Shown here one piece after another: positions 1-42,317 of a stretch of DNA of 42,317 bases. The number at the start of each line of letters is the position of its first letter. Within the stretch, counting starts at the first letter, position 1. Both the position numbers and the translations under genes were made by a program. The notes under the pieces were generated by a model. The model ran no database searches and was not told the DNA's origin. It saw nothing but the letters and a program-made list of their open reading frames with translations. The DNA comes from a candidate division KSB1 bacterium. Lineage in GTDB: Bacteria > Zhuqueibacterota > JdFR-76 > DREG01. The stretch covers positions 1 through 42,317 of the forward strand of contig JADFJB010000022.1 of the NCBI GenBank assembly GCA_022566355.1, given 5' to 3'.

Positions 1-893
1 GCTATAAGAAAGAGGATGAAATTATTTCCATTCCAATGACATTTGTCGCCACCATTGAGGTTATGGTATTGTTGGGATTGAAGCCTGTTTTCGTGGATGT
101 TGATCCGGAAACCTATTGTATAGACCCTAATTTAATTGAAGCGAAAATTACCGATAAAACCAGGGCAATTATTCCGGTCCATTTGTATGGTCAGTCGGCT
201 GATATGGATCCTATCATGGAGATTGCAGGAAAGCACGACCTGGATGTAATCGAAGATTGTGCGCAAGCAATTGGCGCAACTTATAAAGGGCAAAAAACAT
301 GCACTTTGGGTGATGCTGGTTGTCTCAGTTTTTTCCCAGCTAAAAATTTAGGTGCCTATGGCGATGCGGGAGCAGTTTTGACCAATGATGATGAGCTTGC
401 CGAAAAAATTAAAATGATTCGAGTACATGGATCACAATCAAAATATGAACATACCTTGCTGGGGATAAATAGCCGTTTGGATTCAATTCAGGCAGCAGTG
501 ATCAATGTTAAATTGAAATATATTGACAAATGGAATGAATTACGCCGGAAACATGCTGCAAGATATACTGAATTATTAAGTGATATTCCGGGACTTGTCT
601 GTCCGGCTATCGCAGATGAAAATCAACATGTTTTTCATCAGTATACCATTCAGCTCGACGACAGGTTTGGATTGCAGAATTTTCTGCGAGAGCGTGGCAT
701 TGCAACTGGCATACACTATCCCATCCCACTTCATTTACAGCCTGCGTTTAAAATTTTGGGTTATAATGAAAATGATTTCCCAATTTCGGAAACAGTGGCA
801 AAAAAGGTTTTATCCTTACCTATTTATCCTGAATTACCCACTGACCATCAAGAATATGTTGTGGAGCAAATTCATCAATTCTATAATAATTAG
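1..893 (+). CDS. DegT/DnrJ/EryC1 family PLP aminotransferase (5' truncated by window edge)
   Basis: The frame is open from base 3, so the true start lies outside the window; the Met at 36 is internal. The family makes amino-sugars by transferring an amino group to a nucleotide-linked keto-sugar, usually for LPS, O-antigen or exopolysaccharide. Visible landmarks are the VIEDCAQAIGA segment, in which the Asp normally contacts the PLP pyridine nitrogen, and SFFPAKNLGAYGDAG, whose Lys is the expected Schiff-base residue. The C-terminal HQYTIQ and IHYPIPLHLQPAF stretches are also typical. About 296 residues are present of the usual 360-400, so the N-terminal quarter is missing. The partners that would define the sugar lie upstream and are not visible. 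Family assignment is firm; the substrate is unknown. Confidence 0.93.
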   Translation, partial: YKKEDEIISIPMTFVATIEVMVLLGLKPVFVDVDPETYCIDPNLIEAKITDKTRAIIPVHLYGQSADMDPIMEIAGKHDLDVIEDCAQAIGATYKGQKTCTLGDAGCLSFFPAKNLGAYGDAGAVLTNDDELAEKIKMIRVHGSQSKYEHTLLGINSRLDSIQAAVINVKLKYIDKWNELRRKHAARYTELLSDIPGLVCPAIADENQHVFHQYTIQLDDRFGLQNFLRERGIATGIHYPIPLHLQPAFKILGYNENDFPISETVAKKVLSLPIYPELPTDHQEYVVEQIHQFYNN

Positions 894-1173
894 TGAAGCT
901 TTGCCCCAAACCGACAAGTAGCAATATACCAATTCTCAGATTGATTCAGATGAGAAAATGATATAGATTCTGGCTGCTTGATTCTGGAGAAAAATGATGA
1001 TAATCTGAATAGTTTGCCTTCATCAAGAAATCAGTATCCGGTATTTATTTTGATTCAAGCAATAACCTCTAGCTATTTTAAAAATATTGCTCATTTACAA
1101 AGTTTTGCCATATAAAACAATTAAACATTAGCTTGTAAGGTTTCAAAATCTCCAATTAATAGGTTCTGATTTT
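894..1173. other. Intergenic spacer upstream of serS
   Basis: This is 280 bp of AT-rich sequence. I looked for a T-box leader, since serS is often T-box controlled in Firmicutes, and saw neither a T-box consensus nor a terminator. A short 6-bp inverted repeat (TTCTCA/TGAGAA, about 935-958) and two copies of GATTCTGG near 966-990 are the only structure. The serS promoter presumably lies here, but I cannot place it confidently. Confidence 0.4.
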
Positions 1174-2448
1174 ATGATATATATTAAGTATATTCGCGAA
1201 CATTCTAAACTTGTCAAAGAAGCAATTCGTAACAAAAATGAAAAAGCGGATGTTGATAGACTTCTATACCTGGATTCTGAGAAACGAAAACAGTTGGCGC
1301 GTGTGGAAGAACTCAAACATCACAGGAATGTTGTTTCAAAAAAAATTGGAGAAATGAAAAAATCCGGGCAAGATGCGAATTCGATCACCCTGGAGATGAA
1401 AAAGGTTTCTGCAGAGATCAAAAAAATTGATAGTGATATTTCAAGTTTAGAGGATGAAAGCCAAAATATCCTTAATTGGATTCCAAATATACCACATTCA
1501 TCGGTTCCAATTGGCGATGAATCTGCAAACCTTGAAGTTAAAACCTGGGGAGATAAACCTGAATTTGATTTTAAGCCCAAGCTGCATTGGGAGCTGGCTG
1601 ATCGATTAGGAATGCTCGAATTAGACAGAGCCAGCAAAATATCCGGTTCCAATTTTGTAGTATTCTCCAAAATGGGAGCAAAGCTCGAACGAGCCTTAAT
1701 AAATTTTATGCTGGATATGCATACTGAGAAACACGGTTACCAGGAGATCTCTCCACCATTTATTGTTCGGCGTGATGCTATGTATGGGACCGGGCAATTA
1801 CCAAAACTTGAAGATGATATGTATCAAATAGAACAAGATGATCTATTTTTAATTCCCACTGCCGAGGTCCCGGTTACAAATCTTTTCAAGGGTGAAATCA
1901 TTGATGGATTTCGGCTGCCGTTGAATTATACAGCTTATACGCCTTGTTTTAGAAGGGAAGCCGGTTCTTATGGAAAAGAAACACGTGGTTTATTTAGGAT
2001 ACATCAATTTGACAAGGTTGAAATGGTAAAGTTTGTAAAACCGGAAAATTCATATATGGAACTTGAGATTCTCTTAGATAATGCCGAAGAAGTACTGCAA
2101 AAGTTGAAATTGCCTTATAGAATTTTAGTTTTGGCAACGGGAGAACTTAGTTTTGCAGCAGCGAAATGTTATGATATTGAAGTTTGGGCTCCGGGTGTCA
2201 ATAAATATTTGGAAGTTTCTTCAGTTAGTAATTTTGAAGATTTTCAGGCAAGACGAGCCAGCATCCGGTTTAGGAGGACGTCAGATGCAAAACCTGAATA
2301 TGTACATACATTAAATGGATCAGGGCTGGCTTTGCCCAGGACAGTAATCGCCATTTTGGAAAACTACCAAACTGATGAGGGATCGGTTATCGTTCCTGAA
2401 GTGTTACATCCTTACATGGGAACCGAAATTATTAAAAATAATCAATAA
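1174..2448 (+). CDS. serS: Seryl-tRNA synthetase
   Basis: Class II synthetase that charges tRNA-Ser (and tRNA-Sec) with serine in the cytoplasm. At 424 aa it matches the usual bacterial length. Residues about 1-105 form the charged helical tRNA-binding arm (lysine- and glutamate-rich coiled coil). The catalytic core shows motif 2 as CFRREAGSYGKETRGLFR followed by IHQFDKVEM, and motif 3 as NGSGLALPRTVIAILENYQ. The start MIYIKYIREHSKLVKEA matches the standard N-terminus of the family, so ATG 1174 is preferred although the Shine-Dalgarno site is weak. It is followed after 14 bases by a PHP-domain gene, probably co-transcribed. Confidence 0.98.
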   Translation: MIYIKYIREHSKLVKEAIRNKNEKADVDRLLYLDSEKRKQLARVEELKHHRNVVSKKIGEMKKSGQDANSITLEMKKVSAEIKKIDSDISSLEDESQNILNWIPNIPHSSVPIGDESANLEVKTWGDKPEFDFKPKLHWELADRLGMLELDRASKISGSNFVVFSKMGAKLERALINFMLDMHTEKHGYQEISPPFIVRRDAMYGTGQLPKLEDDMYQIEQDDLFLIPTAEVPVTNLFKGEIIDGFRLPLNYTAYTPCFRREAGSYGKETRGLFRIHQFDKVEMVKFVKPENSYMELEILLDNAEEVLQKLKLPYRILVLATGELSFAAAKCYDIEVWAPGVNKYLEVSSVSNFEDFQARRASIRFRRTSDAKPEYVHTLNGSGLALPRTVIAILENYQTDEGSVIVPEVLHPYMGTEIIKNNQ

Positions 2449-2462
2449 TAGAGTATTTTATT

Positions 2463-3341
2463 ATGATAGACCTACATATGCACAGTGATTTTTCCGATGG
2501 GAGTCTATCGCCATCGGATTTGGTGAAAGAAGCCAAAGAACTTGGATTATCGGCGATTGCATTAACCGATCATGATACAAGTGAAGGTGTTGCAGAGTTT
2601 ATAAAAGCAGGAAAAGAACTTGGTGTTATTACGGTTCCCGGGGTCGAAATCAGTATCGATACCAAGCTCCCCAATAATGGTCATTTGCATATGTTGGGTT
2701 TGTTTATTGATCCGTTTTCTGCAGATTTAAAGAATAAACTAGACTATTTACAGGATCATAGGAATGAACGCGCTGGTAAAATCATAGATGCTCTAAATAA
2801 ATTAGGAATTCCGATAACTATGGATGAGTTAATGGAAGAAGCAGCGGAAGGGTCGATTGGCCGGCCGCATGTGGCAAAAATCCTTGTTCGAAGTGGTGTT
2901 GTTTCCTCAATTCAAGAAGCATTTGATAAATATTTAGCAAAGGGACAACCAGCTTATATGGATAAAGTAAAATTCCCCGAAGCAGAAGCTATCGATATTA
3001 TCCATCGAGCGAATGGACTGGCTATTCTTGCACATCCTTTCTTAATGGGGTTTGAAAGAGTTGATGAAACATTTGACAAGATCTTAAAATTGGGTGAGTC
3101 CGGGTTAGATGGCTTCGAAGTATTTTATCCTGGAATGCCAATAGATCTACAAACAGCATTGTTGGATCTCGCCCTAAAAAATGATTTTGCTATTTCTGGA
3201 GGATCGGATTATCATGGACAAAATAAGCCAGGTGTAAATATGGGGAATGGAAAAGGTGATTTACAAATTTCTGATGAAATATTAGTGAATTTACAAAGCA
3301 GGGCAAATCGCCAAACAAATGTTATTAATGAGACACATTAA
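2463..3341 (+). CDS. PHP-domain phosphoesterase (TrpH/YciV/RNase AM-like)
   Basis: Metal-dependent phosphoesterase of the PHP superfamily. The nearest characterised relatives (YciV/Rnm) act on 3',5'-nucleoside bisphosphates or 5' ends of short RNA. Metal ligands are visible in order: HMH at residues 5-7 with D9, TDHD at 35-38, the Glu of VEIS at 62, LAHP near 190, and GSDYHG near 255. The inserted helical segment (about 95-160) containing GRPHVAKILV is typical of this subgroup. The length of 292 aa is normal. It lies 14 bases after serS. The exact substrate cannot be decided from sequence. Confidence 0.9.
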   Translation: MIDLHMHSDFSDGSLSPSDLVKEAKELGLSAIALTDHDTSEGVAEFIKAGKELGVITVPGVEISIDTKLPNNGHLHMLGLFIDPFSADLKNKLDYLQDHRNERAGKIIDALNKLGIPITMDELMEEAAEGSIGRPHVAKILVRSGVVSSIQEAFDKYLAKGQPAYMDKVKFPEAEAIDIIHRANGLAILAHPFLMGFERVDETFDKILKLGESGLDGFEVFYPGMPIDLQTALLDLALKNDFAISGGSDYHGQNKPGVNMGNGKGDLQISDEILVNLQSRANRQTNVINETH

Positions 3342-3491
3342 AAGGAGTGAGCTGCCTCCCAAAGAGTTTGCTCGACCGGAAGTGGCCATTCTATTGATTG
3401 ATGCAGCTTGAATAAAGCAAAAATGCCATAAGACAGGAATTATTGCAAGAATTACTACCTCTTATGTATATTTTTAACTCTTAGTTGTTCC

Positions 3492-5264
3492 ATGGATTTC
3501 CCTTTCTGGTATACATTGGCCCTAATAATAATCATGCCATACCTTTTGATCAAGGAATGGGTTGAAACTGAGGTTGTATTATTTGGAACGTTAATCTTAC
3601 TCCTCTTAGGTAGTGTTATTACAGTTGAAGAGGCATTTTCGGGATTTTCGAATGAGGGTGTTCTGATTATTGCTTTTCTATTCATTATTTCAGGTAGTTT
3701 AAGCAAATCCAATGCATTAAATTATTTTAAGATATTACCAGGTAAAATCAGCTCTTCGAACAAAAGAAACTTAATTCAATATATATTACCGGTTTCCGTA
3801 ATTTCAGCATTTGTAAATAATACACCTGTTGTAGCTCTTTTTATTCCCATTGTAAGATCTTGGGCGGAAAAACACAATATTTCACCTGCAAAATTTTTTA
3901 TCCCGATTTCTTATGCAGCTATCTTAGGCGGGATGTGTACATTAATTGGAACCAGTACAAACCTTATTGTTCATGGGATTATGATTAATAATGGGCATGA
4001 AGGATTTTCTTTTTTTGAAATATCGACAATCGGGATCCCTGTAGCCATTATCGGTTTAATCTATATAATCGTTTTTGGAAATTATCTTCTTCCAAATCGT
4101 AAAGAACCTATTATTGAATTGGGTGAACATACTCGTGAATTTGTAATTGAACTAAAAGTTACTGAAAATTATAAAAATATCGGGAAAACAATTGAAGATG
4201 CTGGATTAAGACATTTAAAAGGCTTATTCCTGTTTCAAATAGAAAGAGCAGGACAAATCATAGCCCCCGCCAAACCTGAAGAAAAGATTTACGAAAACGA
4301 CAGATTGTTTTTTACAGGGCTTCCTAAAACAATTCTAGAATTACAAAAGACAAAAGATCTGCAACTCGTTGAACATTCCAAATTTGACCTTAAACATTAC
4401 GACTCCGATGAAATAAAGCCGTTTGAAGCTGTTATTTCACAGAGTTCATTTCTTGTTGGTAAAAATGTTCGTGAAAGTAATTTTCGTAGTAAATATAATG
4501 CTGTGATCATTGCTATTCACCGTAATGGGATGCGAATAAAGAGAAAAATAGGGGATGTAGTGTTGCATGCAGGAGACACACTTCTCCTCCTGGCTGAAAA
4601 ACAATTTCATAAAAAGTGGTATTATTCGAATGATTTTTATCTTATCTCGTTGTCTGATGTCGTTCCTTCAAAACCAAAATGGCAGGCATTTTTTTCAGTT
4701 TTCGTTTTAATCGGCATGGTTTTGCTAACTGTATTTGAAATACTGCCACTAATTTCAGCTGCTGCAGTTACAGCTCTTATATTAATCTTAAGTAAAAGTA
4801 TAAAATTAGTCGATACAATAGAGTTGATAGATTGGAAAGTTCTAATCGTTATTGCTTCGGCATTAGGTATTTCAAAAGCAGTTGGCAATTCGGGATTAGC
4901 AGACCTGGTCGCAGGCTTTTTAATCGGAGTAAGCGAGTCTATGGGAATCTTAGCAAGTTTAATAGGAGTATATTTAATTACCAATATTTATTCCACAATA
5001 CTAACCAATACCGCAGCTGCAGCGATGATCATTCCGGTTGTATTTCCTGTTGCACAAACACTCAACGTTGATGTTACTGCATTTGCAATTGCTGTTGCAA
5101 TTGGTGCCGGTGCAAGCTTTGCAACTCCAATTGGGTACCAAACCAATTTAATGGTTTATGGGCCAGGTGGTTATAAATTTAAAGACTATATTAAAATAGG
5201 AACCCCACTGCAAATACTAGTAGGGATTGTTACAATATATTTGATATATACAATTTATTTCTGA
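3492..5264 (+). CDS. SLC13/DASS-type anion permease with two RCK_C (TrkA-C) domains
   Basis: Inner-membrane transporter of 590 aa. Residues 1-200 and about 395-590 are hydrophobic and form the two membrane halves. The signature regions NNTPVVALFIPIV and GTSTNLIVHG in the first half are mirrored by NTAAAAMIIPVVFP and ATPIGYQTNLMVYGPGGY in the second, as in Na+/dicarboxylate-sulfate symporters. Between them lie two cytosolic RCK_C modules (about 215-290 and 310-380), recognisable by the strand-rich pattern ending in NDRLFFTG and GDTLLLLAE. RCK_C-containing SLC13 members include sulfate transporters, and cysC lies 35 bases downstream, so sulfate is my favoured substrate by inference. Dicarboxylates or other anions remain possible. 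Confidence 0.88.
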   Translation: MDFPFWYTLALIIIMPYLLIKEWVETEVVLFGTLILLLLGSVITVEEAFSGFSNEGVLIIAFLFIISGSLSKSNALNYFKILPGKISSSNKRNLIQYILPVSVISAFVNNTPVVALFIPIVRSWAEKHNISPAKFFIPISYAAILGGMCTLIGTSTNLIVHGIMINNGHEGFSFFEISTIGIPVAIIGLIYIIVFGNYLLPNRKEPIIELGEHTREFVIELKVTENYKNIGKTIEDAGLRHLKGLFLFQIERAGQIIAPAKPEEKIYENDRLFFTGLPKTILELQKTKDLQLVEHSKFDLKHYDSDEIKPFEAVISQSSFLVGKNVRESNFRSKYNAVIIAIHRNGMRIKRKIGDVVLHAGDTLLLLAEKQFHKKWYYSNDFYLISLSDVVPSKPKWQAFFSVFVLIGMVLLTVFEILPLISAAAVTALILILSKSIKLVDTIELIDWKVLIVIASALGISKAVGNSGLADLVAGFLIGVSESMGILASLIGVYLITNIYSTILTNTAAAAMIIPVVFPVAQTLNVDVTAFAIAVAIGAGASFATPIGYQTNLMVYGPGGYKFKDYIKIGTPLQILVGIVTIYLIYTIYF

Positions 5265-5299
5265 TCCGGACATTATGAATAAATAGATAAGGGTCTATT

Positions 5300-5917
5300 A
5301 TGATAGATATGAAAAGTACAAATGTATATTGGCATGTAGGAGAAATTACTAAAACTGATCGTCAAAAACTAAGCGGACATCGAAGTTTCTGCTTATGGTT
5401 TACAGGATTATCTGCAAGCGGTAAGTCCACAATTGCTCTTGAACTTGAACAAATGTTATTTCAGAAAAGGATTAGGAGTTTCGTATTAGATGGTGATAAC
5501 ATTCGTCATGGATTGAATAAAAATCTTGGTTTTTCTCCTGAAGATCGTACTGAAAATATCCGTCGAATAGGAGAAGCAGCTAAACTATTTGTTGAAGCAG
5601 GGGTGATATCTTTAACAGCATTTATATCACCATATCGGTCTGACCGAGATATCGTAAGAGAGTTGTTGGGGAAGGATGAATTTGTAGAAGTTTACATAAA
5701 ATGTGATATTGCTACATGCGAACAAAGAGATCCAAAGGGATTATATAAAAAGGCTCGTGAAGGGGAAATTAAAGGATTTACCGGAATTTCAGCTCCTTAT
5801 GAGGAACCTTTAAATCCGGAATTTATTTTAGATACATCCATCGAAACAGACGTTACAACCAATGCTAGAAAACTACTGGATTTTATCGAATCATCTGGTT
5901 ATCTTAGCAGCCCTTAG
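5300..5917 (+). CDS. cysC: Adenylylsulfate (APS) kinase
   Basis: Phosphorylates adenosine 5'-phosphosulfate at the 3' position to give PAPS, used for sulfate reduction or sulfonation. The P-loop GLSASGKST is at residues 36-44. DGDNIRHGLNKNLGFS followed by DRTENIRR, the FISPYRSDRD active-site loop and the DPKGLYKKAREGEIKGFTG segment are all diagnostic. At 205 aa it is full length and stand-alone, not fused to ATP sulfurylase. It sits between the SLC13-type permease (35-base gap) and an NhaC-type antiporter (39-base gap). No cysD/cysN or sat is in the window, so the APS source must be encoded elsewhere. Confidence 0.95.
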   Translation: MIDMKSTNVYWHVGEITKTDRQKLSGHRSFCLWFTGLSASGKSTIALELEQMLFQKRIRSFVLDGDNIRHGLNKNLGFSPEDRTENIRRIGEAAKLFVEAGVISLTAFISPYRSDRDIVRELLGKDEFVEVYIKCDIATCEQRDPKGLYKKAREGEIKGFTGISAPYEEPLNPEFILDTSIETDVTTNARKLLDFIESSGYLSSP

Positions 5918-5956
5918 ATAATTTTTTTTTAACACAAAGACAATTAAGGTAAAATC

Positions 5957-7372
5957 GTGGATCAAAGCTATGGGTGGCTTTCTGTGCTTCCCCCGGTTTT
6001 GGCAATTATTCTAGCTATGAAAACCAGGCAAGTCTATCTTTCCTTATTTATAGGGATATGGACTGGTTGGATAGTAATTACCGGTGGTAATCCTTTTTTA
6101 GGATTTACAAAAGCCCTTGACTCTTGTGTCAATGTATTTGCCGATGCAGGGAATACTCGAGTAATATTATTTAGTGCAATGGTGGGTGCTGTTATAACTT
6201 TCACCCAGCGCTCAGGGGGTGTTGATGGTTTTATCAAGTGGGCTGGCACAAAAGGGTTGACTAATTCTCAGAAGAAAGCTTCTTTATTTACATGGCTCAT
6301 TGGAGTCATTATATTTATAGAATCCAGTATCACAATTCTAGTTGCCGGAGCAATCTCCAGGCCTGTTTTTGACAAACTTAAGATATCCCGAGAAAAATTA
6401 GCTTACATTTTGGATTCTACCTCGGCTCCTATTTGTATATTAATCCCCTTTAATGCATGGGGTGCATATATCGTCACATTATTAATGAACGAAGATATTC
6501 AAGATCCTGTTGCCATATTTGCTTATGCCATCCCTTTGAATTTTTATGCTTTGATTGCAGTTTTATTTGTTTTGGTTTTGATTATTACAGGGAAAGATTT
6601 CGGACCGATGAAAGTGGCGGAACTTAGAGCTAGGCAAGAAGGTAAAGTCTTGGCTGATGGGGCAGAACCTTTAATCTCCACCGATGTGATCAATCTACCT
6701 GTAAAAGAAGGGATAACCCCTAATGCAAAAAATATGATTATACCAATAGCAGTGATGGTTGTAATGATGCCGGTTGGACTTCTTATTACAGGAAATGGAA
6801 GTATTCTAGATGGTTCAGGTTCAACAGCAGTATTTTGGGCTGTGTTGGCAGCAATAGTCTCAGCCGCTATTCTTTACAAAGTTCAAAATTTATTTTCAAT
6901 TTCTGAACAAGTTGATTTATTCTTTAAAGGTGTGGGTGGATTAATGCCAATGGCTATTTTACTGGTACTGGCATTTTCAATTGGAGCAACATGCAAAGAA
7001 TTAGGGACAGGTATTTATGTAGCAAGCAATGCACAAAAATTCGTTAGTCCGAATTTGGTTCCTGTGATACTATTTCTTGTGTCTGCTTTTATCGCATTTT
7101 CAACCGGTACAAGTTTTGGTACTTTCGCCATAATGATCCCAATTGCCGTACCAATGGCATCTACACTAGATGTGAATCTAAGCACCTGTGTTGCGGCAGC
7201 GCTAGGAGGTGGAATATTTGGCGACCATGCTTCTCCTATTTCAGATACTTCGATCATTGCATCTATGGGTTCTGCCAGTGACCATATCGATCACGTCAAA
7301 ACCCAACTGCCTTATGCATTAACTGTAGGGGGTGTGGCGTTAATTTGCTATTTAATAGCAGGTCTTTTTTAA
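5957..7372 (+). CDS. nhaC: NhaC-family Na+/H+ antiporter
   Basis: Polytopic inner-membrane antiporter of 471 aa. The N-terminus GWLSVLPPVLAIILAMKTRQ is characteristic of this family, and the conserved GDHASPISDTSIIASMGS segment near residue 425 contains the Asp and Ser residues associated with ion coupling in NhaC. The start is GTG at 5957, with a purine-rich site (TAAGGT) six bases upstream; no ATG fits better. Its position behind an SLC13-type permease and cysC suggests a shared transcript in which the antiporter may regenerate the Na+ gradient used for anion uptake. That link is inference. Other NhaC relatives exchange malate/lactate (MleN), so substrate certainty is moderate. Confidence 0.9.
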   Translation: MDQSYGWLSVLPPVLAIILAMKTRQVYLSLFIGIWTGWIVITGGNPFLGFTKALDSCVNVFADAGNTRVILFSAMVGAVITFTQRSGGVDGFIKWAGTKGLTNSQKKASLFTWLIGVIIFIESSITILVAGAISRPVFDKLKISREKLAYILDSTSAPICILIPFNAWGAYIVTLLMNEDIQDPVAIFAYAIPLNFYALIAVLFVLVLIITGKDFGPMKVAELRARQEGKVLADGAEPLISTDVINLPVKEGITPNAKNMIIPIAVMVVMMPVGLLITGNGSILDGSGSTAVFWAVLAAIVSAAILYKVQNLFSISEQVDLFFKGVGGLMPMAILLVLAFSIGATCKELGTGIYVASNAQKFVSPNLVPVILFLVSAFIAFSTGTSFGTFAIMIPIAVPMASTLDVNLSTCVAAALGGGIFGDHASPISDTSIIASMGSASDHIDHVKTQLPYALTVGGVALICYLIAGLF

Positions 7373-7461
7373 TCTAAGACTTATTTAAACCGAAATATCT
7401 TTTAAAATGGACTTTATTAGTGATTAAAAACGTATTATTTTACTTTTCTTTAACTTTTCTC

Positions 7462-7490
7462 TTGACAAAGAGGCTTATTTTTTTTAATAT
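7462..7490 (+). promoter_or_regulatory. Sigma-70-type promoter for the lipoprotein-LysM unit
   Basis: A perfect -35 box TTGACA (7462-7467) is separated by exactly 17 bases from TAATAT (7485-7490). Transcription would begin near 7497, leaving a leader of about 40 bases before the consensus ribosome-binding site of the downstream lipoprotein. It is one of the two best promoter matches I found in the window, which suggests strong expression of these envelope proteins. Confidence 0.85.
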
Positions 7491-7520
7491 TGGGCAATTA
7501 ATTTAATTTTTCAATATGGA

Positions 7521-7528
7521 AGGAGGTG
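7521..7528 (+). promoter_or_regulatory. Consensus ribosome-binding site that sets the lipoprotein start
   Basis: AGGAGGTG at 7521-7528 is an essentially perfect Shine-Dalgarno sequence. It lies downstream of the first in-frame ATG (7516), so that ATG cannot be the start it serves. The ATG at 7537 is 8 bases away and TTG 7534 is 5 bases away, so translation most likely begins at 7537. Confidence 0.85.
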
Positions 7529-7536
7529 TTATCTTG

Positions 7537-7809
7537 ATGACGGCCTTTAAGAAATTAGGATCGTTGATAGTAATAGTTGTTTTTATGGTTAGCTCTATTT
7601 TTTCAACCGGTTGTACAAGATATGCTAACTCAGATCAACTAAGTGCTTTGGATCAACAAAAAGCAGCTGCAGAAAGTGCGGAAGGAGCAGCGGTAGATTG
7701 TGAGGGCGAACAGGCAGCTTTACAAAAAGAACTTGATGCTAAGAATACAGAATTAAGTGATGTGAAAGCTGAAAAAGAAAAGGTAAGGCAACGTTTAACT
7801 CAAATGTAA
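7537..7809 (+). CDS. Small coiled-coil lipoprotein
   Basis: The product is about 90 aa when started at ATG 7537. It has a hydrophobic signal segment ending in a lipobox (FSTGC, Cys near residue 26), so the mature protein should be diacylated and membrane-anchored, probably in the outer membrane. The remaining 65 residues are Ala-, Gln-, Glu- and Lys-rich with heptad spacing, predicting one long coiled coil. A second Cys lies in the coil in the context VDCEGEQAALQKEL. In outline it resembles Lpp/Pal-like tethering lipoproteins, but I recognise no named family. It is followed after 38 bases by a LysM protein carrying a similar Cys-containing coil. Existence is very likely; function is inferred only. 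Confidence 0.85.
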   Translation: MTAFKKLGSLIVIVVFMVSSIFSTGCTRYANSDQLSALDQQKAAAESAEGAAVDCEGEQAALQKELDAKNTELSDVKAEKEKVRQRLTQM

Positions 7810-7847
7810 GAAATATTAAATCATAATCAGGAGGTTATGAAACCAAA

Positions 7848-8699
7848 ATGAAAACAAAAAATGTAATTTTCACATTGTTCGCCCTAATACTTGCAGTATC
7901 TTTCCTACCCATGAGTGCTTTTGGACAAGAGCGCAAGATTAAAATGAACGAGTATAATACCATGATGGCTGGATATCAACAGCGTGAGGCTGCTGCAAAA
8001 GCAAAGTTAGAGCAGTGTAGTAATACGGATAAAACAGCTTTACAAAATGATATTACTGCATTGGAAGAGAGTATTAAAAGTGAATGGAATGAGATTTACA
8101 AGATGATTGGAACTGATGCAGCAGGTGTTGAAGCTTATCGCCAATCTTTGAATCAACTGGAAAGTCAAGTTGATGGTTTAAGTTCTTTATCATCCGAAGA
8201 ACTGTTCCAAAAAAGGGATGAATTAAAGGATATTGAAAGCAAACTTGAAGAGCACAAGGCAAATAGAATTTATGCGCTTTCGGAAATGCAAGATAAAGTA
8301 GCCACAATCGAGGGGAAATTGACCCTGGTTAAAAATCGTATGCCAAAATCAGTGTACGATGACTACAATGTGGTTAAGGGTGATTACTTGTGGAAGATTT
8401 CTAAAAAATCAGAGATTTATGATGACCCCATGCAATGGATGAAAATTTATACTTATAATCGTGATATGATTAAAAATCCGGATTTGATTTATCCTGATTG
8501 GGTTTTTAAAATTCCACGGAAAGTAGGCCCGAATGAATATATTGTTGTGAAAGGTGAATTTTTGTCTAAAATTGCTTCAAATCCAGATGTGCTCGGGAAT
8601 CCGACAGAATGGACTAAACTTTATGAAGCCAATAAAGAAATAATTTCAGACCCCAACACAATCTATCCATATCAAATATTAGTAATTCCACGAAATTAA
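7848..8699 (+). CDS. Secreted coiled-coil protein with two C-terminal LysM domains
   Basis: The product is 283 aa. Residues 1-26 form a Sec signal peptide ending in SAFGQ. Residues about 30-165 are a charged coiled coil with one Cys (LEQCSNTDKTALQND). Two LysM modules follow, at about 176-228 (YNVVKGDYLWKIS to WVFKIPR) and 232-283 (YIVVKGEFLSKIA to ILVIPRN). LysM binds the glycan backbone of peptidoglycan, so the protein probably sits on the wall in the periplasm. A good Shine-Dalgarno site (AGGAGG, near 7829) precedes the ATG. It shares a transcript with the preceding lipoprotein, and the pair may tether wall to outer membrane by coil-coil contact (inference). Confidence 0.9.
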   Translation: MKTKNVIFTLFALILAVSFLPMSAFGQERKIKMNEYNTMMAGYQQREAAAKAKLEQCSNTDKTALQNDITALEESIKSEWNEIYKMIGTDAAGVEAYRQSLNQLESQVDGLSSLSSEELFQKRDELKDIESKLEEHKANRIYALSEMQDKVATIEGKLTLVKNRMPKSVYDDYNVVKGDYLWKISKKSEIYDDPMQWMKIYTYNRDMIKNPDLIYPDWVFKIPRKVGPNEYIVVKGEFLSKIASNPDVLGNPTEWTKLYEANKEIISDPNTIYPYQILVIPRN

Positions 8700-8717
8700 T
8701 GTCACTTTTCATAAAGT

Positions 8718-8766
8718 CCTTGCCGGGTCTAATTTTTAGTTTAGACCCAGCAAGGCTTTTTATTTA
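8718..8766 (+). terminator. Strong Rho-independent terminator after the LysM gene
   Basis: The arms at 8718-8732 and 8741-8755 pair over 15 positions with one mismatch around an 8-base loop. A T-rich tract follows (CTTTTTATTTATT). It closes the two-gene lipoprotein-LysM transcript. Confidence 0.93.
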
Positions 8767-8769
8767 TTT

Positions 8770-8794
8770 AACAAATTTGCCAGCCAAATTTGTT
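8770..8794. repeat. Perfect 10-bp inverted repeat (possible operator)
   Basis: AACAAATTTG at 8770-8779 and CAAATTTGTT at 8785-8794 form a perfect inverted repeat around CCAGC. It lies between two terminator-like hairpins in the phoH upstream region and overlaps a weak promoter-like pair (TTGCCA 8777-8782, 17 bases, TATTAT 8800-8805). The length and spacing suit a dimeric regulator. No T-tract follows, so it is not a terminator on the + strand. Confidence 0.45.
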
Positions 8795-8833
8795 GTGGAT
8801 ATTATCAATCATATTTATTAAAATTAATTGGCG

Positions 8834-8877
8834 GCTCTGTCATTTTGGCCAAAGGCCAGATGAGGGGCTTTTTTTAT
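8834..8877 (+). terminator. Terminator-like hairpin just upstream of phoH
   Basis: A GGCC/GGCC core (8847-8850 with 8854-8857) around an AAA loop extends outward through TTT, CA and GCTCT pairings with two bulged bases. It ends at C8868 and is followed by seven consecutive T. It lies only about 20 bases before the phoH ATG, so it is placed either as a second barrier to read-through or as an attenuator for phoH. The stem contains G-T pairs, so confidence is moderate. Confidence 0.6.
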
Positions 8878-8896
8878 TGGAATACCTATTCATTAA

Positions 8897-9850
8897 ATGC
8901 AAAAGAAGTTTACTTTACGAGACATAGATCATCTATTACTTCTTGGTTCAAGAGATTCCAATTTAAGGTTTATCCAAAAGTATTATCAGGCTAAAATAAT
9001 AGCACGAGGGGACAACCTACTTTTCGATGGTGAAGCTTCAGAAGTTAAACAATTGGAGAAACTATTTTCAGAGCTGGCCGAGTTAATTCATAGAAATGGT
9101 GGATTAACCGAATCAGACATTGATGCAATCATCCAACTAACACGGAAGAAAAAAACGAATTTACACAACTTGCGTAATGATCAAATCGTCATAAATGGGA
9201 AAAAAGATTCAATTCTTACAAAGACAGAAGGACAAAAATCTTATAATAATGCCGTAATTAATAATGATATCGTTTTTGTAATTGGACCAGCTGGAACAGG
9301 TAAAACATATCTTGCAGTTGCTTTTGCTGTCGGATATTTAAACGCGCATGATGTCGATCGAATCGTTTTGACAAGACCAGCCGTAGAAGCAGGAGAGAAA
9401 TTAGGCTATTTGCCAGGAGATTTTAAAGAAAAAGTTGATCCTTACTTACGGCCCCTGTACGATGCTCTTTATGACATGTTACCTGCAGAGAGGTTACGCA
9501 AAATGATAGCACAGGATATCATTGAAATTGTTCCGCTGGCATATATGCGAGGAAGAACTTTAAATAATGCATTCGTAATACTGGATGAAGCGCAAAATAC
9601 GTCCGAAAATCAAATGAAGATGTTTCTTACAAGATTAGGTGTAAAGTCGAAAGCAATAATTACCGGTGATATTACACAGATTGACTTACCGGAGAAAAAT
9701 CGATCTGGATTAACCCAAATTCGGCATGTTCTTAAAGGCGTGAATGGTATTCAATTTGTATATATGGATGAAAGGGATGTTGTTAGACATAGGTTGGTGA
9801 AAGATATCATTGTAGCTTACGATCAATATGATCAATCACAGAAAGACTAA
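8897..9850 (+). CDS. phoH: PhoH-family ATPase (YbeZ/PhoL type)
   Basis: P-loop ATPase of 317 aa, the usual length for the YbeZ/PhoL subgroup, which is linked to RNA metabolism and to the endoribonuclease YbeY. Residues about 10-75 are a KH-like N-terminal part. The ATPase core has Walker A GPAGTGKT near 132-139, the conserved TRPAVEAGEKLGYLPGD segment, Walker B VILDEAQNTS, and the TGDITQIDLP sensor-type motif. It heads the phoH, 7TM-HD phosphodiesterase, ybeY, CorC/HlyC series, a classic conserved bacterial neighbourhood. The Shine-Dalgarno site is weak, and a terminator-like hairpin ends about 20 bases before the start. Confidence 0.95.
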   Translation: MQKKFTLRDIDHLLLLGSRDSNLRFIQKYYQAKIIARGDNLLFDGEASEVKQLEKLFSELAELIHRNGGLTESDIDAIIQLTRKKKTNLHNLRNDQIVINGKKDSILTKTEGQKSYNNAVINNDIVFVIGPAGTGKTYLAVAFAVGYLNAHDVDRIVLTRPAVEAGEKLGYLPGDFKEKVDPYLRPLYDALYDMLPAERLRKMIAQDIIEIVPLAYMRGRTLNNAFVILDEAQNTSENQMKMFLTRLGVKSKAIITGDITQIDLPEKNRSGLTQIRHVLKGVNGIQFVYMDERDVVRHRLVKDIIVAYDQYDQSQKD

Positions 9851-9904
9851 AATCGTCACCAAGTTACGAAACGAAAATTCCAACCATACCCAGGAATAAG
9901 CAGT

Positions 9905-12208
9905 TTGGCCAAACTATTTACATTTAGAAAAAATCAAATCAATGGGAATTCTTCATCCAAGGAACCTGTACATTGGTATAGATCAATCACATTCCTTAGG
10001 TTCTGCCTTGGATTTGTCTTTCTCCTTATAACTTTACTTATATTTCCACATGGAGAATCCTTTAAATTTGCAATTCTCAAGGAAGGAAATATATCCAGCG
10101 AGGAAGTAATTGCCCCATTCACATTCAGGGTTCAGAAAAATCAGCAACAGCTAACCCTTGAAAGAGAAGAAGCGTGGGGAAAGATATTACCGGTATTTCA
10201 CTATTCGGATTCGACCTTATTGAATTCTCAGACAGAACTAAAAATTCTTCAAGATAGTCTTAAAAACATATTAAGCTTAACTCTCAATGATTCTTTAAAA
10301 CAACAAGAAATCGAACGAATCTTAAACGATAATGATATTATTCTTACTAAAGATCTAATTCCATTTTTTATTCATCTAAGTCAAAAAGAAATTGATCAAA
10401 AGCAGTTGGAGCTGGATTTCCAACCTTATGATCGTTATTTCGATCAGCTTGAAAATATCTTAGTAGATATTCTCGTGCTTGGTGTGTGTGATATTAAAAA
10501 GACTGAAATTCCAAATTTTAAAAATAAGATCACGGTATTACGTTCAAATCAGGAATTTGAAAAATCGAGTAATGAGTTTTATGAACTTTCTGAAGCAGAA
10601 GATAGATTATTGGAGAAACTGCAAGGTCAATTTGTCGAAAATAGTGATTCGGTTAAAGTTGGTTATGCATTATTGGAATCTTTGCTCACTACAAATTTAA
10701 TTTTAGATCGTGAATTAACCGAATTCAGAATCGATGAAGCTATTGCACAAATTCCCCTTGTGAAGGGAAGAATATTAAAAAGTGAAAGAATTATTGATAG
10801 CAATGAGCGCGTAACGCTTGAGCACATTGATATATTCCATTCTCTGGGAGAAGAGCTTCGAGCTAGAGAAAAGCAAGCTGGATTCATTTCTCAAGCTCTA
10901 ATCTGGCTCGGTAAAATTTTATTGATTATCAGCACTCAGATTCCTTTGCTTTTGTTCTTATATTTTTATCGACGTAGCATTTGGGATGATCTGCGTATGA
11001 TGTTTATCATAACATCATCAATGTTGTTTGTTGTTGTTGTGGCAGTGATTGTGATGGACTATGATGTGCCTAAATTTTTAATCCCGTTTGCAACAGTACC
11101 CCTTATTGTTACTTCTTACATGGACACGAGGTCAGGATTGTTCGTTGGGCTTAGCTTAAGCTTTTTGATTAGTGCTGAACTCGGGTTGGATTATGAAATT
11201 GCATTAATTGGAATGTTGGTGTCGTCTGCTTCAATAATTTCATTTGGCTTATCAAAATTTCGGAAGCGCCTAACAAACGCAACTTTAGTTTTAGCAATAG
11301 CCTATGTTCTTGGTATTACCGCTGTGGGAATCCTTCGCTTTATTAGTTTGAATGATTTAGGTTTGGCACTTGCCGGTGCCCTCGGAGCCGCTATTTTTTC
11401 GCCAATACTCGCGTATGTATTTATAATGCTTTTTGATTCTGTCTTTGATGTAGCTTCAGAGTTTAAGTTGATTGAATTAAGTGATTTAAATAATCCAATG
11501 CTTAAAATGATGTCATTACGTTCTCCTGGATCTTATCATCACAGTTTACAGGTGAGTAATTTAACCGAATCCGCTGCAGAAGCAATCGGTGCAAATGCCT
11601 TATTGGCTAAAGTAGGCGCTTATTATCATGATTTAGGCAAAATGTTTATGCCGGAATATTTTGTTGAAAACCAATTTAACGGCAAAAATCCACATGACCG
11701 ACTTTCACCTCGGTTGAGTAGTTTAATTTTGATAAACCATGTTCGAAAGGGCTATGAATTTGCCAAACATAATAAATTACCCTCAGTTGTGTCTGATTTT
11801 ATTTTGGAGCATCACGGGCAAAGCTTAATGAAGTTTTTTTATGAAAAAGCAAAAGAAAACACTAAGTCAAAGAATATTGAAATTCTTGAGAGTGATTTTC
11901 GCTATCCGGGCAATCGACCCAAAACCAGGGAGACAGGTATTTTAATGTTGGCTGATTCTGCTGAAGCAATGGTTCGATCCATTAAAGATCCAAACCTTGG
12001 AAAAATTCGTAATGCTGTCAAAAATATTGTTAACGACAGGTTTCATACAGGCGATTTGGATAATTGCCCGCTAACAGTTAAAGAGCTTCGAATAATAATT
12101 GATACGTTTTCAAATATACTTACCGGAATTCATCATGATAGGGTCGAATACCCCGGACAAAAAAAGATGACTTTAGGTACAACATCAAAAAAAGTTTTAG
12201 CGTCTTAA
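9905..12208 (+). CDS. pgpH: 7TM-HD (PgpH/YqfF-type) cyclic-di-AMP phosphodiesterase
   Basis: Membrane phosphodiesterase of 767 aa that hydrolyses c-di-AMP in its characterised relatives (PgpH). One N-terminal membrane helix (about 27-48) is followed by a large extracytoplasmic domain (about 50-330) rich in E/L/I. Seven membrane helices follow (about 335-515), then a cytosolic HD domain. The HD motif is visible as SYHHSLQVSNL near 543-552 and YYHDLGKM near 573-580, with LEHHGQS and LMLADSAEAMVR further on. The start is TTG 9905, with AGGAA about 8 bases upstream; no ATG fits. It lies between phoH and ybeY (11-base gap), as in many phyla. No diadenylate cyclase gene is in this window. Confidence 0.94.
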   Translation: MAKLFTFRKNQINGNSSSKEPVHWYRSITFLRFCLGFVFLLITLLIFPHGESFKFAILKEGNISSEEVIAPFTFRVQKNQQQLTLEREEAWGKILPVFHYSDSTLLNSQTELKILQDSLKNILSLTLNDSLKQQEIERILNDNDIILTKDLIPFFIHLSQKEIDQKQLELDFQPYDRYFDQLENILVDILVLGVCDIKKTEIPNFKNKITVLRSNQEFEKSSNEFYELSEAEDRLLEKLQGQFVENSDSVKVGYALLESLLTTNLILDRELTEFRIDEAIAQIPLVKGRILKSERIIDSNERVTLEHIDIFHSLGEELRAREKQAGFISQALIWLGKILLIISTQIPLLLFLYFYRRSIWDDLRMMFIITSSMLFVVVVAVIVMDYDVPKFLIPFATVPLIVTSYMDTRSGLFVGLSLSFLISAELGLDYEIALIGMLVSSASIISFGLSKFRKRLTNATLVLAIAYVLGITAVGILRFISLNDLGLALAGALGAAIFSPILAYVFIMLFDSVFDVASEFKLIELSDLNNPMLKMMSLRSPGSYHHSLQVSNLTESAAEAIGANALLAKVGAYYHDLGKMFMPEYFVENQFNGKNPHDRLSPRLSSLILINHVRKGYEFAKHNKLPSVVSDFILEHHGQSLMKFFYEKAKENTKSKNIEILESDFRYPGNRPKTRETGILMLADSAEAMVRSIKDPNLGKIRNAVKNIVNDRFHTGDLDNCPLTVKELRIIIDTFSNILTGIHHDRVEYPGQKKMTLGTTSKKVLAS

Positions 12209-12219
12209 GGCAAAAATTC

Positions 12220-12657
12220 TTGAAGATTGAATGTTATGAAACCGGGGAACCTTCTTATGTATCTCATCATCAGATAAAACTTGCTATGGGTGAGCTAATT
12301 GCTATTGAAAAACCCCTTGTCGATGGTGAAATTCGCATAATATTTATTGATGATGAATACTGCAAAAATTTAAATCGAAAATATTTGGAACATGATTATA
12401 CAACAGATGTAATCTCTTTTCATCTAGAATCAAGTGATCATTTATTAGAAGGTGAAGTCTATGTAAATGTAGATCAAGCCCAAAAACAAGCGTCCCATTA
12501 TGATGTTGATGTGGAAGAAGAGTTATGGCGGTTAATTATACACGGTACACTACATCTTCTCGGAGACAACGACAGTACCTCAAGCGAACGAGATAGTATG
12601 CGAAAAAAAGAAAATGAATATTTAAACATGTTTGAAATTAGCAGAAAGGAGCTCTGA
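12220..12657 (+). CDS. ybeY: Endoribonuclease YbeY / rRNA maturation factor
   Basis: Single-strand-specific metallo-endoribonuclease involved in 16S rRNA 3'-end maturation and ribosome quality control. The metal motif is HGTLHLLGDND, with H108 and H112 as ligands. The third position of the canonical HGxLHLxGYDH motif is Asp (D118) rather than His. Bacteroidota YbeY proteins also carry Asp here (GYKD), so this variant supports an FCB-type host rather than loss of function. The start is TTG 12220, 11 bases after the 7TM-HD gene. At 145 aa the length is typical. The gene ends in the Shine-Dalgarno region of the next gene. Confidence 0.95.
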   Translation: MKIECYETGEPSYVSHHQIKLAMGELIAIEKPLVDGEIRIIFIDDEYCKNLNRKYLEHDYTTDVISFHLESSDHLLEGEVYVNVDQAQKQASHYDVDVEEELWRLIIHGTLHLLGDNDSTSSERDSMRKKENEYLNMFEISRKEL

Positions 12658-13977
12658 ATTATCCTGGAACCCAACTTATTTGTTTATTGTTTTCTTTTCT
12701 TGATTTCATCAATTATTTCCGGTCTATTTTCTATTTCCGATTCTGTTTTTTTTTCGATGCCTGAAGTAGATATCGCACACCTCCGCGAAGAAGAGAGCAA
12801 ATCGGCAAGACGAGTTGTTAAACTAATATCTGATTCACAAAGATTTATGCTGTCAATTTATTTGGGTAATTTATTTTCAGTAGCAATAGCTGCAATACTT
12901 GCATCGGTTGTATTTGTTAAGCTTGTCCAAAAGCTGGAATTTACAAATAACTATGTGATTCTTACTTTGGTTTTATTGATTGCGTCTACGGTGCTAGTCC
13001 TTACCAGAATTCCATCTAAAATTTTAACAATTCGCAATTCAAAATCAGTTAGCTTAAAACTTTCAGGTTTTAGTTATTTGGCTTATTTATTCTTTTTCCC
13101 TATATCAACACTGATTCTAAAATTGACTAAATTAATCGGTAAAATTTTTAAGATAGAGGGAGATCCTTTTACGCTTTCTGAGGAGAAGGTGAAATCTATG
13201 ATTGAATTAGGAAAAGAGGAGGGAACAATTCATGTAGAAGAAACGGAAATGATCCATTCGATTTTTGAATTTGGAGAAACAACGGTAAAAGAAATAATGG
13301 TTCCAAGAATCGATATGGTTTGCATCGAAATTAGTTCGTCAGTAGATGATTTAATTAAAGTTACAGGCGAAAAAGGCCATTCTCGAATACCCATTTATGG
13401 GGGGCAAGTTGACAATATTAAGGGGATCATCCATGTTAAAAACCTGATCCCGGAATTATTAGCCGACAAAAAAAATATAAAGCTACAGCGATTATTAAGA
13501 CCCGCTTTTTTTGTGCCGGAAAGCAAAAAGATAGGTGATTTACTGAGTGAACTTAAGCGGGAAAAAATTCATATGGCCATTGTGGTTGATGAATATGGCG
13601 GCACTGCCGGACTCGTTACATTAGAAGATATTATTGAAGAAATAGTTGGAGAAATTCAAGACGAATATGATAAAGAGCAACCGTTATATCGCAAGGTTAC
13701 ACCCGGAACTTTTGTGGTAGATGGCCGAATGTCAATCGATGAATTGAATGAAGTCTTGCCTGAACCTATCCTCCAATCAGAAGAAGAAGATTACGAAACT
13801 CTTGCCGGGCTCATATACCATTTCACAGAAAGTATTCCAAATACAAATGATCTGATTACTTACTTAAACTATGATTTCGTAATTGAAGAAGTTGTTCGAC
13901 AACGGATTAAAAAAGTAAAAGTGATTCATAAAGTAGATTCCCCCCAAAGAGATGATCAATTAAAAGAAGAATCCTGA
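12658..13977 (+). CDS. CorC/HlyC-family membrane protein (DUF21 - CBS pair - CorC_HlyC)
   Basis: About 440 aa. Residues about 1-150 form the DUF21 membrane domain, followed by a linker with the conserved SEEKVKSMIELGKEEGTI and two CBS motifs (EIMVPRIDMV onward, and AIVVDEYGGTAGLVTLEDIIEEIVGEIQDEYD). A C-terminal CorC_HlyC domain follows (about 345-425). Relatives act in Mg2+/Co2+ efflux or resistance. The start is unusual: the first standard start codon is TTG 12700, which lacks a Shine-Dalgarno site and would cut the first helix. The frame is open back to the ybeY stop, and AAAGGAG (12645-12651) sits 6 bases before ATT 12658 and 9 before ATC 12661. I therefore place the start at 12658-12664, a non-canonical codon. 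Confidence 0.88.
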   Translation: MILEPNLFVYCFLFLISSIISGLFSISDSVFFSMPEVDIAHLREEESKSARRVVKLISDSQRFMLSIYLGNLFSVAIAAILASVVFVKLVQKLEFTNNYVILTLVLLIASTVLVLTRIPSKILTIRNSKSVSLKLSGFSYLAYLFFFPISTLILKLTKLIGKIFKIEGDPFTLSEEKVKSMIELGKEEGTIHVEETEMIHSIFEFGETTVKEIMVPRIDMVCIEISSSVDDLIKVTGEKGHSRIPIYGGQVDNIKGIIHVKNLIPELLADKKNIKLQRLLRPAFFVPESKKIGDLLSELKREKIHMAIVVDEYGGTAGLVTLEDIIEEIVGEIQDEYDKEQPLYRKVTPGTFVVDGRMSIDELNEVLPEPILQSEEEDYETLAGLIYHFTESIPNTNDLITYLNYDFVIEEVVRQRIKKVKVIHKVDSPQRDDQLKEES

Positions 13978-14172
13978 ATTAAACCTCATAGCTCGAAAAT
14001 CATTTACCTTATCAAAATACCTGTATCCTTCCCTTCTTTTATTCCACAAAACATAAATTATTATTGCAATTCGGTAATTCTATTATACATATTAAATGAT
14101 ACTGTTTACTATTGTCTTAACTATTAGTTTTATAAGAATTAAGACCTGTTTTTATCGGTATCGGAGACTGAA

Positions 14173-14643
14173 ATGAAGATTGCTGATTTATTAAGCCCAG
14201 AACTAATCAAACTTCCGCTAGAACGGAATGAAAAGCAAGAGGTTATTGCTGAATTAGTGGACCTGTTAGCTGCAAACCAAAAAGTGAAAGATCCGGATAG
14301 CGCCTTTAAAGCAATATTAGAACGAGAAAAAGTGATGAGTACTGGTGTCGGAGATCATGTCGCAATTCCACATGGAAAGTCTGATGGTGTCGATGAGGTG
14401 GTAGGCGCTTTTGGTATATCAGATACGGATATTAATTTTGAGTCAATTGATAATAAACCAGTCCGGTTGGTCTTTTTGTTAATTGCTACTCCGAATGCCA
14501 CCGGTTCCCATCTCAAGGTGCTCAGCCGGGTTTCGCGACTACTGAACAAAAATGAATTTCGTAATAGTCTATTGCAAGCAAAAACTTCGCAACAAGTCTT
14601 AGACCTTATTCGCCGGGAAGAAGAAGCTGTATTCGAAACCTAA
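14173..14643 (+). CDS. PTS EIIA type-2 domain protein (PtsN-like, orphan)
   Basis: Stand-alone PTS EIIA domain of the mannitol/fructose/Ntr class, 156 aa. The phosphorylatable histidine is H67 in GVGDHVAIPHGKS, followed by the conserved DNKPVRLVFLLIATPN and HLKVLSRVSRLL segments. No EIIB/EIIC permease, HPr or EI is nearby, so a regulatory role like EIIA-Ntr is more likely than sugar transport (inference). GGAGA about 6 bases before ATG 14173 gives a good ribosome-binding site. The 195-bp upstream spacer contains a 7-bp inverted repeat (GTCTTAA 14114-14120 / TTAAGAC 14139-14145). It is followed by a DUF2007-like gene, hisS and a methyltransferase gene at short spacing. Confidence 0.92.
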   Translation: MKIADLLSPELIKLPLERNEKQEVIAELVDLLAANQKVKDPDSAFKAILEREKVMSTGVGDHVAIPHGKSDGVDEVVGAFGISDTDINFESIDNKPVRLVFLLIATPNATGSHLKVLSRVSRLLNKNEFRNSLLQAKTSQQVLDLIRREEEAVFET

Positions 14644-14679
14644 ACTCTATACAATTTAAACCAAGATTATTAGATTAAA

Positions 14680-14931
14680 ATGCCGGACAAAAATGAACAT
14701 CCAATTCATTTAATAAAATGGAGAACATTTCCTGGCAGATTATATGCTGAGATGGTCGCAGAAGCTCTTAAGAGAAATGAGATTAATTGTATCATCAAAG
14801 GTGAAGATAGAGGAATTCTTGGGGCTGGTAGTATTTCTGTTTATTCTCCGGGTAAAATAACGATTTGGATTTCGGAAAAAGATCTCGAAGAAGCGGAGGG
14901 AATCGCACAATTGATGATGAATAATATTTAA
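14680..14931 (+). CDS. DUF2007-like small protein
   Basis: The product is 83 aa with no signal peptide. The pattern matches the putative signal-transducing DUF2007 fold: a strand (IKWRTF), a helix (LYAEMVAEALKRNEI), a strand and loop (NCIIKGED), a strand (KITIWI), then EKDLEEAEGIAQLM. It resembles a ferredoxin-like ACT-type unit. Proteins of this kind may bind peptides or act as small regulatory modules, but no member has a firm role. It lies 36 bases after the EIIA gene and 27 before hisS. Translation signals are weak. Confidence 0.8.
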   Translation: MPDKNEHPIHLIKWRTFPGRLYAEMVAEALKRNEINCIIKGEDRGILGAGSISVYSPGKITIWISEKDLEEAEGIAQLMMNNI

Positions 14932-14958
14932 GTCTTATTACCTGGTAAATAAAAAATT

Positions 14959-16296
14959 ATGGCCAACCGATTTAAAACTCCAAGAGGTACAAAGGATATT
15001 TTACCAGCCGAAATGTCTAAGTGGCATTTTTTGGAATCGCATTTACGCAAGGTTTTTTCGAAATATAATTTTTCTGAGATCAGAACCCCAGCTTTTGAAG
15101 ATACTGAGCTGTTTGCACGGGGAATTGGGCAAACAACGGATATTGTCCAGAAAGAAATGTATACCTTAACAGATAAAGGCGGTAGAAGCTATACATTAAA
15201 ACCTGAAATGACTGCTTCGGTTATGCGATCTTATCTTGAGCACCACCTTGGCGATTACCGTAGAATTCAAAAATTATATTATATTTCACCCATGTTTCGT
15301 CAAGAGAAACCACAAGCAGGACGGTTTCGCGAATTCTATCAATATGGAATCGAAATAATAGGTACAGATAATTATCTCGCGGATGTGGAAACAATTACTC
15401 TTTCCGTTGAAGTTTTACACCTATTAGGGATCAAGGAAATAAAAGTAAAACTGAATAGTGTCGGGTGTAACTCTTGCAGGCCAAAATACAAAGAAGTACT
15501 AAAATCTAATTTAAAAAATATCTTAAGTGAATTATGCGGTGATTGTCAAAATCGCTATCATACGAATCCATTACGAATCCTTGATTGCAAAAAGGAAAAT
15601 TGTAATCGGCTTACGAAGGATATACCTGCCATCTTTGAGTACCTTTGTCATGAGTGTAAAGACCATTTCGATAATGTCCGCAAGTACCTTGATTACAACA
15701 ATTTACAATATATGATCGATAAGAAACTTGTCCGGGGACTAGATTATTACACAAAGACTGCTTTTGAAATTCAATCGAATCAATTGGGTTCGCAAGATTC
15801 GATCGTTGGAGGGGGGCGCTACGATTATCTTGCTGAAGAAATAGGCGGTCAAAGTGTACCTGCAGTTGGATTCGCAGCAGGGATGGATAGATTGTTAACG
15901 GTTTTGCAAAAGTTGCAGCTATTTCCAGAATTTGATAATCGGGTTGATCTTTATTTTATTGGCTTGGGTGAAGACGCCTTGAAGTGGGTGTTTAAGAAAG
16001 CAAACGAGTTAAGGAGGAATGGCTTAGTTTGTGAATATGATTATCTGAATCGCAGCTTAAAAGCTCAAATGCGCGAAGCCAATAAATTTAACTCTCAATT
16101 TGTTTTAATAGTAGGCGACAATGAAATTGCTTCGAAAACAGTAATTCTAAAAGAAATGAATACGGGTGACCAGGAAACAGTTCCCTTTAATTCTTTGGAC
16201 CAGGTGATTCTGGGGAAGAAAACGATAAAATCCCATCCTTGTCTCCATCAAGATGATTCTTCGAATGATTTCCAAAGCTCAGTTAAAAATATATAA
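14959..16296 (+). CDS. hisS: Histidyl-tRNA synthetase
   Basis: Class II aminoacyl-tRNA synthetase that charges tRNA-His. Motif 1 region EIRTPAFEDTELFARGIG, motif 2 YYISPMFRQEKPQAGRFREFYQYG, the histidine-binding LVRGLDYYTKTAFEI and motif 3 GGGRYDYLAEEIGG are all intact. A Cys-rich stretch (C-N-S-C, C-G-D-C, C-K-K-E-N-C, C-H-E-C at about 172-235) sits in the insertion domain; many bacterial HisRS have part of this pattern. The C-terminal anticodon-binding domain begins near 330. At 445 aa it is about 20 residues longer than average, because the tail runs into and overlaps the next gene by 32 bases or more. Confidence 0.97.
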   Translation: MANRFKTPRGTKDILPAEMSKWHFLESHLRKVFSKYNFSEIRTPAFEDTELFARGIGQTTDIVQKEMYTLTDKGGRSYTLKPEMTASVMRSYLEHHLGDYRRIQKLYYISPMFRQEKPQAGRFREFYQYGIEIIGTDNYLADVETITLSVEVLHLLGIKEIKVKLNSVGCNSCRPKYKEVLKSNLKNILSELCGDCQNRYHTNPLRILDCKKENCNRLTKDIPAIFEYLCHECKDHFDNVRKYLDYNNLQYMIDKKLVRGLDYYTKTAFEIQSNQLGSQDSIVGGGRYDYLAEEIGGQSVPAVGFAAGMDRLLTVLQKLQLFPEFDNRVDLYFIGLGEDALKWVFKKANELRRNGLVCEYDYLNRSLKAQMREANKFNSQFVLIVGDNEIASKTVILKEMNTGDQETVPFNSLDQVILGKKTIKSHPCLHQDDSSNDFQSSVKNI

Positions 16297-17047
16297 ATCC
16301 TTAAAGTTAAAAAAATTCCGCTATTCACATAGAAAATTCATAATTGAAGGCATAAATCTTTGTGAAGCTGCACTGAAAAATAATGCGGAAATAGAAATAA
16401 TATTAATATCAGATAAACATAGATCGAATTCTTCATTTCAATCGATTCAAAAATTAGCCGTTAACAATGCCATTCCCTTTGAGTTTATACCTGATAAAAA
16501 CGTAGTAGCTTTAAGTGATTCTGTAACGCCACAAGGTATCATTGCAGTTGTCTTAATGAAAACCCATAATTTTGATGAATTGTGGCAGTTGGAAAATCCT
16601 GTAATCCTAATGCTGGATGAAATTCAGGACCCGGGTAATTTAGGAGCAATATTGCGAACAGCTTCTTGGTTTGGAGTTCAGGCAATTATTCTAAGTAATA
16701 ATTGTGTCGAGGTTTACAATAGTAAAGTTTTAAGATCAACAGCTGGTGCATTTTTTCAATTGAGATTTATTTTTAACCAGGTTAGTGTTCAGGAAATTCT
16801 CACACAATTGCTGCAAAAGAAATTCAAGATATTAGTTACATCTCCTGGTTTTTCGATGAACTATACCCAGGTTGAATATCACACTCCGTTGGTTCTGGCC
16901 ATTGGAAATGAACGGCATGGTGTGGATGAACAAATCATAAATATTGCTACTTATAAAGTAAGTATCCCTAAGAAAGGACAAGGAGAGTCTCTAAATGCAG
17001 CTGTTACTGCAGGCATAATGTTAAGTGAGATTTTTAGAAATGGATAA
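16265..17047 (+). CDS. TrmH/SpoU-family RNA methyltransferase
   Basis: SPOUT-class 2'-O-methyltransferase acting on rRNA or tRNA with S-adenosylmethionine. An N-terminal substrate-binding domain (about 1-100, beginning MISKAQLKIYKSLKLKKFR) precedes the trefoil-knot domain. Motif 1 is DPGNLGAILRTASWFG, including the conserved Asn and Arg, motif 2 is LVLAIGNERHGVDE, and motif 3 is VSIPKKGQGESLNAAVTAGIML. ATG 16265 gives the standard N-terminus; the earlier in-frame ATG 16253 adds four residues and is the alternative. It overlaps the 3' end of hisS, so coupled translation is likely. The modified nucleotide cannot be named; RlmB-like 23S modification is one possibility. Confidence 0.92.
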   Translation: MISKAQLKIYKSLKLKKFRYSHRKFIIEGINLCEAALKNNAEIEIILISDKHRSNSSFQSIQKLAVNNAIPFEFIPDKNVVALSDSVTPQGIIAVVLMKTHNFDELWQLENPVILMLDEIQDPGNLGAILRTASWFGVQAIILSNNCVEVYNSKVLRSTAGAFFQLRFIFNQVSVQEILTQLLQKKFKILVTSPGFSMNYTQVEYHTPLVLAIGNERHGVDEQIINIATYKVSIPKKGQGESLNAAVTAGIMLSEIFRNG

Positions 17048-17086
17048 ACGATTGTTTGAGATGGAACACCTGGACAAATGTGAGTC

Positions 17087-17105
17087 AATAATTTTTAAAA
17101 TTATT
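17087..17105. repeat. AT-only palindrome downstream of the methyltransferase gene
   Basis: AATAATTTT and AAAATTATT flank a single T, a perfect 19-base palindrome made only of A and T. It may be a weak terminator or an AT-rich element of the promoter region of the next gene. I cannot choose between these. Confidence 0.35.
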
Positions 17106-17189
17106 ATTAAATTTTAGCTGAATTCATTCGAATAAACCCTGGCATTAAATTTGTATTAGTCCTTCGAATTCATTAACCAGGAGTTTTTA

Positions 17190-18059
17190 TTGTTAATGCA
17201 AGAAGTAGAAGAAAAAAAATATTCCGAATCCGTTGAATCTGAACTTCCGATTTCCCCAGGAAGAGCAGGGATGATCGTGTTCTTTTCTATTTTATTATTC
17301 ATGATCATCGGGGTAATGGGACGTCTATTTGCAGAATCGATTTGGGGCCAGGTCGAATGGAAAAGTCCATTTATGGTTGTGGAGATTTTTATTGTCATTC
17401 CTGCAATTCTGATTATACGAAAATACCGCTTTCCACTCAAAGCAGCTTTTAGGCTCAATCCAGTGTCTTTGGATATAATGATTTGGAGTTTCATGGTTGG
17501 TATTTCACTTGCGATTCTTGGGGATCAATTGGATAGAATTATCCAATCCTGGTATCCAATGCCCGTCGAATTATTAGAACAACTAGAATTGACTTTTCAA
17601 ACGACATATGCTGTGGATTTTATCACGTTGTTTTTAATTGGTACCGCTGGGGCTGGAATTTGTGAAGAAGTGCTATTTAGAGGGTTTTTCCAGAAAATTT
17701 TGGAAAAACGAATGCATATTATTGCAGCAATAATATTTCCTGCTGTGCTATTTGGAATAATTCATGTTCTTCCCTGGCTGATTTTTCAAATAACAATTCT
17801 GGGAGTTGTATTAGGATTAATTGCATGGCGAACAGATAGCGTTTATCCAACCATTTTGATTCATGCTGTAAACAATGCCATAGCGATTCTGTTCCTGAAA
17901 TTCGCTACTCCAAAAGTTGAATCCCTTTATCTTAAGAATGAATTTGTCGATTCCAAAATTGTTTTGGTATCCATTGCGATTTTTATTTTCTCGATTACAC
18001 GAATTTGGAATAAAAGCTCCAAAAAGAGTGATACTGAAATTGCTGGTCCACATTTTTAG
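17190..18059 (+). CDS. CPBP-family intramembrane glutamic protease (Abi/CAAX type)
   Basis: Polytopic membrane protein of 289 aa with about seven or eight hydrophobic segments. The three CPBP motifs are present: EEVLFRG (E159, E160, R164), FGIIH near 187-191, and HAVNNAIAI near 224-232. In Rce1 relatives these residues activate water for cleavage after prenylated Cys. Bacterial members are linked to bacteriocin self-immunity, sortase-like roles and membrane protein processing, and no substrate is evident here. TTG 17190 has CAGGAG 6 bases upstream and is preferred to ATG 17196. It has its own 142-bp spacer upstream and is followed by a 311-bp gene-free stretch. Confidence 0.9.
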   Translation: MLMQEVEEKKYSESVESELPISPGRAGMIVFFSILLFMIIGVMGRLFAESIWGQVEWKSPFMVVEIFIVIPAILIIRKYRFPLKAAFRLNPVSLDIMIWSFMVGISLAILGDQLDRIIQSWYPMPVELLEQLELTFQTTYAVDFITLFLIGTAGAGICEEVLFRGFFQKILEKRMHIIAAIIFPAVLFGIIHVLPWLIFQITILGVVLGLIAWRTDSVYPTILIHAVNNAIAILFLKFATPKVESLYLKNEFVDSKIVLVSIAIFIFSITRIWNKSSKKSDTEIAGPHF

Positions 18060-18370
18060 GAGAAATTTGGCAGTCGACCTAATAAATCAATCCGTAGTTT
18101 CCTGTAATTTAATTTGTTTTGCCTTTAAACTATTGAAAGTTTAAATTGTTAAGTATTTATTTATCTATCTATATAAATAATAAACCTGAATAATTCATGA
18201 ATCATGCTTTCATGCTTAAAACTTCCAACTATGTCATCCCGTCGTTTAACGGGATCTATTTCCATACATTTGAAAAAGCTGCATGATAAGCATAAAAATA
18301 TCTTAAAAAGATCATTTCCTCGATTAACAGTGATAAGGTTTATGAATAGATCAAGTAAATTAGAGAATTC
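18060..18370. other. Gene-free spacer between the CPBP protease and the SpoIID-like gene
   Basis: This is 311 bp of AT-rich sequence. It contains an AT-rich imperfect palindrome near 18150-18182 (TATTTAT ... ATAAATA), a tandem CATGCTT(T) duplication near 18204-18216, and a GTCATCCCG-type hairpin at 18233-18258, listed separately. Short open frames crossing it have no coding character. The promoter of the SpoIID-PATAN operon should lie here, but I cannot identify it. Confidence 0.5.
18233..18258. repeat. GTCATCCCG-type palindromic dispersed-repeat-like element
   Basis: ATCCCGT (18236-18242) pairs with ACGGGAT (18249-18255) around a 6-base loop, flanked by GTC and CTA. The sequence looks like the GTCATCCCG-loop-CGGGA(A/T) intergenic palindromes found in many copies in diverse bacterial genomes. 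Only one copy is in the window, so its repetitive nature is inferred. Confidence 0.5.
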
Positions 18371-19927
18371 ATGGAATTTGATTTTCAGACAAAACGACCT
18401 TTAGTGAAAATAGGTGTATTGCAATTCGAAAAAAAAATGATTTTTTCGTCAAATGTTCCTTTTCGGGTAGAGGATATTTCCGGTAACGTCTTAGCCTCTG
18501 GTGAGAAAAATCGAAAATATGAAGCAATGGTCTTAAATACGACTCCCCCTGCATCCCAAATTAAAATCAGGCTTGCAATATGTTATGAACATGAGGAAGC
18601 TCAAAAAATAGCAGAGGATTGGCAGGGAAAAAATTTAGAAATTCATATCGAGAGGGTGGGTCAAAAAATACAAATAGCTACTAATAAGTTTATTGATAAT
18701 CGTGAATATTGGGTTCTAACCGGGGAATTTGAATCTTACGAGACAGCCGATCAGGTTCGTAGAAACTTACCGGATTTTGGCAGCTATCAAATCATCCAGG
18801 TTGCTGAAAATAAAATATCCGGAACGATTTCATTTGAAGGAAAAACTATTAAAGATGGCATTCGCATCGTTCCTCTTGGGAATAGTAAGCTTCATTTTAC
18901 TTTGGATAATGTTCGTGTCGGTATTGGGTTTCATTGGGATCATCGGGAAAGCCAGGATTTAGAGGGAATTCTCGAATTTCATATAGACAAAAAGGGATTA
19001 TTAACGGCTGTTAATGTGTTGGATATCGAAAAATATTTAGCGAGTGTAAATTCGTCAGAAATGACGCCCGATTGCAACCTGGAATTTTTAAAGGCGCAAA
19101 CTGTAGTGGCGAGATGTACCGTATTTGCAACATCAGGTAAACATCATTTCGAAGATCCTTTTGATTTATGCGCAGATGACCATTGTCAATGTTTTCATGG
19201 TGCAGGGGTAATCTATGAAAAGTCTTTGCAAGCGTCTGCTCAAACGCGTGGCGAAATTTTACAACATGAAGGACGAGTTTGTGATACTCGTTATGCAAAG
19301 ATTTGCGCTGGAATTGGTGAAAGTTATAAAAATGTGTGGGACAACCGCCATATAAAATACCTGGATAAATTTGTTGATTCCAAAAATGGAAAAAACCTTA
19401 ATGAAATTCTTGACAATGAAAAAAATATTCGTACTTTTATACAATCATCACATGATGTGTTTTGCAACCCGGATTATTATCAGATACCTAATTATTTAGA
19501 ATATGCGCATGATTATTACCGTTGGGAAGCAGAATATTCTCCTGAAGAGTTTGGCAGAATAGTCGCTATGAAACTTGGCAAAGATTTGGGACCTATCGAG
19601 GATGTTATTCCTTTACAAAGAGGCGATTCCGGGCGGATCATTTATGCGAAGGTAATAGGTGAATTAGGTGAAGCAGTGATAGGTAAGGAGCTTGAAATTC
19701 GCAATGTGTTATCAAAAACTCATTTGTATAGTTCTTGTTTTTATGTGGAAAAAGAGATGGATCCCAATGGTAATTTAAACCAAATTCGTTTGAAAGGTGC
19801 TGGGTGGGGGCATGGAGTGGGCATTTGCCAGGTAGGCGCTGCTGTAATGGGTGAAGAAGGTTATAAGTATAGCGAGATTCTGAACCATTATTATCAAAAT
19901 ACTAAGTTAAGTGCGTTGTATAATTGA
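18371..19927 (+). CDS. SpoIID/LytB-domain protein with SPOR-like segment
   Basis: The product is 518 aa. SpoIID/LytB proteins are peptidoglycan lytic enzymes or amidase enhancers. Residues about 95-155 resemble a SPOR repeat (VLTGEFESYETADQVRRNLPDFGSY), and the SpoIID domain spans about 155-518. It contains YLASVNSSEMTPDCNLEFLKAQTVVARCT, C-A-D-D-H-C-Q-C-F-H-G-A-G and the C-terminal GAGWGHGVGICQVGA signature. ATG 18371 is the only standard start after an in-frame stop at 18356, and it gives no signal peptide, so export is unclear. The nearby genes show no sporulation context. It is 31 bases upstream of two PATAN regulators and probably co-transcribed with them. Confidence 0.88.
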   Translation: MEFDFQTKRPLVKIGVLQFEKKMIFSSNVPFRVEDISGNVLASGEKNRKYEAMVLNTTPPASQIKIRLAICYEHEEAQKIAEDWQGKNLEIHIERVGQKIQIATNKFIDNREYWVLTGEFESYETADQVRRNLPDFGSYQIIQVAENKISGTISFEGKTIKDGIRIVPLGNSKLHFTLDNVRVGIGFHWDHRESQDLEGILEFHIDKKGLLTAVNVLDIEKYLASVNSSEMTPDCNLEFLKAQTVVARCTVFATSGKHHFEDPFDLCADDHCQCFHGAGVIYEKSLQASAQTRGEILQHEGRVCDTRYAKICAGIGESYKNVWDNRHIKYLDKFVDSKNGKNLNEILDNEKNIRTFIQSSHDVFCNPDYYQIPNYLEYAHDYYRWEAEYSPEEFGRIVAMKLGKDLGPIEDVIPLQRGDSGRIIYAKVIGELGEAVIGKELEIRNVLSKTHLYSSCFYVEKEMDPNGNLNQIRLKGAGWGHGVGICQVGAAVMGEEGYKYSEILNHYYQNTKLSALYN

Positions 19928-19958
19928 AAGTATTTAGGACCCTTTTTCTATTTTAAGG

Positions 19959-21551
19959 ATGATGAATAAAAAGACAATATTGGTAATAGATGATAAACCT
20001 AAAAACATAGAAATACTGGTCGGTGGATTAATTAATAGTCACTTTCAAGTTGTAACTTCCGATTCAGGATTCGATGGTTTGCAAAAAGCACATCATATTT
20101 GTCCCGACTTAATCCTAATTGACGCGCAAGTTAGCGATTTGAATGGACATGAATTCCTTAGCAAGATAAAGGAAGATTCCACCGTTTCCGATATTCCAGT
20201 TTTGTTGTTGACAACGAATTCGGATATTGAAGAAAAAATAAATGCTTTTGAAAATGGTGCAAAGGATTATATTATTAAACCATTGCACGTAAGTGAAATT
20301 GTTGCAAAGGCAAAAATGATTCTGTCAAGACTAGATCGAAGGCAAATGGAACAGAAAAAGGATATTGGTAACGTAAGCGGAAAACTCGAAGGAAAAGGGT
20401 TGTTGGATTTAGTGGAAGATTTATCCGCACAACGTTTTAGTGGAATCCTTAATCTCACAAATAACTTTAAGAAGAATGGTCAAATATTTTTTGTAGAAGG
20501 TCAAGTGGTCAATTCTACTCTTAACGGCTTTCATGGAGAAAAAGCTGTTTACCAGATGGTTTCATGGACTAAAGGAGAATACACAATTATTACCCAGGAT
20601 GTTGATGTGGAAAAGACCATAACAATAGGAAATATTGATTTAACTCTTCAGTCAAAAAAACGAATAGAAAAACGACGGAAACTTCTACTTGAACTTCCTT
20701 CATCGGACACCATATTCAAACTTAGTAATACTTTTGTAACGCTTATAGAAGATCGGGAAATGCCAGTTGATATCATTCAATTTATTGAACTTTTAGATGG
20801 TAAAAGATCAGTGGATAAAATAATGAATGACAGTAAACTTGATGACCTGGTTGCCATTGAAAGAATTGTAAAAATGTATGAACAGGGATTTCTAACCGAG
20901 GTAGAAAAACCGCGGCAAGAGATTACTGTTGAAGAAGAAACGACAACTAAGAAAGAACCCATATTTTTGCAGAAGGAGTTCGAGGTTTTCCAAAAACGAG
21001 TACTTGGATCGGATAATGGCAGCAAACGGTTGTTAGCAATTATAGGAACTGCTTCAAGTGGGAAAAGTGAGCTTATACAAACCCTTGCCTGTAGTGACTA
21101 TCAAGAAAAAACCATGAAAAGCATTTTCCCAAACCCTGTTGAAATAGGCAAATTTCTTGCTGCTGATGATTTGGAGCTTACTTTGCTGGGAGTTCCGGTT
21201 GAAAAGCAATTAGGTATTTTCCTGGATTCATTTGAGGAAAATATCCTGGGTTATATTATTATCATTAACGCAATTGAACCCGAATCCTTTAGTTACCTGG
21301 GTTATTTGTTAAAAACATTCCGCAGTCAATATCAATTACCTTATGCGATAGCTATTACTAACCTGAGACATCCACAAGCAATAGGAATTGAAACATTGGC
21401 TCAGGAATTGTATTTGGAAGATTTTGAAGAATTGGTTCCTTGTAATCCTTCTGATTCTGATAATGTGAAAATGGTATTTCTTAGTATGTATTCTCCTTTT
21501 AGTAATCGAGGCAAATTAAATTCACAAACAAATATTAGTCATTTTAATTAA
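19959..21551 (+). CDS. Response regulator: receiver - PATAN (DUF4388) - degenerate COG2229-like GTPase domain
   Basis: The product is 530 aa. The receiver domain (1-125) is complete, with acidic pair D11/D12, phospho-acceptor D55 in LILIDAQVSD, a Thr at 85-86 and K107 in IIKPL. PATAN/DUF4388 follows (about 140-230; SGKLEGKGLLDLVEDL, GQIFFVEGQVVNSTLNG). The C-terminal 180 residues hold a P-loop GTASSGKS (363-370) and segments collinear with COG2229-type small GTPases: LTLLGVPVEKQLGIF where GTPGQERF is usual, YIIIINAIEPESF, and AITNLRHPQAIG where NKxD is usual. The switch and base-recognition motifs are thus degraded. It lies 9 bases before a paralogous pseudo-receiver protein. A role in signalling to motility, polarity or development is a guess. 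Confidence 0.85.
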   Translation: MMNKKTILVIDDKPKNIEILVGGLINSHFQVVTSDSGFDGLQKAHHICPDLILIDAQVSDLNGHEFLSKIKEDSTVSDIPVLLLTTNSDIEEKINAFENGAKDYIIKPLHVSEIVAKAKMILSRLDRRQMEQKKDIGNVSGKLEGKGLLDLVEDLSAQRFSGILNLTNNFKKNGQIFFVEGQVVNSTLNGFHGEKAVYQMVSWTKGEYTIITQDVDVEKTITIGNIDLTLQSKKRIEKRRKLLLELPSSDTIFKLSNTFVTLIEDREMPVDIIQFIELLDGKRSVDKIMNDSKLDDLVAIERIVKMYEQGFLTEVEKPRQEITVEEETTTKKEPIFLQKEFEVFQKRVLGSDNGSKRLLAIIGTASSGKSELIQTLACSDYQEKTMKSIFPNPVEIGKFLAADDLELTLLGVPVEKQLGIFLDSFEENILGYIIIINAIEPESFSYLGYLLKTFRSQYQLPYAIAITNLRHPQAIGIETLAQELYLEDFEELVPCNPSDSDNVKMVFLSMYSPFSNRGKLNSQTNISHFN

Positions 21552-21560
21552 AGGTTTATT

Positions 21561-22634
21561 ATGCCACTAAATGTCCTTTTGGTGGATAATCGCCAAGATA
21601 TAATTGATGAATTTAAATCTGCTAATTGGGGCGAGAATTATTCAATTCATGTCATAAACTCACAGGCAATGGCTTTAAACTTTTTGGCTGACCAATCTAT
21701 TGATTTAGTTTTCATAGCAAATCAACTTGATGGTGCTGATGGTGTGGAAATCATTCAAGAGATTAAGAAGCAAAGCAACGGTAATAACCCCCTTTTTATT
21801 ATTCTTTCTGATGAATCCGATTATCGTATCAGGGTTCAACAAATGACAGAACATATTGACGAATTCATAAGAGTGCCATTTCATTCAAAAGAATTGGTTT
21901 TGAAAACGAATATTCTAGTATCCGAATTACAGAGTGCCCCTAAGCGATCGCTGAAGTCGGTAGCAAGTTTTTCAGGCAAACTAAGCGAAATGAGCTTATT
22001 GGATTTACTGCAATCCCTGGAACTTGGTGAAAAATCCGGAATCATATATCTGCAACACGACCTCCAACACGGGAAAGTCTATCTACAGAAGGGATTGGTT
22101 TGTGAAGCAGAATTATCCGAAAAATCGGGAAAAGATGCGTTTATGAGTATGGCTATTTGGTCAGAGGGCGCCTTTGTTGTAGAATTTACCTCTGCAGAGA
22201 CGGTCAAAAAGGTTGAGGAAACTACCAAAGAATTGATTTCTCAAGGTAGAGAACTATTAAATGAATGGAATGACCTAAAGAAAAATTTCTCTGATTTCGA
22301 AATTTTGTTTGAAGTTGAAGAAGAATTGGACAGAAACCTTTTAGATGCGAATTCACAAGTACTACTCCCATTGGTTGAAGAAGGTAAGAAATTAAAAGAA
22401 ATTCTTATAGTTAGTCCATTGGGTGAAGTTGAAACGTTGCAATCCATTAAAAATATGGTAGATAAAGGTATTATTCGTGAAGCTATAAATAATGGTGTTC
22501 AAAAGACAGAACAATCTCCGGATGATCAACCAGATAAAAAGTCAGATGCCAATTCAAATTATGGTTCTCAAATCATGGATAACTTCGTCGAGAGAATCGT
22601 AAACAAAAATAAATCAGCTGAAGATATGAATTAA
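21561..22634 (+). CDS. Pseudo-receiver - PATAN (DUF4388) protein
   Basis: The product is 357 aa and paralogous in layout to the preceding protein. The receiver-like domain (1-122) keeps the fold pattern (NVLLVDN, DLVFIANQLDGADG, LFIILSD, EFIRVPFHSKEL). The phospho-acceptor Asp is replaced by Ala (A53), the conserved Lys by Val (V105), and the acidic pair is reduced to D-N, so phosphorylation is not expected. PATAN/DUF4388 lies at about 135-220 (FSGKLSEMSLLDLLQSLELGEKSGIIYL), followed by a helical, acidic region with a winged-helix-like repeat of the PATAN C-terminal extension (about 225-310). It shares a transcript with its neighbour. Partner binding or constitutive signalling is inferred. 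Confidence 0.85.
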   Translation: MPLNVLLVDNRQDIIDEFKSANWGENYSIHVINSQAMALNFLADQSIDLVFIANQLDGADGVEIIQEIKKQSNGNNPLFIILSDESDYRIRVQQMTEHIDEFIRVPFHSKELVLKTNILVSELQSAPKRSLKSVASFSGKLSEMSLLDLLQSLELGEKSGIIYLQHDLQHGKVYLQKGLVCEAELSEKSGKDAFMSMAIWSEGAFVVEFTSAETVKKVEETTKELISQGRELLNEWNDLKKNFSDFEILFEVEEELDRNLLDANSQVLLPLVEEGKKLKEILIVSPLGEVETLQSIKNMVDKGIIREAINNGVQKTEQSPDDQPDKKSDANSNYGSQIMDNFVERIVNKNKSAEDMN

Positions 22635-22738
22635 AGGATTCATTTTTACATTTATCCTTCAAACTTTTCTATCATTTGTTACATTCCTTAAATATAGTTA
22701 AAATATTGATTTATGGTATTCCTTTAACTCAATAGCTA

Positions 22739-22767
22739 TTGACATTTGATCTAAAAAACTTTATATT
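22739..22767 (+). promoter_or_regulatory. Sigma-70-type promoter for the tRNA-Leu/tig unit
   Basis: TTGACA (22739-22744), a 17-base spacer and TATATT (22762-22767) make a near-consensus promoter with an expected start near 22774. That is about 40 bases before tRNA-Leu. A terminator-like hairpin lies between the promoter and the tRNA. Confidence 0.8.
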
Positions 22768-22780
22768 TCATAGACTCGGT

Positions 22781-22811
22781 CGCTCCTGCTTATTAGGGCG
22801 TCATTTTTTTT
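22781..22811 (+). terminator. Hairpin plus T-tract in the tRNA-Leu leader
   Basis: CGCTCCT (22781-22787) pairs with AGGGCG (22795-22800) with one bulged T, followed by TCA and eight T. It has the form of a Rho-independent terminator. It lies downstream of the best promoter in this spacer and 4 bases before the tRNA. It could end transcripts from the PATAN genes or act as a leader structure of the tRNA precursor. Confidence 0.5.
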
Positions 22812-22814
22812 ATT

Positions 22815-22897
22815 GCGAGAGTGGCGGAATTGGCAGACGCGCTAGATTTAGGATCTAGTGGGGTTTCCCCGTGGGGGTTCGAGTCCCCCCTCTCGCA
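22815..22897 (+). tRNA. tRNA-Leu (anticodon UAG)
   Basis: The full class II cloverleaf is present. The acceptor arms GCGAGAG (22815-22821) and CTCTCGC (22890-22896) pair perfectly. The anticodon stem CTAGA/TCTAG encloses the loop TTTAGGA with anticodon TAG, read as UAG for CUA leucine codons. A long variable arm (GTGGGGTTTCCCCGT) and a GGGGG-TTCGAGT-CCCCC T-arm follow. The discriminator base is A22897. CCA is not encoded (ACGA follows), so it must be added post-transcriptionally. A tRNA-Leu just before tig is seen in several other bacterial genomes. Confidence 0.97.
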
Positions 22898-22954
22898 CGA
22901 GTATCGAGTATATAGAATATGCTAGGTTTTAAGAGAATCTTAAAATAAGAGGAA

Positions 22955-24247
22955 ATGTTGAAGTATAGTATCAACCAGCTTAAAAATACAGTTCACGAAA
23001 TATTATTAACCATCCCTGCTGAAGAAATTCAACAACAAGTATCAAATGAATTGGAACAGTTACGCAAAAAAGCTTCTATCCCGGGATTTCGAAAAGGAAA
23101 GGCGCCTCTCAAGGTGGTACGAGCTCGATATGGTAAAAATGTTGAGGAAGATGCACGATTCGAGGTTACCAACCGTAATTTTAAAAAGATTATGGAGCAA
23201 GAGAGTTATAAAGTTGTTGGCGGCGGTGCAATTAAAACATATAACAAGCAAGATGATGGTTCTTTAGCTGTTGTCCTCGAATTTCAGATTGAGCCGGAAA
23301 TTAAATTAAAGAAAATCGATAAGCTTAGTGTTTCAAAAGAGATCCACATAGTTAATGATGAAAATGTTGACAAGACAATGGAAAATTTACGTGACCAGCA
23401 TGCGGTTATAGAACCTATTGAGGGCGAAGCGAATGAAAACCATTATATCATGGCTGATTTTCAGGAGATAGATATTTCCGGATCACCCATAATTGGGCAT
23501 AAGTTTGAGGACCGATATTTTATGCTTGGCAGTAAAGTATTTGGGGAAACATTTGAAGATCAGATGAAAGGTTCTAAAGTCGGGGATGTTAGGAATGTCG
23601 AAGTGACCTATCCACATAAAGACTCACCGGATGCCAAGAAAACAGAATTTTATCAGGTAACCATTAAACGGATCGAGAACAAAAATCTTCCTGATCTTGA
23701 TGATGAATTTGCATTGTCCATTTCCGATTATGAAAGTATTGATGACCTTCGAAAGTCGGTGCGAGAGAATTTGCAACGTGAATTAGATTATAGAAGCAAA
23801 GATCAAATGCATTCGGAATTGATTGATGAGGTTATAAAAAACAATCCTTTTGATGTTCCTCCATTGATGGCTGATTTTTATTTACATACCTGGTTTGAAG
23901 ATATTAAAAAGGATTCTAAACAGAAACTGGATGAAGAACAACTCAAAGAACAAAACCGGCCTTTTGCGATTAGAAATATTAAATGGCATTTACTTCGTCG
24001 AAAAATTGTAGAACAAGAAAACATATCAGTCTCAGATGAAAATGTTGAAAGTTTTGTAAAGGATATTGCTGAGAAAACAAAAACAGATTCAACTGAAGTT
24101 AAAAAATATTATCAGACAACAGAACGAAAAGAAAAACTAAAAGAACAAATATTAGATAATTTAATTTTTGAACGCCTTTTAAAGACTGCCAAAATAAAGG
24201 AAGTTATCATAAAGGACAATAAATCTAAATTAATAGAAACAGCATAA
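22955..24247 (+). CDS. tig: Trigger factor (ribosome-associated chaperone/prolyl isomerase)
   Basis: The product is 430 aa. The N-terminal ribosome-binding domain (about 1-110) contains the L23-docking signature PGFRKGKAP. The FKBP-type isomerase domain (about 155-240) is divergent but recognisable from [10 protein letters not shown] to YQVTIKRI. The C-terminal chaperone arms (about 245-430) are helical and charged. Trigger factor binds nascent chains at the ribosome exit. AAGAGGA lies one base before ATG 22955 and four before TTG 22958, so TTG 22958 may be the real initiator, one codon shorter. It starts the classical tig-clpP-clpX-lon proteostasis cluster. Confidence 0.96.
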
Positions 24248-24272
24248 GGTTAAGCATAAACGAGGGTTATTT

Positions 24273-24875
24273 ATGGCATTGGTTCCAATAGTAGTTGAAC
24301 AGACGGGTCGAGGTGAGCGAGCATATGATATTTATTCCAGGCTTCTTAAGGAACGCATTATTTTCATCGGTTCACCCATTGAAGATACAGTTGCGAGTCT
24401 AACAATAGCGCAAATGTTGTTTTTGGCGGCTGAAGATCCTGACAAGGATATTTCAGTATATTTAAATTCACCCGGTGGTTACATATCCTCCGGACTAGCA
24501 ATTTATGATACGATGCAATATATAAAACCTGATGTTGCCACAATTTGCATTGGGCAGGCATCCAGTATGGCCGCCGTTTTATTGGCTGCCGGTAAAAATG
24601 GTAAAAGATCCGTTTTGCCTAATTCCAGGGTTATGATCCACCAACCGTTAGGCGGTGCGCATGGACAAGCATCGGACATCGAAATTCAGGCAAAAGAAAT
24701 TCTTACACTCCGTACCAAGATTAATGAAATTTTGAGTGTTCATACAGGGCAATCATTAAAAAAAATAGAAAAAGATTCGGATCGTAGTTATTTTATGTCT
24801 GCCGAGGAAGCCAAAGTCTATGGCATTGTAGATGAAGTTCTAGTGAAAACAGATAAATCTAGCAAGAAAAAGTAG
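24273..24875 (+). CDS. clpP: ATP-dependent Clp protease proteolytic subunit, with an atypical triad residue
   Basis: Serine protease subunit of 200 aa that forms the tetradecameric chamber used by ClpX or ClpA. The nucleophile S98 (GQASSMA) and H123 (VMIHQPLGG) are present. In the third triad region the sequence reads [14 protein letters not shown]. Aligned without gaps to E. coli (DTERDRFLSA) and B. subtilis (DTDRDNFMSA), the catalytic Asp position is Ser (S172), with Asp two residues before at 170. Listeria ClpP1 has Asn here. Otherwise the protein is canonical ([16 protein letters not shown] start; [10 protein letters not shown]). GAGGG upstream gives a good ribosome-binding site. clpX follows after 8 bases, so the two are co-expressed. 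Confidence 0.96.
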
Positions 24876-24883
24876 AGAATAAT

Positions 24884-26134
24884 ATGTCCAATTATGAAAA
24901 AAGTGAAAAGCTTTATATCTGTTCATTTTGTGGGAAAAACTCCCAACAAGTAGACGCGATTATTACTGGGCCGGGTGTTTTTATTTGCAATGAGTGCGTC
25001 GCCGGTGCGAATGAAATTCTTAGAAGCGATATTAAACGACGTTCACTTTCTTCCAAACAAGGAATGCCAACTCCTTCGGAAATCTACCAGGAACTGGAAC
25101 AGTATGTAATTGGCCAAGAACATGCAAAGAAAACATTGGCTGTAGCTGTTTACAACCATTACAAGCGAATTGCTTCACAGAAATTTCATGAAGAAAACGA
25201 ATTAGAAAAAAGTAATATTTTATTAATCGGGCCTACAGGAACCGGTAAAACTTTATTGGCGCAAACGCTGGCAAGGTTTTTACAAGTTCCATTTACTATA
25301 GCAGATGCTACTACATTAACTGAGGCAGGCTACGTTGGCGAAGATGTTGAAAACATTCTAGTCCGGCTATTACAAGCGGCTGATTATGATTTGGAACGTG
25401 CAGAAAAGGGGATTGTGTACATCGATGAAATTGATAAGATAGCCAGGAAAAATGGCAATCCTTCCATTACACGGGATGTTTCAGGTGAAGGTGTTCAGCA
25501 AGCTTTGTTGAAAATTTTGGAAGGTACAATTGCATCAGTGCCGCCAAAGGGAGGAAGAAAACATCCTGAGCAAAACTTAATCAATATCAATACAAAAAAT
25601 ATTTTATTCATATGTGGAGGGGCATTTGAAGGTGTTGAGAATTTAATTGAAACTCGTATTGGCGTTAAAACAATGGGTTTTAAAGCTGAAGTAAAATCAA
25701 AGGAGAATATAGAAGGAAGTTCAAATCTCCAGAGGGTTGAACCGGATGATCTTCTTAAGTTTGGTTTAATCCCTGAACTAATTGGAAGGCTGCCGGTGTT
25801 AGCTGCATTGGATGAACTTAATGACGATGCTCTTATGAAAATTCTAGTTGAACCCAAAAATGCCCTTACCAAGCAATACATTCGTATGTTTGAACTTGAA
25901 GGTGTTGAATTGGAATTCAAACTCGACGCTCTAAAGACTGTCATTAAAAAATCTCGTAAAAGAAAAACAGGTGCAAGGGGCCTTCGTTCAATCATGGAAG
26001 ATGCAATGCTTGAGATTATGTATCAATTGCCTTCAAATCCGGAGATTAGGAAGTGCATCATTACAGTGAACGTAGTTGAGAAGAAAGATGAACCTATCTA
26101 TGAGTATAGGACTGTAAAGAAAAAGGCTTCATAG
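24884..26134 (+). CDS. clpX: ATP-dependent Clp protease ATP-binding subunit ClpX
   Basis: AAA+ unfoldase of 416 aa that feeds substrates to ClpP. The N-terminal zinc-binding domain has CSFCGKN ... CNEC (about 13-38). Walker A is GPTGTGKT, the GYVGEDVEN pore-loop region follows, Walker B is [11 protein letters not shown], and sensor motifs include [11 protein letters not shown]. The ClpP-docking loop is MGF (in [10 protein letters not shown]) instead of the usual IGF/LGF, a conservative change that still supports docking. It is 8 bases after clpP. Confidence 0.97.
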
Positions 26135-26200
26135 TAAGATTTATTCTTGTTTTCTGTTTTTATTAAATTGGCTTCAAAAATTTCCCTATTGTAATCCCTA

Positions 26201-26213
26201 AACTAAATTAGTT
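26201..26213. promoter_or_regulatory. Short palindrome in the lon upstream spacer
   Basis: AACTAA-A-TTAGTT is a perfect 13-base palindrome 28 bases before the lon start. It could be an operator half-site pair for a stress regulator. No CIRCE or other known heat-shock operator is present. The AT-only composition makes chance occurrence quite possible. Confidence 0.25.
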
Positions 26214-26240
26214 ATTTGTTAAAGGAAAGATTTCTTAAAT

Positions 26241-28610
26241 ATGGTACGATTAAAACGTGATGATATAATCATAGAAATCGACGATAAACTTCCGATTCTT
26301 CCCCTGAAAGAAACAATAGTTTTTCCCTATATGATCTACCCACTATTAGTGGGTCGGGAGTCAAGTATTAAAGCAATCCAAGAAGCTTTAATACACGAAA
26401 AATTGATATTATTGGTGGCTCAAAAAGATGTTTCAAACGACAACCCCACCAGGAGTGAACTTTTCAGGGTTGGTGTGATTGCACGAGTATTGCAAATTTT
26501 AAAATTACCCAATGGATTGGTCAAAATATTAGTAGAAGGGTTGGTAAGAGCAAGAATAAAGCGGTTTATTCCTCATCCCGAATTTTTAAGATCACGTTTT
26601 GAGGTGATCCAGGAATTTTCAAAATTAACCAAAACTAATGAAGCGGCTCTAAGGCATGTGGTTAGCCTGTTTAAGGAATTTGTATTATTAAACAGAGATT
26701 TTCCTGATGAATTGCTCCTTTCTATTGATTCGCTCGAAAATGTTCAAAGAATAACTGATTTTATTGCGGCCCATGTTCCCAAACGGCTTGAAGAAAAACA
26801 ACAACTACTGGAAGCATTTAATATTGATGATGAACTTTTTATGCTTGCTGAGTTGCTTCAATCCGAAAAAGAAATACTCGAATTAGAAAAAAATATAGAT
26901 GACCAAGTGCGCCAAAAAATGCAAAGTTCCCAGCGCCATTTTTACTTACAGGAACAACTCCGCATTATTAAGCAGGAATTGGGTGAGGACGAGGAAGGTT
27001 TCAATGATTATCAGTCTTTGGAAGAAAAAATTAATGAAGCCAAACTGCCAAAGGAGGCAAGGGAAAAAGCAGATGAAGAACTCGATAAGCTTCGTTTTAC
27101 ACCGCCTATGTCTCCTGAGTTTACGGTTATCCGTAATTATTTAGATTGGCTGGTCGCTTTACCCTGGCATAAAAGAACAAGGGATAATCTCAATTTAAAA
27201 ATTGCCCAAAAGACTTTAGACAATGATCATTATGGCTTGAAAAAACCCAAGGAGAGAATTCTCGAACATCTTGCCGTTCTAAAATTAAAGAAGAAAGTCA
27301 AAGGTCCGATTCTGTGTTTTGTTGGACCCCCAGGTGTCGGTAAAACTTCCCTTGGAAAGTCGATTGCAAAGGCTTTAAGCCGTAAATTTGTACGTGTTTC
27401 TCTTGGTGGAATCAGGGATGAAGCTGAGATTCGTGGGCATAGACGAACTTATATCGGTTCTATGCCGGGTCGAATCATTCAATCACTCAAGAAAGCTGGA
27501 ACAATTAACCCGGTTTTCCTATTGGATGAAGTAGATAAAATGAGCATGGATTTTCGGGGTGATCCATCATCTGCTTTGCTTGAAGTACTCGACCCGGAGC
27601 AAAATCATAAATTTAGTGATCATTATTTGGAAATAGAATTCGACCTATCGAATGTTCTTTTTGTGACTACAGCCAACGTTCGGCATAATATCCCGGAACC
27701 CTTAATGGACCGTATGGAAATAATCGATCTTCCCGGGTACATGGAATATGACAAACTTGAAATTGCGCGTTCTCATTTAGTGCCTAAACAATTATATGAG
27801 ACCGGACTTAACACAAAGAACACGAAATTTACAGATTCGGCGATTTTAAGTATTATCCGAAACTATACACGTGAAGCGGGGGTTCGTAACTTGGAGAGAA
27901 ATATTTCAAACGTTTGCCGAAAACTTGCAAAACAAATTGTAATGAAATCTACAAAAGTAAATCAATTTATTAATGCTAGAAATCTTAAGAGTTACCTGGG
28001 AGGACCGAAATACCTGGAAAAGATGGCAGAAACAACCGACCAAATCGGCATCGCTACCGGCCTTGCCTGGACGGAGTTCGGTGGCGACCTCCTTCAGATT
28101 GAAGTGACTTTGATGAAGGGTAAAAGTAAGCTCACTTTAACTGGAAATTTAGGTGATGTGATGAAGGAATCTGCCCAGGCTGCTTTAAGCTATATCCGAT
28201 CCAATACAACGATGCTAGGTGTGGATCCAAAGGTTTTTCAAAACTATGAAATACATATCCATATTCCTGAAGGAGCAATTCCTAAAGATGGACCATCGGC
28301 TGGAATAACATTAGCAACAGCAATCGTATCGGCAATAACCAAAAAGCCGATTTCAAAAGACCTGGCAATGACTGGTGAAATTACCCTTAGAGGTAGCATT
28401 TTACCGATTGGCGGACTTACAGAAAAATTGCTTGCAGCTCGCAGATCAGGGATAAAGAGGGTTCTCATACCTGAACAAAATCGTAAGGACTTGGAAGAAA
28501 TTCCTCCAAAAGTGCTAAAAGGAGTTGAGCTCATTTTTGTCCATAAAATGGAAGATGTGTTCTCTCATGCGTTTGCGAACGGACGTCTAGAAATCGAAGC
28601 TAAAAAATAA
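26241..28610 (+). CDS. lon: ATP-dependent protease Lon (LonA type)
   Basis: Soluble LonA protease of 789 aa. The N-terminal substrate-binding domain (about 15-205, ILPLKETIVFPYMIYPLLVGR) is followed by a coiled linker (REQ-type, about 210-305). The AAA+ module has Walker A GPPGVGKT and Walker B PVFLLDEVDKM. The protease domain begins near 595, with nucleophile Ser in PKDGPSAGIT and the catalytic Lys in GGLTEKLLAARRSG. All catalytic parts are intact, so Lon can act even if ClpP activity is altered. AAAGGAAAG precedes ATG at a long spacing of about 12 bases. engB starts 3 bases after the stop. Confidence 0.98.
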   Translation: MVRLKRDDIIIEIDDKLPILPLKETIVFPYMIYPLLVGRESSIKAIQEALIHEKLILLVAQKDVSNDNPTRSELFRVGVIARVLQILKLPNGLVKILVEGLVRARIKRFIPHPEFLRSRFEVIQEFSKLTKTNEAALRHVVSLFKEFVLLNRDFPDELLLSIDSLENVQRITDFIAAHVPKRLEEKQQLLEAFNIDDELFMLAELLQSEKEILELEKNIDDQVRQKMQSSQRHFYLQEQLRIIKQELGEDEEGFNDYQSLEEKINEAKLPKEAREKADEELDKLRFTPPMSPEFTVIRNYLDWLVALPWHKRTRDNLNLKIAQKTLDNDHYGLKKPKERILEHLAVLKLKKKVKGPILCFVGPPGVGKTSLGKSIAKALSRKFVRVSLGGIRDEAEIRGHRRTYIGSMPGRIIQSLKKAGTINPVFLLDEVDKMSMDFRGDPSSALLEVLDPEQNHKFSDHYLEIEFDLSNVLFVTTANVRHNIPEPLMDRMEIIDLPGYMEYDKLEIARSHLVPKQLYETGLNTKNTKFTDSAILSIIRNYTREAGVRNLERNISNVCRKLAKQIVMKSTKVNQFINARNLKSYLGGPKYLEKMAETTDQIGIATGLAWTEFGGDLLQIEVTLMKGKSKLTLTGNLGDVMKESAQAALSYIRSNTTMLGVDPKVFQNYEIHIHIPEGAIPKDGPSAGITLATAIVSAITKKPISKDLAMTGEITLRGSILPIGGLTEKLLAARRSGIKRVLIPEQNRKDLEEIPPKVLKGVELIFVHKMEDVFSHAFANGRLEIEAKK

Positions 28611-28613
28611 GTT

Positions 28614-29201
28614 ATGAAACAATTTGAGGCTGAGTTCCATCACGCCTCTTACACGCCAGGCGATTTCCCAAAAGATCAATTCAATCAAATTGCATTTGCC
28701 GGAAGGTCCAATGTCGGCAAATCATCCATGATCAATTGTTTGATCAGCCAAAAGAACCTGGCCCGAATCAGTTCGCATCCGGGCAAGACGCGATCCATAA
28801 ATTTTTTGTTGATCAATCGCCGGTTTTTCTTTGTTGATTTACCAGGTTATGGCTATGCAAAAATATCGAAGGCTGAAAGACAACGATGGAAAACATTAAT
28901 TGAGAGTTATTTAATGGATAATTCTAAACTTAAGGGATTGATTCACATTATCGATTCAAGGGTCGGTTTAACTAACCTCGATGAAGGAATGTTGACTTTT
29001 GCCTCAGAAATTCATTTGAATACCGTTATTGTAGCTACAAAAATCGATAAGCTAAAACAGAGTGAAAAAGTGAAAAACTTTCGACTGATCGAAAAGAAAT
29101 TAGCTGAATTTGGACTATCTGAATACATTCCTTTCTCTGCTAAAACGAAATTTGGCAGGAAAGAAGTGCTCCATTGGATTGAAAATAGCTTAAAGCTTTA
29201 A
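28614..29201 (+). CDS. engB: Ribosome biogenesis GTP-binding protein EngB (YsxC/YihA)
   Basis: Essential-type GTPase of 195 aa acting in large-subunit assembly. G1 is GRSNVGKSS (about 33-41), the G2 region is KTRSINF, G3 is DLPGYG, G4 is TKID and G5 is SAKT; all are intact. It begins 3 bases after lon and ends 2 bases before the next gene, so lon, engB and the class V aminotransferase gene probably share a transcript. A lon-engB pairing is common in bacteria. Confidence 0.97.
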   Translation: MKQFEAEFHHASYTPGDFPKDQFNQIAFAGRSNVGKSSMINCLISQKNLARISSHPGKTRSINFLLINRRFFFVDLPGYGYAKISKAERQRWKTLIESYLMDNSKLKGLIHIIDSRVGLTNLDEGMLTFASEIHLNTVIVATKIDKLKQSEKVKNFRLIEKKLAEFGLSEYIPFSAKTKFGRKEVLHWIENSLKL

Positions 29202-29203
29202 TT

Positions 29204-30343
29204 GTGACTGCAAAATTATTAACGCCAGGGCCAACTCCAATTCCGGATAATGTTATAACCAAAATGGCCCAGCCGATTATCCATCATCGAACCAAAGAAT
29301 TCAGGGAATTGTTTGGCAGGGTGCAAGCTGGGTTGAAAGAACTCTTCCAAACCGAAGAAGACGTGATTGTATTGACTTCTTCCGGAACCGGTGCTATGGA
29401 AGCCGCATTAGCAAATTTATTTAAAAAAGGCGATAAAGCGCTAACCATTGAGATGGGAAGATTTAGTGAGAGATGGGGAGAAATGTGTGAAGCATTCGAA
29501 ATTCCAGTTAGCCGCCATCGATTGGAGTGGGGAAGATCTTGCAGCCCCATAGAGTTGGAAGACTTGTTGAAGCAAAGTTCAGATTATAAAGCCATTTGTC
29601 TAACCCATTGTGAAACTTCAACTGCCTCAGTTGTTGATTTGGAAGCTTTAGCTAAAGTTATTCATCGTTATTCAAATGCTTTGATTGTTGTCGATGGAAT
29701 TACATCAGTTGGGGTTATACCTTTGCTAATGGATAGTTGGGGCTTGGATGTGGTGATTTCGGCTTCTCAGAAAGCCTTTCGATGCCCTGCAGGACTAGCA
29801 TTTATTGCCTGCAGCAAAAGAGCCTGGAAAGCCATTGAATCCGGGGACCGGCATCGGTTTTATTTTGATCTGCGTAAAGCAAAAGATTCACAGGCAAGTT
29901 CAGATACGCCATTTACACCTGCAATTTCCTTGTTTTTCGGTTTAGAAGAGGCGTTGCAAATGATGGTCACTGAAGGAGTCCAAACAATTTGGAGTAAACA
30001 TAAAATATTGGCATTTGCATTTCGGGAAGCCATAAAACAATTAGGTTTTGTATTACTGGCGGATATGCCCTCAGATTCTGTAACCGCCATAAAAATACCG
30101 GATTCCTTAAAAGAAGATAATCTTAAGGAAAGACTTAAAGAAAAAGGATTTGTTGTGGCAGGTGGACAGGGGAAGTTGAAAGGTGAGATTTTGAGAATTT
30201 CTCATATGGGTGATGTTGATGCTGATGATCTATCCGCATTCTTAATTGCTTTCGAAGAAGTCCTGCTTGCAAGAGGTTGGAAAGTTCAGAAAAGGATTTC
30301 GTTTCGTAAGTTTCAAAACCTGGTTCAAACAAATAATATATAA
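29204..30343 (+). CDS. Class V aminotransferase (serine-pyruvate / alanine-glyoxylate type)
   Basis: PLP enzyme of 379 aa. The start region LLTPGPTPIPDNV with HHRTKEFRELF is typical of the alanine-glyoxylate/serine-pyruvate aminotransferase family. The TSSGTGAMEAALANL turn binds the PLP phosphate, VVDGITSVG carries the Asp that contacts the pyridine, and SASQKAFRCPAG holds the Schiff-base Lys (SxSQKA is the family hallmark). The start is GTG 29204, two bases after engB. Such genes often sit beside serA in a phosphorylated serine pathway, but serA is not here. Amino donor and acceptor cannot be fixed from sequence. Confidence 0.92.
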   Translation: MTAKLLTPGPTPIPDNVITKMAQPIIHHRTKEFRELFGRVQAGLKELFQTEEDVIVLTSSGTGAMEAALANLFKKGDKALTIEMGRFSERWGEMCEAFEIPVSRHRLEWGRSCSPIELEDLLKQSSDYKAICLTHCETSTASVVDLEALAKVIHRYSNALIVVDGITSVGVIPLLMDSWGLDVVISASQKAFRCPAGLAFIACSKRAWKAIESGDRHRFYFDLRKAKDSQASSDTPFTPAISLFFGLEEALQMMVTEGVQTIWSKHKILAFAFREAIKQLGFVLLADMPSDSVTAIKIPDSLKEDNLKERLKEKGFVVAGGQGKLKGEILRISHMGDVDADDLSAFLIAFEEVLLARGWKVQKRISFRKFQNLVQTNNI

Positions 30344-30378
30344 TTTTGATAAATCAAATAATGTGAGTTAGAACATCC

Positions 30379-31059
30379 ATGAATGCGGACGTAAATATTG
30401 TATCGATTCCTTATCGTGAGGGCTCGATCCGTGCTAAACATAGTGATATCAAGAATCCCAAATTCGGTCTAATCCTTGGTCACGGTGCAGGTGGTGGAAT
30501 GGACACGCCATTTATGCAATATTATTTAAGCCGTTTATCTTCACTGGGCATTTGTGTGACTGAATTTAATTTTCGTTACAAGGAGTCGGGCAGAAAAGCA
30601 CCAGCTCCTCGTGCCCAATTAGAAGCTGAATACCGGACCGTTATTGAATATGCATTGGCTGAAATTTATCCTGATATTCCAATATTTGTAGGTGGCAAAT
30701 CGATGGGTGGACGAATTTCGAGTTATATTGCCGGAGAATATTCCCGGGTAATCGGTTTGGTTTTTTTGGGGTACCCCCTGCACCCACCTGCCAAGCCAGG
30801 TACGGAACGAGCTGAACATTTATATGCATTACAAAAGCCCCTGTTATTTGTGTCCGGATCAAAAGATAGCTTGGCGAAATTGGATTTGTTGCAAGATACA
30901 ATAACAAGGCTTGATAAATTCGGCCATTTATTTCTAATAGAAGATGGAGATCACTCCCTAAAAGTTCCAAAGAAGTCGCCGTTGACTACAGAACAGGTTT
31001 GGAATCGCTGTTGCGGGGAAATTCTCAATTGGATTGAAAGGATTCAGGAGAGAAGTTAA
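30379..31059 (+). CDS. Alpha/beta hydrolase (Tex30/KANL3-like dienelactone-hydrolase-type fold)
   Basis: The product is 226 aa with no signal peptide. The oxyanion region LGHGAGGGMDTPFM, nucleophile elbow GGKSMGGR (Ser near residue 110), acid SGSKDSL and catalytic His in EDGDHSLKVP form a complete triad. The GHGAGG plus GGKSMGGR combination marks the Tex30/KANL3-like hydrolase subgroup, whose substrates are unknown. It is 35 bases after the aminotransferase gene and converges with a minus-strand gene 12 bases away. Confidence 0.9.
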   Translation: MNADVNIVSIPYREGSIRAKHSDIKNPKFGLILGHGAGGGMDTPFMQYYLSRLSSLGICVTEFNFRYKESGRKAPAPRAQLEAEYRTVIEYALAEIYPDIPIFVGGKSMGGRISSYIAGEYSRVIGLVFLGYPLHPPAKPGTERAEHLYALQKPLLFVSGSKDSLAKLDLLQDTITRLDKFGHLFLIEDGDHSLKVPKKSPLTTEQVWNRCCGEILNWIERIQERS

Positions 31060-31071
31060 GTTCACTGCAGT

Positions 31072-31413
31072 TTATTCTTCTTCCAGTCTAACCGGATCAG
31101 GAAAATCCCTATATAATGCAAATTTAACATCTTTTACTGCAATATAGACTGCATTGTGAAGTGTTTCCATCTCTCCTCTACGGGTTGCTACTTGTTGAAA
31201 TGCGGTTTCCAATTGTCCTAAATCATCTGTTTTTATACAAATATTAAATTCCCCTAAGTCGTTAGGACCAAAACCAAGCTTGCGTCGTGAAATACTAAAT
31301 CCATTAATTTTTCCTTGTTTCTGTAAAAAACCTAAATATTTTTGGACGTTTTCGGCAAATTCTAAATCTTTTGAAGAATCTCTTATATTGCACCATATTT
31401 GGTAATAATCCAT
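31072..31413 (-). CDS. Small conserved protein (resembles DUF6614)
   Basis: The product is 113 aa, cytoplasmic and without Cys clusters or membrane segments. It begins MDYYQIWCNIRDSSKDLEFAEN and contains SRRKLGFGPNDLGEFNICIKTDDL and LYRDFPDPV, which I recall as the pattern of the uncharacterised DUF6614 family; I could not check this. The strand-helix alternation suggests an alpha-beta ferredoxin-like fold. It is isolated on the minus strand and convergent with the hydrolase gene, with its own upstream spacer of 309 bp shared with the divergent TPR operon. Confidence 0.8.
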   Translation of the reverse strand: MDYYQIWCNIRDSSKDLEFAENVQKYLGFLQKQGKINGFSISRRKLGFGPNDLGEFNICIKTDDLGQLETAFQQVATRRGEMETLHNAVYIAVKDVKFALYRDFPDPVRLEEE

Positions 31414-31722
31414 TTGTATAGTCTTTCACTATTTGTGGTGAACTTAGTTAAGTTAGGAATTAAGCCGGAAAATTTTTTTCCGGTTTCACTTCTTGGAAGA
31501 GTATGATCTTGAAATAAATTTATAAAATTGAGGTTTAAATACACTATTTATTTTGGTTGCTGGTGTCTTTTGAATTCATAAATATGAAATTAAATATTTT
31601 GTGAAGTTCAAAATTTATCTTGATTTGCCGGACACTTTTAAAGTTTGTTATTGATTCATTTTAATAATATATTTTTCAGTTATTTAATTGGAAACAATTA
31701 GATTATTTATGAATATTGAGAA
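31414..31722. other. Divergent promoter region between the small conserved gene and the TPR operon
   Basis: This 309-bp AT-rich spacer must hold promoters for both strands. The clearest structure is the CCGG-ended hairpin at 31465-31483, listed separately. I see no open frame with coding character and no consensus promoter that stands out. Confidence 0.5.
31465..31483. repeat. Perfect 8-bp inverted repeat in the divergent spacer
   Basis: CCGGAAAA (31465-31472) and TTTTCCGG (31476-31483) surround TTT. On the + strand it is followed by only TTT, so it is a weak terminator at best. Placement in a divergent spacer also fits an operator. Confidence 0.45.
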
Positions 31723-33537
31723 ATGAATATGAAACAACTCTACGTTTTATTGTTAGCATTATTCTCCGTAGGATGTGCAACGACGAAAGTCGATAAGCCA
31801 CAAGAGACCGCTAAAACAGAAGATGTAGATCAGAAAAAGGATGAAAAGGAAAAGCACCATATAGCAGTTTCCCGCTATATGGATGGCATTTTGGAAAGCG
31901 ATAATGGTGAATGGGAAAAAGCACTACTTGCTTTTCAGGAAGCGTTATTATTTGATCCGGATACACCCTCTATCCTTCGATCGATCTCGGAAGCATATTC
32001 AAATCTAGGCCGCATTGAAGCGGCAATAAAAACGGCAAACCAGGCAGTTGAATTAGCACCACAGGAAGCGGATGGTTATAAGCTGCTCGCGGATCTTTAT
32101 AGTAAAACGCGTCAGTTTAAGAAGGCACTGGAGAAATTTGAAAAACTAAAGACACTTAATCCCCAGGATATTGAGATTCGTTATAAACTCGCCAACCTGT
32201 ACGTGTTGCTCAACCAGGGAGAAAAAAGTATAGCAGAGTTTCAGGAAATTTACCGGCTTGAGGGGTATAAACCGGAGGTGTTGTTTAGAATAGGCGAGCT
32301 ATATATCCAATCAAAAAAATATGAGAAAGCCATTGAGACTTTCCAGGACGTGGTAAAGCAGGAACCAGGCAATGAAAATGCATATGTTTTTCTAGGAATG
32401 ACTAAATTGATGCAAAAAGATACTGCAGGGGCTGTTCTCATTTACCAGCAAGCACTAAAACAAGATGAAAAATTTGTCAGGATCCGCGATAGTCTGGCTG
32501 AAATTTATTCTGCTCAAGAAAAGTGGGACAAAGCAATTATCTTGTATCAAGAATCCGGTAATCAGGATTCCAGTGATGTGATTGCCCGATTACGGATTGC
32601 GGAAATTTATCTTACCAAAGGAGATACCCTAAAGTCAGATATGGCATATCGGGATTTGGCAACAGATTTTCCCAAAGATTGGCGATCGTATTATTATCTA
32701 GGCAGGCTTCAGTTTGATGCGGGGCAATCCGATTCTGCTGTTGTAAATCTTAAAAAAGTCATTGAGCTTAATCCTAAATTACCTGACGCCTGGAATTTCC
32801 TTGGATTTGTGTATATTCAAACCAAACAGAACGATTCAGCCAAAGTGCATTTTGAAAAGGCCCTGAAACTATTTCCAAATGATGACCGGCTTAATTATTT
32901 TTACGGCTATTTGTTAAGTCAAATGGATAAAAAAGGGGATGCCGTTAAGTATCTTTCACGCTCTCATCAATTAAATCCGAATAATCCGGCTTCTACCCTG
33001 GAGCTGGCCAATTTATATATTCAATTAAAGAGTTATAACAATGCCATTAAATTATGTGAAACCTTATTACGAAGAGATCCGGAAAACTTAAGCGGCTTAC
33101 TCACCCTGGCATCTATTTTTGATTTGCAGAAACGATTTACTAAATCCGAACCTTTATATGATAAGGTTATGAAGCTGAAGCCTGGCGATCCCGTTATGTT
33201 AAATAATTTTGCCTATAGTCTGTCAATACGGGGAATACGTTTGGATGAAGCGCTTCAAATGGCAAAAACTGCTGTGGAGAAAGATTCCACCAGAGGCGCC
33301 TATTGGGACACATTGGGCTGGATTTATTATAAATTGGGAGACAATCAACTTGCTTTGCAGTATGTTAAAAAGGCAATCGAATTAAGGGAGCCTTCTGCTG
33401 AGGTGCTCGATCATATGGGCGATATTTATATGAAATTAGGGGATTTCAAGACGGCCGAAACCTATTGGCAACAAGCGATCGAAAAGGAGCCGGGTAATAG
33501 GGAAATCTTTCGGAAATTGGAAAAAGGAGAATTATGA
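31723..33537 (+). CDS. TPR-repeat lipoprotein
   Basis: The product is 604 aa. A short signal sequence ends in the lipobox FSVGC (Cys near residue 18), so the protein is lipid-anchored. Residues about 45-600 are a near-continuous array of roughly fifteen TPR-type helical hairpins, with repeated patterns such as PDTPSILRSISEAYSNLG, EAYKLLADLYS-like and AYWDTLGWIYYKLGDNQLAL. In-frame ATGs at 31723 and 31729 are both plausible. TPR solenoids are protein-interaction scaffolds, and in the envelope they serve outer membrane assembly, secretion or gliding machineries. The stop is immediately followed by the start of a LolA-like lipoprotein, so the two are probably partners (inference). Confidence 0.92.
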   Translation: MNMKQLYVLLLALFSVGCATTKVDKPQETAKTEDVDQKKDEKEKHHIAVSRYMDGILESDNGEWEKALLAFQEALLFDPDTPSILRSISEAYSNLGRIEAAIKTANQAVELAPQEADGYKLLADLYSKTRQFKKALEKFEKLKTLNPQDIEIRYKLANLYVLLNQGEKSIAEFQEIYRLEGYKPEVLFRIGELYIQSKKYEKAIETFQDVVKQEPGNENAYVFLGMTKLMQKDTAGAVLIYQQALKQDEKFVRIRDSLAEIYSAQEKWDKAIILYQESGNQDSSDVIARLRIAEIYLTKGDTLKSDMAYRDLATDFPKDWRSYYYLGRLQFDAGQSDSAVVNLKKVIELNPKLPDAWNFLGFVYIQTKQNDSAKVHFEKALKLFPNDDRLNYFYGYLLSQMDKKGDAVKYLSRSHQLNPNNPASTLELANLYIQLKSYNNAIKLCETLLRRDPENLSGLLTLASIFDLQKRFTKSEPLYDKVMKLKPGDPVMLNNFAYSLSIRGIRLDEALQMAKTAVEKDSTRGAYWDTLGWIYYKLGDNQLALQYVKKAIELREPSAEVLDHMGDIYMKLGDFKTAETYWQQAIEKEPGNREIFRKLEKGEL

Positions 33538-34368
33538 GTGTTCAAATTAGATTTTCCATACTTCAGACTAGTTTTATTTCTCCTATTCATTTCTCTAAGT
33601 TTTTCTTCGTGTACCGGCAATAATAGCCAAAGGGCGGATTTTTTTAGAAAGAATCCATTAGCTTTATATAATGCAGCGCTCCAGCAATCCCTAAAATTAA
33701 ATTCTCTGGAAGGGTTTGCCCATCTTACTGTTGAATCTCCCGAGGGCGGCTTTGATGGAAGCGCCAGGATTTATTTTCAACAACCCGACTCCTTGTTAAT
33801 CCAGATTAAGACCGGGCCTGGCATCTCTTTGGGATACATGCTGATCAAAAATGAACAATTCTGGATGTATAATATCCGGAAAAAATTGCTATTCAAAAGT
33901 AAGGGCGACCAGGTTCCTCTTGAAGAACTTATCGGAATTAAAGTTCCTTTGCCGAATATATATGATGCAGCTCTTGGACTGCCACGCTACCAGAACTATC
34001 AACTTTCGGATAACTCCGATAGTAGTGCACTTAAAATCCAATATGTCGGTAGCAATATCCAATATACTTTTCTTCGAAATGGCCATATTTATAATTTTCT
34101 TGCTGATCCGGGTAAAGGTTCTTTTATTAAGTACACTTTGGTTCGGAAAGGCGAAGTAGATAGTATCCATGTTGTATTTAAGCAATTCAGAAAATATAGT
34201 GGCATAAATGTTCCAAAACATATTCAGGTTAGCAGGCCTACGCACAAAGAGAGATTGTCATTTTTCTACTCAAGAATAACCGTAAATAAAAAAATGCGCC
34301 CAAATCGATTCGCGCTTAAAGTGCCTAAAAATATTGAAATTATTAATCTAACTCAAAACGAACAATGA
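33538..34368 (+). CDS. DUF4292 lipoprotein with LolA/LolB-like fold
   Basis: The product is 276 aa with a signal sequence and lipobox LSFSSC. The body has the DUF4292 pattern: LEGFAHLTVESPEGGFDGSA, then DSLLIQIKTGPGISLGYMLI, FWMYNIRKKLLF and PLPNIYDAALGLP. DUF4292 is common in Bacteroidota and related phyla and belongs to the LolA-like superfamily, which binds lipids or lipoproteins. Translation begins at GTG 33538, directly after the TPR stop codon, with GGAG about 9 bases upstream. It overlaps the next gene by four bases. A role in lipoprotein or glycolipid handling with the adjacent TPR protein and glycosyltransferase is inferred. Confidence 0.88.
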   Translation: MFKLDFPYFRLVLFLLFISLSFSSCTGNNSQRADFFRKNPLALYNAALQQSLKLNSLEGFAHLTVESPEGGFDGSARIYFQQPDSLLIQIKTGPGISLGYMLIKNEQFWMYNIRKKLLFKSKGDQVPLEELIGIKVPLPNIYDAALGLPRYQNYQLSDNSDSSALKIQYVGSNIQYTFLRNGHIYNFLADPGKGSFIKYTLVRKGEVDSIHVVFKQFRKYSGINVPKHIQVSRPTHKERLSFFYSRITVNKKMRPNRFALKVPKNIEIINLTQNEQ

Positions 34369-35312
34369 GAAATTCTGTCAAAATTAGTATTGTAATTCCT
34401 TCCTACAACGAACAAGAATCATTGGAAGAGTTATGTCGAACTACTGTTTCCGTCTTAGAGAAATTAAACTCACAATTTGAAATTATATTTGTGGATGATG
34501 GTTCAACCGATGATTCACTTGAAATCATGCGGAAAATTTACCAAGCCGATCGCCGGATAAAAATAATCCAATTCAGGAAGAATTATGGTAAATCTGCTGC
34601 ACTTTCTGCAGGGTTTGCCGCGTCGAATGGTGATATTGTCGTAACAATGGATGCAGATTTGCAGGATGATCCCACAGAAATTCCCAACCTGATTGCCAAA
34701 TTAAATGAAGGCTACGAACTTGTGTCAGGCTGGAAAAAAATTAGACATGATCCACTAACAAAAAGAATCACATCCAAAATATATAATATTTTAACTTCCT
34801 TCTTTGGCGGCATCCGTTTACATGATTTTAATTGTGGGTTGAAAGCTTATCGTTCTGAAGTAGTAAAATCCATTCGGGTTTATGGAGATCAGCATCGTTA
34901 TATCCCGGTTTTGGCACATAGTGAAGGATTCCGAGTAACCGAGCTTCCGGTAAAACATCATACCCGAAAATATGGCAAAACTAAATTTGGTTTGAGCCGT
35001 TTTACCCATGGCGCTTTCGATTTAATTACTGTCACATACCTCACTCGTTATAGAAAAAGGCCGCTTCATCTTTTTGGATTTTTAGGAATGATCAGTTTTG
35101 TATTAGGGACAATTATTTCAGGTGTGCTTACCTATCAAAGAATTTTTGAGGACAAATTCTTAAGTAACCGCCCTTTGTTGTTTTTAGGCATACTGCTCAT
35201 CATCGTCGGTGTGCAATTCTTTTCTATTGGCCTTTTAGGTGAAATGTTAAGCTCCGCTAGCAAAGATACAGATAGTTATGTGGTGAGGGAGAGGTTGGGG
35301 TTTAATGATTAA
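34365..35312 (+). CDS. GT2-family membrane glycosyltransferase (DPM1/GtrB/ArnC-like)
   Basis: The product is 315 aa. The GT-A domain (about 1-230) has SIVIPSYNEQESL, FVDDGSTDDS, RNYGKSAALSAGF and the metal-binding TMDADLQDDP. Two C-terminal membrane helices (about 230-255 and 265-290) are as in GtrB-type polyprenyl-phosphate glycosyltransferases, which load a sugar onto a lipid carrier at the inner membrane. It overlaps DUF4292 by ATGA and converges with the YceI-TPR gene, overlapping its end by four bases. Sugar and acceptor are unknown. Confidence 0.93.
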   Translation: MRNSVKISIVIPSYNEQESLEELCRTTVSVLEKLNSQFEIIFVDDGSTDDSLEIMRKIYQADRRIKIIQFRKNYGKSAALSAGFAASNGDIVVTMDADLQDDPTEIPNLIAKLNEGYELVSGWKKIRHDPLTKRITSKIYNILTSFFGGIRLHDFNCGLKAYRSEVVKSIRVYGDQHRYIPVLAHSEGFRVTELPVKHHTRKYGKTKFGLSRFTHGAFDLITVTYLTRYRKRPLHLFGFLGMISFVLGTIISGVLTYQRIFEDKFLSNRPLLFLGILLIIVGVQFFSIGLLGEMLSSASKDTDSYVVRERLGFND

Positions 35313-36469
35313 TCCATCGACTCTGCTTCAGACAAATAAAGATCGAGCTTAACACGAGCTGCATCTGCTTTATTTTTTTCTGTCTCTTCTAATAACTGAA
35401 CCGCTTTTTTCTGCCATTCGATTGCCAAGCTCAATTCTCCTTTTTTATAGTAAATTGTTGCAATCGTTGTAAGGGAGCTGGCATCTTTATTTTCATTTAA
35501 TTCACTGGCTCGTTTAGCGGCTTTCAAAGCAAAATCGAAATCTCTTTTCAATATTCCATCTTTGGTAGCAGTTGTGTTGGCAAGCCGCTTAAGTTGTCTG
35601 GGAGAATCCCATACTTCTTGCATGAATGTCTCGCCAAATTCATACGCTGCATCTGGTTCATTGAGATCTCGCAGCATAGTTAAGAATTTTAACTGTTTAG
35701 CATGGTGTCCTGGATTATCGGTAGGATCCATAGATTTGTCCGGCGAAATGGTACTAAACAGGAGGTAAATATCTAATTCGATTTCATCGCTAACTCTCTC
35801 CGTAAAACCTCTGCCGGGTTTCCAATCAAAATCTGCAAATTTAATAGTAGTTGTCCCTTCAAGTATGAGGACGTCATCATAGGTTCTGGAAAAAATTTGA
35901 TAATTCATGGGTATGAATTCCAACTTTGCCGGAATTGTTATTTCTTTGTTGGTTTTTTTAATCGATAATAGCCCGGTTAAATTGAGGTCATAAGTCGTAG
36001 ATTCATCCGATTTTTTTGTTTGCAATACATCGGTAATGCTTATTACTTCGAATGTGATTTCCGGATACAACTTAACATTAAAGAAATCTTTACCTTGCAG
36101 AAGATTATCTCCACCATCAATACCACTGCGAAAAGATGTGGTTGGTATTCTAAATGCGCCGCCAAGAATTGGGGTCAGTGGGTCTTCTTCCAAATCGAAA
36201 GGACTTACTATATAACCAACGGCACGACAGGTCGTAACGGCAACCCGTTGCAGGTATGCCCTGGACTTTAAGATTAGCTGAGTGTCTTCACCAGGCCAGA
36301 CGTAATATATCAATCCTTGATCCAGCTGTTCATCCGGTACAGCAAGACTCTGGCCTGCTTCGGAGCGTGCCGGCACTTGAGCCAATGCCTGGGTGGTTAC
36401 AGGGGTCAGCAACATAAATAAAATCCCTAATTTGGTAATTGATCTAATTGGAAAGAATCTTGGTTTCAT
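35309..36469 (-). CDS. Secreted YceI-domain protein with C-terminal TPR region
   Basis: The product is 386 aa. A signal peptide ends near residue 31 (TQALAQ). Residues about 35-240 follow the YceI lipocalin-like pattern: GGAFRIPTTSFRSGIDGGDNLL, DFFNVKLYPEITFEVISI, YDLNLTGLLSIKKTNKEITIP. YceI proteins bind polyisoprenoids in the periplasm. Residues about 270-380 are helical with TPR-like units (AYEFGETFMQEV, ASSLTTIATIYYKKGELSLAIEWQKKAVQLL), an uncommon addition to a YceI domain. It is the last gene of the minus-strand block and its 3' end overlaps the convergent glycosyltransferase gene. Confidence 0.87.
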   Translation of the reverse strand: MKPRFFPIRSITKLGILFMLLTPVTTQALAQVPARSEAGQSLAVPDEQLDQGLIYYVWPGEDTQLILKSRAYLQRVAVTTCRAVGYIVSPFDLEEDPLTPILGGAFRIPTTSFRSGIDGGDNLLQGKDFFNVKLYPEITFEVISITDVLQTKKSDESTTYDLNLTGLLSIKKTNKEITIPAKLEFIPMNYQIFSRTYDDVLILEGTTTIKFADFDWKPGRGFTERVSDEIELDIYLLFSTISPDKSMDPTDNPGHHAKQLKFLTMLRDLNEPDAAYEFGETFMQEVWDSPRQLKRLANTTATKDGILKRDFDFALKAAKRASELNENKDASSLTTIATIYYKKGELSLAIEWQKKAVQLLEETEKNKADAARVKLDLYLSEAESMD

Positions 36470-36539
36470 TTCTTTTAACCTGTATTAAATTATGGATTTA
36501 CCAATTTTTAACCTAACCTACTATGTTAGCAGAAGTTAT

Positions 36540-36581
36540 CCCTTCGTCAAGCTCAGGACGCAGCCTGAACGAATTGAAGGG
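36540..36581. repeat. CCCTTCG...CAAGCTCAGG-type palindromic element
   Basis: CCCTTC (36540-36545) pairs with GAAGGG (36576-36581), and an inner TCAGG pairs with CCTGA around a 6-base loop, giving a nested hairpin. The sequence, including the CAAGCTCAGGACGCAGCCTGAACG core, strongly resembles a short palindrome widely dispersed between genes in many bacterial genomes. It lies between two minus-strand genes. Only one copy is in the window, so its repetitive nature is inferred. Confidence 0.65.
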
Positions 36582-36596
36582 TTCTGGGTAGTACTA

Positions 36597-37814
36597 TCAC
36601 TTTCCTAATTCTAGCGCTTTGATTTTTGTGCGATTACGTATATACATTTTACTGCCCACAAGTGTTGGTGGCGTCCATGCCGTGCGCTCGATGATATGAG
36701 CTTTTGAATGGATCGTCAAGCCTTCCGGTGTGGCTGTTGCAATTGCCAGGTTGCCATCTTCATCTAGGATGATCAGTTTTTCATCAGCGTAGGATAAATG
36801 GGCGCGGGAAAATCCTCTTTTCCGCCACATGATTTTGCCGGTTTTAATATCCAAACACATGAGAAAAGCCGGTCCAAATCCACCGCTGGAGCCATAAATA
36901 TAATCTCCGATTCTAGCATAAGTGCCGTACATGATACGCATTTTACGATTATACCACAATTCTTTGGCTTCATATTTACCATCTTTTTTAGTAATTTCAA
37001 GAACCCTGCTGCCGTCTGCATATGCCTGGGATCCAAACAAAAGATTATCTTTCCCCAAGTGTTGAGTCGTGAACAGAGTGCCGGCAGTTTGTGGGAAAGC
37101 ATGATGCCATTTAAGTTCCCCGGTGTTGGGATCGAGACCGGCACGGTCAGCTCCCATAGCGACAAACAGTTGGTCCTCGCCTGCAATATTGACAAGAATC
37201 GACGACGAATAACCATTGCGAAAACTCTGGCTTTTCCAGATAACTTCGCCACTCTTTTGGTCAAAAGCAACGACTGCCTGATCTTTACCACCGACATTTA
37301 CGATAATCATATTCTTATAAGCTATTGAACTTGGACCATAACCACGTCCCATGTGACTTGCTTGCATTTCTTCCATCAAATCTTTCGACCAGATGATTTC
37401 ACCGGTTTTTTTATTCAAACAATTTAATATTACAGTCAAGCTTATAGTATATAGTTTATCGCCAACCAGTAGAGGTGATGATACTGGTCCATGGCCGAAA
37501 TCCAGGATCATTTTGGGTTTCATAGGGGCTTCATAGGTAGTCTCCCAAATGATTTCGCCAGTTGATGCATTCAAAGAAACCACTGCATCCAGCTCACCTT
37601 TCCTTTTGGTTGTATAAAGAATGCCATCCTCATAGAGAATGGTGCTAAACCCATCCCCAAACTCATGGCTCCATAATTCAGTGGGACCATTTTCAGGCCA
37701 GGTAGAAGCGAGGGGGTTGGCTTCCACTGTGAAATCTCTATTGGGCCCACCCCATTGTGTCCATTGGGAATAACCAGGTTGAGAAATTAAGAAAATTATA
37801 ATAAGAAAAAACAC
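36597..37814 (-). CDS. Secreted PQQ-like beta-propeller repeat protein
   Basis: About 405 aa from GTG 37814. After a hydrophobic leader (FLIIIFLISQPGYSQ) the protein carries repeated PQQ-type blades, visible as LNASTGEIIWETTYE, LNKKTGEIIWSKD, FDQKSGEVIWKSQ, LDPNTGELKWHHAF and LDIKTGKIMWRKRGF. The WxQWGGPNRDFTVE start is typical of PQQ-binding-like proteins that may be periplasmic dehydrogenase relatives or scaffolds. It does not show the full quinoprotein dehydrogenase active site. GTG 37814 leaves no basic residues before the hydrophobic core. The frame is open to 37898 without a standard start, so the true initiator may be a non-canonical codon upstream. Confidence 0.88.
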   Translation of the reverse strand: MFFLIIIFLISQPGYSQWTQWGGPNRDFTVEANPLASTWPENGPTELWSHEFGDGFSTILYEDGILYTTKRKGELDAVVSLNASTGEIIWETTYEAPMKPKMILDFGHGPVSSPLLVGDKLYTISLTVILNCLNKKTGEIIWSKDLMEEMQASHMGRGYGPSSIAYKNMIIVNVGGKDQAVVAFDQKSGEVIWKSQSFRNGYSSSILVNIAGEDQLFVAMGADRAGLDPNTGELKWHHAFPQTAGTLFTTQHLGKDNLLFGSQAYADGSRVLEITKKDGKYEAKELWYNRKMRIMYGTYARIGDYIYGSSGGFGPAFLMCLDIKTGKIMWRKRGFSRAHLSYADEKLIILDEDGNLAIATATPEGLTIHSKAHIIERTAWTPPTLVGSKMYIRNRTKIKALELGK

Positions 37815-37917
37815 CCCTGAGATAAAGTGAGAAAAAGTATACTTTTGAATATTCCTAATTGTCGTAAGTTTCCTTCCTTTCGTGTAAATATTTCCGGATC
37901 AGAAATCCTTCAAAAAA

Positions 37918-37996
37918 TTAGGTTCTCCAGAGAACCAAGTGAATTAATCTGTAAATTCAAGGTTGCAATTGCAACCTAATTCTCTGAAGAACCTAA
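37918..37996. repeat. 79-bp nested palindromic element
   Basis: Outer arms at 37918-37934 and 37980-37996 match as inverted repeats at 16 of 17 positions. The left arm starts a second hairpin, GGTTCTC-CA-GAGAACC (37921-37936). The centre contains a perfect 18-bp palindrome, AGGTTGCAATTGCAACCT (37960-37977). The layout suggests a MITE-like or structured repeat element. It lies in the spacer between the PQQ-like gene and the decayed M1/beta-barrel gene. Confidence 0.65.
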
Positions 37997-38002
37997 AATG
38001 AT

Positions 38003-38027
38003 AAAAAACGTGGGTTTGAACTCACGT
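38003..38027 (-). terminator. Rho-independent terminator for the M1/beta-barrel (pseudo)gene
   Basis: On the minus strand ACGTGAGTT and AACCCACGT pair (one G-T) around CA, followed by six T. It begins 27 bases past the end of the minus-strand frame at 38055. It is on the correct side for leftward transcription. Confidence 0.8.
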
Positions 38028-38054
38028 CAAAAAAATGGTTGATATATTATGTCA

Positions 38055-39157
38055 TTAAAATACCTGGCTAATACCAAGAACCCAGCGAAATCTCACATTA
38101 TCTTTTTCAATTCCGTTATTATCCACTTCCGGAACACTCAGCCAGAATGGAAAGTCGGCTCGGATGGTAAAGTTTTGGCCCCATATTCTATGTCGTGTAA
38201 GCAAGCCGAGGCCTGCATCTGACAAAGTCTGGGTATCATCTTCTGTTTTCCAAATTTTGCCGGTATCATAGAATCCAACCAAAGTGGAATTTCCCAATAA
38301 TTTCTTGATGAGAGGAATGGGCAGTCGAAATCTTTTTCGAAGTTCCATATTGAAGGCCATAAGTTTTTCACCGGCAAGAGGCATAGTCACATAGCCGCGC
38401 AGATTACCCCCGCCTGGTGCATGCAAATGAGCTTCTGGGAAAAATGATCCACGGCTTTTGAGATACGAGGATTGATATCGCGTTCTTGGATTTGCACCTT
38501 CAGCCCGGTATAAATCTTGTAAAGGTGGCCGATCACTGAAGGATGTTCCAGCATAACCTCGCAGATGCACTCCCACAAAATTCCACAGTTTGCCAGCCTT
38601 CATGATCATAAACCACGACTTTTGGATACCATTGCGCGAAGTCGTACTGCGTACCGCGGTAACCAGTCCGGCTCGATATTTTGCGGATTTTAGATTCAAA
38701 TTTTAGCCGAATTGTGACTTCACCACCAGGCGGTAGAGGGCTTGGCAGTGCGGCTTCCAGAATGGTATCCTCTACCTGGTATGCTGTCACAACCTGGGTG
38801 GCAGCTCCTCCAGGTGAACCGATCCTGAAAGAGGTGATCTCGATCCAGCCGCGATCTTCCTCCGGTACATCTCGCAGTTGGTAGTATTTTTTTGCCTCCT
38901 GAGCCATTGTGGAGTTTTCATCCTTGTATGCATTTGGATATAAATGCAAGTAGAATTTGTTCAGGGTATTGGGTGAGAGTTGTTGCGATAAAGGATGGTC
39001 TCATTGCCTGTCAGCATATGCGTTTCAGGTTCGAGGGAAACATCCATAGTCTAATGTACAAATTGCTGCCAATAATCTTCCTCGGGATGCATACTGTAAG
39101 CTGTTCCGCAAACGAGAAAGGCTGACAAAATATAAATCAGTAGACATTTTTTTTCAT
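38055..39157 (-). pseudogene. Decayed M1-family metallopeptidase with outer-membrane beta-barrel C-terminus
   Basis: The 5' end is a clear gene start: GGAGGT five bases before ATG 39157, then a signal peptide. The start codon is out of frame because an 8-A run (39147-39154) is one base short. An in-frame TAG (39051-39053) replaces the expected Tyr in FVH-x-TMDVSLEPETHMLTGNETI. Another frameshift lies near 38970-38980, between YRNNS and NTLNKFYLHLYPNAYK. The frame then shows M1 N-terminal features (YDFAQWYPKVVVYDHEGWQT) up to about 38587. There it is joined out of frame to a barrel end (FVGVHLRGYAGTSFSDRP to GISQVF, terminal Phe). The whole M1 catalytic domain (GxMEN, HExxH) is absent, so an internal deletion is inferred. 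Confidence 0.85.
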
Positions 39158-39298
39158 GCTTACCTCCAGTTAATAAATAAGACGGTTAGAAAAGGTTTTG
39201 GGTTTCTGTCACAAAATGGTTTAGAGTGAACTCTGTTTGAACCTTATTTTGCATCACAGGTTAATTAAGATAACTACAGAAGCAAAAAGGAATGGTTT

Positions 39299-39358
39299 AT
39301 GAAAATGGGGGATATTTTGGTCTGGTTAATATTTTTTACAATCATTAATATCTATTAA
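39299..39358 (+). CDS. Possible 19-residue hydrophobic micropeptide
   Basis: ATG 39299 is preceded by AAAAAGG with 8 bases spacing and opens a 19-codon frame. The product, beginning MKMGDILVWLIFF, would be a single short membrane segment. It lies in the 290-bp spacer upstream of the decayed M1/beta-barrel gene, on the opposite strand. There is no homology evidence. It could be a true small membrane protein, a gene remnant or chance. Confidence 0.25.
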   Translation: MKMGDILVWLIFFTIINIY

Positions 39359-39447
39359 AGAATTAGCTCAAAATGGAGCACAGACTCTTCCAGCTGAACA
39401 AGTTAGCTTTGCTTTAAATCACTCAAAACTTGCCCTAATACATTTAT

Positions 39448-40536
39448 TTATTGTTTCAGTACAGCTAATTTAGCGATCTTTCCTCTAATTCCAGCAGCCC
39501 ACCCTGTCGTACCACTCGGAGAAAATTCCACAGAATTAAAACTGGTCGTATCCATATGAGTCCAAACCATGCCATTATTCACAGAAAAATCTGTTCCGGA
39601 TGTTCCCAGGGTAATTAAAGAAAGGGGTGTTGAGCCAGGCAGGTAAGCTACTGCAGATTTGAATCCGGTTGGAGGAGAGTCTTCATTCAGTTGCCAGGTA
39701 ACACCGCCATCTTTCGTAATCGCAAAGTTTTTATTCGTCTGATCCGGTTTCAGGTAGTCGCCGCCAACAGCCACGCCATTGTTTTCATCCCGGAAAGCCA
39801 GGCCAAAAATACCCGTGGAGGTTTCACCGCTAATGATGGGCGTATCCGAAATGGTCCAGCTTTTTCCATTGTCGATTGATCTTAGTACCCTGGCAGTAGA
39901 ACCACCTGTACAGATCCAGGCATGATTTGTTCCAAACACAGTTATACCCGTGCCACTGGCGGCAAAGCCATATTCTCCCGCTTGGGCGGGAGGAATATTT
40001 TCAATTGCTACCCGGCGCCAGTTTTCGCCACCGTCTGATGTTCTGATGATGAAACAATGTCCATCGACCGGGTCGCCATAGGCAAGGCCATTATCTATAT
40101 CCCAAAAAGCAATACCATCCAGAAAACCTTGCGGATGTGGATTGGTGAATTGCAGGGTCCAATTCCTGCCACCATCCGTTGTTTTGTATATCCTCGATTT
40201 TTCCCCGTCGCCGACACTCATGGTGTATGCGGTATTCTCATCAAATGCTTCGATATCTCTTAATTCCAGGTCTGTAGCGCCGGATATGGAATCAACACTC
40301 CAGGTCGCTCCACCATCGATGGTTTTGATAAATGTTCCTTCGGATCCGCTTGCCCAAACGATTTGGTCACTTACGACGCTTAAGCCACGGAATGAAGCCG
40401 GAGTATCAATGTCTTGAATAGTCCATTTTGCTGTTTCTAAGTTTATAGTTTCCATTTTTTTTGATTCGCAACCAGGGAAGGTACAAACGATTAATAACCC
40501 TAGAAATAAACCATAATTGTGCTTACATAATCGCAT
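39448..40536 (-). CDS. Ycf48/BNR-repeat beta-propeller lipoprotein
   Basis: The product is 362 aa. The signal sequence ends in a lipobox (FPGC, near residue 24). The rest consists of repeated propeller blades with Asp-box/BNR motifs: KTIDGGATWSVD, KTTDGGRNWTLQ, RTSDGGENWRRV, RSIDNGKSWTI and TKDGGVTWQLN. These match the photosystem II assembly factor Ycf48-like/BNR superfamily, which in non-phototrophs is of unknown role and often annotated loosely as oxidoreductase. The start has AGGAG about 8 bases upstream. Sampled lines within it are about 50-55% G+C, above most of the window. It is followed at 32 bases by the gene-proximal spacer of the next minus-strand gene. Confidence 0.9.
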   Translation of the reverse strand: MRLCKHNYGLFLGLLIVCTFPGCESKKMETINLETAKWTIQDIDTPASFRGLSVVSDQIVWASGSEGTFIKTIDGGATWSVDSISGATDLELRDIEAFDENTAYTMSVGDGEKSRIYKTTDGGRNWTLQFTNPHPQGFLDGIAFWDIDNGLAYGDPVDGHCFIIRTSDGGENWRRVAIENIPPAQAGEYGFAASGTGITVFGTNHAWICTGGSTARVLRSIDNGKSWTISDTPIISGETSTGIFGLAFRDENNGVAVGGDYLKPDQTNKNFAITKDGGVTWQLNEDSPPTGFKSAVAYLPGSTPLSLITLGTSGTDFSVNNGMVWTHMDTTSFNSVEFSPSGTTGWAAGIRGKIAKLAVLKQ

Positions 40537-40568
40537 CGGATTAACTCCTATTAAAATTTTATAAGAAA

Positions 40569-41021
40569 TTATTTTTTTAGGAATGTCATAGAATTGCCGC
40601 TTGGGAAATAGATTGATAATTGGTTTTGTTCGATTTTAATTAAACATTTTTCTTGAGAAGCCTCAGCTGCAGAACGAATTTCCATCCGAAGCGGACTTTG
40701 AGCTAAATCCCCAATGGCGTTGCCGGCGGATAAATTATAGTGATGTTTGAATTCCAAGCTGTCGCCAATCAGCAAATAGGTGCCACCTTCGGCAGAACCT
40801 CGTTGTGGTTTATCTTCATCATCCATTACGAAAAAAAGAACGGTCCAATCCTTCTCTGTAAAGAAGATATGGCCCTTAACCACATGTTGACCGCCATCTT
40901 TTAGAGTATACATTTTAGTCGACCATGCACCTTCGAGGCTATTTTTAATACTATTTGTTTGACAAGAAATTATCGGAATTAAAAAAGTTAGGATGAGAAA
41001 TTGAACCCTAAAGAACTTCAT
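40569..41021 (-). CDS. Small lipoprotein, lipocalin-like by pattern
   Basis: About 150 aa from ATG 41021. This start gives a clean signal peptide (KFFRVQFLILTFLIPIISC) with lipobox IISC and avoids overlap with the upstream gene. An in-frame ATG at 41054 exists but would put 11 polar residues before the signal and overlap the kynureninase frame. The mature part begins LEGAWSTKMYTLKDGG and continues with alternating strands (HVVKGHIFFTEKDWTVLFF, GGTYLLIGDSLEFKHHY), consistent with a small beta-barrel such as a lipocalin-like domain. The stop of the kynureninase-like gene is 10 bases upstream, so the two are co-transcribed. Function unknown. Confidence 0.82.
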   Translation of the reverse strand: MKFFRVQFLILTFLIPIISCQTNSIKNSLEGAWSTKMYTLKDGGQHVVKGHIFFTEKDWTVLFFVMDDEDKPQRGSAEGGTYLLIGDSLEFKHHYNLSAGNAIGDLAQSPLRMEIRSAAEASQEKCLIKIEQNQLSIYFPSGNSMTFLKK

Positions 41022-41031
41022 AATTATGTCT

Positions 41032-42219
41032 TTAAAAATTTCGAATGATTTCACCCAGAATCTCTATGGCAGAACCCAATTGATCGTCTGATAAATAGGG
41101 TGCAGGACCCAACCGCAATGTCTCATCTCGATAGTCCGTTAATACACCATGTTCACTTAATCGCTGGTTCATCTTTTCGGCATAAGGGGAATCCAGGGCA
41201 AGGAATCCGCCAATATTTTCCAAAGGTATTGAATGATCCCTGCTTATAATTTTAGGATCGGCATCGAGGTTATCGAATAATTGTTGTAGCAGGCCAACCT
41301 GGTGTTGACTGACTTTGCGAAGAAATTCAGGAGTTAGTTGATGCTTGTCAAAAAAGGCAAATACCTCTGCTGCCCGGTAATGGCTGGTTGGGTCGTATGT
41401 CGCCCCGGCAAACCTGGCGGGTCCTTTACCATAAGATAATCTGTTGGTTTTATCAGTCAGCGCATCAAATTCACTGAACCATCCTGTGATGACCGGCCTC
41501 ATTTGGCAATCCTTAGGAAATCGAAGAAAGCAATTGCCCTCACCCAACTGACAATATTTATAGCCGCCGCCCACCATAAAAGCTTGTTGTAGATTTTCCT
41601 TTTTAATTGAGAACGGCACGACGTTAAGAGTATGATAAACGTCGATTAATAATTCTGCACCTACTTTTGTACAGGCATCTAAAACATGAGAAAGTCCCGG
41701 GACAATGTGGGCATTTTTAAAATAAACCGAGGATACCAAAACCGCAGCCGTGTGATCGTCTACAGCATCAGCCAGTCGATTCGAAACTGAGGATGCAGGA
41801 TAAGCTGCCACTTTTACGATTTTCACTTCTTCCTCAGCCAATCGGTCTAATTGCCGCCGGATCGTATGAAATTCGCCATCTGTGGTCACTATTTTTGGTC
41901 GTTGTTTTAAAGGCAAGGCGGAAAGAAAGCGAATCACCAATTCATGCGTATTTCCCGCCAGGGCAATGATACCATTTTCATCATCGAGGAGGCGGGCAAA
42001 ACCGCTACCTACTAATTCGGCTTTGGCAAAGGCTCTTTGCCATTTTTCATCGACGAATTCTGATGCATCCAGCCAGGCTTGTTTTTGTCCTTCTAAACCG
42101 CAATCCGGCCACGCTTGATGTGAATGGCCGGTTAAAAGCAATCGCTCATCAACACGAAAGCGACTGTAATGTTTTACCAGTTTGTTAGGGCTTTGGAATA
42201 AATCTACTGGAGTTAACAT
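41032..42219 (-). CDS. kynU: Kynureninase-like PLP hydrolase/aminotransferase (class V fold)
   Basis: The product is 395 aa. PLP class V-fold enzyme, with the Schiff-base Lys in VGGGYKYCQLGEG (canonical kynureninase GxGYKYxxGGPG), pyridine-binding Asp in LLIDVYHTLNVVPF, and the C-terminal LRLGPAPYLSDDQL region that in kynureninase carries the substrate-binding Arg. Kynureninase cleaves L-kynurenine to anthranilate and alanine. The N-terminus LLLTGHSHQAWPDC replaces the common FLTNHSLG-type segment, so substrate differences are possible. No other tryptophan-degradation gene is in the window. The ribosome-binding site before ATG 42219 is weak. Family confidence is high, exact activity moderate. 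Confidence 0.82.
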   Translation of the reverse strand: MLTPVDLFQSPNKLVKHYSRFRVDERLLLTGHSHQAWPDCGLEGQKQAWLDASEFVDEKWQRAFAKAELVGSGFARLLDDENGIIALAGNTHELVIRFLSALPLKQRPKIVTTDGEFHTIRRQLDRLAEEEVKIVKVAAYPASSVSNRLADAVDDHTAAVLVSSVYFKNAHIVPGLSHVLDACTKVGAELLIDVYHTLNVVPFSIKKENLQQAFMVGGGYKYCQLGEGNCFLRFPKDCQMRPVITGWFSEFDALTDKTNRLSYGKGPARFAGATYDPTSHYRAAEVFAFFDKHQLTPEFLRKVSQHQVGLLQQLFDNLDADPKIISRDHSIPLENIGGFLALDSPYAEKMNQRLSEHGVLTDYRDETLRLGPAPYLSDDQLGSAIEILGEIIRNF

Positions 42220-42317
42220 ATTTTAATCTATTTGATAATGAACAACATTCTGGTTCAAATATCAAAGTTCTGTCCGAATTTCCCATAAATCCGGGAATAC
42301 CGGTTTGAACAGGGTTT

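Follow-up and report, generated by a model that had tools for sequence, protein, structure and literature searches.

Two adjacent genes in the analysed stretch of DNA (the window, 42,317 nucleotides of a candidate division KSB1 genome) encode PATAN/DUF4388 proteins, here called A and B, whose adjacency is conserved across the candidate phylum (KSB1 and kin). A joins a receiver and a PATAN domain to a C-terminal domain of predicted Ras-superfamily fold that has lost most of the motifs for GTP hydrolysis, and B combines a pseudo-receiver with a second PATAN domain. The reading that we favour, with some reservation, is that A and B form the centre of a module spanning the phylum, in which the GTPase-like domain of A docks without hydrolysis and D55 of its receiver controls the assembly of A with B. 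The domain make-up, the fold, the loss of motifs, the synteny and the absence here of two genes (C and D) that follow B in relatives are seen in the data; the hetero-assembly, the docking role and the phospho-control are our inference.

Domain architecture of A and B

Both open reading frames are intact and 9 bases apart, and the coordinates given for them in the first-pass annotation were correct (Table 1). Besides A and B, only one other DUF4388 protein was found in the host genome (4.62 Mb, 98.5% complete); the genome's third receiver-PATAN protein (L149:7735-8475, 246 aa) has no recognised GTPase gene adjoining it. According to Pfam and the full-length model, gene A is laid out as receiver, PATAN/DUF4388, helical region, linker and a putative Ras-fold pseudo-GTPase domain, with a short disordered linker at residues 318-328 (pLDDT <50). 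The PATAN/DUF4388 domain scored above the curated cut-off of PF14332 (25 bits) in both proteins, with 35.1 bits in A and 57.5 bits in B. Alignment of the receivers bore out the phosphorylatable receiver previously assigned to A by D55 and K107, as the full phosphorylation set (D11/D12, D55, T85 and K107) is present, and this receiver can in principle be phosphorylated. The same alignment confirmed that B has Ala at the phospho-acceptor and Val at the Lys (A53, V105), so both the acceptor Asp and the Lys of a phosphorylatable receiver are missing and B is predicted not to be phosphorylated at the usual residue.

Table 1 Features of the A-B region, with positions in the window.
Feature	Position	Strand	Basis
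Gene A, 530 aa	19959..21551	+	ORF; Pfam; full-length model pLDDT 87.8
Receiver of A, residues 7-118	19977..20312	+	PF00072 (Response_reg) 5.1e-21; aligned residues
D55 codon of A receiver	20121-20123	+	
K107 codon of A receiver	20277-20279	+	
PATAN/DUF4388 of A, residues 140-236	20376..20669	+	PF14332 1.5e-8
Helical region of A, about residues 241-316	20679..20906	+	Model secondary structure
Predicted Ras-fold pseudo-GTPase domain of A, residues 338-514	20970..21500	+	Profile, model, Foldseek
G1/P-loop GTASSGKS, residues 363-370, retained	21045..21068	+	Alignment with intact relatives
G3 position GVPVEKQ (LGVPVEKQ), residues 411-417, replacing GTPGQxR; Gly-Gln lost	21189..21209	+	Alignment
G4 position TNLRHP (AITNLRHP), residues 467-472, replacing NKQD; guanine-specificity motif lost	21357..21374	+	Alignment
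Gene B, 357 aa: pseudo-receiver, PATAN/DUF4388, C-terminal tail	21561..22634	+	ORF; Pfam
Pseudo-receiver of B, residues 5-114	21573..21902	+	Response_reg 1.2e-11, weaker than in A
A53 codon of B, at phospho-acceptor	21717-21719	+	
V105 codon of B, at conserved Lys	21873-21875	+	
PATAN/DUF4388 of B, residues 138-237	21972..22271	+	PF14332 1.8e-15
Gap at position of C and D in order-level relatives	22635..22954	.	Order-level synteny; no remnant

No Pfam match above cut-off was obtained for the C-terminal domain of A. A profile made of this domain and its relatives matched Ras-superfamily structures in the PDB (Rab5 at 2.4e-5, Arl15 at 2.1e-4 and others), and a model of the isolated domain from 73 sequences (pLDDT 88.7, pTM 0.84) placed strands and helices in a Ras-like order. 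The domain was modelled alone because Foldseek on the full-length model was swamped by receivers; the best matches listed for the domain model were Arl1, Arl/Arf, FeoB G domains, one G-alpha and MglA (3t1o, 6izw). Structure prediction, profile and Foldseek thus found the P-loop NTPase fold that the first-pass annotation had put forward for a check, and the domain is, on this modelling, of the P-loop GTPase (Ras-superfamily) fold.

The motifs were compared with those of intact MglA-family relatives (G1 GxxxxGKT, G2 TTVAMDFG, G3 FGTPGQ, G4 NKQD). The P-loop that A was said to have kept aligns with G1, the G2 Thr is absent (SIFPNPVEIG at the aligned position), and the sequence described earlier as a degenerate base-recognition motif does align with G4. 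The supposedly lost switch II likewise aligns with G3, but the DxxG Asp is absent from the intact MglA-family relatives too, so that the real loss at G3 is that of Gly-Gln. None of the aligned A and C members retains G2, G3 or G4. G1 of A survives chiefly in two groups, the window's order and f96 (a genome family from outside the phylum), and was lost in nearly all other relatives; across the order it ends in GKS, GKN, GKS, GKG and GRS, the f96 A proteins keep GLPSSGKS, and the stand-alone C of L041 has GPKSVGKE. Identity between the window and its order was 47-48% for the GTPase-like domain, 46-57% for the receiver and 41-46% for PATAN. A docking rather than an enzymatic role is probable because most motifs for GTP hydrolysis are lost, and, since its conservation also equals that of the neighbouring domains, binding is the most economical role to assume; we infer from the motifs that the domain does not hydrolyse GTP. 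The P-loop kept in the window's order may bind nucleotide, which counts against reading the domain as a non-hydrolysing adaptor.

Conservation and origin of the gene set

Linkage was counted over 40 loci of relatives. B comes after A in 39 of them, counting L043 where both lie in the same ORF, and the sole exception (L051) is a contig edge; the neighbourhood check proposed for the pair in related genomes therefore found it linked. In L043 (2838-5177) A and B are joined as one 779-aa ORF, but the joint truncates the GTPase-like domain and the second receiver in a 72%-complete draft genome, and this fusion, which may be a deletion or an assembly error, was set aside as proof of interaction. The next gene in 35 of the 40 loci is C, a stand-alone paralog (~160 aa) of the GTPase-like domain of A that matches the same profile and is equally degenerate. 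D, a protein of ~130 aa with a conserved C-x6-C-x4-C-x6-C motif, follows in 25 of the 40 (L039:5962-6366, L041:9816-10217 and 23 others); it has no relative in Pfam or NCBIfam and no credible one in the PDB, and its Cys motif is possibly metal-binding. Small GTPase and roadblock identities guessed for C and D were rejected, C being without the motifs and D without such relatives. D may not belong to the module, because it is unlinked from A-B-C in some KSB1 families (in L128, the only such locus annotated, it lies beside RNase Y, DXS and DUF2203 genes); it is also present in 6 genomes outside the phylum. The conserved unit consists of A-B plus the second GTPase-like protein C, and this gene order holds over most of the phylum despite differing flanks. 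In the window's order SpoIID lies upstream and tig/clpP/clpX lie downstream; in several other families the downstream genes encode Peptidase_MA_2 and a lipid A acyltransferase. Peptidase_MA_2 was seen downstream of A-B-C-D in L046, L047, L058, L061 and L071, and the acyltransferase gene also in L047, L058, L061 and L071. These neighbours hint at a link to the envelope.

Neither C nor D survives in the window lineage. Searching the 320-base gap downstream of B by tblastn with C and D proteins gave no remnant of either, a profile search of the host genome gave no match to D at E values up to 10, and the C profile found only A's own domain and no second GTPase-like copy. One D protein matched 28965-29117 weakly by tblastn; with no D in the genome by profile search, we regard this as a chance match. 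Both genes are retained in a genome of the same family as that of the window (G002). Elsewhere in the window, 9905-12208 encodes a 7TM receptor with an HD hydrolase domain, PgpH-like by Pfam architecture and a candidate cyclic-dinucleotide phosphodiesterase, and 31723-33537 encodes a long TPR-repeat protein (604 aa).

In the alignment of A receivers the acceptor position is occupied by Glu in 32 of 40 and by Asp in the other 8, six of which come from the window's order and two from another genus. Asp, Thr/Ser and Lys are found throughout that order, in one member of which (L042) Lys replaces one residue of the acidic pair, and in most of the phylum the A receiver is also without part of the acidic pocket. 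B receivers are mixed at the acceptor (Ala, Gly, Thr, Glu or Asp). The receiver tree showed at least two Asp/Glu changes on supported branches, its root being unsure because of long branches. The receiver/pseudo-receiver pair that was highlighted earlier is present in the window but is not the essence of the module: since most A receivers have no acceptor Asp and B receivers are mixed, this asymmetry is lineage-specific and not module-wide.

The GTPase-like profile reaches intact MglA-family GTPases of other phyla. It matched ten copies in a 9.2-Mb single-contig genome of another phylum, which judging from gene sizes and copy number are probably conservon CvnD GTPases. A GTPase gene (178-179 aa) directly follows a stand-alone gene of PATAN type (211 aa) in L137 and L138; the pairing of PATAN and GTPase was confirmed by Pfam in L137, by profile in L138 and L140 and, more weakly, by profile in L135. 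The f96 family carries the full A-B-C trio (L132, L133), and Pfam still assigns one of its A proteins to Arf (1.1e-6). In the domain tree the fused (A) copies group apart from the free (C) ones, with one long-branched exception (L134). A's domain, C and the intact GTPases share ancestry. Because intact MglA-family genes adjoin stand-alone PATAN genes elsewhere, A looks like a PATAN/GTPase fusion that then decayed, and the simplest history would lead from a PATAN-GTPase gene pair through fusion of one copy to decay of the catalytic motifs in both.

Proposed working of the module and competing explanations

According to our favoured reading, the ancestral pair would have comprised a response-regulator/PATAN gene and an MglA-family small GTPase; one copy of the GTPase would have fused to the end of A and another stayed free as C, both then losing their catalytic motifs. 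The GTPase-like domain of A would probably now be a fixed, non-hydrolysing docking surface, and the complex would be held together by receiver and PATAN in both proteins. In the window lineage an unlinked histidine kinase would phosphorylate A at D55 and so alter its assembly with B; a scan of ten other window proteins gave no kinase domain. As C, its usual partner gene, is missing, the module may not act in the same way here. On contig C145 of the same genome (L148:7335-8891) a roadblock protein is followed by an MglA-like GTPase and then a 144-aa protein. The motifs of this GTPase are intact (GPGLSGKT, TVPGQ, NKQD), and the single Robl_LC7 match of the genome lies here and none by A-B, which are thus without the coupled roadblock of MglA-MglB. 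The C145 set is likely the organism's canonical MglA-type system and is a candidate partner of A-B.

A substantial minority view among our readings is that A-B-C is largely a signalling complex of dead domains (Glu/Ala receivers and two pseudo-GTPase families), preserved throughout the phylum and serving pure docking, and that the window's order kept or regained phospho-control. We consider it rather unlikely that in this order the GTPase-like domain of A is still a nucleotide switch, the receiver gating binding or exchange at the kept P-loop. The intact GTASSGKS of the window fits such a switch, as do the f96 proteins with GLPSSGKS and an Arf score, but the G2 Thr, the G3 Gly-Gln and NKxD of G4 are all lost, and the closest relatives differ in the final residue of G1 and even in its Lys (GKN, GKG, GRS), which we read as relaxing nucleotide contact.

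An alternative explanation treats A and B as a conventional response-regulator/PATAN pair that targets a motor or polarity system, with the GTPase-like tail as an accessory. PATAN regulators of Synechocystis (PixG, PilG, TaxP2) bind the type IV pilus motor PilB (as cited in PMC10519157), and the intact roadblock/MglA-like gene set on another contig would suit this explanation. It is nevertheless unlikely: the GTPase-like domain is conserved as much as the other domains, A and C together maintain two such copies across the phylum, and among the genes recognised in the neighbourhoods examined none was for a pilus, those that recur being the metallopeptidase and the lipid A acyltransferase. The absence of C and D could also mean that the operon is a decaying remnant, the loss of both genes and of the phospho-site of B marking a module that is dying in the window lineage. 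This we regard as very improbable, given two intact ORFs only 9 bases apart, domains of A that are 41-57% identical to those of order-level relatives, and the presence of D55 and K107.

Relation to known systems

MglA genes have been found near PATAN genes (PMC4316618), MglA works with response regulators, and FrzS is a pseudo-response regulator (PMC4316618, PMC11580455). The domain of A has the fold of the MglA family (COG2229-type, including conservon CvnD) and belongs to it by profile. Members of that family are single-domain proteins of about 150-240 aa, whereas in A the GTPase is fused to receiver-PATAN within 530 aa and is without G2, G3 and G4; relatives add a second degenerate, stand-alone copy (C), in a module without a roadblock partner. 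PatA, PixG and PilG of cyanobacteria resemble A and B in having a receiver and PATAN, with no DNA-binding output domain recognised. The PATAN domain of these regulators is N-terminal (PMC10519157) but follows the receiver in A and B; A adds the predicted Ras-fold domain, and motor binding is known only for the cyanobacterial side. FrzS, RomR and AglZ of Myxococcus xanthus are likewise (pseudo-)response regulators that work with an MglA-type GTPase; there the GTPase is separate and active, with MglB as its GAP, while that of A is fused and looks inactive. The pseudoGTPase domains of p190RhoGAP are, as in A, motif-less GTPase-like parts of a larger regulator (PMC5593906), but the protein is eukaryotic and of unrelated architecture. 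The excerpts of open-access texts on MglA and PATAN make no mention of a receiver-PATAN-GTPase fusion, a search of titles and abstracts of the open-access literature gave no example of a bacterial pseudoGTPase, and open-access literature on DUF4388 is almost nil.

Of the undescribed signalling module suggested by the first-pass annotation, the linked genes and the GTPase-like fold stand, but the system is a variant of known PATAN/MglA signalling. The tie between PATAN and MglA-type GTPases previously came from gene neighbourhood, and in A both occur in one protein, evolutionary evidence that the two work together, where the fused GTPase appears to have turned into a pseudo-GTPase. Finding a culturable host may prove difficult, since the named relatives seen are metagenome assemblies. 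If true, such a collection of pseudo-GTPases and pseudo-receivers, spread through a bacterial phylum, would lend itself well to studying the reuse of switch domains as adaptors.

Follow-up and report, generated by a model that had tools for sequence, protein, structure and literature searches.

The region 38055-39157, on the minus strand of a 42,317-nucleotide stretch of DNA (the window) from a candidate division KSB1 bacterium, contains recognisable pieces of an M1 peptidase and of an outer-membrane barrel that do not share one reading frame. An earlier note, made by reading the sequence, had described it as a gene destroyed by four separate lesions. The locus therefore raises the question of whether it is the relic of a gene, a product of faulty assembly or a sequence that is still put to use, and of what the intact gene would have encoded. 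As developed below, the region is very likely a pseudogene, and probably a recent one, of a gene for a secreted outer-membrane protein in which a signal peptide was followed by a zinc metallopeptidase of M1 type and, at the C-terminus, by a 16-strand barrel of Omp85 type. Its features are as follows.

38055..39157, minus strand: pseudogene of an M1 peptidase-Omp85 barrel fusion, with about 350 of about 1000 codons left
39162..39167, minus strand: ribosome-binding site GGAGGT, 4 bases ahead of the ATG, from the sequence
39147..39154, minus strand: run of eight A (A8) right after the ATG (39157-39155), from the sequence and its reading frames
38979..39146, minus strand: signal-peptide remnant and beginning of the M1 N-terminal domain, aligned to homologue residues ~7-58
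39051..39053, minus strand: in-frame TAG, at a column where all six intact homologues have Tyr
38970..38980, minus strand: frameshift, at 38978 in 6 of 6 alignments
38578..38970, minus strand: further remnant of that M1 N-terminal domain, aligned to homologue residues ~60-193
38564..38592, minus strand: deletion junction, out of frame, 625-634 homologue residues lost in the alignments
38055..38573, minus strand: remnant of an Omp85-type barrel through the stop codon, approximately six final strands, LRGY loop motif included
38003..38028, minus strand: hairpin and U run, probable terminator, from folding energy

Lesions of the broken gene

The start described in the earlier note is present, with its ribosome-binding site at 39167-39162. 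The frame opened by the ATG amounts to six codons and ends at a TGA (39139-39137), and the signal-peptide-like stretch resumes after the A8 run in a frame other than that of the ATG. This first lesion was called by reading, from the difference between the ATG frame and the homologous frame. The other lesions were mapped with a purpose-written DNA-versus-protein aligner in which frame changes and long gaps were permitted, with six intact homologues picked from the full-length list, rather than the whole list, as references. The TAG replacing Tyr, the frameshift, previously placed near 38975, and a long loss accompanied by one extra base were each recovered in all six alignments. With the same aligner, two intact control sequences (L049 and L046, about 1.25 kb each) were aligned to L045 with zero breaks and zero stops. 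Two further frameshifts, at 39206 and 39187, appeared in the alignment to L050 only; they lie upstream of the ATG and were taken as alignment run-on.

The out-of-frame join that had been read near 38587 is confirmed within a narrow interval: the jump was placed at 38577/38576 in four of the six alignments and at 38592 in one, and in the alignment to L051 the deletion was split into gaps of 102 and 532 residues, at 38586 and 38564. The nearest relative (G001) is a fragment, with a contig end falling where the remainder of the gene should lie, so that the exact breakpoints are not fixed by any close intact orthologue. Measured against intact relatives of about 1000 amino acids, the loss corresponds to about 1.9 kb and comprises the whole Pfam Peptidase_M1 stretch with the zinc-site region, as well as about ten of the sixteen barrel strands. 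Relative to P0001 (1014 aa), the best full-length relative, the pseudogene retains residues to approximately 193 and from approximately 827. The PF01433 stretch of that protein (358-527) has no counterpart in the alignment, and the HExxH...E zinc site of M1 enzymes is missing with the deleted region. What is left is, as proposed in the earlier note, an M1 N-terminal domain joined to the last strands of a barrel, with the catalytic part gone. A direct repeat was considered as the cause of the deletion and rejected, as the sole listed repeat touching the junction (38568-38588) has its other copy at 39513-39533, outside the gene.

The claim of an intact terminator is plausible rather than proven. 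The hairpin at 38028-38003 is followed by a U run and has a folding energy of -6.7 kcal/mol (z -2.41), with 6 of 200 shuffled sequences folding equally well, but it is absent from the listing of a terminator pattern scan. Known RNAs were not detected in 35000-42317 at gathering score. Inverted repeats are found at 37908-37996, between the pseudogene and a PQQ-repeat gene, and their core GGTTCTCNNGAGAACC has no other occurrence in the genome. The palindrome at 37921-37936 was likewise considered as a repeated operator and rejected, since it occurs a single time in the genome.

Decay, assembly error or continued use

Searches with the two halves of the remnant were performed in 59 genomes of the phylum, the own genome included in the counts. 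The N-terminal piece (38958-38590) has matches in 49 of them (best non-self match 60% identity, E 1.4e-47) and the C-terminal piece (38591-38055) in 27 (best match 71%, in a genome of the same family, E 3.4e-50). In the closer relatives, the two pieces match opposite ends of one open frame of about 1000 amino acids. Matches of the C-terminal piece with at least 27 bits belong to frames of at least 910 aa, to frames cut by contig ends, or to one frameshifted copy. Among the short frames in this set, three (L059, L063, L064) are cut by contig ends and one (L166, in genome G056) belongs to the frameshifted copy. Seven weak matches (20-24 bits) come from frames about 400-550 aa long in which HExxH is absent, and are read as other Omp85 barrels; an eighth weak match is to a 975-aa frame with HExxH, in G019. 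Thus, no short working M1-barrel gene resembling the remnant was encountered among the short-frame matches opened.

In the own genome (98.5% complete), searches with either piece and with the full-length relative P0001 gave no second M1-barrel copy. Nor did P0001 recover the missing middle on another contig, its other matches being 22-35% identical and located in different genes. At least five M1-like genes (L158-L162, 549-782 aa) are present in this genome, with HExxH and without LRGY. A separate 417-aa gene (L163, 2335-3585 of G000:C17) carries the LRGY motif without HExxH, and matches the barrel remnant weakly (E 0.18). Five neighbour genes of the pseudogene were compared with the frames of at least 100 aa in 20 stretches carrying homologues, some of these stretches being short, and gave zero matches (E 1e-5). 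Spread by plasmids was considered and dismissed, with zero matches in 72,556 plasmid records.

All of the lesions are read from a single draft assembly (213 contigs), and a 2024 study argues that assembly errors account for many reported pseudogenes of bacteria (PMC11017572). The apparent damage could accordingly be an artefact: the assembly may have collapsed or mis-joined a whole gene, with low coverage adding the small errors. Long frames remain open in the remnants, which would fit assembly-only damage as well as decay. This explanation is improbable, given four lesions of differing kinds within about 0.6 kb and a missing 1.9 kb that was found on no other contig of a nearly complete assembly. 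Moreover, of ten window genes scanned, eight match a curated model above cut-off across nearly its whole length (the remaining two are a PhoH protein below cut-off and a protein without match at the limit used), so that no general error problem is visible. Real decay, for which the earlier note had argued from the number of lesions, is therefore the best reading: the lesions are separate, three of the four are the same against all six homologues, genes of full length stand elsewhere in the window, and no second copy was found in the genome.

Continued use of the remnant, by recoding (slippage at the A8 run, read-through of the TAG) or as a short barrel protein made from a TTG start (214-aa frame, 38055-38699), has next to nothing to recommend it: an A8 run behind the ATG is a possible slippery run and the 214-aa frame is open, but a product of recoding at three places, across a join of unlike parts, would still lack the zinc site and have no more than about six barrel strands, and the matches of the C-terminal piece that were opened include no relative with so short a working gene.

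Under decay, translation from the surviving start would end after six codons. The remnant and the G001 fragment are paired in the tree with support of 100/98, with end branches of 0.14 and 0.20. Over 109 codons, the two differ with pN 0.20 and pS 0.74, and synonymous sites are near saturation, so that most of the conservation may predate the decay. As the remnant evolves no faster than its nearest relative, the decay is probably young, in a comparison which does not permit precise dating. Other M1 enzymes, or a change of niche, may have rendered the gene dispensable and its loss tolerable; the five M1-like HExxH genes kept in this genome are a possible reason. The pseudogene itself would then represent ordinary gene decay, with one lineage having lost an outer-membrane-held peptidase of a kind that several relatives keep. 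Greater weight attaches to the intact M1-Omp85 family, which looks little studied, and to a clade within it that lacks the zinc site.

The intact M1-Omp85 family

The parent proposed in the earlier note, an M1 peptidase with a beta-barrel, is borne out by the intact relatives. All four relatives scanned match PF01433 above cut-off, and outside one clade the aligned rows covering the site keep HExxH, with a GMEY motif replacing GxMEN. An AlphaFold model of an intact Neomarinimicrobiota relative (L076, 982 aa, 24 alignment rows) has a mean pLDDT of 85.2, a pTM of 0.86 and sixteen C-terminal strands. Its M1 part superimposes on tricorn factor F3 (1z1w) with Z 31.1 and rmsd 2.7 over 450 aligned residues. 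The relatives thus resemble M1 metallopeptidases (aminopeptidase N, tricorn factor F3, LTA4 hydrolase; PF01433) in their PF01433 match and, for the one modelled, in fold. They differ in the addition of a C-terminal outer-membrane barrel, whereas the pseudogene differs in lacking the whole catalytic stretch. Fold and motif suggest that the parent may have acted as an aminopeptidase held at the outer membrane, on peptides of the periplasm or of the surface.

The barrel can be specified further than in the earlier note: on the evidence of the predicted structure, it is a 16-strand barrel of Omp85 (BamA/TamA/Sam50) type. Modelled alone, the L076 barrel has a pLDDT of 82.6, and the 50 rows listed by a Foldseek search with it are chains of BamA, TamA or the SAM complex, with moderate TM-scores of 0.47-0.56 by query length; the rows listed by a second structure search are of these same kinds. 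Superposition gave Z 20.5 and rmsd 3.6 over 283 aligned residues with the SAM-complex chain 9nk7_B, and Z 20.5 and rmsd 4.3 over 294 with BamA (8bnz_A). A profile of the barrels of the relatives matched BamA 4k3b with E 2.9e-5 over profile positions 249-324, in the LRGY region; 22 of the 24 rows of one alignment (A2) were used in one step. In the model, the LRGY motif lies in the long loop after strand 11, as in loop 6 of BamA, and the last piece of the pseudogene corresponds approximately to strands 11-16.

In comparisons with curated family models, the barrel of the pseudogene scores 16.8 bits with PF01103 (cut-off 24) and 32.6 with NF047779 (cut-off 200), and among 22 barrels of relatives at E of at most 0.01, PF01103 matches 1, NF047779 1 and the BamA model 5. 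The parent shares with the Omp85 superfamily (BamA, TamA, Sam50) the sixteen modelled strands and the LRGY motif in the long loop after strand 11. It differs in having the M1 enzyme where a POTRA element would stand: the one modelled relative shows nothing evidently POTRA-like in the interval from its M1 part to its barrel. An enzyme located N-terminal to an Omp85 barrel is also the arrangement of PlpD (patatin, type Vd) and of the 'Metallo' subfamily (PF00149), from which the parent differs by its enzyme family, M1. These patatin and PF00149 fusions are described in a 2014 survey of Omp85 proteins, the main text of which contains zero words beginning with 'peptidase' (PMC4104836). Judged by title and the start of the abstract, no description of an M1 peptidase-Omp85 fusion was present among the matches listed from one open library.

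The same architecture had been called unusual in the earlier note, a view that does not hold. According to the search listing, 18 of the 59 genomes of the phylum match the barrel end in a frame of 850 aa or more, so that the fusion is not rare. In the trees, relatives of the window's genome group with KSB1 records, in keeping with a phylum of KSB1 type. Among the matches listed, it was also found in records named Neomarinimicrobiota, Gemmatimonadota, Krumholzibacteriota, Ignavibacteriales and Bacteroidetes. Within the best 80 of 590 confirmed loci of the named-genome scan, 17 carry [LVIF]RG[YF] after residue 550 of their best frame, and these are from records named Gemmatimonadota, Neomarinimicrobiota, Krumholzibacteriota, KSB1, Bacteroidetes and others; many of the Bacteroidetes rows in the same set are M1 alone, of about 605-660 aa. 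A 1053-aa M1-barrel gene is present both in the record of Bacterium BMS3Bbin03 (L094) and in G005:C49.

A clade without the zinc site

In nine M1-barrel genes (L054, 6704-9724; L081, 5995-9018; L164-L167; L172-L174), the zinc site has no HExxH; eight of these genes are in the G genomes and one, L081, is in a named KSB1 record. Full-length frames of 1005 aa or more are retained in eight of the nine. The ninth (L166, 871-3838 of G056:C287) is split by one frameshift, at about nt 3425, which corresponds to about residue 886 of its relative in G033. It is otherwise 88-92% identical to that relative, and the frameshift could reflect decay or an assembly error.

In a tree built without the motif columns and without the fragments L059 and L085, the nine zinc-less genes form one clade (100/100), and the loss of the zinc motif maps as one change on the tree as well as in 100% of 200 bootstrap trees. 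Ratios of dN/dS were sought for five pairs; in two of these, one of them zinc-less, dS is saturated and the ratio cannot be used. The pair L164/L166 yielded 0.142 over the 856 codons ahead of the break, compared to 0.117 for the HExxH paralogues of the same two genomes, and L054/L167 yielded 0.144. With values near 0.14 in the two measurable pairs, the clade appears to be under purifying selection. One clade, one change and purifying selection are most simply explained if the motif was lost once and the protein was kept.

A HExxH paralogue is among the rows in seven of the eight G genomes with a zinc-less gene, i.e. in all but G035; in G015 and G034 this paralogue sits in a more distant branch. 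There is no neighbour gene common to all eight zinc-less stretches, and some close pairs share genes. It is tempting to speculate that M1-Omp85 proteins represent a distinct enzyme-fused branch of Omp85, in one old clade of which catalysis was given up with both domains kept, and that the M1 fold there binds peptides without cutting them, as a module carried by an outer-membrane barrel, in most cases with a predicted-active paralogue in the same genome. We regard this proposal as evenly poised between right and wrong, and the question it raises is what an M1 fold on an outer-membrane barrel does if it does not cut. A WOR-3 relative of 892 aa (L145, 5977-8652), outside the tree, is also without HExxH.
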